DNA from: Phascolomyces articulosus
Taxonomy: Eukaryota; Mucoromycota; Mucoromycetes; Mucorales; Lichtheimiaceae
Assembly (NCBI GenBank): GCA_025677815.1
Contig: JAIXMP010000006.1
Coordinates: 124,001 to 188,000 of the forward strand
DNA length: 64,000 nucleotides
Reading direction: 5' to 3'
This document shows, piece after piece, positions 1 through 64,000 of this stretch; position 1 is the stretch's first letter; each line of letters starts with the position of its first letter. The translations under genes were made by a program, and so were the position numbers. The notes beneath the pieces were generated by a model. The model did not search any database, was not told the origin of the DNA, and was given only the letters and a program-made list of their open reading frames with translations.

Positions 1-1113
1 TGATAACTGTATCAGAGGCGAGCGTGCTTTGCCTTGTAGGTGGGTCCATAGGGCACCATCGTTTAATACAGAAGCAGAACTGGTTCCTTTGTATTCACTG
101 ATGTGTAGATTGATGTGGGTAATGTTTAGGCAACTTCTATAACACTGAATAAATATTTAGTCGAGTCTGCCATTTTCATTGGGATATTAGTCAAGATAAG
201 AACGTTTAGGGATTTAGCATTATGAACAATAATCCGCTGAAGCGCCTGATCAACTTCATATACACCACTAACCTCTATACCCAAGATTAGTAAAAGCATT
301 GATGTAGTAGTCATATTATTTATCTGGCTTTTTTTTTCATCTTGTCCAAAAATTCTTACCAACATGTTCAATGTCGTGCCATTCACATCTATAAATAAGC
401 GCAACAATCTCGGCAGTGTTGACTTTAATGCTACGAACGTATTGGTTATTAACATCCCAAGCCAGTGCAAAATTGTTTTGGTCTCATCGGCAATCGCAAA
501 TCAATATCACGCCACATACTGTCCGGACACTCGTAAATTTTCTTTTGCCAATGTTTACATGTCGATGCAAGACAGCTTCGTTCTCGGAAAGCCAATCTTC
601 GAAGAATATTGCTTATCACATCACTGGGAAATACCCAATTGTTGTATTTTTCGACTTGGTTCAAAGCTGCATCTCTCAGAAATTCAAGGACTGCATACAA
701 TTGGGATTTATTATTGTTGCTTGGTGATAATGACTCGGGTGATTCGTTAATTTGATTCAATCCCTTTTGAACAACTAGATATACATCACGGAGACAGTTT
801 AGCCGTACATACAAATTACATGCATAAATATAACCATCCATCGAATAAGGCACGTGTTCAATAGATTCATTTACATCTAGAAGTGCAAGTTCCAGGTTTC
901 CTTGACTATCATGAGCAGCTGCTCGATGTATAAGTACAGTTGCTAATAGATTATTCTTGATTTCTTGAATGGTCAAGTCAAAAAAAATGCGGCTGCTTTA
1001 TGTTCAGGCTCTCCTAATGTCATTTGGTACATGGCATTTCCAAAATGTTCTTGGACCTTGCTGAATTCCAGAGCAGAATGGAGTTCATACGTCCAATATG
1101 CATCATTTGACAA
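1..1113 (-). pseudogene. Decayed TPR/F-box/LRR protein gene, 3' end beyond the window
   Basis: Three reading frames together spell one protein of the TPR plus F-box type common in Mucorales. An N-terminal TPR-like part contains LIHRAAAHDSQGNLELALLD. An F-box follows, with WVFPSDVISNILRRLAFRER and then STCKHWQKKIYECPDSMWRD. A leucine-rich part comes next. Lesions: the position expected for the start codon reads TTG (1111-1113). A one-base shift falls in the A8/T8 run at 980-987. The frame changes again near 490-500, and once more near 125-145, after which an open frame runs off the left edge. The family normally supplies substrate receptors for SCF ubiquitin ligases; this copy looks non-functional. 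Some shifts lie in homopolymers, so assembly error is possible for those, but the lost ATG is independent of that. The family call rests on recognition of the motifs; no search was run. Confidence 0.6.
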
Positions 1114-1502
1114 TTATGGCCTCATTATTTTCTTGTAACAAAGAAAGCAAAACGAAAATAAGCACTAATGGCTGTTTACACCAACTTTTTTTTGTACATA
1201 GTGTTATTTCACGCGGGTAAACACACAGACAAGGATTGCCAATATAATCGACTTCATGTACTGTAGATACTAAAATTTTGCAGTGGCAGTTTAAATCAGT
1301 GATATTTAACAGGATAGGTTCTACAATCGTACTTTGTAAAATCAGCCTTCTGTTTGTAGCTTCCTTAGTGAGTTCGGGTACAACCAGCTCATAATACGAG
1401 GCGATTGAAAATAAATTTTCATAAATACTCTTATATGGATACGATGAAACTAAATGATGGAAATATCGGCCAAAACAAACGTTCTTTACGCTCGAGTGAA
1501 TT
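1103..1502 (-). other. Unrecognised 132-residue open frame without ATG, possible 3' exon of a decayed gene
   Basis: Reading the minus strand from a splice-acceptor-like TTTCAG ending at 1503, the frame stays open for 132 codons to a TGA at 1103-1105. It includes CFGRYFHHLVSSYPYKSIYE and ELVVPELTKEATNRRLILQS. It contains no methionine at all, so it can only be an internal or last exon, or a remnant. The region further upstream on the same strand (to about 1700) gives short protein-like pieces broken by stops, with no convincing donor. It overlaps the lost start of the TPR/F-box pseudogene by a few bases. I do not recognise the family. Confidence 0.3.
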
Positions 1503-1796
1503 CTGAAAGTATAAATGGTATGTCTTATATAAAACTTGCTTAGTAAATGTCTGTTTCACAAATGTTGTTCAGATTCGGGTAAACACCATAACGTTAAATG
1601 TATATTTTATATGTTAGATAATTATCATAAGTCTGTAATAATTCTTGCTGACAATAGCAATTTTTCATGTTATAAAATAGCATAAAAATGCTTGACTATG
1701 ATGCAAAAAAACGATATAAATTTGTCAGGTCCGCAAGCATGGGAAAAAAAGACAAGATTTTCCTCCTTTCAACTTTATTAATTATATTACTCTTCA
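1503..1796. other. Intergenic region upstream of the LACTB2-like gene
   Basis: AT-rich DNA with no supported gene. Minus-strand fragments of coding-like sequence, interrupted by stops, suggest more of the decayed gene whose open frame lies at 1103-1502. The start codon of the next gene follows directly at 1797. Confidence 0.4.
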
Positions 1797-2828
1797 ATGA
1801 CTGAAAAGCTTGTATCTATACCGGCTTTTGCTCAACTCTCCAAGCAAGTATGGAGAGTACTTGGTCTCAATCCCGGCAAATTTACTCTCCAAGGTAACAT
1901 ACAATGTCTCATTCTAACTCCATTATGCTCATTCTGGACATTTTTATAAACTTTTATCTTAACGTTGCGATCTCCATTGTAATCTCCAGGTACCAATACT
2001 TATTTGCTTGGTAGTGGAGCAAGAAAATTACTTATTGATACTGGTGAAGGCATCCCTGAATATGCTCCACTCTTACATGAATCTCTTCAAAAGATTTCAC
2101 CTGATGCTTATATTTCAGATATTATCATCACTCATAGCCATCCAGACCATTATGGTGGTCTCAAAGATATTTTGGGTTCACCTTTGTTCAATAAACAGAA
2201 AATTACTGTCCACAAGTTCCCGTCCCCCATCCTTCAACGATACTCGGAAGAAGAAGGAATATTCCCTGAAGATGTTCCATATGAACCATTGTTCGATGGT
2301 AAAGTTTTCAAGGCTGACGCGGTGACATTACGCACTGTACATACACCCGGACATACCAAGGATCATTGTACATTTTTGTTCGAGGAGGAAAACAGTTTGT
2401 TTACTGCAGATTGTGTGTTAGGTCAAGGAACAGCTGTATTTGAAGATTTGCATGAATATATTGTCAGCTTAAAGAAAATACTCGAATTCAAGCCCGGAAA
2501 GCTGTACCCTGGTCACGGCCCAGTCATTGAAGAAGGAACTGCTAAAATCAAAGAATACATTAGTCATCGTGAACTTCGAGAACAACAATTAGTGAATTTA
2601 TTAACATCAAAAGAAGATAAGAAACAATGGACATCAATGGAAGTAACTTCTGTATTATACAAAGATTATCCAGAATCATTGCATTTGCCCGCTGCACGAG
2701 GTATTATGCTTATTCTTCAAAAATTGGAAAAGGAGGGCAAGGCAAAGATGGAAAAAGGATCAACAGAAGGCCAAAATTTGATGGATCTTATCAACAAAGA
2801 ATGGCAATGGATTGGTAGTAGCTTATAA
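1797..2828 (+). CDS. LACTB2-like metallo-beta-lactamase-fold endoribonuclease
   Basis: Two exons (1797-1893, 1990-2828) give 311 residues, about the usual length of the LACTB2 group. The metallo-beta-lactamase signature HSHPDHYGG lies near residue 81, followed by HTPGHTKDH, the metal-ligand Asp in FTADCVLG and the last histidine in LYPGHGPV. The C-terminal hundred residues, with LPAARGIMLILQKLEKEGKA, fit the LACTB2 winged-helix tail. Animal LACTB2 is a mitochondrial single-strand RNA endonuclease; the same activity here is inferred from the complete metal site and domain order. The start was chosen because it lies at the head of the short first exon, which joins in frame (Q-G-T-N-T-Y-L-L). 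The stop codon is only 6 bp from the stop of the convergent ETT1 gene, so the two transcripts probably overlap at their 3' ends. Confidence 0.85.
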
Positions 2829-2834
2829 TTATAT

Positions 2835-4300
2835 TTATTCTTCTTCCTCATCCTCCTCTTGTGGTTCCCCAGTTAACATATTCACCATATTCTCCAAATC
2901 AGAATTGTCTATAAATAATCATTTTGTTATATTAACGAGTTACCTTAATTAAAATATAAATGTTATCTTTTTCTTTTCTTATTTATTACCTGGATTCAAC
3001 TTGTGTGCTTTTTTGAATGATTCAACAGCTTCATCATACTTTTTAACAACATCATCTTCGTCATCTAATAAATTAGACTGACTCAATTGGAGCATTGCCA
3101 ACTGAAATTTATAAATTAGCATTACTATACCTGGGCACAGTTTATATTTCTTAATAGGAAAAAGTATGACTTTTATTACCAATTCCCATCCTCGAGGATA
3201 CTCTTTTTTGTTTTCTTCCTTGTAAATTTTGTTTGCATCTAACAATAACTTCTCGCTTTGTTCACACAATTCCTATAATACCATGTTAGAAATGATTTTT
3301 ATTAAAGTGATGAACTTTAGTTTTCATTTGACCCTTACATTTTGTTTTTCAACATCATCTGGAAGTAAACTTTGTTTATGTATTAAAACAGACGCTTTAA
3401 GTGCCAATAAATCTGAATCCTTTTCGTACGAAAATTGGTCAATAAATCGAATCAATGCATCTGATAACACCAAAACATGTTTATAGTGTTGCGGATGATC
3501 TAATAATTGAATATAGGAATGAAGATCATGCAATACAAATCGTGTTTCTTTTGTTGGTAAATCTTTGGTCGAAGTGAGTGCCTAAAAAATAAAAAATTGC
3601 ATAAATTTAATAAGCTTGAACACGTGTTTCTTCCGTCGCTCTTCCTCTTTATAATTACCTTTTCAATAGCATCCAGCGCTTCTTTATATAATTTTTCTTC
3701 TTCTCTCTTGATTGAATACTTTTTGAGCTGTTCTTCAGAAGGAAGTTCATCATCTTCTTCCAATTCTTCTAATAATTCTTCAAAAGCGCTGTTCAGCTTC
3801 TTGCGGATCAATTGCAACAATCCAATAGCAGATTTTGCAACAGTAAGCCAATGTTCACCCTTCATTAAAGAAGGTGATTTTTTAGCTACCCCTCGGAATA
3901 TATCAAGACCTTCTCGCAAGCTTTCTTCCACATCAATGGCTCGACCCAGTTCAACGAGACATGTTGCATATCCACTACGATCGTCTTTTGGATCTGTCTT
4001 TTCAAATTGTTCCAATGCCATGTCAAAAAGCCGGCGCACGATCTCGCTGTTGTTGTTTTGATCTGACGTTGTATTTGATTCCGCCAAGGCCATGGATAGT
4101 AGTTCTTGGGACGATGGTTCAAATGTTTGATCTTTCCCGCTTTCATCTTTGCGCGTAAAAGAGATTTCAATTTCGCCTACGTCGCATCCTTCACATTCCG
4201 GATCGTTACATTCGGGTACATGACCGTTTTTTTCTCCCGATTTAATACGTTTTGTACGAACAGAAGGGCCGGCATCTTCTTCAGCAAGGCGTTTGGACAT
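2835..4300 (-). CDS. ETT1: Ett1/Nro1 family nuclear protein (enhancer of translation termination 1)
   Basis: Five exons on the minus strand (4300-3659, 3581-3339, 3272-3180, 3101-2990, 2908-2835) encode 387 residues. The N-terminus is basic and nuclear-like (RTKRIKSG), followed by a small Cys cluster (CNDPECEGCD). A TPR-like helical body follows, including IVRRLFDMALEQFEKTD and YATCLVELGRAIDVEESL. The protein ends in a long acidic tail after NPDNSDLENMVNML. Budding-yeast Ett1 affects translation termination, and fission-yeast Nro1 regulates the prolyl dioxygenase Ofd1 in oxygen-responsive sterol signalling; which role applies here cannot be told from sequence. All junctions keep the frame. 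The gene diverges from LAS1 with 123 bp between start codons. Confidence 0.85.
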
Positions 4301-4423
4301 TATTTATGATTGAGAGTGGTAAAAAAAAAGGTTGCTCGAAAAGGAAAGAAAAATTAATGTGCGCTTTTTTTTTTGTTCAACTCTGTTTTTCCGATTCACG
4401 TCAAATATAGACGAAACGCCATT
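4301..4423. promoter_or_regulatory. Shared divergent promoter region of ETT1 and LAS1
   Basis: These 123 bp separate the two start codons and must hold both core promoters and 5' leaders. They contain T/A homopolymer tracts of 8-10 bases, typical of nucleosome-depleted fungal promoters, and no clear TATA box. Co-expression of the two genes is an inference from the spacing. Confidence 0.5.
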
Positions 4424-6695
4424 ATGCTACGTCAAGTTCCATGGAAAGATCACGATGAATTAGTCCAAGTGCACGATTGGTTATATTCTGATTCTAGATC
4501 TGATATGCAAAAGGGTGTGAATCGCGTAAGCTAAAAAAAAAAGAATGGTGATCAAGCATATGAAAAATAGTGTTGATATATTGAAAATAACTTATGCTAA
4601 TAATAAAACACCTGTCAAAAACTTAGATTTTAGCATGGAAAGCTCGTCAATATATACCAACAGCAATCGAAAGCACATTACAATTCATTCAATTGCGACT
4701 TCGCGACTGTGAAAAACTTTCATTTTCTGGAGAAGAATTACGACTTACATATTCTATGGCGATTGTTAGGTGGGTGGTGTTACTGCACAATCTCTTGCTT
4801 GGATACAAATATATCAGTGAGAATCCGAGTAAAACTGATAGTTGATTATTAGACTTGTCAATGGATCAATTGATCCTATGCAAAATAAAGCACGACCATT
4901 ACCAGTATCAGTTATGGCAGAGAGGATCAATATGCCTGGATGGTTTGTTGAAATACGGCATGATGCAACTCATGGATATCTCCCATCACTGGCACTTCTT
5001 CAAGACGCGGCAAGCCAGGTTAATATATAACCAATGTATTTATAACTTGCTCCGTTGACATATTTTTTACAACTAACCTATACTTCTATTATATGTAAGG
5101 CACTTGCTTGGATACAAGAAACATTTTGGGTTCCAGCATTACGGACAAATCGCAAACCAGTTATGGATAAAGGAAAATTACAAGATATTGAAAAAGCACT
5201 TGAATATTATCGAAAACAATGCATGGCTGCACAACTAAAGAGTAAGTAATAACAGACATATTTATTTAACTATGATAGTAGGATGATATTTTTATTTTAT
5301 TTTTTGCTCATCCACTGAAATAATAGATCCTAAGAAAAAGAATGAAGCACCGTCGCGCATAAGAGATAATACAATGAAGCGGCTTGTTCAAATTATATCA
5401 CCGGATGATATTCTTGAAGGTCTAGTCCCTGTATTACTTGATAAAGGATTTCTTATTCCAAGAGACAAAAGGTATGATTGTGTATGGCAGATCTCCTCAT
5501 ATATAATCAAAATAAATTAATATTTAAAATAGTAAACGTGCAGTGTTCGAGGATAATAATATCTCCAATCAATTGATTTATTTGTGGGCACCGCTGCTTG
5601 AAGCTTTAAGTGAAAAATTTGATGACTTTGGTATTAGTCTAATGTCAGCAATGCTAAAACGACTTGATTCTCATGATGGTAGGTTACAGTGATGCGTACT
5701 TTTATCCTTCCCATCTTACTCGAATCAACATTTATAACGTTATATACATTTATATATAGGGTTTGTGATGAACGATAAATTTGATTATCTGCTATCAGAG
5801 GTAAATAGGATAATACACTAGTCGTGAATAAGCTTAATTAAATGTGTTGTTTATACTTATATATTTTAGGATAGTTACGGATCATCACAAGAGGACATAT
5901 CACAAAGAAGTAAAAGTTATATTTTAACGATCGGTTAGAATCCTTTTCATCTGCCTTGATATATAAATCCATTTTTGTATCCGGACTAATAGTTTTTAAT
6001 TATTATAGCATATTGGTTTAAATATATCATCAATCATGACTTTGCCAAAGAAGAGGCAATATTTGCTGATGTTGATTTAGATGATATAGTTGAAGGATGT
6101 TTACGAAGTCCAAATTATTTGTAAGTTTACTGTGTCTAAATAGAAGAATTAGCTCTCATGATAGTGCTTCGTTGACTAATGGATGATATTTGCCTTGTTT
6201 CTTGTTTTACATATCGTTATATATAGTACAAGGATTGTTCTCCAGGCTGTTGCAGAAATTGAATTAGATGATATATCCCATTCTTTAAAACCTATTATTG
6301 ATGCTATTGGTAGAAACCTTAGTGCTAGTAGTAGTAAAACAAATCAGGTAAAGAAATAAGAATAATGGAAAGCAGGAATACATTGATTAACATTAACATT
6401 TTTATTCTGCATTTGATATTAGAATGTATTTGATTTAGAAAACGACTCAATGAAGATTGATATGGATGGAGAGCTTCAAGAACTAAACTCACAATTACAA
6501 CATATTCGAGGACAGGTATATTGTTTTTTTTATAAATCATGTATGTATTATTTCTTACAGACTGGTTCAATATAGGATTTTGATATGGAGACTTCAAGTG
6601 CATGGAGCCTTTATTCCAATACTGAGTGGACATCAACACCTATTGGATGCTTGCCAGGAGGCATCATGCCTTGCTTGGATTTACCTGACAATTAA
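4424..6695 (+). CDS. LAS1: Las1-like HEPN endoribonuclease of pre-rRNA processing
   Basis: Twelve exons: 4424-4525, 4627-4769, 4853-5018, 5100-5241, 5327-5471, 5533-5678, 5760-5800, 5870-5933, 6009-6120, 6227-6347, 6423-6515 and 6576-6695. They encode 464 residues. The N-terminal Las1 domain starts with VPW and holds ILAWKARQYIP, RLVNGSIDPMQNKARPLP and the HEPN catalytic motif RHDATH (residues 117-122), then LPSLALLQ. In yeast, Las1 with Grc3 cuts the C2 site in ITS2 during 60S maturation; that role is inferred here. The second exon starts after CTTAG so that ILAWKAR is kept; a nearer AG would delete family-conserved residues. An AATAAA stands 54 bp after the stop. The C-terminal half is helical and less conserved. 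Confidence 0.88.
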
Positions 6696-7308
6696 AAAGA
6701 TCCGCTCCAAATATAATTTGTGCTTATAAACGTTTATACCTAATCACCAATAAAGAAACCTTTATTAAAAATCTATATGCATGTGGGATATTGAAATGCT
6801 ATTCATTTCTGGGGAATATATGTGGCTATTATTTGTTATACGTAAATTGAATGTGAAAATTATCTGAAGACTATCCAGTAGTATGTATATATATTCACAA
6901 TATTAATAACAATGGACAATCGATCATAAACTTTTCACATTGCGGTTGTATAAACGATCGGATATCTTGGTGGAAAAAGAAATAATTAACTAATTGATGA
7001 ACCGTGTGCATTAATTTCCATCTTGGATTAGATCGCTGATAGAGTTCTTCTTGGCCATTATATATCCTGTTTAATATTGAATATTTAGAATTAACTCTAT
7101 GCGTAAATTAGCGGAATACTATTCATGATGTTGTAAATGGGACTTGTTTATGTCTCTTATGCTGGCAACCGGCATTCCATGGGCTTAAACACTTTATCAT
7201 GTTACACAGGATTCCTAAATAGGCAAAGTAAACGCAACCAAGAAGCTTGTATGAGTCGCCATTTACTTGACGCTTGCTTTTCCCTGTATTTTTTTTAAAT
7301 AAATACCT
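6696..7308. other. Intergenic region between LAS1 and UBP14
   Basis: It holds the LAS1 3' UTR, the UBP14 promoter and a minus-strand coding-like stretch described separately (6895-7066). On the same strand, 7130-7270 also reads as a protein-like frame (for example GDSYKLLGCVYFAYLGIL), but it would run into UBP14 and has no clear splice link to the first stretch. Confidence 0.4.
6895..7066 (-). other. Unrecognised coding-like stretch, possible 3' exon of a lost or short gene
   Basis: From a consensus acceptor (TTAAACAG, ending at 7067) the minus strand stays open for 56 codons to a TGA at 6895-6897, with the amino-acid mix of a real protein (YQRSNPRWKLMHTVHQLVNY, then HQDIRSFIQPQCEKF). No upstream exon could be joined with certainty. 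It may be a remnant exon, or the last exon of a small gene convergent with LAS1. No family recognised. Confidence 0.25.
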
Positions 7309-10300
7309 ATGGCCTGCACACATATCACCTCCACGCAACTCAAGGCGCCTAGTGTTTATACACAGGTGCATAAAGAAGAATGTACTCAATGCTTTGACAA
7401 TCAGGTAAGTTTTTTTCTGCTGTTCTCTTTTACCCATAGCGTCGTTTTACGTAAGCTCTAGTGGAAGGCATTGTTTTATTAATCGCGCAGCCGATTCTTT
7501 CTTTTGTTTACAGGATGGATCAGAAGGCATTGATGTTTGTTTGACTTGTTTTAATGGAGGTTGTATCGATCCTACAAGAGATCACGCACGAAACCATTTC
7601 AAATTGACGGGACACCCTTTGACGCTCAACATTCGCCGCATTGTCGTGGACAAGGTTAAACGCGTAAGTTAGGAAAAGATCCAGATAGATCATGCTGACA
7701 TTAGCCAATAATATCGTTAGCCAGACGACGGGACCCCACCACCACAGAAGATTAGCAAGCTCGCCATCGTACCCGAGGATGAAGAAGTAAAGTATGACTA
7801 CTCGCTCAAGATCCGCTGTTATGCTTGTCAAGGCGCAGAAGCTGCCAAGGATTGTACTCCTGAGGTATATATATATAGTTATAGGCAACACAAATTATGT
7901 CAATCAAGATATTTATAAGATGGGTTGTTTTTATTGATGAATGAAATAATAGGTATTAGCGGTAGTCGAAGGTATCATGTCTGCAATGTCCTCTGCAAAG
8001 CAATCGGAAGTCAAGGCATGGGAAGAAGAAATTACGGCGTGTGAACATACACTTTGTTTACAACAAGATCCTCCAAAGAAATTGGAGCAACAATCATTGG
8101 CCCATTGCGCAAGTTGTGAGCTCAACGAAAACCTTTGGTTGTGTTTGACTTGTGGTAATTTGGCATGTGGCCGACGACATTATGATGGATCTGGTGGTAA
8201 TAACCATGCGTTGGAACATTTTGAACAAACGGGTCATGGCGTTTCATGCAAGTTAGGCACTATTACTCCTGAAGGAACAGCAGGTAAAAAAGCAGTAGCA
8301 GCAACAACATATAAATTGGTTATAGATAAAAATGATATAATTGCATGGATTCCATGAAACTTAACTTGATTATTAGATATCTACTGTTATTCTTGTAACG
8401 ATGCTCGTTTGGACAATGATTTGTCAACGCATCTTGCAAATTGGGGTATCAATATTGCCCAGCAAACAAAGACCGAAAAGAGCATGACGGAACTGGTAAA
8501 TAATGATCTATCAATTATTTGTATTATTTCAATTCAATGGTTTACTGATATGATCTATTCTATGCACCAGCAATTGGAGCAAAACCTCAAGTTCGACTTT
8601 AGTATGACAACCGAAGATGGTAAACAATTAGAACCAAAATTTGGAGCTGGTTACACCGGCCTCAAGAATCTTGGAAACAGGTAAATTTAAAATGCTCAAA
8701 AAAAAAAAATCAATCGTCAATTTCTGAACTAAAGACTTATACCCATCTTTTCCTTACACAGTTGTTACATGGCTTCTGTGCTTCAATCTGTGTTTGATAT
8801 TGGTGCCTTCCAAGAACGTTATTATGAACAACTCAATGACCATGCCAAGATCTGCACAAATGAACCTGCCAATTGCTGGCACTGTCAATTGCATAAACTT
8901 GCTGACGGTATGCTTTCAGGAAGATATTCGCAGCCCAATCCAAAGAAATCGGATGAACAAGTTCCCTCGCAAGATGGTATTGCACCTGGTATGTTCAAGG
9001 CACTCGTTGGCAAAGGACACGAAGAATTCTCTACCATGCGTCAACAGGATGCGTACGAATTCTTCCAATATCTCACCAAAACAATCACACAAAAGGAACA
9101 TGCCACCAAGACAGCCGATCCAACCTCTCAGTTTGAATTTACTATTGAACAACGTTTGCAATGTGGCAAGTGTAAAAAGGTCCGATACCAAACGGATAAT
9201 GCCAATAGCGTTTCTGTGAGTGTCCCTGCTAAGCAACTGGGTGAAGATGCCTATGAGCCTGTTGATTTCTATGAATGTATGGATACTTTTGTTGCTGAAG
9301 AACTCGTGGAGGGTTATAATTGTCCAAGCTGTAATGAAAAAACTACAGCTCACAAGTAAGTATTCTCTTTTAGAAATTTATGTATATTTTACTTAATATG
9401 AATGAGATGAGCATATGATTAACCTATGTATTATTGATTAGGTCTACAAAGTTTGGTACCTTCCCAAAGGTTTTGGTTGTACACGCTCGTCGATTTGCTT
9501 TTATTGACTGGGTGCCACGAAAGCTCAGTTAGTATATATTTATATTATTCTTATACTATATGATAACTATATACATAACTCAATACTGTTGCATATTTTG
9601 ATAGATGTTGAAATCAAGTTCCCTGAAGGTGAGCTTAAATTTGACAAGTATCTGGGAAGCGGTCAACAGCCCGATGAAGAATTGTTGCCTGAAGATGCAC
9701 CCCCCGCTGCAGCAGGTGAGTTATCGCTGAAATGTTTTATGAAAAATATAATCCTAACACCCAATACTAATGGTTTCCTATATAGAACCCCAATTTGATG
9801 AAACTGCAGTCGAACAACTAATGGCCATGGGTTTCCCTGAAAACCGATGTAAGCGTGCATTGTTGAATACTGGTAACAATGGTGCTGAAATTGCCATGAA
9901 CTGGTTGTTTGAACATATGGAAGACCCTGGTATCGATGATCCCTTGCCAAGCCAAGCTGCCTCTGGTGGTGCCTCTGGTCCTTCTGAAGAACAAATTGGT
10001 ATTTTGTGTGAGATGGGTTTCACACCATTGCAAGCAAAGAAGGCATTGAAGGAAACAGTAGGTTTATGAAAATAAATCATTGATCTATTCATATCAAGAA
10101 AGACATGCGATAAAATCAATTGATCCAGTTACTTATAAATCCACTTTATTGTTATATAGAGCAATGATCCACAACGCGCTCTCGACTGGCTCTTTAGTCA
10201 TCCAGATGAAACTGGAGAGGAATCTGATGAAACTACACCAAAGGAATCACCTGGAGGTAAATGTCAGTTGATGGTTAAGAGAAGAATTAATGAACTAGTC

Positions 10301-10523
10301 TATTAATCTCTAAAAAAATGATACATGAATAGATGCCAATCCACCTTTCAACTATATTGTAAAGTCATTTGTTTCCCACAAAGGTACATCCGTTCATTGC
10401 GGCCATTATGTTGCACACGTCTTTAAGGAAGGTCAATGGGTACTTTTCAATGATAACAAGGTGGCAGTATCACCTAAACCACCCATGGGCGAAGCCTATT
10501 TGTATTTCTTGCAACGTGCTTAA
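7309..10523 (+). CDS. UBP14: Ubiquitin-specific protease Ubp14 / USP5 (isopeptidase T)
   Basis: Twelve exons (7309-7404, 7514-7663, 7721-7864, 7953-8283, 8377-8495, 8571-8680, 8762-9355, 9442-9527, 9605-9715, 9786-10057, 10160-10256, 10333-10523) give 766 residues, close to yeast Ubp14. Order: a variant N-terminal zinc finger (EECTQCFD), the ZnF-UBP domain near residues 185-275 (CGNLACGRRHYDGSGGN), the Cys box GLKNLGNSCYMASVLQ with catalytic Cys318, and two UBA domains (MAMGFPENRCKRALLNTGNN; LCEMGFTPLQAKKALKET). The His box is HCGHYVAHV (His728). The family disassembles unanchored polyubiquitin to recycle ubiquitin and keep proteasomes clear. The UBAs sit inside the catalytic fold, as in USP5. 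A poly(A) signal AATAAA lies at 10564. The gene converges on URA2. Confidence 0.93.
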
Positions 10524-10630
10524 ACCACAAAATTGTATAGAAAAAAAAGTTATTTTGATCTGCAATAAAAGCCCAAAAAAACATAATCCCATTTATTTTT
10601 TCTTTTTTTTTTTTCAATGAAACAATGAAG

Positions 10631-10655
10631 TAATAATAATAATAATAATAATAAA
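10631..10655. repeat. TAA trinucleotide microsatellite in the UBP14/URA2 3' spacer
   Basis: About eight TAA units in the 185-bp spacer between two convergent stop codons. No coding role; likely length-variable between strains. Confidence 0.85.
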
Positions 10656-10708
10656 AGCAAATAAAAAAAAATATATGTATATCAAAAAATGTACAGGTTT
10701 TTGTTTGT

Positions 10709-13700
10709 TTAACCTCGAAGTGTACCCATAACCAAGGCCAAAAGAGCCATACGGACATAAAGACCATAGCGCATTTGACGGAAATATGCAGCACGTTGAT
10801 CAAAGTCGACTTCAGGTTCAATTTCGTTAACACGAGGAAGAGGATGCAAAACAATCATTTGAGACTTGGCCTTGCTCAAAACATCATTGTTGAGAATAAA
10901 TGCATCTTTGACATTCTTGTATTCTTCTTCAGAGGAGAAACGTTCCTTTTGGATACGGGTCATGTAAAGAACATCAGTTTCTCCAATCACTTCATCGAGA
11001 GAAGTGTAAAAGTTTTGCTTGACACCAGCACGTTCGACTTCCTCAATCACTTCCTTTGGCATTTGAAGTGATTCAGGAGCAACATAGTTGATAGTGACTT
11101 GATAATAAGCAAGAATCTTGACCAAACTGTGAACGGTACGACCATTCTTCAAATCACCAACCAAAGTAATAGTCAAACCATTGACAGTACCCAATTCTTC
11201 ACGGATGGTAAAGACATCAAGGAAGGCTTGAGTAGGGTGTTCACCAATACCATCACCGGCGTTGATAATAGGTACCTTGGAGTATTTGGCGGCCAACTGA
11301 GCAGAACCAGGTTGAGGATGACGAAGGATGATCACATCGCCATAACAGCCCAAAGTACGAACAGTATCAGCAAGCGATTCACCCTTTTGGACAGAAGATG
11401 TGGTGGCACTGACGGAGACAACTTGCCCACCAAGACGCATCATAGCAGCTTCAAACGAAGAGGAGGTACGAGTAGAAGGTTCAAAGAACATAGTACTCAT
11501 GACACGACCTTGCAAGATATTGATGGAACCATACCGTTCGACCAAGTTGCGCATTTCATGAGCAACACCAAATAAAAGATGCAAGTCATTACGATCGAAT
11601 TGCTTGGAACGCAAAATGTGCTTGCGATAGAATGGTGAGCGACCGATCACACGAGCAAGCGAAGCTGAGATTTCATAGCTAGGTGATTGATAAGAAACAA
11701 GGTTTTGATCGTGTGCACCAGCCAATTTGACGGGATCAGCAGGTGTAAGACGAGGGGATGTTATATCACCAGCAGTTTCAGGAACAGGCAGAGTGCTTGC
11801 TTGTTGCTCAATTTTTTGTTGAGCTTCCTTGACAGCCGATTTGACAGCTTGGCCTTGAATGGAGACATCACGACCATCACCACTGGTGACAAGACAAGTA
11901 CCATCCATATACAAGGTCTTGTCTTCGACAGCAACACGATGGACAGAACCGCGAATGGTACGACCAGTCAATGGAGACCATTCCTTGGTCGTTGGCCAAG
12001 TGTATTGACGATCGACTTCGATTTCAACAGTAGCTTCTGCTTGAGAAACCAAACCAAAGATACGACGTGGGTTCTCGTGCAAACGATCAGAGATATCCTT
12101 GAGCTTCAAGCGGCCTTGAGCAACAGCGTCCAACAAAAGTGGTAATGCTTCACTGATACCGGCAGTGTTTGAAGCTTCGTGGCCCAATTCAACAGCCAAC
12201 TTGCGCGGGGTAGAGCCCACAGTGAAACAATCAATGACATCCATCATGTTCCACAAGGCTTCTTGTTGTTCCTTGGTAGGCAAAAGCTTGGTATCGTTGT
12301 AATCTTCCGAAGTGAAGAACAAGGAATAGATGCCCACATCACAGGTCACTTCCAAACCCTTCTTCTTACTCATTTCAATCAATGCCAAATCGTTCTTGCT
12401 CATCACGTTGGTCACATGGATTACACGGTTATGGAGAGCAGCCAACAAAAGAATCGAAGCAAGGTCAGTGCCCTTGGCTTCAGTCACAATCAAGTGAGAG
12501 CTTGGCCATGAAGAAAAGACAGAGTCAAATAAAGAAACTTCACCCTTGCCAATCTTATCACTGTTAATGTAGACAGCAGCAACTTCGGATGCAGCACTTG
12601 CAAGTTGACTTGCATTGGCACCAGTGGCGGTCATGTTCAAGAGATAATCAGTGTAAGCAGACTTGCGAGCTAAGGCACTGGCAGCTTCAAGGGATTGAGA
12701 ATCTTGAACATCATCGGCAACGGCAGAGACAGTAGTGAAACCAGCACACATGGAAGCCTTGGACATAATACCAAAGTCAGCACTACTTGTAATAGAAGCA
12801 CTGATATTGAACAAACCAGGCAAAGTAGCAGTGGTATGACTTGTCTTGTAATCCACACCTGATACTTCGAATTCCTTGTTACGAGCCAATGCTTCGATAA
12901 AGACCTTGGCACACTTAACGTTGGTAAGCAAAGGAACCGAATAATCGACAGCCATACGACGAGAACGGTAACCCTTGGACATGTAAGAGGCAGGACGACG
13001 GTAACGGTTACGCGAAGGCAAGTTAATGTACATGTCAATCAAGTTGTTGGACAAATGTTGTTGAAGCGAATATTCAGCTTTCAACTTGTCACCTGCATCA
13101 CCATCCAATGATTCCAAGTGCTTGACAGGAATATCATGTTCGGAGATGAAATCGGCAGTACCAGTGGTAGCAAAAATGTTGTAACCAAGTTGATGAAGTT
13201 TTCTGACCATAGGCAACAATTCGATCTTTTCCTTGTAAGAACCAATGGAGAACAAAATGTTCTTCTTGGGCAAAGAGAAACCGGTAGCCAAAAGGGCCTT
13301 AAGATAAGCAGAATATTTATCCTTGCCGAAACAAGCAACTTCACCAGTAGAAGCCATTTCAACACCCAGTACAGGATCAGCACCTGAAAGGCGACTGAAG
13401 GAGAATTGGGGTACCTTGACACCAACATAATCCTTGGGAATGTCGACCTTGGGATAAGGAGTAACAGGTAATCCCAACATGGCATTGGTGGCCATCTCGA
13501 CCAAATCCACACCCATGACCTTGGAAACAAATGGGAAGGAACGAGCGGCACGGACGTTACATTCAATGACCTTGATTTCGTTATTCTTGGCAATAAATTG
13601 AATATTGAAAGGACCAGTAACATTCAAAGCACGACCAATCTTTGCAGTAGCATTCTCGATCTTGCGTACGGTTTCAGGATCCAAATCTTGAGGAGGTAAC

Positions 13701-16700
13701 ACAAGTGTAGCATCACCAGAATGGACACCAGCGTTTTCAACGTGTTCTGAAATAACGTGCATAACAAGTTTACCGTCAACAGCCACAGCATCCATTTCAA
13801 TTTCCTTGGCTTCTTCAATATACTTAGAAATAACTACAGGATGTTCGCGCGAGACAGAAGAAGCTTCTCTGAGGTATGCCTTCAAATCATCCTTGGAGAA
13901 AACAACGTTCATGGCAGCACCAGAAAGGACATATGAAGGACGGACCAAGACAGGATAACCGACAGTATCACAGAACTCTTGCGCTTCTTCATAACTGGTC
14001 AATTCCTTCCATTGAGGTTGATCCACGCCAATACGATCACACATACGTGAGAATTTGTAACGGTTTTCAGCACCATCAATCATTTCAGGGGAAGTACCGA
14101 GCACTTTGACGTTTTGACGATACAAAGGTAAGGCAATGTTGTTAGGTGTTTGACCACCCATGGACATGATAACACCTGCAGAACGTTCCACTTCATAGAT
14201 ATCCAATACACGTTCCAAATTGATGTTTTCAAAGTAGAGCTTATCAGCTTCATCATAATCAGTAGAGACAGTTTCAGGATTGTAGTTGACCATAACTGTC
14301 TTGATACCCTTTTCGCGTAAAGTACGGATAGCACGTACAGCACACCAATCGAATTCGACAGATGAACCAATACGGTAGACACCCGAACCCAATACCATAA
14401 TACCATTATCCTCAAAGGTAACGTCATGCTCAACAGCATTATATGTCATGTACAAGTAGTTGGTGAAAGCAGGGAATTCGGCAGCAACTGAAAAAATAAA
14501 AAGAGAACATTAGTTTTCCTTTTCATTTTTCTCGTCCTTTTTTTTACTAAACTTACCAGTATCAATTTGCTTGACATAAGGAGTAACACCATATTCTTGA
14601 CGGAGACGACGAACAGCCAATTCATTACTATTAATCTTGTTGGCGATTTGTCTGTCAGAGAAACCAAGTTGCTTAGCGGAACGGATCAGGTTACCAGGAA
14701 GGTTAGCCTTTGTAAATCCTTCCAAACGCTTATCAAGGTTGGCAATACGCATCAACTTATTCAAGAACCACTTGTCAATCTTGGTCAATTCCCAAATACG
14801 ATCCACAGTGTAACCACTGGCCATAGCATTAGCAATGGCGAACAAACGTTGATCAGATGGGTTCATAAGTTCTTCATCAATGTTTTCGTTATCAACAACA
14901 TCGTTCTATAAAGAATAAACACATAAAATATATTAATACCAAGTTATATATACCCTTCAAAATAATTAAAAAAAAATGAAAACAAACTTACAGCACTGAA
15001 ACCAACAAAGTTATAGTCTATGGCACGAATAGCCTTTTGGATGGTTTCTTCAAACGTTCTACCAATGGCCATGACTTCACCAACAGATTTCATAGAAGAA
15101 CTGAGAGCAGTGCTGACACGGTTAAACTTCTTCAAATCCCAACGAGGAATCTTGACAACAACATAATCGAGAGAAGGTTCGAAGCATGCACAAGTGACCT
15201 TGGTAACACTATTGGAAATTTCGTTCAAGGGGATACCCAAACCAAGCTTAGCTGCGACAAAGGCAAGTGGATAACCAGTTGCCTTGGAAGCCAAAGCAGA
15301 AGAACGAGATAAACGAGCATTGACTTCAATAATACAGTATTCTTTGGAGAAGGGGTTCAAAGCATATTGAATGTTACATTCACCAACGACACCCAAGTGA
15401 CGAATGACATTGACAGCAGTTGTACGCAGCATGTTATAATCTTCATCGGATAAAGTTTGGGAAGGAGCGACGACAATAGAATCACCAGTGTGAATACCCA
15501 AAGGATCAAAGTTTTCCATGTTACAGACAGTAATACAATTATCGCGACAATCACGGACCACTTCGTATTCAATTTCCTTCCAACCCTTCATGGACTTTTC
15601 AATAAGGACTTGAGGTGATGTAGCAAATGCCTTATTACACAAAGCAATCAATTCCTTTTCATTGTTGGCAAAACCGGAACCAAGACCGCCCAAAGCATAA
15701 GCAGCACGACAAATGACAGGATAACCAATATCCTTAGCAGCAGCCAAAGCTTCATCAATATTAATAGCAGAAGCAGACTGGGCACACTTTTCATCAATTT
15801 CAAACAATGCTTGAGCAAACAAATCACGGTCTTCGGTTGTAATAATGGTATCAATGGGAGTACCAAGGACCTTGACACCTAAGCCTTCAAATTCATCCTT
15901 GAGTTTGACACCGACATTCAATGCGGTTTGACCACCAAATGTACAAAAGATACCATCAGGCTTTTCAAATTGAATGACCTTGCGTACAAAGTCAGGGGTG
16001 ACAGGTAAAAAGTAAACCTTATCGGCCAAACCCTTGGAAGTTTGGATGGTAGCAATATTGGGATTGATCAAGATTGTATAGATGCCTTCTTCCTTCAAAG
16101 CCTTGATAGCTTGAGAACCAGAGTAATCGAATTCACCAGCTTGACCAATAGACAAACCACCTGAACCCAAGACCAAGACCTTGCTGACATGCACACGAGG
16201 GTTCTTTTTGATATTTTCTTCCTTGGTACCGCCAGGCATCTTGACGGGAACAAGCTTGTTTTGTTCGACACATTCACGGATAGTATTAATAAAGACATCA
16301 AAGAGGAATTCGGTATCACGAGGACCAGGTGTAGATTCAGGATGGAATTGGACTGAAAAGACAGGTAACGATTTATGAATAATACCCTCATTGGAACCAT
16401 CATTGGCATTGACAAACAATTCTTCAAAGTCCGATGGCAAAGAAGAAGCATCGACGGCATAACCATGGTTCTGAGAAGTAATATAACAACGGCCGGAAAT
16501 CATATTGGTACAAGGAATGTTTTGACCACGGTTACCATATTTCATCTTCATGGTCTTGGCACCAGCAGCCAAAGCCAACAATTGATGACCCAAACAAATA
16601 CCAAAGATGGGCTTCTTACCAGCTTGAAGCACAGCTCGGAGACGGTGGAATGTGGTTTCAATCATGGTAGGATCACCAGGACCGTTGGAAATGAACAAAC

Positions 16701-17767
16701 CATCATAGGAATCTTCAGGTTCAGCACTGAAATCATAATTCCAGGGTACCACCTTGAGTTCAACACCACGACGAACAAAACAACGGATTTGATTGAATTT
16801 CATACCCACATCGACAGCCATAATACGAAGTGTACGACCTGAAGGGGTCTTGATAGCATTGGATGGATCTGGACAATATACCTTGGCTTCCTTGATGGAG
16901 ACTTCGGCGACCAAATTGCGTTGGTTAGGATCCACCCATTCTACATCTTGATAATCTTGCATCCATTTTTCAGTATTATCATTATCACTGGCGGTAGAAA
17001 AACCTAATGCACTGGCGGCGGAGTCCAATGCATTGACATTGGTCTTTGGGAAAAGAATCTTGGCCAAGAGGACACCCTGCATTCTGATTTTCTTGGTCAA
17101 TGCACGGGTATCAATGCCATACAGGGCGGGTACATTATGTTCCTTGAGCCAAGTGGATAAAGAAGAAGTAGCCAAATGATGAGAATAATCAGGTGAATAA
17201 TTGCCCACGATTAAACCGGCAATATGGATTTCATTGGATTCAAAATATTTGGGAATATCCTTTAATAAATCATCCATTTCTGTCCTTGATGGTGTACCAT
17301 AGTTGCCGATCAAGGGGAAGGTCAAGACCAAGATTTGACCACGGTAAGATGGATCTGTCAATGATTCGGGGTAACCCACCATACCTGATCATATTTTTTT
17401 TTGTCACGTCATATTTATAAAATTAGCTCAATGAAAATATATGACTCAGAATAGTAACCATCATTGTAAAAGAAGTTGTCAAAAATTTACCCGTTTGAAA
17501 GACACATTCACCAGAGATACTTGCAGCTTCAGAACCAAATGAAATACCCTGGAAAGAAGTACCATCTTGCAAAACCAATGTAGCTGTAGTGACATCTTTT
17601 GGATCTTCTAAAGCAGACACGGGACGATGTGGTGCTGAAGGAGATCGTGGGGAAATAGGGAGCGGAGTAGCATTAGCAGCAGGAGCCGGGATCAAAGAAG
17701 TATTAACATTTCTTGCTGGTACAGTGCCAGCTGCTGCTACAGGTGGTACAGGGATATTGGATGCCAT
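10709..17767 (-). CDS. URA2: Multifunctional CPSase-ATCase of pyrimidine synthesis (Ura2/CAD type)
   Basis: Four exons (17767-17491, 17384-14992, 14905-14557, 14487-10709) encode 2265 residues, like fungal Ura2. The order is: glutamine amidotransferase with nucleophile [10 protein letters not shown] (Cys near 356) and VQFHPEST; both ATP-grasp halves of carbamoyl-phosphate synthetase from [19 protein letters not shown] onward; an MGS-like allosteric segment ([13 protein letters not shown]); an inactive dihydroorotase-like segment; and aspartate carbamoyltransferase with [15 protein letters not shown]. The protein converts glutamine, bicarbonate, ATP and aspartate to carbamoyl-aspartate, and UTP feedback is expected. 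Where active dihydroorotases carry an HxH metal motif, this protein reads [12 protein letters not shown], so the domain is structural only. The exons show biased codon use (AAG, GGT, TTG), consistent with strong expression. The first 60 residues are Pro/Ala-rich and unrelated to the catalytic core. Confidence 0.95.
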
Positions 17768-18734
17768 TTATATGTATGTATTAAAATGTGTATGAATATG
17801 AGAAAAAAAAGGATGATGATGAAGTATAATGAAATAAGAATATGCCACGCTGGTTTGTCTTTTTGGTTTTATAAATGCAAAACAGAAAAGGTTTGTGAAA
17901 AAAATAAATGGATTTTCTTTTTTAACCAAAATATGTCGCCGACTTTATTCAAGGGTGAAAGTTAGCCAACCCAATTCTTTCTTATGTTTCCAAATAAAAA
18001 AATATTAAACTAAAAAAAGAAGACTTATTCAAATATACGCACCAAAAAAAGAACTTGTTTTTATGATGAAGACGTGTTTTTTCAATAATAAAAAGAAAGA
18101 AAGATGGGTTTATTTTTTTTCTTTATAATAGTAATAGAAAGGGTGTTTTTAAAGCAAAGGGTACTCCAGTGGTCGTCAGCCGAAGAAGCTGAAAAGTTTT
18201 CTGAATGTTTCGGACGCGCTTTTTATACGAAAAAAAAAAATGTCGTGACGCGGTTAAGCCACATCAGACATCAGACCATGACTACCAGATTTTTTTTTCT
18301 GTCGGAATAACATTTGTTTTAATGCGTTACACTACGTCGTGGGCCCTTTCGATTAGATGCATTATTCTTCTCTTCTTGAGCATTCATTTAAAATAACTTT
18401 TTCGTTTGTTGGGGATAAGATCATAATGACTATCAAATGAAAAGCATTATTTTTTAACATGGATGTGGCAGATTGATTATTATTTATACATAAATAAAAT
18501 GCACTTGTCAACATGACGAATCTTGTAGTCATAACAAGATTTTTCTCTCATTGATATAAAAAAATCAAACCCAAGTCCGATTTTGGGAGATGGTTACCAG
18601 ATTAACGGTTTTGGGTAAAAAAACTGCGCCCTAAGTATAAAGGGTATATAGTTGCATTATTTTCAGATTATGATCCTCTTAAAAAAGACTTTTTTTATAA
18701 AAGGAATATTTTTATTTGTATGTATGCTATATTC
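17768..18734. other. URA2 upstream region, no gene seen
   Basis: AT-rich sequence with A/T runs. The proximal part must contain the URA2 promoter. No convincing open frame, tRNA or repeat was found; short plus-strand frames near 18104-18396 are low-complexity. Confidence 0.5.
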
Positions 18735-19341
18735 TTTCCATATTAGAACACTGAGCAAAATGTCTGAGAGTGGCGAATATAGCCTTTACAGTCCTTTGCA
18801 GAAACAGTTTTAGCTGCCTCTTGGATACGAATGGCAAGAATTTCATTTTTTTGAAGAGGGCTTTTTCTTACTTTTGCTTTAATCTTAGCCCAGCACTCTT
18901 CAATAGGATGCAAAAACGGAGAATAGGAGGTAAAAAAGGAGGTATATGGTCATTGTCACAAATTGCTTGAAGAACTTCAGGTGTCTTATGGATAGTAGCG
19001 TTGACCATGACAATATACATGCTTTCCAATCCAAAATTTTTTAAAACGGATGATATTTCTTGAAAAAAAAAAAAAGCAAAAAGTGACTTGATGAGGTACC
19101 ATAAGGCAAACCATTATCTTTACTAGCTATCTTACGTTTTTTTGGTCCTGTTGTTTTCGGCACTTGCTGTGAAAGAGCAAGAAGACCATACCACGACTTA
19201 TATCCAAGTATGCTAAGATTTGTTCCTTGTTGAGTGGAAACTTCAACTTCAGAAGCCTTACCTTTTTTTGACCATGCCACCGGACGCACCATATTCCTTA
19301 TAAACCCACTTTCATTAACGAAAGCACATTTTTTTCTAAAA
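18735..19341 (-). mobile_element. Relic of an IS630/Tc1-mariner-like transposase
   Basis: Three minus-strand frame pieces assemble into the DDE region of this superfamily: AFVNESGFIRNMVRPVAWSK, then RGTNLSILG-like TQQGTNLSILGYKS, then MYIVMVNATIHKTPEVLQ, then SPFLHPIEECWAKIK. Where active members have FVDESGF and MDN..IH, this copy has Asn (19314-19316) and Val, so both catalytic aspartates are gone; the glutamate region is kept. Frames shift in the T13 run near 19060-19072 and again near 18930. Nothing convincing remains of the N-terminal helix-turn-helix, and I saw no clear terminal repeats. The element is dead and old. Confidence 0.7.
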
Positions 19342-19886
19342 TCTATAGTCTTTTATAATGTCCTCAACAACATCCTTAAATATAAATTTGGCAGTTAACT
19401 CGTTACATTTCTACTTTATTTTATTAAAAACAATGTTTTTAGGACCAATTGATAGTTTCAAAGTAGAACTCTATCCGTATCGTCTTCAGCAACGAAATCA
19501 ATTGTAAAATCTTGAATAATGCTCCAACGAAAGAGATATACAGCCGCTAAAGTATTGCCACCTACTAGTCTTGCGCTATTCGAGATTTCAGAATCATTTA
19601 CAAAGTAGAATTTAACTTGATAGAAATTTCAAGAAGAACTGCCGAGTAAAACATAGTGTTTTTCCATATATTCAATAACCCAGACAACAAAATGTACATT
19701 AACTTACTCGAAAATTTTCAACGTACGATTATCCTCAACCATATTAATAATAGTTCAAATAAAAAAAATGAAATGGAATGGAATTAAATTCTTAATATGT
19801 ATATGATAATAAAGGGGGTAGTTCATGTAAAAAAGAATACCTGAATTCAGCTATTCTTGCGAATCGAATGTCTGAAATAATTGATA
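19342..19886. other. Spacer between transposase relic and decayed lineage-specific gene
   Basis: No supported gene. A short minus-strand open piece (ISNSARLVGGNTLAAVYLFR, around 19520-19590) looks protein-like but joins nothing recognisable; it might be more transposon debris. Confidence 0.35.
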
Positions 19887-22680
19887 TTAATCGACTTCAG
19901 GTGGTTCCATCACCTTGCCGAGATCATCATTATCGTTACCAAGCTTGCTTTGTAAGAGTTCCATTGTTCGTGATACAATTTCCTTGATTGATAAAGCCAT
20001 AAAAAGAACCTTTCTGAAATCGGGTAAGTTATTCCAGTCACTAGGGACTACTACGTTCCCGGTCCCCGTTACTCTGTGTACATAATTTACTAGAATGTCC
20101 ATAGTTATAGAGCTCATTTTCAGCCCTAAAAAAATGATAATCAATAATGCGAACCCTTAAACAAATCGACTTTTTCACAAAATAAAAACTGATGTCTTAC
20201 CATACTGAAGCAAACCGACTACTTCCAAACCCTGTACGTCATCAACACCCGCTTCGGTCTTAATATACATAATCATATCCTTCAATGCCTTCAGAAGCTT
20301 GAGATCTTTTTCTCTAAATAACTTGCTACCATTATCGTCGGTACGTCTTCCGGCTTTATCAGTCCCCAATTCCAACTTCTTCCTTAAAATCAAATCCAAT
20401 CTGCGGCCCATTTTTTTGCGCTCCAATATCTCTGAAACATTCAATCAATCAAAAACAATAAAGAGACAATAAGAAGTCAACGAGACTCGAAAACATCAAT
20501 CCAGTTTATTGAATTGTAAAATCATGTCCTATTTATATTAATCGCTAATCCATGGTTATGGTCATCCAGACCATTTAGTATTGTGTTGGCTCCCAGCCTA
20601 CACATCCGTGTATGTTTCAATGATAATAATTGTAACGACGGATGATGGTATTATTAGAATGTATACTATAGTGGTAATGAAGGCGTTAGGAATACTAACA
20701 ATAAATAACGATAAACAATTCGAAACAATGAAGTGTTGTCTATTCACGTATAAGTTAACTTCGGGTGTAACTAACACAAGGAATACTGAATAAGAAATAT
20801 CCGTGCAACATAAAGTAAATAAATAATTATTGTTATTTCATGGCCCATGAAATAAGGGGTTTTGCTGTAAGTTTATATGGTTGGATACGACATTCTCTTC
20901 TCCCTACGGGATTCTTCCTTTATTCTTTCTTGTACTCGAGGCCAAACTTGCGGACTCTCCACTATTCTCATTATATCATATTTCAGTTAGATGAACCAGA
21001 GCATAAGCCAATATATATATATATATATATACTTACCAGACTACACTGAGGGGCAGGTTGTCAAACACATGATCTACCACTGTCCGTACATGGGCCAATA
21101 GCCACGTTTCCGATTTGTCGTCACCATATAAACCGCTATATTCGAATTCTCTGACACTATATTCTTTCAATAAATATATGGATATATATCTTTTTTGCAA
21201 TAAAATAAACTTACATCGTGTAATAGCAATGGTGGATCCAATCAAGGTCATGGTATTCGTCGCGGTTAAATTGATCATCCCAAGATTGTTTGGATAATAT
21301 GGCTTCGCGAACCTGACCTGATGTTTTAGCATGATTCAATTTATAATATGATATTATTGCTAGTCAAGTCATCATTGATAGTTTATCTTTACCTCTTTAA
21401 ACAGATTCAAATAAGCTAAAGTGTCATTATTAATTGACGGTATCTCTTGTTTATTGTAGTGTTTGACTTCATTTAAATCAACAATTGTAAACACACTAGC
21501 TGCTTCGTAGGTCGAATCCCATGGGTCTAGGATGAACGAGTGACAAAAACTAAAATAAAATGGTTCAAGATATCTGCCTGTAATTTATTTTATTTTTTTT
21601 TTTTAAAAAAAAAAAAGAAAACTTAGTGTTCACACTTTAATGTTGAGCCAAACATGTATACTTCTTCTTCAGCTTTTCTTCCAGTAGACTCCAATATCCA
21701 CATCAGCTCCTTGTCCATAGCCTTATACTCCTCGTCAAACTTCTCCAAGTTCAACTTTTGATAACTACCAAGTCTATATCACTGTTATTTACATCTCTGA
21801 ATTCAATAACCTGGCTAGCTCTCCTGCTGACACGACCTCTATCGAGATATCGATACGAAACAACAAGTTAGTATGAGTTTATAACGAAAGTTGCTATCAA
21901 ATTACTCGCTTTATACACTACCTTTCATCTAGTACTACTTGAGGGTTCAGATTGGCTCCTTGTGACACGGGAAGATTCAGGTTGACTCGATGATTCGGAT
22001 TCAATCATATTGTTTGCGCGCGCCTTATTTCACCCCAACTGGTTTTCAATTTTGTGCATGATTTTTATATGAGCGGAAATTTTACCTTAGCCAGTGGTTT
22101 TTTTTTTTTTTTTGACAAAAACCTTTCTGCCATTTCGAGATGTTCAACATGGAGTTGGTAAACAAATCATAACAAAGCTAGTAAATACGCTGAATAGATG
22201 TTATTTTCATTGTAGAAGCCAAAGGATGTGAAAAAAAATCATTATAACTATATATATTTAGAAGAATAAAAAGAAAATGGAGTCTCATATATAAAAATCA
22301 TGTCACAAAATTGAAATTTATTTCGAAACCAGTTGAGTCTGACCTTCTTCAACACCCAATCTTCCCACTGCACCTGCGGCGGCCACTCGTAAATTGGTTT
22401 CTGTTGTCTGTCGCGTTGACCGCAGCATTATGTTGTTCCAACAAGTTTGTTCTTGTTGGCTTTTTTTCCATTGTTCGAACTCTTGCTTAAGTTGGCTGAT
22501 ATTGGGAACATTAGTTTGGTAAGTTTTAGTTCTTAAAATCGCAGAGTATCTTGTGTTGGTCGCAGCCTTGTCTCCATAGTTAAAAGCTTCGATGAAATTT
22601 TGAACGGATAAAGTACTTGCGTTGTTAATACACTATTTTATATCAGAAGTCATAATCCTCTGTCTCTTGTTTGACGCCAT
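19887..22680 (-). pseudogene. Decaying multi-exon gene of a Mucorales-expanded family with RGES/RKN-type motif
   Basis: Minus-strand exon-like blocks, most with splice signals, line up in order. They are: a start block from 22680 (NASTLSVQNFIEAFNYGDKA); SRVTRSQSEPSSSTR near 21970; EEYKAMDKELMWILESTGRK near 21700; SFILDPWDSTYEAASVFTIV; VREAILSKQSWDDQFNRDEY; EFEYSGLYGDDKSETWLLAH; GESASLASSTRKNKGRIP; MGRRLDLILRKKLELGTDKA (20431-20201); and LKMSSITMDILVNYVHRVTG (20125-19887). The last two join in frame. Breaks: TAG at 22633-22635 in the first block, a TAG just after GRIP unless an intron starts there, and a stop after KCEH with no good donor. I associate this architecture with a large uncharacterised family of Mucorales, often near transposons; its function is unknown. 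Confidence 0.5.
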
Positions 22681-22755
22681 TTTGCGCAAGTGAAAAAATA
22701 AGTATAAAAATAAGTATAAAAGACACAGATTCTTTTTCATGTTTGCGATAAAATT

Positions 22756-23409
22756 AACGGGTAGTCTACGTTGACCCACCAGGTCACGTGTTTTCTACAC
22801 ACCAGTTTTAAGTCATGTGATATTGGTGGGTGTCCCATTTTTTTTGGAAGTCTTTTCAACGTTTTCACTCATTCAATTGAAGTTTAAGCCTACTTTTTAT
22901 AAGTAAAAATAAAAGAAAAAACTCTTCTCTACAGCCTTATGAGGCATTATCCTTGTTCACAGTAGTTTTATTAAATATTATAGTATATAAATGTTATTAT
23001 TGATTAGATAATTTATAGTATTGCTATAAGATAACATTGACTTTTGAATAAAAAGTATTTATCACAAAATCATTAATTATATTTTTAGATTTTTTAAATG
23101 TTTTATAAAATTTTCATTATTACAACTATGATTTTTGCATCTTTTATTTTCAAAAGTATGTTATATTTTAGGTTACGACATACAATAAGTTTGCGCATTG
23201 TACCTGTCCTTTAAACGTATCACAATAGGCCCCTTTTCTTAAAATACACAAATATCTTTATGATAGTGATAGTTCCTCTTGTTTAACTTGTGATAATTGA
23301 AGACATGACAGCTTTGTTGGTTACTTTTTTTAAAAAAGACGACCTGAAATATTAAATGATTACTATACCCACCAATAACGCATGACTTAAAACTGGTGGG
23401 TTACCCGTT
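22756..23409. mobile_element. Inverted-repeat (MITE-like) element with palindromic ends
   Basis: The right end, reverse-complemented, reads ACGGGTAACCCACC and then AGTTTTAAGTCATGCG, TTATTGGTGGGT. The left end holds the same block, CACCAGTTTTAAGTCATG, with two substitutions after it (22798-22831). An extra CCCACCA copy and about 30 inserted bases separate that block from ACGGGTA (22757-22763). Each end is itself bounded by CCCACCA and TGGTGGG, so it can fold as a hairpin. The AT-rich 540-bp interior has no open frame. The element lies 75 bp before the start codon of the decayed gene. No target-site duplication could be fixed. Confidence 0.55.
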
Positions 23410-24283
23410 TCTTATTTTATTTTATTTTTAATTCTCTCCCATTTTTTTCCACAGAATCTTCTTGTAAAAATCATTCGACTTGTATGTATAAAACAATAAA
23501 GAGGGGTGGCTATGATAAATGAAACTGATAAATATCAACACCAAAATACTTTAGTTCGATTTTATTTATGGCGCAACTTTTTAAAATAGGGATTAATTCT
23601 TTCTACAAAATAATTCATAAAAGAAAACCATTGCAAAACACAAGGGCCAAGCAGATCAGTTGCAGTTATTTATAGTTGCCTAGCCAGAAACTTTTTGAAT
23701 GACTGTAACAATCTTAAAGGGTAAAAGCTGGTAGTTTTACCTGGGCTAGTCTTTGTTGCATTGCTTTGTTCATATAAAAACTAAAAGGAAAGTACTAGAA
23801 AATATTTAGGGTGTTTACACTCAATGTCTGACTTATTTCTAACAATATAACGGGTTTTTGTAGCTGTTGAGCTTGCAGGTGATGAGAGAGATTCAAGGGT
23901 TACAGTAGCTTCCATTATTGCAGAAGATGGGTGAACAATGCCGTCTTGTGAATACATCTTACCAGAACGGAAACTTTCTACGGTATTGTCACCATATACT
24001 CAACAGACTGGCTAGCTGGGGAGCTGGTTCTTCTGCAGAACAAAGCGAAATTGGGCTGGCTACAAATATTTATTGTTGTATTTTGTCGATTTATTCTATT
24101 TAATAATAGCCAAAAGGTTGGAATAACTTTCGAAGATATTTTAAAAATATGTATTTGTTGATATTTTTATGTCTAATAGGATGTAGTTGAGAGGACTAGA
24201 TGATATACCTTATGACATCAAAATCACATATAAGTCTACATCTACTCCAAAAGTGATTAACAACAAATTAATGTAATGAGCAC
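23410..24283. other. AT-rich spacer in the gene-poor island
   Basis: No gene, RNA or repeat that I can support. The longest plus-strand frame (23918-24103) is short and resembles no family. Confidence 0.45.
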
Positions 24284-24860
24284 TTGCGACCCAGAGAGCT
24301 CATCACCAAAGGAATTGATAGCATCCGCAACATCACCAAGAAAATACAAAAAGTGCAAGTCATCATCGATGGGAAACACTTTATCTGCAGCCACTCATAC
24401 AAATCCCACAACACAAACAACAAACCAAGCTTTCAGGAGGCAGCTCAATTTTTTCAGCCGCCACCTGACCAACAACGTTTTCAATATATTCATATCCCTT
24501 GTCGAAATCGTCTACCACGTAAAGATATTCGCTCATATTTACAATCATTAGCAATCAACCCAAACCGCATAATCGATATCTCATTTCCAGCACGAAACGT
24601 GTTAAGTCTACTTGTCCATACACAATAGTTTTCAAATGTATCCTCGATCCTTAAGAAAACAAACACTCCCATATTATACAACTTCAATCCAACTAACCCT
24701 ACACACCTCCGAGATCCGACATATATTTCACTGCCCGAGCAACAAAAAAAGTGAAATAGCAGCACAATGCCATAGGAACCGCTGCCTACAGACGGTTAAT
24801 TGGCTAAAACATCATGTTAAACACACTGTTGCCCACTTCTTCCAACACAATGGATGAGTA
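24284..24860 (+). mobile_element. Relic of a non-LTR retrotransposon ORF1-like gene
   Basis: The plus strand gives an open frame with KDIRSYLQSLAINPNRIIDI and SFPARNVLSLLVHTQ. It is broken by a TAG (24628-24630) but continues in frame with NFNPTNPTHLRDPTYISLPE. A one-base change of frame in the A7 run at 24745-24751 then leads to QCHRNRCLQTVNWLKHHV. This matches my recollection of ORF1 proteins of Mucorales LINE-type elements (a region ahead of the endonuclease/reverse-transcriptase ORF). No reverse transcriptase follows. The copy is short and inactive. Confidence 0.45.
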
Positions 24861-25843
24861 TCATCCTCCAATGTTACCACTATTCCTAAATCATCCCTTT
24901 AAGTTAGTGAATTCCCTAAAGCTAATGTACTACTCACTATAAATTTATATGCATCCTTTTACACATCTCTAACTTTTTCCCTGTATCCCAACAGGGTTTT
25001 TTCAAATCTATATGCTTTTTTTTATCTGTCTCGAACAAGTATGTCAGGCCTGACGATGTGTTCAATGGAGACATTAAATAAAACAATAATTTTCACCGTA
25101 ATAGGCCTTTTATCCTAAAACGAAAAGGATGGCTTCTTTTGCACTGACAACAATAAAAAAATGTCTGAGTTCTTTTGATTCCTTCAGTCTAGCAGTTACT
25201 CAGTAGTGCTTATTCTAACTATCTAAAAGCAGTAGTAAAGTAATCAAATAAGACCTGTTTTTTTTGTAAATCAGCAGCAGAAAGGGTGATCTTTTTTTTT
25301 CTTATACCTGTTTTTAGATTTTATAATTTAAAATAAATTAATATCATTGCACAATTAGCAGATAGTCAGAGAATTCCTTATGGAATGTATAACTCCCCCC
25401 TCTTTCTACAGCAAGCCATTTTATTGTTTCAGATTTGTTTGAGAAAAAATAATTAGTAGTAACTCCTTTCACAACAACAATGAAATACCTAAGCAAGAGA
25501 ATTATGGTGAAAAGCTTTATTATTGTTATTCGATAAAATATAAGCCTGATATTGATTTCCTATTATCCTGCACAAGATTACACAACATAGCATTTATAAA
25601 AAAAAATTAAGTGAACAATAATATTTTTAAATGAAAAAACGACGAAGCCTCGTCTAAAATCGAATCAAGCCAAGGTAAAAATGGCTGAGATTTCCATAGT
25701 CGGTAAAGTACAGTATGAAAGGGATAACTCTCCCCCACCACCCCTTATTATAATTTCATTCAACGCAAAAAAAAGAAGTACAACTAAAAGGGAAAAAAAA
25801 CGCCCACCAGCAAAAAATTCATATATCTATTCAACTTATCTAA
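24861..25843. other. Spacer before CCH1, possibly including the LINE relic's tail
   Basis: AT-rich, no gene. A perfect 12-bp palindrome (GTCAGGCCTGAC, 25043-25054) is followed within about 25 bp by ATTAAATAAAACAATAA, which could be the 3' tail of the retrotransposon relic. The final 200 bp would serve as the CCH1 promoter and leader. Confidence 0.35.
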
Positions 25844-28800
25844 ATGTCGATGTCTACGAACCGCCAGGAACATAAAGGTCCCGGCGGCTCAAGGCTTTCG
25901 TCTAATAACCCATATAAAGAATTAGAGGAGAGAGGGGATTTCGAACCTCCTCAGGGCACTGATTCCGCCTTTTTGACATTTACTCCCAAAGAACGGAATG
26001 TCACCAGTTATGATAATAGCAACAACCCTATCAATAATAATAATAATAATAATAATGCCGGATCGCTTCGACGAAAAAATACAATGACAAAACCTGTACC
26101 TATAGAAGAGTTTGAAGCAGCATTTGAAGAACGACCCGTTTTACGACCACCTCCTATACAAGAAGAAGAACTGCCACCTGTCGATAATAATAATAATAAT
26201 AATAATAATGGCGCTGGATTTATTCATCGTCGACCATCTCGAGCTGAATCGATCACATCCCCTTCTATGGGTTTATTAGCGAATCAATCTCCTATTCCTA
26301 GTTACGATGCTACGGAGGAACATGATTATTCAGATATAACTCGATTAACAGCGCATGGCAATGGAGGTGTTGGTGAACCATCAACATCTTCAACAGCTGA
26401 TCAAGTTTCTCCCAAACGCTCTGTACGACGAAATCAATCCATTCGTAAAGTAGCGACGGTGTTAAGAAAAGTCTCTCGGCGTGTAGTGAATACTCAAAAC
26501 GACGAACGTGCACCTTTATCCCGTCATCGTTCTTCTTCCACGATACCCCTCATCCATAGTCAACATGAACATGATGATATTGCTGAAGAAGAGTCTATAC
26601 CAATGACACCTTCACCCTCCATCAAATCAGTTACCCAGTCGCTGGACGACAACAATCCTCCACAACAGTATGAAGTACGAAAAAGTAAACAACGAGGTAT
26701 CATTTTGGCTGGACGAAGCTGTGGTATCTTTGGACCTGAAAATTTGCTTCGTCGGTTATTTGCTCGTATATTACTATGGAGGTAATAGAATACATATTTT
26801 ATATATTGAGATATATAAAGTGTCAAGAAATTTTTATTCATATGACTTTTCTTTATTATGTACCTCCCTATAGATGGTTAGAACCATGTATGATGCTGGT
26901 TATTGCATTACATTGTGGTGTCCTTTTTGCAGTCGGTTGGGGAAATAATCCAACACCTGAACCACCAAGATATTGGGGACAAACATGGGATCAATTTGTC
27001 CTTCTTGTCATATTTATTCTTTATACGTAAAGTTATTATTTTCATTGCATATGGAGAGAGTGAGTGTGGATTTGATAAGGAGATTATGAAAAACTAAATT
27101 TCATCTATGTATAGCCTTTGGGTCCTTATGCGCATTATTGTCTATGGGTTCCTATTTTCTCCAAAACAGACTAGTGGCGAAGACTCCGAGACCCCGCCAC
27201 CTCCTTTAGCCTTTATGCGTCACAGTTGGAATCGCATGGATTTGATATCGGTTGTATGTTATTATGTAGATCTTGGTTTAACCAGTGAAGGTCAAATCTT
27301 GATTGATGATACAAGGCGCATATTGGTATTTAAAGCGTTATCTACCTTGATTCTTCTTCGATTACTTCTTATAACCAATGGCAATCGGATTATTCTACAA
27401 AGTTTGAAAAAGGCTGGCCCATTATTGGTGACTGTCTCGACATTTGTTTTGTTCTTTTTTGTTATTTTAGCGTAAGTACTATTTTTTTTAAAGAGAGAGA
27501 GAGTATATCTAAATTAATTTTTTTTTTTTTTACTGTAGTATTATCGGTGTACAGTCTTTTAAGGGATCCTTTTTACGTCATTGTGTTTGGACAGGTAAAA
27601 AAAAAAAAAAAAAGAGAGAGAGAAAGAGAGAAAGAGACATCGGACTCATTCCACCCATTTTTCTACCGTTCATTTAAACATAAATAAATAAATAAAAATT
27701 GGTGTATAGATCCGGATGATCCAGAAAATATACAAGTTATGGAACAATATTGTGGTGGTTATGTACAAGGTGGTATTGAAAAACCATATCTTCGTCTGGA
27801 TGGCAGCGAAGGTCCATGGTCAAAAGGCTTTATTTGTGAAGAAGGCCTTGTTTGTAAGGTAATGGAATACCAATGAAATGTGATCAAGTAATCGAGGCAT
27901 TTTCTCATGGTGTTGTTAATTATATAGGAAACCGAAAATCCTTCTGGTGGAACAGTCAGCTTTGATAATATTTTTAGTTCCATGTTGATTGTTGTAATTA
28001 TTGCAGGAAGTAAGTCATTTTTATCTAGAATAGAAAAGCAAAATTTTCTTCTTTACTCATATTCTCCCATCTTTCACATAGATCAAACATGGACAGAACC
28101 CATGTACAATATGATGGATGCCGAATATTTCATTGTGTGCCTTTATTTTATCATCAGTGTGGTTATTATGAATTATTGGTTAATTAACTTGTTTGTTGCT
28201 GTGATCAACGAAATGTTTGCCAAAGTTCGAGAAGATTCTCAACATTCTGCATTTACATCATTGAGGTAAATGATAAAAAAAAAAGAACGTGGGAAAATTT
28301 ATGCTCTATATATACTAAACTGAGCAACATGGATCATACATCAACTAACATAACATGCTATTAATTCATTATATTTAGTAAAAAACAAATGCTAGGTGAT
28401 GGTGCAGAGGGATGGTCAATTGGTCAAGGAGCAAAGAAGAAACAAAAAAATAATCGATCCCTTCTTGTTGAATTTGTGAAGTTGACGCGACCTTTTTGGA
28501 CCTTATTGGTGATTGCGGATTTAATTGTCATGGGATGGAAGAATAATGACATGTCAGATGAATATTTAACTTATATTGGTAACTACCATATACTTTTTTT
28601 TTTTAAAAAAAAAAATGATTATTCTACGGGGATAAAATAAACTGAATAAAATACTTATTGATTCATGTCATTCCTATAGATCGCGCTGAACTTGGTTTTT
28701 CCCTTGCATTTTTACTTGAAATCATCATTCGATTTGCAAGTTATTGGCCACGATGGCGCCCCTTTTTTATTTCCAAAGCCAATAGAATGGACTTATTTAT

Positions 28801-31456
28801 TGCTATTATTACCTGCATTATTCAAATTCCTCCCATTCACGATAATCGAGCTGCTTATGCATGGCTGACAGGATTCCAAGTGTTACGTATTTATCGAGTA
28901 GTTGTCATATTTCCACGTGTGAGAACTTTGGGTGTAAGTTTTTATTTTTTTTTATTTTTTGATTCGATAAATCAATAAGATGGATGTGGATTGTTTGGAT
29001 ATTCATATAGAATGCTATATATAGTTACGTGTACTCGGTAGTGTCTGGGGTCTGTTCAACTTGGTGTTCTTTATTGTCCTGGCCACCTTATTTGGTGCGA
29101 TTATGGTAAGCAAATGATGAGCATATAAGCATGATGATGATTAATTTCATTTTAGGAAACTTACTTGTAAATACTAAACTGACTCTTTTTCTTTACATTA
29201 GTCGTTTCAATTGTTTGAAGGATTACTTAATGATAGTGAAGATGGTATGCGCTTCTTTTCAATTTACAATTCCTTTGCCGCTTTGAATCAGGTAAATTAT
29301 TGCTTATCAAAAAACCCATATATTTTATTTTGTTTCTATTATCTAATGCAATTGTTTATTAGCTCTTTTCTGGTGAAGATTGGACTACGGTATTATATGC
29401 AACCATGGAAGCAGGTGCACCTTCAAATACGGCTGCACTCCATGCCATCTTTCTTGTCCTTTGGTTCCTCTTTTCCAACTGTAAGTCATCTACTGACGAG
29501 ATGGATGAATAGAATAATCCACTTTTTTTTGAGCTTCAAGGATAAAACGAAAAAAAAAACTAACACGCCTACCTATCTTAGTTATCCTGGTCAATATGTT
29601 TATTGCTGTATTAATGGAAAATTTCGAAACGGCTGAAGAACAAAAACGACAATTACAAATTCAACAATTTATCAACAAAACAGAACATGTAGTCGACAGT
29701 GATCCTGTCGCAAGTCGATGGAATATTTATCGATACTTTCGTCCTCATCCCAAAAGTGCCAATGTTGGCAATATGCCAGCTAATTTGGTGTTACCTACCA
29801 AAAAGAACACTATGCGAGAATTCATGCATGACGACGGTATTTATTTAGCTCACCATACACAACAAGACGAAGACGAGGCTCACACTGATGAATTTGGAGA
29901 ACAAGCGGATACCCATCGATTTTCACGTGTACGTCAATTTTTTGGTACCATCTTCCATAAACCACAAAAAGAACCGCTTGCTCTCAAGAGTGCGACACGC
30001 AAGAGTATGCATTTAGACGATCGAAATCCATTGGATCAGTTTCATACGTTTTATGATACACGCAAAGGAGAGCAAAATCAACCAATGCGTAATTTGATTC
30101 AATCTTCCTCTGTGGGTAAAGATGCTACAGCATTGGAATTGGCAGAAGCGTATTTGTATGATGCAGAGGAAAGAAAACTGTTGCGACAAGAATTTATTGC
30201 TGCTCATCCTACGTATGATAAATCATTGTATTTGTTTACACCCAACAATCGATTCCGTCGTTGGTGTCAAATGCTTGTGCCTCCCAGTCGTGGTGAACGT
30301 TTTTTTGGTGCACAACCCAATTTGGTGGCCAGTTGGGTCTTTTTCACTATTATCTGTTGCTCTGTTTTAACGACGGTCGTGTTGACCATTTGCAATTCAC
30401 CTGTTTACCAGTTTGAACATCGGGACGATATCAGCCATTTACGTATCTATGATTATTTGGATTATACTTTTACGTTTATTTTTACTATTGAATTTATTAT
30501 CAAAGTGGTCGCCGATGGTTTCTTTATGACCCCCAATGCGTATTTGCTCAATGGATGGAACATATTGGATTCGTTTGTCCTGATATCCTTGTACATGTCC
30601 AATTTCGGTGACTTTTCAAATTCCAGTGGTGTCGAACGTGCCTTCCGTGCCTTCAAAGCCCTTCGAGCCTTACGTCTTATCAATTTACTCAAACCTGCTC
30701 GTGAAATGTTTACTGTCATCTTGGTGAAAGGCCTTCCTCATATTTTTGATGCCATGTGTTTGTGTCTCTTTTTGATCATTCCTTTTGCTCTTTACGGCCA
30801 AAACCTGTTCCAAGGTCTCTTTTATGCCTGCAGTGATGATGATAACATTGCTATCCCCAACAAAGCCATGTGTGTGTATGAAGGACTTCAAGGCATGCAA
30901 GAACCTATGCCTGAAGATGCCGATATCTTTCGACCACGTATCTGGGAAAATCCGTATGTCTATAGCTTTGATTCCTTTTGGCAAGGCCTCCTGGTCTTGG
31001 TAGAAATTGCTAGTGGAGAAGGATGGGTTGATGTCCTTGAAGTCAGTATGAACATTGTGGGGAAAGATCAAAGTCCAGAGCAAGATGCAAGTCAATTATC
31101 AGGTATCTTTTTTATGGTCTATAATCTTGTGGGTTCTATCTTGGTTATTTCGCTGTTCTTGGGTGTGGTACTGGAGAACTTTTCTCGAAGAAACGGAACA
31201 GCTTATTTAACGGCTGAACAACGTCGATGGCTTGATTTGAAAAAACTGTTGGGCCGAATGCGGCCCGCAAAACGACCCAAGGAAATACCGACAAGTCCTA
31301 TCAGGAAATGGTGCTTTGATCGTATTGTAGACAAACGTGGCCGGTTTTATAAGTTTATGACGGTGGTGATTGCATTGAACATTTTGTTTTTATGTACTGA
31401 GTTTGACCGGGATGATGAATATGTGGGTTGGATAACTGCTAGAAGTAAGTAATAAC

Positions 31457-31531
<75 letters not shown>

Positions 31532-34077
31532 GAGAATGAAAGCTGTAGATCAAAAGATTTTTTTATGAAAGAGAAAAAAAAGGAGGGAGAATATGTTCAC
31601 TGACAAGATCATATAATCATAGCCTATGTGTTTTTCGGATTTATTTGTATCTATTGGATGGAAATTACCATCAAACTGCTTGCCCTCGGATGGAACTCGT
31701 TCCGACGTAATTTATGGAATGTCTATGACTTAATCGCGGTTTCTGGCAGTACGATTACAACGATATTTCAATTTGGAACCAGTATTCAACAAGTCAGTGT
31801 AGAAGCACAAAAACTATTCATGACAGCACTCTGCTTTAAACTTGTCCAACGAAGTGATAGTTTGAATCAATTATTTACTATTATTGCGCAAGTATTATGA
31901 TTTCTTTCTTCCAATTTCATTATGGTGCATGATGATGATGGGAAAAAAGTGACCAAACAATAAGCTAATTATATATATATATATATCATCCTATTTATAT
32001 AGCGCATCCGCCTATCAAATTCTGAATGTATTTTTGGTATGGTTTGTGGTTATGACAACGTATGCGATCATGTTTATGGAGATTTTTGGGTTGACTAAAT
32101 ATGGTAGCCAAGCAACAACCGAGCATGTCAATTTCCGTTCCTATGCCAATACCATGATCATGCTTGTGCGTTTTTCAACGGGTGAAGCATGGAATACAGT
32201 CATGCATGATTTCACAGTAGAAGCTCCTGAATGTGTGGCAGCTAGTAATTACCTTGACTCGGATTGTGGTTCAGTCAGTTGGGCCTATTTCTTGTTTTTG
32301 TCCTACAATATCATTTCCATGTACATATTTACGGCGATCTTTGTGGCTGTGGTGGCAGATAACTTTTCCTATGTGTATCAAATTGCCTCAAATTTCTCAC
32401 TTGTCAACCGAGATGAAATCAGAAAATATCCTTTTTTTTATTATTACTATATTTTTAAAATAGAGATGTGGATAGATATTTTTGAGTATAGACTAATTTT
32501 AGAAGAAAGATGGAAGAATCAAAAACAATCTTTAACTCTTAGATCTCTCTTGTTTGTTATCGGTCCATTACGTTCAAGAAGGCTTGGGCTGATTTTGATA
32601 CCGATCGATCCGGTTATCTCGATCCAAGAAATTATATTGGTTTTTGGAGAGTAAGTTATTTATTTATTTATTTACTATCTTATCCACGCCTCCGTTCTCG
32701 TTTCCATCCAACCCCATCCATTAGTCTCCCCCTCCCCCCCCCAAAGATTATTTCTTTATAGTATAAATTGAATGATATAAAAAATAACTCGTGATGGTTT
32801 ATAATATATATATAGCAATTAGGTGGTGTCTTCCGTACATGTATTTATGAACCGGAACATTCGTATAAGAATCTTTCATCACAATGTGCATTAGATGAGA
32901 GACTTGTAGATCCACGGGAAGGTGTCTATCGTATTCGTGTGGATCTTCGAGCTCTTAAAAGAAAATTGAATGAAATTGATCGAACCGTGATTCATCAACG
33001 TAAACAAGATCTCGACATGCTTTATTGGGTAAACAAACAATTTCTACTTTTTATATATCTTTAGGATGATGTTCTTTAATAGAAAACTCACTGAATTTTT
33101 TTATAATAACTAGGAAGCGGCATTAATGGAAGGATCCAAAGGAGTATCATTTAATCAAATGTTACTCATGATTGCACGTCGTAAACTGATTATCCCTGAA
33201 AATGCATTACTGTAAGTTTACTTTTTAAAATGAACTGTTTTTAGAGAGAGAAAATTCTGTATGTTTGTTTTATTTTTATTCATCCATGTCTGAATACATC
33301 TATTTTTTAGTATTGAAGAATTATTGAGTAATCGAAAACGTGAAGATGTTGTACGCACTTTAATCAAAATTGATCGAGTGAAAGGAATGATTGAAACTAT
33401 TGCTTTACGGAAAAAGTTTCTTCGACATTTGGAAAATAAAAAACAACAAGCTGAAGCAATGGAACGAAATCAACATCATTCCCATAATTGTAAGTGCTTT
33501 TTTTTAAATCATTTATTATGATTTGACATATGACCATTTATTCCCATACATGAAAATGTACTTATTGTTTATTTGTTATTTATTGCCAAGCAGTGCCGTC
33601 AATTGTAGTGGATCAACACCGCTTATCTCGACCAGTACATTTGATGAATCTTTATTCTGCACCCGCAACACCTATCACACCTACCAGTGGCCAATTTCAT
33701 GATGATAACGGATCAATTGTATCAGGAGGCGATCTGTAAATATTGTTATTTGTTTATTTATTTTTTTCGGAAACAAGAAAAAGTTTATTTAATTTCCCAT
33801 TTTTTAATTTTATATCTTATTAGGAGAAGTCCAACATTTGATCGAGGAGGAGGTGGCCATGTGGACTCTTATTATTTTGATCCAGAACCAGGTGCTCGAG
33901 ACTCTAATAGTCGTCGAAATAGTGGAGCCGACGATTCTTCAGGACAACGCGATGTTTGGCAAGGTAACGTGAATCCTTTTTTTTTGGTGTATACATTGAT
34001 TGATATATGTAGCATAATGTGTACTGATGATAATAATATTTATTTTAGATATGCTTCAAAGAGAATTAAGGGATTAA
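25844..34077 (+). CDS. CCH1: Cch1 voltage-gated-type calcium channel alpha subunit
   Basis: Twenty-two exons encode 2030 residues, like yeast Cch1. Exons: 25844-26781, 26874-27026, 27115-27471, 27539-27594, 27710-27858, 27928-28009, 28082-28265, 28379-28578, 28680-28933, 29025-29105, 29202-29291, 29363-29480, 29582-31444, 31623-31887, 32003-32425, 32572-32650, 32816-33028, 33114-33211, 33311-33489, 33594-33735, 33824-33963, 34049-34077. A 300-residue disordered Asn/Ser-rich N-terminus precedes four six-helix repeats. Pore residues are Asn579 (IIAGNQTW), Glu853 (SGEDW), Glu1367 (SGEGW) and Glu1658 (STGEAW). After IVS6 (AVVADNFSYVYQ) comes an EF-hand-like loop, DTDRSGYLDPRN. With Mid1, Cch1 forms the plasma-membrane high-affinity Ca2+ influx system used under stress and low calcium. 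Exon 14 ends at a GC donor. The intron after residue 1737 is best read as AT-AC, U12-type. Confidence 0.93.
31460..31525. repeat. GA dinucleotide microsatellite inside a CCH1 intron
   Basis: About 33 uninterrupted GA units start 15 bp after the GTAAGT donor of the intron at 31445-31622. On the sense strand the tract is purine-only. It is the longest simple repeat in the window. Confidence 0.95.
32426..32571 (+). other. Probable U12-type AT-AC intron in CCH1
   Basis: The intron begins ATATCCTTT, a full match to the U12 5' splice site, and ends CCATTAC. Removing it joins AA to G (Lys1738) and gives RDEIRKFKKAWADFDTD, which fits the conserved block after IVS6 in Cch1 proteins. A branch-site-like TCTTTAAC lies at 32529-32536, 36 bases from the 3' end (longer than usual). 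A weaker TTTGTTATC lies 12 bases from the end. No GT-AG pair restores the block. Confidence 0.75.
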
Positions 34078-34444
34078 TGAAACCTTTTTTGATAGATCCT
34101 TTCATTGTGATGTGAGGATGACATGCTTATATATCATTATAATAACAAAATATATCAATAACAAAAAAAAAGATGGATAGATTCCTATCATGTAAATAGT
34201 TATTAACAAATTGAACCAATTTGTTATACAATAAAATAATACCAAATTCGTCATTCTTGTTCTTCAAGTATAATATGTTGTCAAGACCAGTTATTGCTTT
34301 TTTCATGTTAATAAACCTCCGCTCAACTTTCGTGCACGCAGGAATTTTGAAGCCACAAAACTTTTTTTGAATTATCGGGCTGAACTTTTTTTTAGAAAGT
34401 TTTGACAACTTTCATATACATATATATATCACACTACATTAACC
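34078..34444. other. Spacer between CCH1 and MAK21
   Basis: Holds the CCH1 3' UTR and the MAK21 promoter/leader. TA-rich runs precede the MAK21 start codon. A 93-codon minus-strand frame here shows no family features and was not accepted. Confidence 0.5.
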
Positions 34445-37416
34445 ATGGCGTTATTTGAGCCTACCTCCCAATGGCACGAGATTGAATTACCCGATTTAAC
34501 CTTCGACAAAAACTTGGACAAGGATCTTTCAATTGAAAAGATTGCTGAAAAGAAAAGTTATGCCAAAAGTTTACTGAAACAAGAAAATGAAAAGGTGGAC
34601 ATGACCTCTCGTCTCTCGACCAGCGATCGTAACTTTGTATCCAACATTATGACGTCCGGTACTTTAAGCGATCGTGTCTCTGCCTTGACATTGTTGATTC
34701 AAGAATCACCTTTACATAGTTTAAAGACATTGGATACCATGTTGACCATGACAAAGAAAAAAGGTCGACAAGAAGCCGTTATGGCTTTGCAAAGTTTAAA
34801 GGATTTGTTTGCTGGTTCCGTCCTTCCGGATCGTAAACTCATTTATTTTGCCGATCGACCATTGGGTTGTTCGGGTGTAGACGATCGTCATTTACTCTTG
34901 TGGTATTTTGAAGATCATTTGAAAAAGTTTTATTTCCAAGTAGTGCAACAAATTGAGGTAATGCTTTTTATAGATATATATATATATATATATATATAAA
35001 CAGAAAATCCAGTGACTTTGGATGGATGATGATAACGAACCACTCTTTCTCACTCTCCCTATACCATTTTTATATATATTAGGCACTTTCCCATGATCCC
35101 TTAGTTCACGTGCGTGATAATATGGTGCGATGTATCCACGATCTTTTATCCAGCAAACCCGAACAAGAACAAAATTTATTGAAGTTATTAGTCAACAAAT
35201 TAGGTGATAGTGAAAACAAAGTCGCCAGTCGAGCTTCTCAAATGTTGGTCGACCTTTTAATCGCACATCCTGGCATGAAAATGATCGTGGTGCGAGAAAT
35301 CGAACAATTATTATTACGTCCTAATACACCAGAACGCGCTCAATATTATTCCCTGATTACATTGAACCAAACCATTCTTACAGCCAAAGAAAGTGATGTC
35401 GCCAACAAGTTGATTGAAATTTATTTTGTCTCTTTTCGACGTATTCTTAAATTAACAGAAGAAGAGGAAGAAAAACAACTTAATAGTGATGATGAAGAAC
35501 AAGAAAAAGAAGGAAAGGACAAGAAAAAATCCAAAAAACAACAACAAAAAGGCAAGAAGGGCGGTAAAAAGGGTAAAAAGGGAAATCAGAAAAAATCATC
35601 CGATAATAATGATACTGGATTGGATGTGGATGAACTTCAAGTAAAAATGGTGGGTGCTATTCTGACGGGTGTCAATCGTGCTTTTCATTTTGCAAAGATG
35701 GCTGATGAGACGTAAGTATATCAACTATAACCATACGCTTGGTTTTTTTTTTTTTTTTGTGATTCATTTTGTTGTTTATTGTTGATTTGCATATATTTTT
35801 TAATTTCATTGTTATCTAAAACTCACACCACTTTATGAAATCCACGTGTATTTAGTGTTGAGAAGCATCTGGAAATTCTGTTCAAGATCACACATGCAGG
35901 CAAATTCTATACAGCCGTCCAGGCCCTCTCATTAATTTTTACCATTTCTTTGGCCAAACAAACTGTTTCAGATCGATTCTACCGAACATTGTATGAATCC
36001 ATGTTGGATAATCGATTATTGATTACTTCGAAACAAACACAATATTTGAATTTATTATTCAAGGCCGTACGTGCGGATGCTGATATGAGGCGTGTCAAGG
36101 CATTTGTGAAACGTATGATTCAAATTGCAAGTCATCATCAGCCACCTTTTATTTGTGGTTTACTTTATTTATTGAATCAGGTAAAAAGATCCTTTGTTGT
36201 TGATGCGATGTTCATTTTATTGATCCATCTTGATTTTTGACACACGTATTTCATATATGTATACTAATCAAAAGAATAATCCATTGGTCTTATCTATTAT
36301 TCCTTAGTTATTGATTTCAAAACCTGCATTACGTACCATGTTAACTACCCCTGAAGAAGACGAAGAAGAAGAACATTTTGTGGATGCTCCCTCTTCTGAT
36401 GAAGATGAAGAAGATACAGAAAAGAAAAATACACCAAAGAAGAACCAAACTACACTATATGATGGTCGGAAACGTGACCCTCGATTTAGTAATGCAGAAA
36501 CAAGTTGTCTGTGGGAACTAGTAAGTAAAAAACAAGGGATTTTTCTTGTTTTTGGGATATAGGATAGGATAGTAAAACGGTTCTTTTTTTGGGGGAAAGG
36601 ATGAGAGAATGGGGAAATGGAACAAAAAAAGAGAATCGAATGGGAGTTGAATTTTTTTGTTCTTTCCTCCTTTCTTTCTCGCGTATAAATATCACTGTAT
36701 TATTGTTTACATATGAGTAAAAATACTGACTCCAAAAAAAACATGGGCTAAATAAATAGATACCGTTCCGAAAGCACTACCATCCCACAGTGGCGTTTTA
36801 TGCCGAACAATTGTTCACGGGAGAAAAGATTGAAGGCGAACCTGACATGCACAATAATACATTGATTCATTTCCTTGATCGATTTGTTTATCGTAATCCC
36901 AAGAAGAAAACAGGTACACGTGGCAAGTCCATTATGCAACCTTTAGCGGGTCGCCAAGATGGAGGTATAATGATGACACGTGGAAACGTAGACGAAATCA
37001 ATACAACACTCGTCAATTCTGTTGAATTTTGGCGAAAGAAGATTGAACAAGTCCCAGTGGATGAAATCTTTTTCCATAAATATTTTAAACAAAAACGAGA
37101 AGGTGAACCGATGGAAGAAGAACTGAATCGATCCCAGAAACGTAGTAAATTGGAACAGGATGAAGAAGAAGGAGCCTTGTCTGATCATGATGGTGGTATG
37201 GATGAAGATGAAGTATGGCGAGCCATGACTTCAAGTATACCGGGAGGATTAGACGATGATGATATAGATGAGGATGAAGATGATTTTGATGATGAAATGC
37301 GTCAATTATTATTAGACGAAGACGATGATTTAAATGATGATAGTGAAGATAATGATAATGATAGTGATATGGGAAGTGTAGAGATGATCGAAGCGCCTCT
37401 TTCTGATTCCGAGTAA
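34445..37416 (+). CDS. MAK21: Mak21/Noc1 (CEBPZ) 60S ribosome-biogenesis factor
   Basis: Five exons (34445-34957, 35083-35711, 35856-36180, 36308-36520, 36760-37416) encode 778 residues, shorter than yeast Mak21 mainly in the terminal extensions. The N-terminal HEAT-like half includes SDRVSALTLLIQESPLHSLK and YFADRPLG. A Lys-rich insert lies near residues 355-390 (KKGGKKGKKG). The CBF/Mak21 domain follows, with KQTQYLNLLFKAVRADADMR and PFICGLLYLLNQLLISKP, then YDGRKRDPRFSNAETSCLWE, the HYHPTVAFYAEQL block and FLDRFVYRNPK. The tail is strongly acidic (long Asp/Glu runs). Noc1 with Noc2 carries early pre-60S particles in the nucleolus; the role here is inferred from this orthology. It sits in tandem behind CCH1, with no sign of a shared transcript. 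Confidence 0.92.
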
Positions 37417-38744
37417 CAAATAAATAAATAATAACAACATAGTATCACTTAGCCCTCCTTCCCCAATGTGATTTCATTCCGAGTTTTGATTTCTCTTATG
37501 ACGACCAATGTGTTACCTTCTCCAAATTAGAAAAATTCCCAGTTTGAATTTTAATTGCGCCATTCAACTCACTCACACGTACATTTGTATATATTCTATT
37601 GTATATATATGTATAATACACAAATAAATAATCATTTACATTTACAGATTTGTATTTGTTCGGGGGGGAGAGAGAGAAAGGAGGAAGAAAGAAACAAGTA
37701 TAGAACGATGATTCTATACTAAATACTATAAATCAATGAAGAATATATATCTATCTATATAGAAAAAATGATAATAGTATGATGATAATAGATTAGAATA
37801 GGTTTTTTTTATATCAATGCGCTAATAAATATTAATAATATAGATAAATTTAATATGATTCTTATTCACTTAAAACATGATATGAAACATTTAGTAACTA
37901 TTACCTCCTTTTTTATTTCTCTGGCGTAAAAATAAAAAAAAAGCTACTAACCCACTTATCAGTATTATTATTATTATTATTATTAAAGAATACCTTCCCA
38001 TTCCCCCCCCCTCACACCTTCTTCGCCTTCTTACTCAAACTCAACTTCCCCTCTCTCTCTTTTTTTTGTTTAAGAAACAAGTCGATCATTTTAGAATCCC
38101 TTGTGTTATGCCGAATAACAAAAATTTATAATCACTCCCAAAAAAAAAAATATAAAATAGAAAAAAAGAAATTACAACCTGCAAAAAATCACGGGAACAC
38201 GTGGTGCAATCCATGTGAGGTATCCAATGATATCCTCCCCTTTGAAGATGCATTACGTAGTCTAGAAACCAACTTTTGAATGTTTGGTTGGTGCACATCC
38301 ACCACCATATAGATTACAATGTCATTCAATCAAAGTACACTATAATAATAATTATTATAGTAATATTATTATTATTATCACTTTATCCGTTGATGATGAT
38401 ACTGATGATGATGATGATGTAGCTGATGATGATAATGATGATGGAGTTTTTTTTTTAGCTTATAAAAAAAATTGTTAGAAAAACAAAGTTTATACACGCT
38501 CACACACAGTGTATTGTACGATTAAAAAAAATCATACATCTTCTCTTTCTCTTTCTCTCTTTTTTTTCACTCTTCTTTTTTCTTTTTGTCCTTTTTCTAC
38601 TTTTTTTTTTTTTGTTCTTCTTTTTGTTCACAATTTTTTATTAGTAAACTTCCTTCACCATATTATTTCATCCATTTCAACCTCCTTGACAAATATAACA
38701 AACATATATATATAACATATTATAGTTTATATATATATATAAAA
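37417..38744. other. Long AT-rich intergenic region upstream of the WOPR gene
   Basis: No gene seen. It contains ATT/ATG-type trinucleotide runs (for example 37964-37985 and 38385-38440), C/T-rich tracts and TATATA clusters just before the start codon at 38745. Its 1.3-kb length is more than the housekeeping genes have and is in keeping with a complex promoter for a developmental regulator; that is inference. Confidence 0.5.
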
Positions 38745-39530
38745 ATGTCAACAACGGAAAAAACGTTTCATGGATATATCGAAACGACTCGAGACTCATT
38801 AATTATTCTTGAAGCATGTCGAAGAGGATTATTACCTCGTATTAATCGAAGACTTCAAGAAAAAGAACGACAACTTGTAACCAGTGGTGCCGTCTTTTGC
38901 TTTGATGAAAATGAAAGCGGTAATATAAAAAAAAACTTTTTTTTTCCCATCTTCTTACCAATTTTTTTTATCCTCACTATAAAAAAAATCACTCTCACCC
39001 ACTGATTACTTTTTCCCATCCAATCAAAAAAAAAATACAGGGATCAAACGATGGACAGATGGTTTAGTATGGAGTCCCTCACGTATTTTAGGCAACTTTT
39101 TAGTGTATCGAGAATTGGATAAACGAGCTCCTTCCAATGATGGTGTACGTACTTCTTGTCAAAACCTTTCTGAACGACAACGAGAACGAGCCCTTGTTGG
39201 TTCCTTGACTAATAGTTATCGATTTAAAAGAAATGGATTAATCAAAAAATCCATGTCAATTGTGGTGAATGGTGTACAACAACATTTGATTAGTTATTAT
39301 AGTAAAGATGATGTATTGAATGATCGTTTACAAACACCTTCCACTATTCCTGCCTTGGCAACCTTGGAAATCTCCCCTGATTTATTGCTGCGCCAGAATT
39401 TCCGAATTCCCTTGTTCCTGGATGTTACCCCTCCACCTCCTTCTTCATCTTCTTCTTCATCACAACAACAATTACAAACACCACCCTCTTCTGCTTCTTC
39501 TACTACAAGTACAAGTATAGCCAATAATAT

Positions 39531-39566
<36 letters not shown>

Positions 39567-40545
39567 CAGTAGTAATAGTGCTTCTTCTTCACCTTCTACA
39601 GAAAAACGTAAAGATGATGTAATGATGATTGAATTAAATTTGGAACGATCAGCATTAAGACAAAAGAGACGATTTATGCCGATGCAACAACAACAAATAC
39701 AACAACCACGAACATACCGGGGTAATAGTACAAGTAGTATATCCAGTACAAGTAGTATCAGCAGCTCAAGTACCAATATGTCAAGTAACATGACACCGTC
39801 TCCTACAATCACCACTACTACGACTACTATACCAGCCCCTGATGGTTGTATTTGTGGTCGCAGCAAAGCAGCTCAAGCAGCAGCGGCTGCTGCTGCTGCA
39901 GCTGCTGCTCAAAGACAACAACATGAATTGTCCCTATCTCAACAACAACAACCATCACATCACCAACATAATCAACATCATCATCATTCTACAACAAACA
40001 CTTCATTTATGGCTACACAGCCACCAACGAATACTACTACTCCTTCCACGATGAAACAACAAGATCAACCAGCATCTGCACCACAACAATCAACTCATCA
40101 ACCACCAGCACCTACTACACAACAACAACAACAAATTCGTGATGGTAATAACAATAAATAATAATAATAATAATAATAATCAATATAGTAAAGAAGATAT
40201 CGTGTGATCTTTCTGTATGAGCCTAAAAATAATTTCAAAACTAATTTTACATATATACATTATGCAGATAATAATAATAATAATAACAATCCTGGCGATT
40301 TTCATATATCATACGGTGTTGGTACATCATTTCCACCTATGGGCGGACCTGCTGGTTTATATAGCAGTTATCACCTGGATCGACAGGATCAAAACCCTCA
40401 TCAACATTTGTTTTATTCCACTTCTTTACATGCTGTAAATCATTCTGCTATTCCTATGCGATCTGAAGTGATTTCCAATGCATTCATGTTGGATCCTAAT
40501 TATCTTTTAGGATCCGGTTGGAATGAATTTGAAATGCAATTGTAA
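38745..40545 (+). CDS. Gti1/Pac2 (WOPR) family transcription factor
   Basis: Three exons (38745-38919, 39041-40144, 40268-40545) encode 518 residues. The WOPR DNA-binding domain is split as usual: WOPRa at residues 8-95 (FHGYIETTRDSLIILEACRR, RWTDGLVWSPSRILGNFLVY) and WOPRb near 122-155 (NGLIKKSMSIVVNGVQQHLI, SYYSKDD). The linker and tail are low-complexity: poly-Ser, poly-Gln, His-rich, and a run of about 11 Ala. Relatives Wor1, Ryp1, Gti1 and Pac2 control morphological switching and conidiation or sexual development; the target here is unknown. The last intron starts in an AAT repeat and ends before another, which would encode poly-Asn if retained. It converges on the H2C2 gene. Confidence 0.88.
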
Positions 40546-41540
40546 CGAAAAAGAGATAAAACGTTATTCTTCTTTTATTATTATTATTTTCTTATATATA
40601 TTTATATACTTACAAGCAAACCATCACCATCCCCCCTACAATTACTACTACCTACTACTTTATTATTATACATATCTTCTTTCCCTCCCTTCCTCTTCTT
40701 CTTTTTGTAGTACAAAAATCTCTTTTTATTTTGTTTTTCTACTCTTGTTTTTTTTGTATGTGAAAAAAATGTGCCGGTGTTCGTGTGTGTGTGATGTTGT
40801 GTTGCTATTGTGCGTGTGTGTGACGATGATGATGACGATGATGATGATGATGTGCCTTGTTGTGTTTTTGAATGATTTTTGTAGTTAAAAGTGTATATTA
40901 TCACTTGCACCTTTTTTTTTCTATATCAATTTACTCTTTTCTTCTTCTTTAAATCCTTACGTATTATTCATCTTCATCCATATTCCTCCACCCCCTCCTT
41001 CCTCCTCTCCCCCACAACTATATATATTCAAGCAATATCAATAATAATAATAAAACTATTCTTCCCAAAATCATCCCCCGACACTTTCTTCCTCCCCCCA
41101 AATCTGGTGTACAAAATCATCAATGACAACAGAAAATTTATTTCCGCGATTTTTTCTTTTTTTACAGTTCTGTTAGAGTCTCTTTTTATTTTTGCTTATT
41201 ATTATTAAAAGAAATTGAAGAAAAAGAAATCACAACAAATAGTTATATATAATCTATATATACATATAAAAGATAATAGGTATGTACTTAATGATTATTA
41301 AAATAAAAAAAAAATGAGGTTTCGTTGAGTTTTTTTTTTTAGTTATTTTGAAATGTTTGTGTGTATATATAAATATATAATAATGTGCTTGTGATTTATG
41401 GAGTATGTGTTTGTGAGAGAATTTGTGCTATAATGTAAAAAAAAAAAAATTGTTTGTATATAAAAATAAAATAAAATAATAATAAAAAAATAATAATAAT
41501 AAAAGGTATACAATTACGTTAGATTAAGAAAAAATTGAAA
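40546..41540. other. 3' spacer between convergent WOPR and H2C2 genes
   Basis: AT-rich, no gene. Includes a GATGAT repeat (40820-40852), C-rich stretches (40990-41012, 41086-41100) and, near the H2C2 stop, AATAAT runs. It should hold both 3' UTRs. Confidence 0.5.
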
Positions 41541-42983
41541 TTAGTCATAAGCAGGTAATATTGTGGTAGTATTTGTATCCTCATTAGAAGTATAAGGCAT
41601 GAAATGATTTGTAGATGGTGCAGATAAATGATACGTTGAATGATCTTCTTGATGTGCAAGTATATCTGCTGTTTCCCCTGCCCCTGGAGTACGTAGAAAT
41701 GCTGGACTAGTGTTATGATTTGGTTGATGATGATGATTATCATCACATGGAGCAATGCCCAAAACATTGGGATAATAGTATCCCATATAATTGCTTGGAG
41801 AATGATAAAACATAGGTGATTGAGGTTCAGATGGTTGTTGATGTTGGTGATGTGAATGACTATTATGTTGCGATTGTGGTTGATGATGCTGTTGTTGTTG
41901 TTGTGAAGAATGATGATGATGATGATGTTGTTGTTGTTGTGGAGGGTGTTGTTCAGATAAAATATGACGTGGACTAAATCCAGTTACCAATGAATGATGC
42001 TGATTCATTCTTTGTAAGGGAGAAGAAGAGGAAGCATACTGATAACTACGTAACAATTCTTCTTCATCTCTATCATATAAAAACCCGCGTCGTGATGGAG
42101 AACTTGAAGATGATATATATTGAGGGGAAGCATCATAACCATTTTCTGTAGAAGGTGGACCTGATGAAGAAATATCACTATCTTCTTGCATTGAAGGTGT
42201 ACATAAAATAGGTGGAGCCGTTGTAACAGCGACAGCAGCGGCCGCGGCAGCAGCAGCTGCTGCTGCTGCTGTACTAGCATCAAATCCGCCAAAACTATGT
42301 CTCCCTGTGTATCGCAAACTACTCGTTGATTTATGCGCAAATGCACCGGGACTTTGTCCTCCATTACGACGAGTAATACAAAATGGACAATGACGTACGA
42401 ATCTCGCCACTAATTCTTTAGGTATCCAAGAGTACTGGCGTCTTACCTAAAGTATTCATGAGATGAAGAAGGATTAGTTTATATATATATATATACCAAG
42501 AAATTTTTTTTCAAATGTGGAAATTTGATTTTTTTTTTTTACCAGGGCAGATGTTTTATCTCGACCACCATGTTGTGCTTCTCTATGAGCTCTGACTAAA
42601 ATTGAATAGATTTGTTCCTTCATGGCTACAGGTTTACTATCATGACAGACCAAATCAATAGTACCAGGTTGAAGTTGGAACATTTTTTTGACCCAAAAAC
42701 GAAATTGAGCTGTTGAAATGGCAGTATTTCTTGGATCCTTGAGAACTTGTTGAATTAATTGATAACGTTTTTGATCCACCAAAGCTTTATCACGTTTTTT
42801 GGGACTTAGATTGTTCAAATAATCATCGACAATAGCTTCAAATTCTGCTGGTGTAGGTAATTGATTTTCATCATCAAATGGTTCATTGGGTGGTGTAGAT
42901 TGTTGTGAAAAGAATCTCCCGCTTTCAAAGCCGTACCCTGTAAATGGTGGTTGTGATGATGGATGTAATGGTGAATTCATCAT
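41541..42983 (-). CDS. Protein with integrase-type H2C2 zinc-binding domain and low-complexity tail
   Basis: Two exons (42983-42543, 42446-41541) give 448 residues. Residues 40-147 form a conserved helical region (VDDYLNNLSPKKRDKALVDQ, AQFRFWVKKMFQL). It runs into an HHCC zinc-binding motif: His133, His138, Cys167 and Cys170 (H-x4-H-x28-C-x2-C), with WIPKELVARFVRHCPFC. This motif is the fold of the retroviral/Ty3-type integrase N-terminus, but no catalytic core follows. The remaining 260 residues are disordered, with a run of 12 Ala, His/Gln-rich blocks and a Pro/Ser-rich end. It is probably a nuclear regulator with a domesticated integrase domain; similar proteins exist in other fungi and in animal NOL4-like proteins, as I recall. 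Function unknown. Confidence 0.75.
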
Positions 42984-44959
42984 AGTATGATTAAATTATT
43001 ATTGTTGTTTTAATATATTAAATATGGATTTGCAATTGATTAGTTAAAAGTTAGAAATTATAAGATAATGTATAAATTATGAAAGAAAGATAATAAAAAA
43101 AATGAATGTAAAATTGGATAATATATAATAATAAAAAAGAGATTCTTTTCTCTCTTTTTTTTATGAAAAAAAAAGAATAAATAAAATAAAGAAGAGTAAA
43201 GCAAATAAAGAAAAGGTAAATAATTGTTGGAAAATGCCTTGTTTTTCTTTTTGTTCTCACTTCTCTCTCTCTTTTTTTTTACAAGGCGGAAATATCAAAG
43301 GAATGGGTTGGATCGGAACTTAACAAATCTTTTTATTCTTTTGCCGCGTTCATGCAAGTTGGACGCACGGTCAATGGAGTAGTAGTGTTAGTATTTTATT
43401 ATCTATTATATATTTCTAGGCGCATCTTATAAGGATAAGGAGATTCTGTATGTTATGGATAGAGAAAGTTTGTTATTATTTCTAATAATAATGATAATGT
43501 GGATGATGAAGTCAGGAAAATATTTTTTTTGTTTTTTATCATGAAGTGTTGTTTATCCATTATTATATATCATTATTATTATTACATGAATCTATTCAAA
43601 ACGGTTTAAGGTCTCCTTGAACATAATAAAAAAAAAGAAGTTACAAGAAGTGATTTCTTCCTCCTTATTTTTTTATCTTTTCCTTAGAGAATACACATCA
43701 AGTTTTATAATTGTAACATACATTAACAACAACAACAATAACATTTCATCCATAAAGTAATCATCTATTGGTATTTATCGTTGTCCTTCCCCTTTTCCCC
43801 TTCTTCTCTATCCCTCCCCCTTCTTCTTCCTCCTTTGAGAATCTCTCTTTTCATATTTTTTTTGTAGAGTTGATGCATCTAGGGTCCACATTTCAATTAA
43901 GACATTTTTGGTAAACTTTGCATGGCTAAACTATTTCTTCAAAATTCAAATCATCATCTTTTTTATTATTATTATATTAACACATAAATTATAAACATTT
44001 TATTTATATAATATTGAGTCCCAAGGAAGCAAGTATATAATTATATTTATATAGATACGTAGATAGTGAGCTGTTAGTTGCTTGTATGTTGTTATAATAA
44101 AGATCTTCACATTTTATTATTCGTTCATATTCAAATCACCTTATATCTTATTATTAGAATGTACGCCACAATTAAACCTTGTACTTTTACAACAATGATG
44201 GGGGGAGAGAAAAAGAAAGAAACCTCTTCTTATATATTTATGGCCTGTGCTTTCTCTTTTAATCTTATTCATTATTATGTATTATTATCTTTTTTTTCAC
44301 ATCATGACCCCCACCCCACATCTTCTTATATACTTATGCTCCCCCTCCCTCTTTCTTATCCTTATAGGGTAACACGCAGTGAAATAAGTAAAGAGTGCAT
44401 AAACTAATCCTGCATTCGACATTATCCATATCTATTGACTATTCTAAATCGTTTGAGTATATAAGTACATTGGACAATGGCATGGGCTTATATATACACA
44501 CACATACACTTACATTCATAGTACATAATTATACATCATCCAACAATAACAAACCCATTAAAAATTTATTACAACAAGACAAATCCTTATTGTTTTCATT
44601 ATTACAAAATTTATAAACAAATCAATTATACAGTAGTATTATACAACACATACACTCCTATAACACTGATGATACACACTATCATGCCTATCATTTTGCC
44701 GACCTTTCTTTTTTCTTATATAATAATTTATAACCCCCATCCATTCTTCTCTTTTTTTTCCCTTTTAGATCCTATATCAAACAATGGGGGCAGTAGTATG
44801 ACAGATTTTCCTTAAAAATAAAAAAAATTTTGTTTTATGACCGAACCAACAGCCGACTAAAGGAAAATCCCAATTTTTTTTTACTTATTCTATCCAACCT
44901 TGTATGTGTATCTCTTAAAAAAAATGACATGTTTTTACTTTTTTTTTTTGTTTGCATTA
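42984..44959. other. Long AT-rich intergenic region upstream of the H2C2 gene
   Basis: Nearly 2 kb without a gene that I can support. It contains CT-rich tracts (43780-43840) and AT repeats. The plus-strand frame at 44078-44407 is low-complexity and was not accepted. Confidence 0.5.
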
Positions 44960-46180
44960 TCAATCTACATCCATGTCAGTTACGTCATGGGTATTGTTAT
45001 TATTATTGTCACTATTCCTACTATCATGACTACTATGTTGACTATTAGGGTTGTTATCGTTTGTAGGATTATCATCGCTTTTGTTGTCATCCACACGAGA
45101 TGGATCGTTACTATGGTTATTATTATCATTATTATTTTTATTGTCATTATCGTCTTGGTTCATCATGGTGGTATCATCCGTCTTTTTGTCGTTAGTAGTT
45201 TCCTTATCTTCATCATTCTTCTTATTTTCGTCCTCCTCCTTTTGTTCTTCTTCTTCTTCTTCAAAGGTGATCGGTTCCAGCTCCACACCATTGATCATAC
45301 TATCTTCTGTTGCAAACAATCCATCTTCCATAGAAGATGAGACACCGCTCATTCCATTGGTTCCTGAATGTTCTGCAAAATCATCCCATGCGGATGTGAC
45401 CAAAAGAACCTAAAAGAAAAATAAAGTTGGGGATCAAGGGGGGATGATGGATAGAGATAATTAGATTTTAAAGAAAGGAATGGAGAATATGTATCTATAT
45501 ACGTTACCTTTTCAATAGCGTTCATATATTTAATAAACATTCGATAATGTTTTCGTGGATCAAGGACTAATTCACATAATCGTTGGATCGTAAATGGAGG
45601 TCTATATTTTTTTTTGACGTATAAATATATATAGAGTTTTCAATTATCCTTCTCCTCTAAATTTATCTATATATAATTTATATATATGTATCTATACCTT
45701 TCATGTTGTTCAAGACTATGTAAAATATTGGTTTTAATACTTTCGATATTGGACCATTCTTCAGGTGTAGGTTCTTTCTTTTCGATAATCTCACATTGCT
45801 ATGAATAATAAAGGGAAATAGAGGTTGAGTTTCATGATCTCATCGATGAACTGAAAAAAAAATAAAAGACATCAAACATAGGTGTGTGACCTTATCATTA
45901 TAATTTATTTTACCTGAACAATGGCATTTTTAATAGCCACTTTTAAATCGTTCCAAGATTGTGTGATTTGATTTGTGTTTGCGATTTCCAAAAGTCCTTG
46001 ATGATATTCCAAGTTATTTAAACTATCCCCAATCTCGATCGAGTCAGGTAATGGTCGTGGTGGTTGTTCATTGGTTGTTTCACCTGAATCTGATAACGAT
46101 TGTGTTTCTGTTTGTGATGAGGCAGTAGGTGTTAAGGTAATGGTGGCTATTTGTCCATCGATCGCGTTGTCTTCTGCCAT
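44960..46180 (-). CDS. PSY4: Protein phosphatase 4 regulatory subunit 2 (Psy4/PPP4R2)
   Basis: Four exons (46180-45914, 45798-45698, 45601-45508, 45409-44960) encode 303 residues. The PPP4R2 core is clear: EEWSNIESIKTNILHSLEQH, PPFTIQRLCELVLDPRKHY, and MNAIEKVLLVTSAWDDF after joining exons 3 and 4. The tail is acidic (Glu run), then Asn/Asp-rich and disordered. In yeast, Psy4 with Psy2 and Pph3 forms PP4, which removes phosphate from gamma-H2A and Rad53 during recovery from DNA damage; that role is inferred. The N-terminal 60 residues are Ser/Thr-rich and poorly conserved. Confidence 0.9.
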
Positions 46181-48761
46181 TTTCTTTTAATATTATTATG
46201 ATTGAGACCAAAAAAAATACACACGTTGATATATTAGTAAAAAAAGGGTTTCGAAACTGAGTTTCTGATGACCCCCATTGGCTCAAGGGTCAGAGGATTT
46301 TAATAATAAATAAATTTTCATCTTGGATATAATAATACTACAGACAGATCAAGGGGACCACATGTAAACCCTACTGACTAAATGAATGATATCATTTTAT
46401 TATTATTATCAAACAAGTCATTCACTCTCTTCTGAATTTAATGGATACCAGGCCAATAATTCATGTGACGATATCTTGAAATATCATTCTTATCAGATTC
46501 ACTTTGGGCATATTTTTTAAGCACACACTTCTTCAAATGATTTCTCATGCTGATTTTACTTTTATATACACAAAAGAGAAGAATCTATCAGTATTTGCTT
46601 TCGACACGAAAAAAAAAAAAAAAAAAATAACTGTTGTCATGCATTCAAGTGAATATGTACATCGGGTTTTTTGACATTTTCAATAAAGATATCTTTCTTT
46701 TTTTTTTTTTTACAAGATGAACGATAAAATATAATTGTTTACAATGTGAAAAAAAGGGTCAGTCAAAAATAAAACAAAGAGTTTACCCTAATAAATATCT
46801 CCATCATTCCTTTTTTTTTTTTAGAAAACAATGTATTTCCAAGTATACGTAAGTTATTCTAGTAATAATAGTTTAGAATGGTAAAGGTTGTATAGAGTAT
46901 AAATATTTATATCTCGACTGCCATTTATAAATAATGATAACTATGAGAATGATAAAGTTCTTTTATGTTGTTAATTATTGTTTAGAGTAAAATAATATTC
47001 TTCTTTTTCAATTATTCGTTATCTTTTTTTCATCAGAATATATAATAAATCATTTGGGGGAGGGGGAAAGGAGAGGTGATGGCATGAACAAGAAATAATT
47101 ATAAAAAGGTTTCCATGGTATGTTATTTATTATATGATATGAAATGTTAGAATGGCCATCATTGATGCTTATGCAAATAATGAAAGAGGTTTATATACGT
47201 ACCTCACTTTTCTTTTTAAAATCTCAACAGTATATATATGTATTTGATTCAGCCACATTATCATTATCTTTGTCGATTTCAAAAAGGTAAATAGAAGCAT
47301 AAAATATTATAAGGCATAGGATTGGAGAGAAAACCCGCACTTCCAAAAATATATATTTCTTTGTTACTGTTGGGACTTCATTGATGATGATATAAATGAA
47401 AAAGGAAAAAAAAAATGTCAAAAATTACTATATCTTATATGTAGATCTTGTTGTTGTTCAAATCATATCACCCAAAATCATATCTATATTTATAAATCGA
47501 AAAAGAATGAATTTGTTTATTCTTTATTTGGGCTTTTTTGATATAAAAATAAAGCTGCAGCCCCAAAAACAAAAAAGGACTTATATATTTTTGTTTCCGC
47601 TTGGGCTCCGTTCAACACCTTTTTCGATCCTAAAAAGTATGCATATGCTTGCATTTGAATGAAACATCTTTTTTTTTATTTTAGTTGTAAAAATATCTTA
47701 TAAAAAAGAGTGTTGTCTAAACTATACATTTATTTAAATAACTTTTTAGATTCAAGAAGAATGAATTAGCTCTGTGTTACCAATAGATGAAGTGAGCTTG
47801 AATAACCCCGAGTAAGGGAAACACAAAAAAAAAAGGTTTGGGTTTCATGATTTGAATTATACATATGATGATGGTAATGGTAAAAGAAGTAAAAGAAGTA
47901 GTAGTAGTGGTATTTTTTTTATACATCAAATAAAAAGATCTCGAATAATCAATGATTGATTTATTAATATGATTTCTTGGCATTTATAGTAATAATAAAA
48001 ATTGATCCCCTGGTTTTTATATATATAATAATAATAGCAGGTCCCTTCTCTCCTCAACTTTTTAGCACCGTTTTATGAAGAAAGTGTTACGAGTAAAAAG
48101 AAGTTTCTCTTACCAATCTGTACGCTTTATTATATAAACTAATCCTTATTTAAAAATAAAAAAACAAGTACGTAAAAAAAAAGGCTATCTACGGTAAAAT
48201 CACCATATTTAGTATCACTCAAAATAAAAAAAAAGCCCTTTTTATTAGCATGGTCCGATATTATTATTTGTAAATGTCTCTTTATTTCAAAACTCATAAT
48301 CAATACATAACTATGGTAAATGAATAAAATGTATGAAGATCGAGAAATATAAGATGTATATATATTATATGTATATAACATTTACATAGTTGACATTTGG
48401 GAAGAAAAAGAAGTTGTACAACGTTTAACCCGTCGATCTTTTTTTTTTTTCAAATTATAATAGGGGGGGAGGAGGGTGGAGGTTGGATGGGTGAAATGAA
48501 TAAAATAGTAACTACTCACAATCTCCGAATTTTAAACAATTTTTTAGTCTATTTTTTTTTTATCATCATCATCATCACCTCTCATCATTTTTCTTTCTCT
48601 CCTGGATTTCCCTTTTTCTTTTCTTTTCCTTCTTCTTCTTTCCAATCGTTTTTTATTATCCACAACTACTTCTACTACTACTTCCTTATTTTTTTTTGAT
48701 CAAACAAACAAATAAACAAACATAAATCATATATCGATAAAAAGAGAAGAAAGACTAGAGT
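46181..48761. other. Long intergenic region between divergent PSY4 and NXPE-like genes
   Basis: 2.6 kb of AT-rich DNA with A/T homopolymers up to 19 bases. The only protein-like item is a 36-codon minus-strand frame at 46438-46548 (RNHLKKCVLKKYAQSESDK, ending YRHMNYWPGIH). It is preceded by non-coding T runs and might be a stranded zinc-finger exon; not annotated as a gene. Confidence 0.45.
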
Positions 48762-50786
48762 ATGCATGCTACAGCACTTCAGCGGCATAATATCGTTCTT
48801 GTGATTGTTCTTTTAACACTCCTATTCTCTTTAACTTACTTTCGAAACGTAACTTCTAAAATCGAAACAACTACTACTGTCAATAATGACAACCTACAAC
48901 CTTTACCACCATCATCCTCATCGCCTTTGTTTGATCAACAACAACCTATTCAACAACCAAAAGTCGATGGAGCACCTCCACCTTCACTTCAACAATTAAA
49001 AGATGATATGTTACATAATAGTACATCACCGACGATTTGTAGTAAAGTAGATTTTAGTTGGTTGTATGTATATTATATCAAAAGAAAAAAATAGTAAAGA
49101 GGGAGGAGGAGGGGGGGAGGGAGAATCCATCAACATCATTATTTTCTTATACAAGACTTTTTTTATTTTTAAATATATAGAACATCAGATAGAGAATATT
49201 GGGATGGTTGGGCATCAAAAGCTATGTTTATGAGACCAGAAGGAAATTATACTAGAAAAGATGTTACTATTACTGCTGGTGAAAGTATATGTGTAGTTGT
49301 CATGGTAAGTAGTCATCTTTTTTTTATAATAATAATAATAATAAAATAGACTTTCGTTCCCTTTTTCTTTTTCCCTTCTCCCCTTATTAAGATGATGATG
49401 ATTCACTCATTTTTTTTATTTTCTTTATATTCAAATCATGGATAGCTCGGTCCAATTCCGGCAGTATCTGCGATACGACCTGAACGCCATTTTGCACCCG
49501 CTGACAGTATCACGATTCATGCAATTGGAGATCTCATCAAAATTCCCATCACTTTGGAACAACATGATAAACATAGCAACGTTTATTATAGTTCAGTGTA
49601 TTTCAAACATCCTGATGTCTATCAATTGAAAAGTACTACGGAATATCGTTCTTATTTTTGGGAAACACCGATTTATCATCCTTATCGTCCTTATACCTAT
49701 TATTCTCACAATCAATTAATTGTGAATACCAACAGAGGGATCGACAACAATGAAAATCAACAACAAAAGCCGTCGTCTCAGCCGTCTTGTCATACGAATA
49801 GTGTCATGAGATCAGGTAGTTGGGTAAACAAAACAGAATACCAACAATTATATCCATTGGATTTTTATGGCATGTTTGGAGAAGCCCAGGAAGATCATGC
49901 GGCAGATGATCGATTATTTGTCCCCGATCAATGCCGTTTGGATTATATTAGCACCAGCCAAGCAATTCAGTGTTTGGAAGGCAAGACTTTTCATGTCTGG
50001 GGTGACAACAATATGAAACGGTATGTTTATCATATTTTTATTTAGAAGAATAGTTTATATTTATTTATTGTGTTAATTTATACTTTTTTTTGCAGAAATT
50101 TGAAAGCGTTCAGTCAACCAAGTTGGTGTACCAGCAAAACAATAAATAATCAGAATACCATTGATGGCGAGGTAGAACAACCACCACGATGCATCTGTGG
50201 CGACGATGAAGAAGACAATGATAGTGAATGGTCTACTGATGGAAACACACCTCTTCTCATCCAAGATACATGGCACAATGATTTATCTTTTTATTTCAAC
50301 CCTATCGGTAGTATCACAATGGAAGATTGGCGAACCAAAATCAAAGAACGAGCAGCTCAACAACCTCGTGCAGATATTGTCATTATCAGTCTTGGAAACG
50401 ATGATATTCCTTTGAGTAGAAAGACGCCACGTCAATTTTGGAATTCATTTATGGATTTAACCACTTTTATGTTGAATGAAGTGTATCCTCATCAAACCAT
50501 TATTTTCCGTACACCTCAATATTTCTGTTGTGGTACTCTGTTTAATGCGTCTTGGAATAGTGGTCGTAGTCGTGCATTTGCTACCATTGTTCGACATGCT
50601 ATCAAACATTTCACACAACAACGCAAGAATATCTTATTGTGGGATATTCATCGATTGGGTGTAGAAGATAATACATGTGCTGGTTCCGGCTCATCTTATA
50701 CCAAACGAAGTGTCGTTAATATCGAAAATCTTTTATTATGGAATCTTATATGTCCTACTACTTCTAATACGTTATTATCATCATAG
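48762..50786 (+). CDS. Type II membrane protein, NXPE/PC-esterase-like
   Basis: Four exons (48762-49063, 49181-49304, 49446-50020, 50096-50786) encode 563 residues. A short cytosolic start is followed by one membrane helix (residues 11-25, VLVIVLLTLLFSLTY), then a Pro/Gln-rich stem and a lumenal domain: AMFMRPEGNYTRKDVTITAG, GKTFHVWGDNNMKR, IVIISLGNDDIPLS and LLWDIHRLG near the end. This order resembles NXPE/CAS1-like acyltransferases or esterases of the Golgi. In those families the GDS motif carries the nucleophilic Ser; here the matching place reads GDN, so catalysis is doubtful. N-glycosylation sequons are present. The family assignment is moderate; the membrane topology is seen directly. 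Confidence 0.6.
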
Positions 50787-51010
50787 TTCTCCTCTTCTTT
50801 TTATGTTCTTATTATTTCCATCTTTTATGAACGCATTTTTCTATTCCTCATTTTTCTTTTTACATAGTTTATATATATATACATATCTGACTCTTACTTC
50901 ACTTCACACACCACACTATACATTTTGCATACATTTTATATACACATAAACAACCAAATCACTAAACAAAAAAAAATCCTTTTTGTATTATTCTATAATA
51001 TTTTTTTTTC

Positions 51011-52104
51011 TCAATAACAAAAGCAACAAAAAAATAATACAGAAATCATGGTCATTAAAATGTGGAAACTAGGAATAGTGAATGCTATAGCATGAGATGT
51101 ATCTTTTGGCTGAGGAAGATCAGCTTCAGGGTGATCCAGCCCACCTCGTAATACAATTCCGTCCGTAACGTGAATCAATCCTATATATAGTTTTATATTA
51201 GAAACACGAATTCATATCTTTCCTACTACTATGCATGTTCTTATCACGTACCATCATCATAAATTTGATCTGGCAATAAAATAGATACACCATTAATAAC
51301 AGCACCATGTGTATCATCATGCGAAACATTGAATCCCATGCCATGATTATCCACGACTTTATTACTATTCTTGATCGACGTGGCATTGAACGATTTATCC
51401 ACGATCAAATGATTCAATGTCAATACTACTGTGGGTGGATCCTTTGTCATTTCATCCACACGTTTGATTGCCTCATTGATAGGAGCAAACACAGTGGCAT
51501 GGGTAAATAATTGAAGCGACATATTTAAACTACTGAGTTTATTGGCAAATTCCCGAGTTTGTGGTAGGGCACGAAGCACTTGTTCTGCCGATCCAGGAAT
51601 GTTCAAGACACGATCAATAATATGGACTACACCATTGGAGGCTTGAATATCACCATGAATAATTTTGGCCTTGTCACCATAAGACCATACTCCCTCTGAA
51701 CTGGTGCCCATCATGATGGGGACATGATGGTTTTTTCCATGTTTGGGAATAAATGTCGTATTACGAAGTCGTTGTTCTTTATTAATGTCTTGAGTGGATA
51801 ATCGTTCGTCAGTAATCATATGATAGTGAAATCGATCTGTGTAATCATTGTCATTGCTTTGACTTAAACCGGATTGATCTATGGCTTCATCAGAAGGTGC
51901 AAATAATGTAAATTCTGTCCCATCCGTTTGTGACATATATTGGATCAAAGATGTATGATGGGGATTGTTGATAATCATATCATGTAATTTGGAAGCACCA
52001 TTGTTGGATAATACATCCAATATTGTATTTCCATCACTATTTTCTTGTGCTATACTGAAATGTGTGAATGTAGCTATTGCTACGATGAGTAGTAATATTT
52101 TCAT
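51011..52104 (-). CDS. Secreted, probably GPI-anchored fasciclin (FAS1) domain protein
   Basis: Two exons (52104-51252, 51180-51011) give 340 residues. The start is the ATG at 52104 rather than one 90 bases upstream, because it opens directly into a signal peptide (MKILLLIVAIATFTHFSIAQ). Two FAS1 repeats follow: FTLFAPSDEAIDQS with GVVHIIDRVLNIP, then ATVFAPINEAIKRVDE with GLIHVTDGIVL. The C-terminus is hydrophobic (residues 318-340), as for a GPI attachment signal. Such proteins sit in the cell wall or plasma membrane and are linked to adhesion; several N-glycosylation sites are visible. It points away from the HET pseudogene's 3' end, with 412 bp between. Confidence 0.85.
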
Positions 52105-52516
52105 ATTTTTGTTTGTTATATAAAAAAAAATTGGGGAATTAAAAAAAAGAGAAATCGATTTTCTTTGAGTTTGATCTTTTGGGATAACAAACAATCATGC
52201 TGCTTTGCTACTTATTATCCGACACATGTCTTTTTTATCGGCAAGGGGAACTTGAAACAATTGTATCTCATATTATAAAGGAACTTTGGTTATGACGCAA
52301 GTCACCTTATCTTTGTGGTGTTCTTGATTCACAAGAAGTATTGGATAACATTTAACATTAGTAAATAACTATTGGTGGTTTTGTAAACTTTGTACCCTAC
52401 ACCCTTCCAAACCCGTCAAAAATATACTATGTAACAGCAGACAATGACTATATAAAACGTTAATATTTATTGAATCGAAAATGTTTGTTTGTGTAAATTA
52501 CATTCAGAGAAAAAAT
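52105..52516. other. Upstream region of the fasciclin gene
   Basis: No gene seen. An ATG in frame at 52194 is followed by an A-rich leader, so a 30-residue N-terminal extension is possible, but it would bury the signal peptide. Upstream lies plain AT-rich DNA. Confidence 0.5.
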
Positions 52517-54175
52517 CTACTTTCCCCCCCCCAACGCGGAACAACATCCAATAGCTTTATAATATTCTTCTCCTTGTTCCTTTTTTATGACGGGGTAGTA
52601 GCGATAAAAACCAAAACTACTTTTAAATGAAATTTCAGAGAGGATGACATATTGTGCAGAAGGGTCATATAAATCGTCTGTTAAATAATCAAAAGCAATC
52701 CATGGAGTCTTTTCGTAATCATCTTCATCTTCGTGGCACCAACACAAGTTTTCCTTTTTTATCTCCATGAATCTTGACAATTGTTGAAGTTCTTTAGAGA
52801 TTTTATCGAAAGATGATTCTTTACCAGATCGAAAAAAAAACAGCAAATATCACAAGGCAATAAAATTCTTTTCATTTCATTTGTTTCAGATAGTTGAACA
52901 AGTATACACAAACGATACTTTTGTTTATCATCACCATCATTGATATCGTCAGGGATTGTTGGTATATCTTCTTTCCGTATGGTTAAATTGTCATCGTCGA
53001 TGGATTGATTGTTTGTAACATAAGTAGTTGTAACATGCATGGTTTTTCCAATTATACCGTAATTTTGAAATGAGGTCGTTACATCAAGTGTATAGTGTTC
53101 ACCATTAACACCAGTCCATGATGGCAAAAACTTGTACTTTTCGATTGTTGATTCACAAAAACATTTATTTCTAAAAAACAAAATGCTGATGTCTTTTTTT
53201 GCTAAGAAAATATAAAATTGAATCATCAAGTCTTCGAATGGTTGATAGTAATCAATGTTGATTTCGTCCATAAATTCCGGGAAAAGATGGATGAGTGCAA
53301 AAACACGGTCGTGTTCATTGGTGCTTGTTCGTTGATGTGCATGATATAGAATTTGCGAAACCTTTAGTTCAGAAGATGATTTTGTTAAACCAAATACTTC
53401 ATCCTGTATAAAGTCTCCAAAATTATGACTATCTCTTCCTACAAATAATGTTTTTTTTTTGATTTTACTACTTCTTCTAAAGTCCATAAACGTTTGAAAT
53501 ATTGTTGTTTGCTTGGCATTAACCAATCTTCATGATCGTAATCAGGTACAAGTGCAACGGTGCAATAAGCATTTTTGTATATTTGATGCATGCTGCGTAT
53601 TTCACTTTCTTTTTCTTCTTTATTGTCTTGATTGATGCATAACTGGTCGTACCATAGATATTTGATGTTGAATTGTTGACATATTTGCTGAATGATGCCT
53701 TCAAATTTGACGTATCTGATTGTTTTCGCAAAGTAATAGTTTTCATTGTCAATGATCCTCAGAACTTGATATATCTTGTCCAATTTACTATCAGAGTATG
53801 CCTTGCGTTTAGGAATAACCATATCAGGATAAATATTGTCATAAGAAATAATCTAGTGTTTGGCTTCATCGATTCGTTTATTTTTTCAGTTTTTCCATCG
53901 ATTAAAATATCTCCAGACTGATTCCATGAATACGATAATGCGCAATAACCTTCGTTGACTTGAGATCCATCGACTACTTTCATGTCAGAGATGCGAACAA
54001 GTTTGGTAGGCATAAAGTCTGTTTTGGGCAAATCATTGGGGATTGTTATAGGTGGTTTTGCACGTTTGGCGTATCCATATTCGTCATTCCAAGAATTTTG
54101 AGCCGTCTCGTAGGTTATATACATTATTTCTACGGTTATATTAAATGGTTTCGACAATTTAGTTTCAATGTTCAT
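52517..54175 (-). pseudogene. Broken HET-domain (heterokaryon-incompatibility type) gene
   Basis: Four consecutive frame pieces carry HET-domain landmarks: GYCALSYSWNQSGDI, then YLWYDQLCINQDNKEEK with a downstream MHQIYKNAYCTVALVP, then RLWTLEEVV, then LFVGRDSHNFGDF and a C-terminal region rich in acidic and aromatic residues. The frame changes at the T/A runs 53879-53886, 53451-53460 and 52832-52840, and a TAG (53853-53855) interrupts the second piece. No GT-AG introns explain these changes. HET-domain proteins in Dikarya trigger non-self recognition cell death; in Mucorales the role is not known to me. All three shifts fall in homopolymers, so check the assembly first, but the stop codon argues for real decay. 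Confidence 0.7.
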
Positions 54176-57100
54176 AGATAGAAATTAAAAAGGGAGGTGT
54201 AAACTCACACATGAAGAACCAACGAGTGATATTAATGAAAAAAGTACAAGTTAATATTCGGTGACAGATCGTGTTGATAGTTAATACGATATTATCTGTC
54301 AAATGAGTAGAGTTCTTAAAGATATAGGCGGATATGTTGTAAGGAAGTGGTAAATAGTGGTTTTAGTACGTAAAGAAGAACAGAAAAAAAAATAACGCTT
54401 TATAAATATACCTTTTTCTCAAAAAAAACTTGTGTGATATATGTTAAGTAGCTAAGCCAAAACTTTAAAGAGCATCCTATAAATAAAATAATGCGTACTA
54501 TTTGCTTTTATGCAGATGATTAAGAAAAGAAGTTTTTACTACTTGTTACTTTTTTTTCATCAAATCAATTGGAATAATATGAATCCTTCATATCATACCG
54601 TTGAATGTTTGATTCACTGCTGTTGAATGACTAGGAAGCAATATAGTAAGAACGTCGTACAATAAGATAGTTAGAATAAACGAAAGGAAAAGTACAGCTC
54701 CACGTCTTTGTGTTCAATTAAACAAAAAAATAATATTTTAAGCCCAAACCCTAAAACCGCCCAGAATAAACCATAGCCACTCTAGATTTGATACATCTTA
54801 AGAGTTCATACCAAACCTCATCCAGTAAACTTCAGTGAATGTTAATATAAAGGCAACAGCTTGTGCTGGGTATTTGTATTATTTTTTCAACTTGAATAAG
54901 GGAAAAAAAGAGAAGGATCAATAAAGTGGAAAACATTTGGTGAAGCAGTAGCGAGTTATGCAACAGACAAAAAATATTGTTATTAGTGGATAACCTACTC
55001 TAGGCTTTTTATACTTTTTAAATGCAGTGTTGTCAAAATACTGAAAATGGACCATTATAATCCTGTCCATTGTTTAAGCCCAATAACGAAACCAGTTCAA
55101 TAAAGAGCATAATGGGAATATGACCTTTGTTATAAGAATCTTTTCCGCCTGGTGGTCAGGGTGTTTGGCATTGCTCTTAAGCAGCAAAGAGCCTCTCGTA
55201 AGCTGGTAACATTATGGGTCTTTAGATTTCAACAATCTTCTGACGTAGTGTAGGTTGCTGGCTGTTTAGCTGGTTAACTGAGGCAAGGTGGATACTTTTA
55301 TTTTATAAAATCTATTATTAATAACTTCTTTTTTTTTAGTTTTATTTTTTAGATCATTACAACCAAACGACTGTTCTTACAACAAAAAGCCTGTTCTTAC
55401 AACCAAACGCCTGTTCTTACAACCAAACGCCTGTTCTTACAACCAAACGCCTGTTCTTACAACCAAACGCCTGTTCTTACAACCAAACGCCTGTTCTTAC
55501 AACCAAACGCCTGTTCTTACAAGGAAGCTACTATTCTTACAAGCAAACAAACAAAGGCCTTATAGTTTTACAACACTGTCCCTTAATAACAATAATAAAC
55601 TTTTTTTTTGCCTTAAAGAGTTTTATATTATTAGTTTAGTTTCTTCGTGTAAAAGTCTATAATAAAAAAAAACACGCAATCGTTTATTCATTGGAAGAGT
55701 GATCTTTTTGTTTTTATTCTTGTTGATCAGAATACCTTCAGATGCACAGACCAGGTCAATAAAATAACACGTGTGTTGCCAAGTACTTTTTTAAAAAAGA
55801 TGTTTAACCTATCGCGATGGACAAAGCGATTTTAATGATTTCTGTAAAAGATCCTTTTATATATGTCAAGTTTTTGGTATTGTTTCGAAATCCACCTGAA
55901 ACTCGGTAATATTGTTATTATACAACATAAGTGTGATGTTTGTCAAAAAGTGGTGACAGAGGGGAAGAGACAATTGTTATTGTTGCTATTTATTATAGTG
56001 ACAACTACTTATACTCTTGATGGCCAGAGTTTTACTATATATGTAAAATGTACATTGTTTTTAACTAATAAACATACATGCACGATCATGGAAACTATAC
56101 CACCTCTTGACTGCTCAGCAACCATCCGAACAATAGACTTCCCAACTCAATGGCTACATTCAAGTTCGTGCATTCCAAAAAAAATAAAATACCATTCGTT
56201 GATCACTTTTCCCAATCTCAACTACTTACTTTCTTAAATATTTGTGCACTTGTGTCTATTCTTTATAGAAGTGGTAAACCAATATTAGCAAGGACTGGTG
56301 TACAGTGAACATCTCAATGCAAATCAAATTTTGCAGTTGCATACGTGTATTCGACAAAGTAATCAACATCCCATGTATGGTCACTAACAAAATGCACTTT
56401 GCGTATATCTTAAATTCAAGAAGAGTATCCACTCAACGTGGAATTGCGATCCATTTGGCCAAAAAAAAGAGAACTTCGAAGTATGTGTAAAAAAAACCTG
56501 TCAAGTTGGATAGCAGATATGACAATTTTTTTCCCCAAAGTTTCGTAGATAGAAAGTACCATCTTAACATATTATCGTTGGAGGTAAAGGTATTATACAG
56601 TGACTAGTCATCAGTGTACTATGTTTAAATGCATCGTTTACCCAACTACATGAGCGGATTTTTCTTCAAAATGATGGAAAAGTATTTGGAGACCGTGCAT
56701 TACTTTATTCATCATCATATTAAAACATAAACGATAGGCACCTCTCGAAAAGTTATTGAATGTGACGCATTATTGAACATGTATGAAGTAGATATATATA
56801 TGTACGTATATTGTTGGAAAAAGCTGCTTTTACACATTTTAACAAAGAATTTTTGCGCCTATTGCATATACTCGTTGCATTCCTAAATATAGAGATGCAA
56901 TGTATCGTAGATAAACAAATAGAAACAGAACTATTTTTTTCTATCTGCCCATTGCTTTTCTCAGAAGTTGTTTCCAAGAATCTCTTGCAGATCATCGTCA
57001 TGAAAGCGTTGTTTATCAATGGCCCTACAACAGTAGACCAACTCCATTTTATAATGTTCATAAATAATTTGTTTGTTATAAAATTAAAAAAAATTGAACT

Positions 57101-58268
57101 CTTGTAGTCATTGATAAAATTTTCATTACCAACAGTATAATTTTCTTCATGTAATAAAGATGTTGTGCTTGAAGGATACGTCCGAATAGTAACTCTCATT
57201 TATGCTATATAAAATTTTCTGAACTGCAAAACATATCTGCCTGTAGATCAATGAGAAACACCGATGCATAAACAGTGCAAAAGACAGCACTGCATGCGTA
57301 TGTATGTGTAGCAAACAAATAAATAGACATTAGTGTATTCGACATACGTATACGACTTACAATACAACCTATATTATATCGCGCAAGGTATGCATAATAT
57401 ATTACCTATCGGTGCATTACAAAAATAAAAATATGTTGGCTACAACTTCTCATGGACAGCATATTTCGTTTATGTATTATTACTATAATGTTTACAGTGG
57501 TTCTATATATCGATTGAACATAGAACAATTTTAATATATGCTTTGGGACCACATAATCTGAATTTTTAGTCTTTGCTACTATACAAGTATATTCCATACA
57601 TTTATTCCTTTATTATATACATGATTGTTTTATCGCTCAACAAGATACTGAATGCTATTTATAACCATGACTTGACACTTATTATGAAAAAATAATTCTC
57701 GAATTATATTGTAAAAATAGCGAAAATTTATTATACAAAGCACGTAGATTGTTTTTTTTTTTTTTGCTTAGAGCATTGGGCTTAACAAACGCTTTGAATG
57801 CATCATAGATGCATATTCGTACATACTATTTTATAACACACTTGTTTAGCCTTTTCTAATGTGTACAACACCGTTATCACTCATTCATTATCCAATATTT
57901 GTCTAGGCACATCTCCTTATTGCATTGTATCCCGTAGTAAAAAAAACCCACCCTGTCTCTGTTGCATTACTAAATTTGCATTGCATAGTGAGATTATGCA
58001 AAAGCCCAACACCCTCTTTTATTCTATAATATAATACTATGAGCACTAAGGATCAATTGGATGATAGATCATTCAATCTCTTGCCTTGTTTATTTCTGCT
58101 TCACTATGCTGCACGTCATTATTTTGCTTTGAAAACAAACATATCTTTCTCTTCTTTTGGTTTTCTCTTTTCTTTCTTTCTTTGACTTTCCCGCTGTTTT
58201 TCCCATTTTTATTTTCTTTATTTATATACTCTTTTTGTCATTGTTAAAACAATCCCCTTTATTTAATT
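54176..58268. other. Four-kilobase gene-poor region
   Basis: No gene that I can support on either strand, apart from the minisatellite listed separately. Two overlapping opposite-strand frames near 56753-57199 and a plus-strand frame at 55863-56237 have no recognisable domain. A minus-strand stretch near 55040-55150 (GHIPIMLFIELVSLLGL) might be old transposon coding sequence. The last few hundred bases (C/T-rich, 58140-58260) would be the promoter of the SUR7-like gene. Confidence 0.45.
55359..55538. repeat. Minisatellite of 20-bp units
   Basis: Nine tandem units of ACAACCAAACGCCTGTTCTT. Six (55399-55518) are identical, and the flanking ones (55359-55398 and 55519-55538) have drifted; a further degenerate unit may follow. 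No spacers and no coding frame are kept across units. Confidence 0.95.
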
Positions 58269-59118
58269 ATGAAATTATTTAGTGTTTTAGCATTCTTGTT
58301 ATCTGCTATTGCACTTGTTTTACAAGTTATTACACTTTGTGGCAATCTTCCAGGAATACGTTCAGTCTATTTTGTCAAGGTGGATACACTTGTATCAAAC
58401 TCACTGATTGACCGAATACGACATAATATTTTTGGGGTCCCTGATTCATTAACGTTTGCAACTTTTGTCATATGTCAAAGCTTTAATTCAAATTATAGTC
58501 AAACATCATGTACTAATCCAACCTTAGGCTATCGTTTTAGTATGTAAAAACTCTCTCCTTATAGCTATCATTTCTCTGTGTCATCAAACATCGTTGTTTA
58601 TCATTATGAAAGAAAATAACTCAAAAGATAAGTAATCTAATTTTTTGGTAGATGCTCAGGGTTTATTAGGAATATTGGAAAGTACGATTCCTGAAGAACT
58701 TCATACTACTTTATCGATAACTCAAGGTGGTATATTAATTCCATCGGTTGTTTTGGCATTTGTCATTACCTTATGGTGCGTGATTCGATTATGTACAAGG
58801 AATGACCGATTGGTGTGTTGTCTTACACTGCTCGGAGTTTTGTCGTTGATCTTTGCTATGGCATCCTTAGCAGTACAAATTGTAGCATATCGATCTGTAC
58901 GGGACGCATTAGCTCAAGCAGAACAAGCCATTCCAGGTCATAGTGTTCAATTGATTGCCTCTTTAGGACCTTCCATTTGGTTGACAGTAGGTGCTGTCAT
59001 TGCATTAATCATTGTCATTGTGATTTTCCTTATTGAGGGTGCCCGGTTACGCCGACATCAATTAAAACGCCAACGACATCAACATCAAGAAGAAGGGATT
59101 GAAATGAGCCATGTGTAA
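58269..59118 (+). CDS. SUR7/PalI-family four-helix membrane protein
   Basis: Two exons (58269-58539, 58652-59118) encode 245 residues. A first helix lies at residues 3-24 (FSVLAFLLSAIALVLQVITL). An extracellular loop of about 100 residues with paired cysteines follows (CQSFNSNYSQTSC). Helices 2 and 3 are LIPSVVLAFVITLWCVIRL and LVCCLTLLGVLSLIFAMASL, helix 4 is IWLTVGAVIALIIVIVIFLI, and the tail is Arg/His/Gln-rich and cytosolic. Topology and spacing match SUR7/PalI proteins, which mark eisosomes or act in ambient-pH and cell-wall stress sensing. Which branch applies is not clear, since the usual loop signature is weak. Confidence 0.7.
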
Positions 59119-59474
59119 AATAACCGTTTTAGTAATATGTGCATTTGGGATTTGGAACAGTTTGTCTGTGTACACAGGCTCATTGCTAATAATTACCAGT
59201 TTGTGTAACACTAAATCAAACAAAGGCTTATATATATACTCTTTTATTATTGTAATTTGACATCCAGCATGAACCAAGATATTTAAATGCCTAGAACATT
59301 TGTACGCCGGTCCATATTTATTTTATTTCTTATAATGTTGCTATCACACTTTTCTTTTCTTTTACTTCTTTTTTTCTTTTTTGTATCTTATTAGTACTAC
59401 TATTATTATTCTATTACTCGTCTTTACGTTCTAATATAATAGAACCCATTCCATTCCTTTTTTCTTCTTCTTTC
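59119..59474. other. Spacer between SUR7-like and OPY2-like genes
   Basis: Contains the 3' UTR of one gene and a C/T-rich promoter for the next; no gene seen. Confidence 0.5.
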
Positions 59475-59489
59475 ATGAAATTCACCTAG
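59475..59489 (+). promoter_or_regulatory. Upstream mini-ORF (MKFT stop) in the OPY2-like leader
   Basis: An ATG opens a four-codon frame ending in TAG, 23 bp before the main ATG. Its context (TTTCATGAAATTC) is nearly the same as that of the real start (TGTCATGAAACTC). If transcription starts upstream of it, scanning ribosomes would meet it first and main-frame initiation would depend on leaky scanning or reinitiation. Confidence 0.4.
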
Positions 59490-59512
59490 TCATTCTTCTC
59501 TCTCCGTTTGTC

Positions 59513-61302
59513 ATGAAACTCTCTTCTCCATTCAAAAACCATTCCAATAATACCTCATTACTACACCTTTTATTTCTATTTATTGTTATACTTTTACCTA
59601 TATTGGTACAAGCTCAAGGTAATATAATAATTCAATATATTATATATAATTTGTTTTTTTAAGATCTAAAAATGATGCGATAAAGAGTGATAAATATATA
59701 ATAAATTGGTTTATCTTTTATCTAAATTTTTCAAAATTTTATATACGAAAAAAAAAGATTGTCAACCTTCTGGATGTGTAGCACGATGTAATGGTAGTTG
59801 CAGTACAAATCAAGTATGTACCTTGGGTACAATGAGGGAATGTGGTGTATGCCCTTCTTCTCAATGTGTAGATCAAGCAGTCCTTGGTCTTCCTCCAAGC
59901 TCCACACCCTCTACAACAGCCAATGCAAATAACGATAACGAAAGTGATTCTCAACAAAGTGATCAATCAAACGATAATCAAGGTGGTGGAAGCAATAAAG
60001 GGTCACTAATTGGTGGATTAGTCGGCGGTCTATTAGGTGGTCTTTTATTATTTGCATGTGTCGGATTTTGGGCTGTACGACGGTTCAAGGGTAAAGCAAG
60101 ACATATGTTACCATTTACACAACAACAAATGAGCGAAAGAAATAATTCGGTAAATATGGAAACAAATTCTTTTGATTGCCTTATGTGAAAAAGGTCATGT
60201 CGTTTACCAAAAAAAATGTCGTGCTTTTTTATAATTATAGTCTATGAGTAACCATCGTGAAATTACTTCTGGCGTGATTCCAGTAGCTTATATTCCACCA
60301 TCCCCTGAAGTAGAAAATGATACAACTACACCTATTAATAATTTATCACCGCCTCCAGCATCGGCACAAAGAGAATCGTTGACTGCGAATGCTAACATTG
60401 CCGCGGCAGCATTAGCTGCCGTAACTGCCGGTTCGGAAGATCCTCAAAAAAGATATGAATCGAAATATCTTGACGAAACAGGGCCTAATGAAATTGAGAG
60501 AAAACGTCAATCGAAGTATCTTAGTGCAAGTTACGAAAGTGATGGTGAATCAATCGATACACGCGCATCCATTGCATCTTCTGTTAGTAACAATCCAACC
60601 ACACCCGCAAAAACGACTTATGCTGTTCAAGTATCACGGGCTCGTCCAACCATCATGCGTGTGAATCAAGTACGCATTAGTGATGTGGAAGGTGAAGGTT
60701 CCACAACGAATTTGGCCGGTGGCAATGGCTTGAGTCGAAGTGGCTCTGTTCGTACCATTCTTACAAGAGATGATGGAAGTGAGGTTGGAAATGTGGTTCA
60801 ACTTTCTCGATCCAATACAGCTCCTGCTAAGCGTTTGTTAAGCAATCGAACCCCTAGAACTCCTAAACAACAGCTACCACAACAACGGTCATCCATGGTG
60901 CAACGGCATCCACCACGACCTACGACGATTATCAATACCGATCCAGATCTTATAGAAGCGACTGTAAATAAAAGTGTTATTGTCAATAGAGGTAGTCCAC
61001 GATCTGAAGATGATCCGTTTCATGATCGACATAGCGCATTGATTGAATCATCAGCACCCCAAATGCCTACTAGCACCAATAGAAGACATAGTACTTCAGG
61101 AACACGACACCATTCAAATACACCTACTACAGATAGTAGGATTCTTGGTGATGGCGAAATCACTATTTATTGGAATAATGCTTACGATGAACAACAAAAA
61201 GATGATACAAGTACATCTACTACGGCAAGTTCTTTACGACATACTCCTAGACCTTTATCATCCTCTTCACCATCCAGTGCTAGCTCTAATCCCCAAAAAT
61301 AG
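59513..61302 (+). CDS. OPY2: Opy2-like single-pass membrane anchor for MAPK signalling
   Basis: Three exons (59513-59618, 59758-60149, 60241-61302) encode 519 residues. A signal sequence ends near residue 35 (LLPILVQAQ). A short extracellular Cys-rich domain follows with eight cysteines (QPSGCVARCNGSCSTNQVC, ECGVCPSSQC), as in Opy2. A Ser/Asn/Gly-rich stem and a Gly-rich membrane helix come next (SLIGGLVGGLLGGLLLFACV). The long cytosolic tail is Ser/Thr/Pro-rich, with repeated RYESKYLDE/RQSKYLSAS motifs. Yeast Opy2 binds the adaptor Ste50 and brings Ste11 to the membrane in the HOG and filamentation pathways; conservation of that link is inferred from the ectodomain. No catalytic domain is present. 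Confidence 0.72.
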
Positions 61303-62144
61303 TTTAACTAACATATCACTCTTCCTTCTTTCATCCATTACTTTTTTTTTTAAAAAAAACCGACCAGCCTATATATTAAGCATTTTTAAAACAAAACACA
61401 CGCACCCATTGACTCACTCTTCTTTACGATATCAACCTATTTACCAATTCACACTAACCGAAACCCAATTATTTATTTTGTAACACCATCACCTACAAAT
61501 CTTTATATTTTATATTTTTTTGTATAACTGTTTATATATTCCTTTACACATAAAATCTATTTGCTTTTTTCACCTTTTTATATATTCAAAAGAAAAGAAA
61601 AGTTTCATATTCATACATCATCTGAGGCTTAAAGCTGCAGTAGAAACTGCTGATGAAAAAAAAACACAACCGTGTACATGATCGTGACGTGGTGCTTCTT
61701 TAACCGACTGCTTCCGTTCATATGTCCGAGCTTCCGCTAAGTGGAAGTATATGACTTGCTGTGTAATGAAAATTTTGCACTGAACCAACCACACACCCCT
61801 TTTTCCTTTTTCTTTTTCTCTCTTTCTTTTTTTCGTACACGCGCAGCATGGTGGACGATTGGACCATGACCTTATCAAAGTAAAGTTTTTCTCATTGTCC
61901 AACCTCTTCATTTCAAACTTGTCTTGTTTTCTATGAAAGAAAAAAAAAGATATTAATAACCTCTCTGAAAAAAAAAATGTTCGGTCTCTATGTGTGTGCT
62001 TGTGGAAAACTACTTCTTGTACTTCTGCTTCCCCTCCTCCCTTTCTTTTCTTTCTCTTCTTCTTTTTTGATATAATATAGAAAGTCATTGCCTGTCCTTG
62101 GTTCCCTTGACAATTACAGTCAAAGTCATCGACTGAATCCAACC
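61303..62144. other. Intergenic region before the PHD-finger gene
   Basis: C/T-rich and AT-rich DNA with no supported gene. A 180-codon minus-strand frame here (61618-62160) is built from Lys/Arg/Phe homopolymer translations and was rejected. An in-frame extension upstream of the chosen start at 62145 reaches a TTG but no ATG; an AG acceptor at 62079-62080 leaves open a missed non-coding or coding 5' exon. Confidence 0.45.
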
Positions 62145-63732
62145 ATGACCACCGTTCCAATAGTAACAGGTTGTGTCAAACGACATGAGGTAGACCATGA
62201 TCATCTTTATGTGGGTGGCAAGACCATTCCTGGCAAGCGCAAAAAAAGAACCACTCCTCCATTATCTGTGGAGCAACTACGGTTACTGAGTCGTCGTATT
62301 GATCCTATTGAACCTTCCAAGCCTGCACTTCCTATTCTCTATAAGCCTTCACCAAGAAAACGGCTACGTGTTCAACCTGATAATACTGAAATACCACCTG
62401 CCATTATGTCCCCACCTCCTTCTTTATCCAAAATGATGGAGGATCAAGATGGTTATTGTAGTGATACCATTACCACCCTGTCTCATTCTACTACGACAAC
62501 GACTACTTTATCATCATCTTTTCCATCCCCATTGTTGTACCAAACTTGTTTTGATATTTGGCCTGGTGAACCTTCGTTGGGTGATTTAGCGCATGACAAA
62601 GTGAAAAACTTGAGTCAGTTATTAAAGGTACGATTGTCTCAAGCCAAGTTTCGAGTGATTGCAGCATTAGAAGCACAAGGCCAAGGTGGTACGGATAATA
62701 CATTGTATAGACAACTCAAGAGTTCGGAAGATGAATGTTCGATCTGGCCTGCTGGATTTATTGGTAAGAAGCACAAGATCAGATTATCCAATAAATGTCA
62801 TCAAGCACCTTGGGGTGTTACCGTGGGTAATGGTCGTCATTTGAATATCAAAAAGGAAGGACGTGTTCGTACCAAAAAAACAGCTTTAGTACCATTACAT
62901 TCTTTGACATCACCATCAACATCCAAAACATCCATGGCTTCTCCTTTATCATCATCGTCTAATCAACAACAACAAACAAGAGATGCATCACGTAAATCCA
63001 AATGCGCAAAATGGATAGATCCTGATTTAGTAGCAGTGACATTACAAGATGGTAATATTTGTTTTCATTTTTTTTTAGGAAAAGCGGGTTGATTGATTGG
63101 TTTGGGAGGAGACTAGGCATCCAAAAATTTATATTTATACTTTCATATATGCAGGTTCTCGCGCATTTATTTGCAAAGATTGTAAAAAGAAATACAAGAA
63201 TCGAAATGGACTTGTTTATCATCGTGATCGATGCAAGCAACGTAAACCTATCAAACCCATCAATTGTGCTTGCGGTGAAAAACATGCCCATGATCCACTG
63301 GTGCAATGCGAGACATGTCATTTATATTCTCATTTAGAGTGTATTGGATTGGATGAAAATGAACTAAACAATGAAGGTGCTTTCCATTGTCCGACATGTA
63401 TCTTGGTCCCAACGGACAAACCTTATACCGATTTAAGTAGCACAACAGTGATGCAGGGACAATCACATCAAATTTGGGAAGATTTTTCAATGTCACCTTC
63501 TTCTTCCATGAGTAATAACACTTGGACATCATCCACAACACCTTCTTTGACATCTTCTTCTTCTTCACTTGGTTATCACGATGTAGGTTTAATGACACCT
63601 TCTAGTAATCATACAATGATGATGATGAATACACCTTCTCCATCTATTTCTTCTCAACAATCTGATTCACAATGGTTTGAATTTGCCAACTTTGATACTG
63701 ATTTCACCTTTCAAGATTCCCAAAATGAATAA
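62145..63732 (+). CDS. Nuclear-type protein with C2HC zinc finger and PHD finger
   Basis: Two exons (62145-63051, 63155-63732) encode 494 residues. A basic N-terminus (GKRKKRT, PRKRLRV) suggests nuclear import. Residues 154-176 (KNLSQLLKVRLSQAKFRVIA) resemble the short G1/S-repressor motif of Whi5/Nrm1-type proteins. A C2HC finger spans 309-329 (C-x2-C-x12-H-x3-C). A C4HC3 PHD finger spans 340-384 (CACGEKHAHDPLVQC, then HLECIGLDENEL and HCPTC). The tail is Ser/Thr-rich with Met runs. PHD fingers usually read histone H3 tails; a chromatin-linked transcription role is inferred. The first downstream ATG was taken as start since no upstream ATG stays in frame. Confidence 0.75.
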
Positions 63733-64000
63733 TAAACCCTTCCAAAAAAAAAACCTATTTTTTTTTACCTATCTATTTGCATTCTCTCTCACTTTTTTAT
63801 TATTGGTTTTTTTTTTTACTCACACACACATATATATTCACATTCACATACATTTACATTCCTCACCATCTACGCACACCTTCTTATATAGCCCTTCTTA
63901 ATCATTTATTTGTTTGATAATAATTGATTTCAATTTTCTCACCCAACCTCCTTTTATTAATTTGCATTACATTGAACAAACAACAACAAAACATGATATT
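63733..64000. other. Right-hand end, 3' region of the PHD gene
   Basis: AT- and CA-rich non-coding DNA to the window edge. No gene start can be supported. Confidence 0.5.

Follow-up and report, generated by a model that had tools for sequence, protein, structure and literature searches.

The calcium-channel gene CCH1 of the mucoralean fungus Phascolomyces articulosus (Lichtheimiaceae) very probably contains a U12-type AT-AC intron. This intron, the fifteenth of the gene, occupies 146 bases (32426..32571 on the + strand, phase 2) of the window, by which we mean the whole stretch of 64,000 nucleotides that was analysed. Taken as a whole, a U12-type AT-AC intron is the best explanation of a splice test, of a deposited protein that is identical across the junction, of minor-spliceosome snRNAs encoded in the genome, of the pairing between these RNAs and the donor and of the scars that the same donor appears to have left in the predicted proteins of relatives; the original prediction of such an intron in CCH1 has thus been borne out. 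The case is built on the observed sequence, reading frame, gene model, snRNA genes and paralog introns, from which we infer that the minor spliceosome removes the intron and which of its bases serve as the branch site. In the proposed mechanism U11 would pair with ATATCCTTTTT and U12 with the branch site, for which TCTTTAAC, 36 bases ahead of the 3' end, is the probable candidate; the donor would receive U6atac from U4atac, and the cut would fall after the AC at 32571. It is the comparison with the paralogs and the branch distance that raise the interest of intron 15 above the routine.

The AT-AC junction of CCH1

The hand-built model of CCH1 (25844..34077 on the + strand) comprises 22 exons and 21 introns, 19 of them GT-AG, one GC-AG and one AT-AC, and encodes 2030 residues in a single frame that is open up to its terminal stop. 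The product includes four stretches of the Ion_trans domain (PF00520, E 4.9e-147), and among the best 120 of 164 matches in a protein search, names such as calcium channel/CCH1 or ion transport protein predominate; the gene thus has both the four ion-transport domains and the similarity to fungal CCH1 expected of this channel. The top match, P0001, is a predicted protein of Phascolomyces articulosus itself, which does not include the last 55 residues of our model and is identical to it over residues 1-1975, the junction included, so that the deposited predicted gene model already has the AT-AC join. An error in the assembly or in the sequence, or decay of the gene, has a negligible probability: we found no point in its support, and against it stand the 2030 residues read in one frame across 21 introns, the presence of the same protein in the database and the same donor scar in relatives.

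Intron 15 interrupts the coding sequence after residue 1738, behind the fourth Ion_trans stretch, in the context ...GATGAAATCAGAAA/ATATCCTTTTTTTT...CGGTCCATTAC/GTTCAAGAAGGC...; its last bases are GGTCCATTAC, and the joined exon flanks give RDEIRKFKKAWADFDTD. The original prediction had described an exact minor-spliceosome donor, an AC at the 3' end and a join that restores a conserved block after the last pore helix. All of this agrees with the sequence, and the restored VNRDEIRK is kept in many relatives. The 5' splice site ATATCCTTT (32426..32434) corresponds in full to the U12-type donor (A/G)TATCCTT(T), and the 3' splice site (32570..32571) is the sole AC from the candidate branch A to the intron end; the termini at this real exon junction are one of the two pairs, AT-AC and GT-AG, that characterise the class. 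By itself the donor word is nothing unusual in a window as AT-rich as this one: ATATCCTT occurs six times on the + strand and not at all on the - strand, where about 2.1 occurrences per strand are expected, and ATATCCTTT occurs twice on the + strand where about 0.8 are expected. It is the placement of the donor that carries the case.

This placement was evaluated by scoring all open in-frame pairs of splice sites within 32370-32620 (n = 3299) against 15 relatives. Three registers of the intron 15 junction tie as the best of the 3299 with a score of 168.2; their termini are AT-AC, TA-CG and AT-GT, and only AT-AC is a recognised combination. The chance of encountering ATATCCTT together with AC at any of three registers of equal score is about 5e-6 under a first-order model. 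The references, 16 of which had been chosen for an intact-looking junction before one was lost in the pattern match, were picked in such a way that the test shows that no GT-AG pair yields the conserved block, not that the block is necessary; the need for the block follows from the gene model, the deposited protein and further evidence beyond the splice test.

The earlier claim that no GT exists in the needed position is correct as far as the junction itself is concerned, but a frame-keeping GT-AG pair does exist at 32403-32542, the use of which would replace the conserved VNRDEIRK with ISLVCYRSIT. It is the best of the GT-AG pairs and reaches a score of 117.8 against 168.2, its donor GTCAAC is poor, the counterparts of VNRDEIRK are coding in both paralogs, and the deposited protein P0001 follows the AT-AC join instead. 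Four predicted proteins (P0007, P0013 from Phycomyces, P0018 and P0024) do omit ten residues, starting with VNRDEIRK, just as a forced GT-AG intron would give. On balance we regard splicing of CCH1 at 32403-32542 as extremely improbable, and the AT-AC intron remains the preferred reading.

Retention of intron 15 would shift the frame and terminate translation at 32654, ahead of the C-terminal EF-hand-like block, the bases of the intron themselves being open in the reading frame. Since minor introns have been described as slow and regulated (PMC3728624), intron 15 might be a putative off switch, mostly retained through slow minor splicing and yielding a message for a truncated channel; we consider this unlikely, and it would in any case add a layer of regulation to the U12 identity of the intron rather than compete with it.

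Several features in the neighbourhood of intron 15 are recorded here as observations in their own right. Intron 14 (31888..32002 on the + strand, phase 2) is the GC-AG intron of the model, and its donor GCAAGT is a textbook GC-AG donor. Its place and phase match, by inspection, those of a GT-AG intron of the paralog on contig C17; it lies outside the U12 claim and shows that CCH1 also accommodates major-class donors other than GT. Intron 13 contains a long (GA)n run (31463-31525). The likeness of the next gene downstream (34449-36240) to the CCAAT-binding-factor/NOC1 type comes solely from a fused Rhizopus gene model, P0023, which holds both PF03914 and PF00520, and a Pfam search with two pieces of the downstream gene gave weak matches below the cut-off only.

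Minor-spliceosome components, branch sites and further AT-AC introns

The genome (47.4 Mb, 110 contigs) was searched with Rfam models for the snRNAs of the minor spliceosome, the original prediction having named the absence of all components of this machinery as evidence that would count against it. U11 (70.7 bits against a cut-off of 39) and U6atac (52.7 bits against 33) are clearly present, and a U4atac candidate scores 50.4 bits, just below the cut-off of 53. The U4atac and U6atac candidates lie on separate contigs (C41:366173-366296 and C25:40178-40320, respectively) and have in common an exact 15-base complement, GTCCTTATCAAGGGG, which two false matches would hardly be expected to produce. 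This complement departs in places from the pairing region of the Rfam consensus, with complementarity kept. The donor of intron 15 pairs in a run of eight, seven of them Watson-Crick, with the 5' end of U11 and likewise with U6atac, whereas the control donors of the major type in CCH1, GTAAGT and GCAAGT, form at most three Watson-Crick pairs with U11 and at most five with U6atac.

The same search returned no U12 with model RF00007 at E 0.001 or at E 10, 42 of 3936 first-look candidates being scored each time. Two core words of the human U12 gave 109 and 7 matches in the genome, compared to 176 and 13 in the reversed controls, and none of the eight loci (first word) and seven loci (second word) that were passed through Rfam proved to be U12. 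Such a miss is to be expected of the Rfam model given that the U12 of early-diverging fungi is reported to be reduced, with the third stem lost and the last stem shortened (PMC4133162); it remains a gap in the set and does not show that U12 is absent. The U11/U12-specific proteins that were also suggested as a check yielded nothing in an exon-by-exon search of the genome, a weak type of search, with PF05253 (the U11-48K finger) or with PF14968 (CCDC84/CENATAC), the latter run without a positive control.

The branch site is the weakest feature of the U12 case. The best candidate, ATCTTTAAC (32528..32536 on the + strand), matches TTCCTTRAY at seven of nine positions and is uncertain; its putative branch A at 32535 lies 36 bases upstream of the intron end, a distance which the original prediction had rightly called unusual. 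Distances of 10-20 bases, with an optimum of 11-13, are given for U12-type introns (PMC8199999). Either the minor machinery of this genome is loose, or a poorer branch site nearer to the AC is used. An AG seven bases after the candidate branch A (32541..32542) would be passed over. Splicing to this AG would break the reading frame, and an AT-AG intron ending at 32542, 29 bases short, was accordingly rejected. A hairpin bringing the branch site and the AC together was likewise discarded, as the fold of intron 15 is ordinary (z -0.59).

A weak and distant branch site would be easier for the major spliceosome to accommodate, and AT-AC termini occur in both spliceosome classes, an example of the second being intron 25 in certain genes for animal sodium channels. 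Intron 15 could thus be an AT-AC intron of this second class, which we judge to be very unlikely: its donor agrees fully with the U12 type and pairs with both U11 and U6atac, and its base at +5 is C, whereas G occupies +5 in all known AT-AC introns of the U2 type in sodium channel genes (PMC2831892). Assignment of intron 15 to the U12 type is therefore the reading that we carry forward.

Intron 15 is not the only AT-AC intron of the genome. The paralogous channel gene on contig C17 (discussed below) contains a U12-type one of 106 bases and phase 1 on the - strand (C17:12501-22400, from reverse position 3444), located in the loop between S2 and S3 of domain II; it reads ATATCCTTTTTTTTTA...TTCCCTTAACTACTACTTTTCTGTGTAAATAC with the branch site TTCCCTTAAC 23 bases from the AC, and its removal gives FWRYYRNRIDFYIAIGS and a gapless alignment at the join with P0184 and P0190. 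CCH1 of the window has no intron at this position. Two more AT-AC introns that fit a reading frame were located on C56 (79 bases, at C56:1486850) and on C79 (86 bases, from around 39262 downwards). All three have ATATCCTTTTTT donors and CCTTAAC branch sites, the latter at 17, 21 and 23 bases from the end. Genome-wide searches with strict U12-type patterns of 50-100 bases, in AT-AC/AT-AG and GT-AG versions with reversed controls, gave for the former eight listed matches in five places compared to five in the control, which is no excess, and for the latter no match compared to one in the control. By inspection three of the five AT-donor places are not intron-like, the remaining two being those on C56 and C79, and given a pattern count without excess these introns are counted by their frame rather than by their number. 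The host genes on C56 and C79 have no Pfam match, and a comparison with solved structures produced nothing better than E 0.2.

Paralogs and relatives of CCH1

A search with PF00520 identified two more loci for four-domain channels, on contigs C20 and C17, which share 28-53% identity with CCH1 over the aligned pieces and less in short ones. Both have a phase 2 intron at the codon of intron 15, and in both it is GT-AG with boundaries assigned by inspection: TTGCGCAG/GTAAATG...CAATAG/TTTCAAATAC in C20 and GAGACA/GTAGGT...TTATTAG/TTTTAAAG in C17, where the join aligns without gaps with the Mucorales proteins P0184, P0185 and P0186. The same codon and the same phase in all three genes indicate that an intron was located here before the CCH1 paralogs of this genome diverged and that its class has since changed; at this position the major spliceosome would now serve the paralogs. 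The usual direction of change is from U12 to U2, more often starting from GT-AG U12 introns, and one case of U2 to U12 is known (PMC2831892); we tentatively favour a conversion of the paralogs from U12 to U2 rather than the reverse. Two other lines of the paralog search were set aside. P0028 from Dichotomocladium, which had been used as a query, proved to be an additional copy of CCH1 and not a member of the family of these paralogs, and it was a second query that found the family of C17; matches to PF00520 on C41 and C1 showed, in a motif search, nothing like the C-terminal block of CCH1.

The relatives were judged from their predicted proteins, and the donor scars in them were read back from protein to DNA. 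Translation of AAA TAT CCT TTY would give RKYPF, and precisely this sequence is found where the gene models of P0002 (Zychaea), P0006 (Apophysomyces), P0009 (Halteromyces), P0026 (Mycotypha) and P0029 (Choanephora) appear to read into the donor, the last of these proteins ending at the read-through. P0032 (Spinellus) ends in QKISFF, which corresponds to the same donor bases in another frame. Altogether such scars (KYPF or KISFF) occur in six of the 182 proteins examined, these six coming from species of six families; since the models of six families read into the donor, intron 15 is probably old within the Mucorales.

Gene predictors appear to have damaged CCH1 at this junction in many species. 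For 28 relatives, including Umbelopsis and Calcarisporiella (P0001 and the second Dichotomocladium copy were left out), we counted gaps within eight residues of each junction, and 11 of the 28 are gapped at intron 15, compared to between 0 and 7 at each of the remaining 15 junctions in the conserved core, which extends to residue 1764. P0004 is scrambled at the intron 15 junction. Among the junctions of the poorly conserved tail of CCH1 to which this count could be applied, most have higher values: 13, 25, 26 and 15 of 28 at 33029, 33490, 33736 and 33964, respectively, but 3 at 33212. The CCH1 annotations of the Mucorales are hence in need of repair.

Minor introns of fungi and of animal channels

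U12-type AT-AC introns are the class described by Hall and Padgett. Fungi have lost almost all of their minor introns, and the loss or conversion of such introns has been argued from few cases. With one genome holding an intron once as AT-AC and twice as GT-AG, codon and phase being unchanged, the direction of change becomes testable in public Mucorales genomes. Intron 15 shares with U12-type AT-AC introns in general the ATATCCTTT donor, the AT-AC ends, the pairing with U11 and U6atac and the presence of minor snRNAs; it differs from them in its candidate branch site, which lies 36 rather than 10-20 bases from the 3' end (PMC8199999) and matches at seven of nine positions. This long distance raises the question whether the machinery of fungi is less strict.

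A U12-type intron is no first for the Mucorales. That minor introns had been reported from Mucoromycota is correct, both U12-type introns and snRNAs of the Mucorales being in print (PMC2846911; PMC4133162). Rhizopus oryzae and Phycomyces blakesleeanus have about four and about 20 U12-type introns, respectively, compared to 205 minor introns in Rhizophagus (PMC10639083), and EST-based counts of AT-AC introns are one for the former and 8-9 for the latter (PMC2846911). Both species are, like Phascolomyces, members of the Mucorales with few minor introns, and the relevant portions of these reports give the host genes without names and without a mention of CCH1. Lichtheimia corymbifera, which belongs to the same family, has U11 and U6atac type RNAs in common with our genome. 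Four of the five RNAs for AT-AC splicing are reported from Lichtheimia; U4atac was undetected there (PMC4133162), whereas here it scores 50.4 bits and includes the full complement to U6atac. By analogy, a reduced U12 such as that of Lichtheimia may explain the Rfam miss in our genome, and from Apophysomyces, too, U12 and U4atac are reported as not found (PMC5604411). The literature searched, to the extent of its searchable text, does not pair Cch1 with 'minor intron', and it pairs Cch1 with 'U12-type' or 'AT-AC' only in work on animal channels. What is new here are the GT-AG introns at the same site in two deep paralogs and the separate AT-AC intron in one of them.

The original prediction had also drawn a parallel to animal sodium and calcium channel genes and had called the fungal intron a relic or re-use of that system. 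The parallel fits as far as the spliceosome is concerned: most animal SCN and CACN1 genes carry a pair of U12-type introns (PMC2831892), and the one in S1 of domain I, common to Nav and Cav (PMC6259924; PMC3634016; PMC10120453), resides in the same superfamily of four-domain channels and is of the same class and subtype as the CCH1 intron. It does not extend to the intron itself, as intron 15 lies after S6 of domain IV and is thus not the animal intron of domain I S1 (PMC6259924), the S1 intron being the one with which it was compared. A joint reading of these data, which we put forward as doubtful, would be that four-domain channels of fungi and animals hold AT-AC introns at differing positions, as do the CCH1 paralogs, with the shared place having changed class, because such introns were repeatedly kept or gained, perhaps as slow minor splicing limits channel output; in addition, a mucoralean machine with a reduced U12 would accept branch-to-AC distances of 17 to 36 bases, beyond the animal limit.

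Finally, intron 1 of CCH1 (26782-26873, GT-AG, phase 2) is situated at the start of S1 of domain I, near the site of the animal Nav/Cav U12-type intron, a likeness that is drawn by region.
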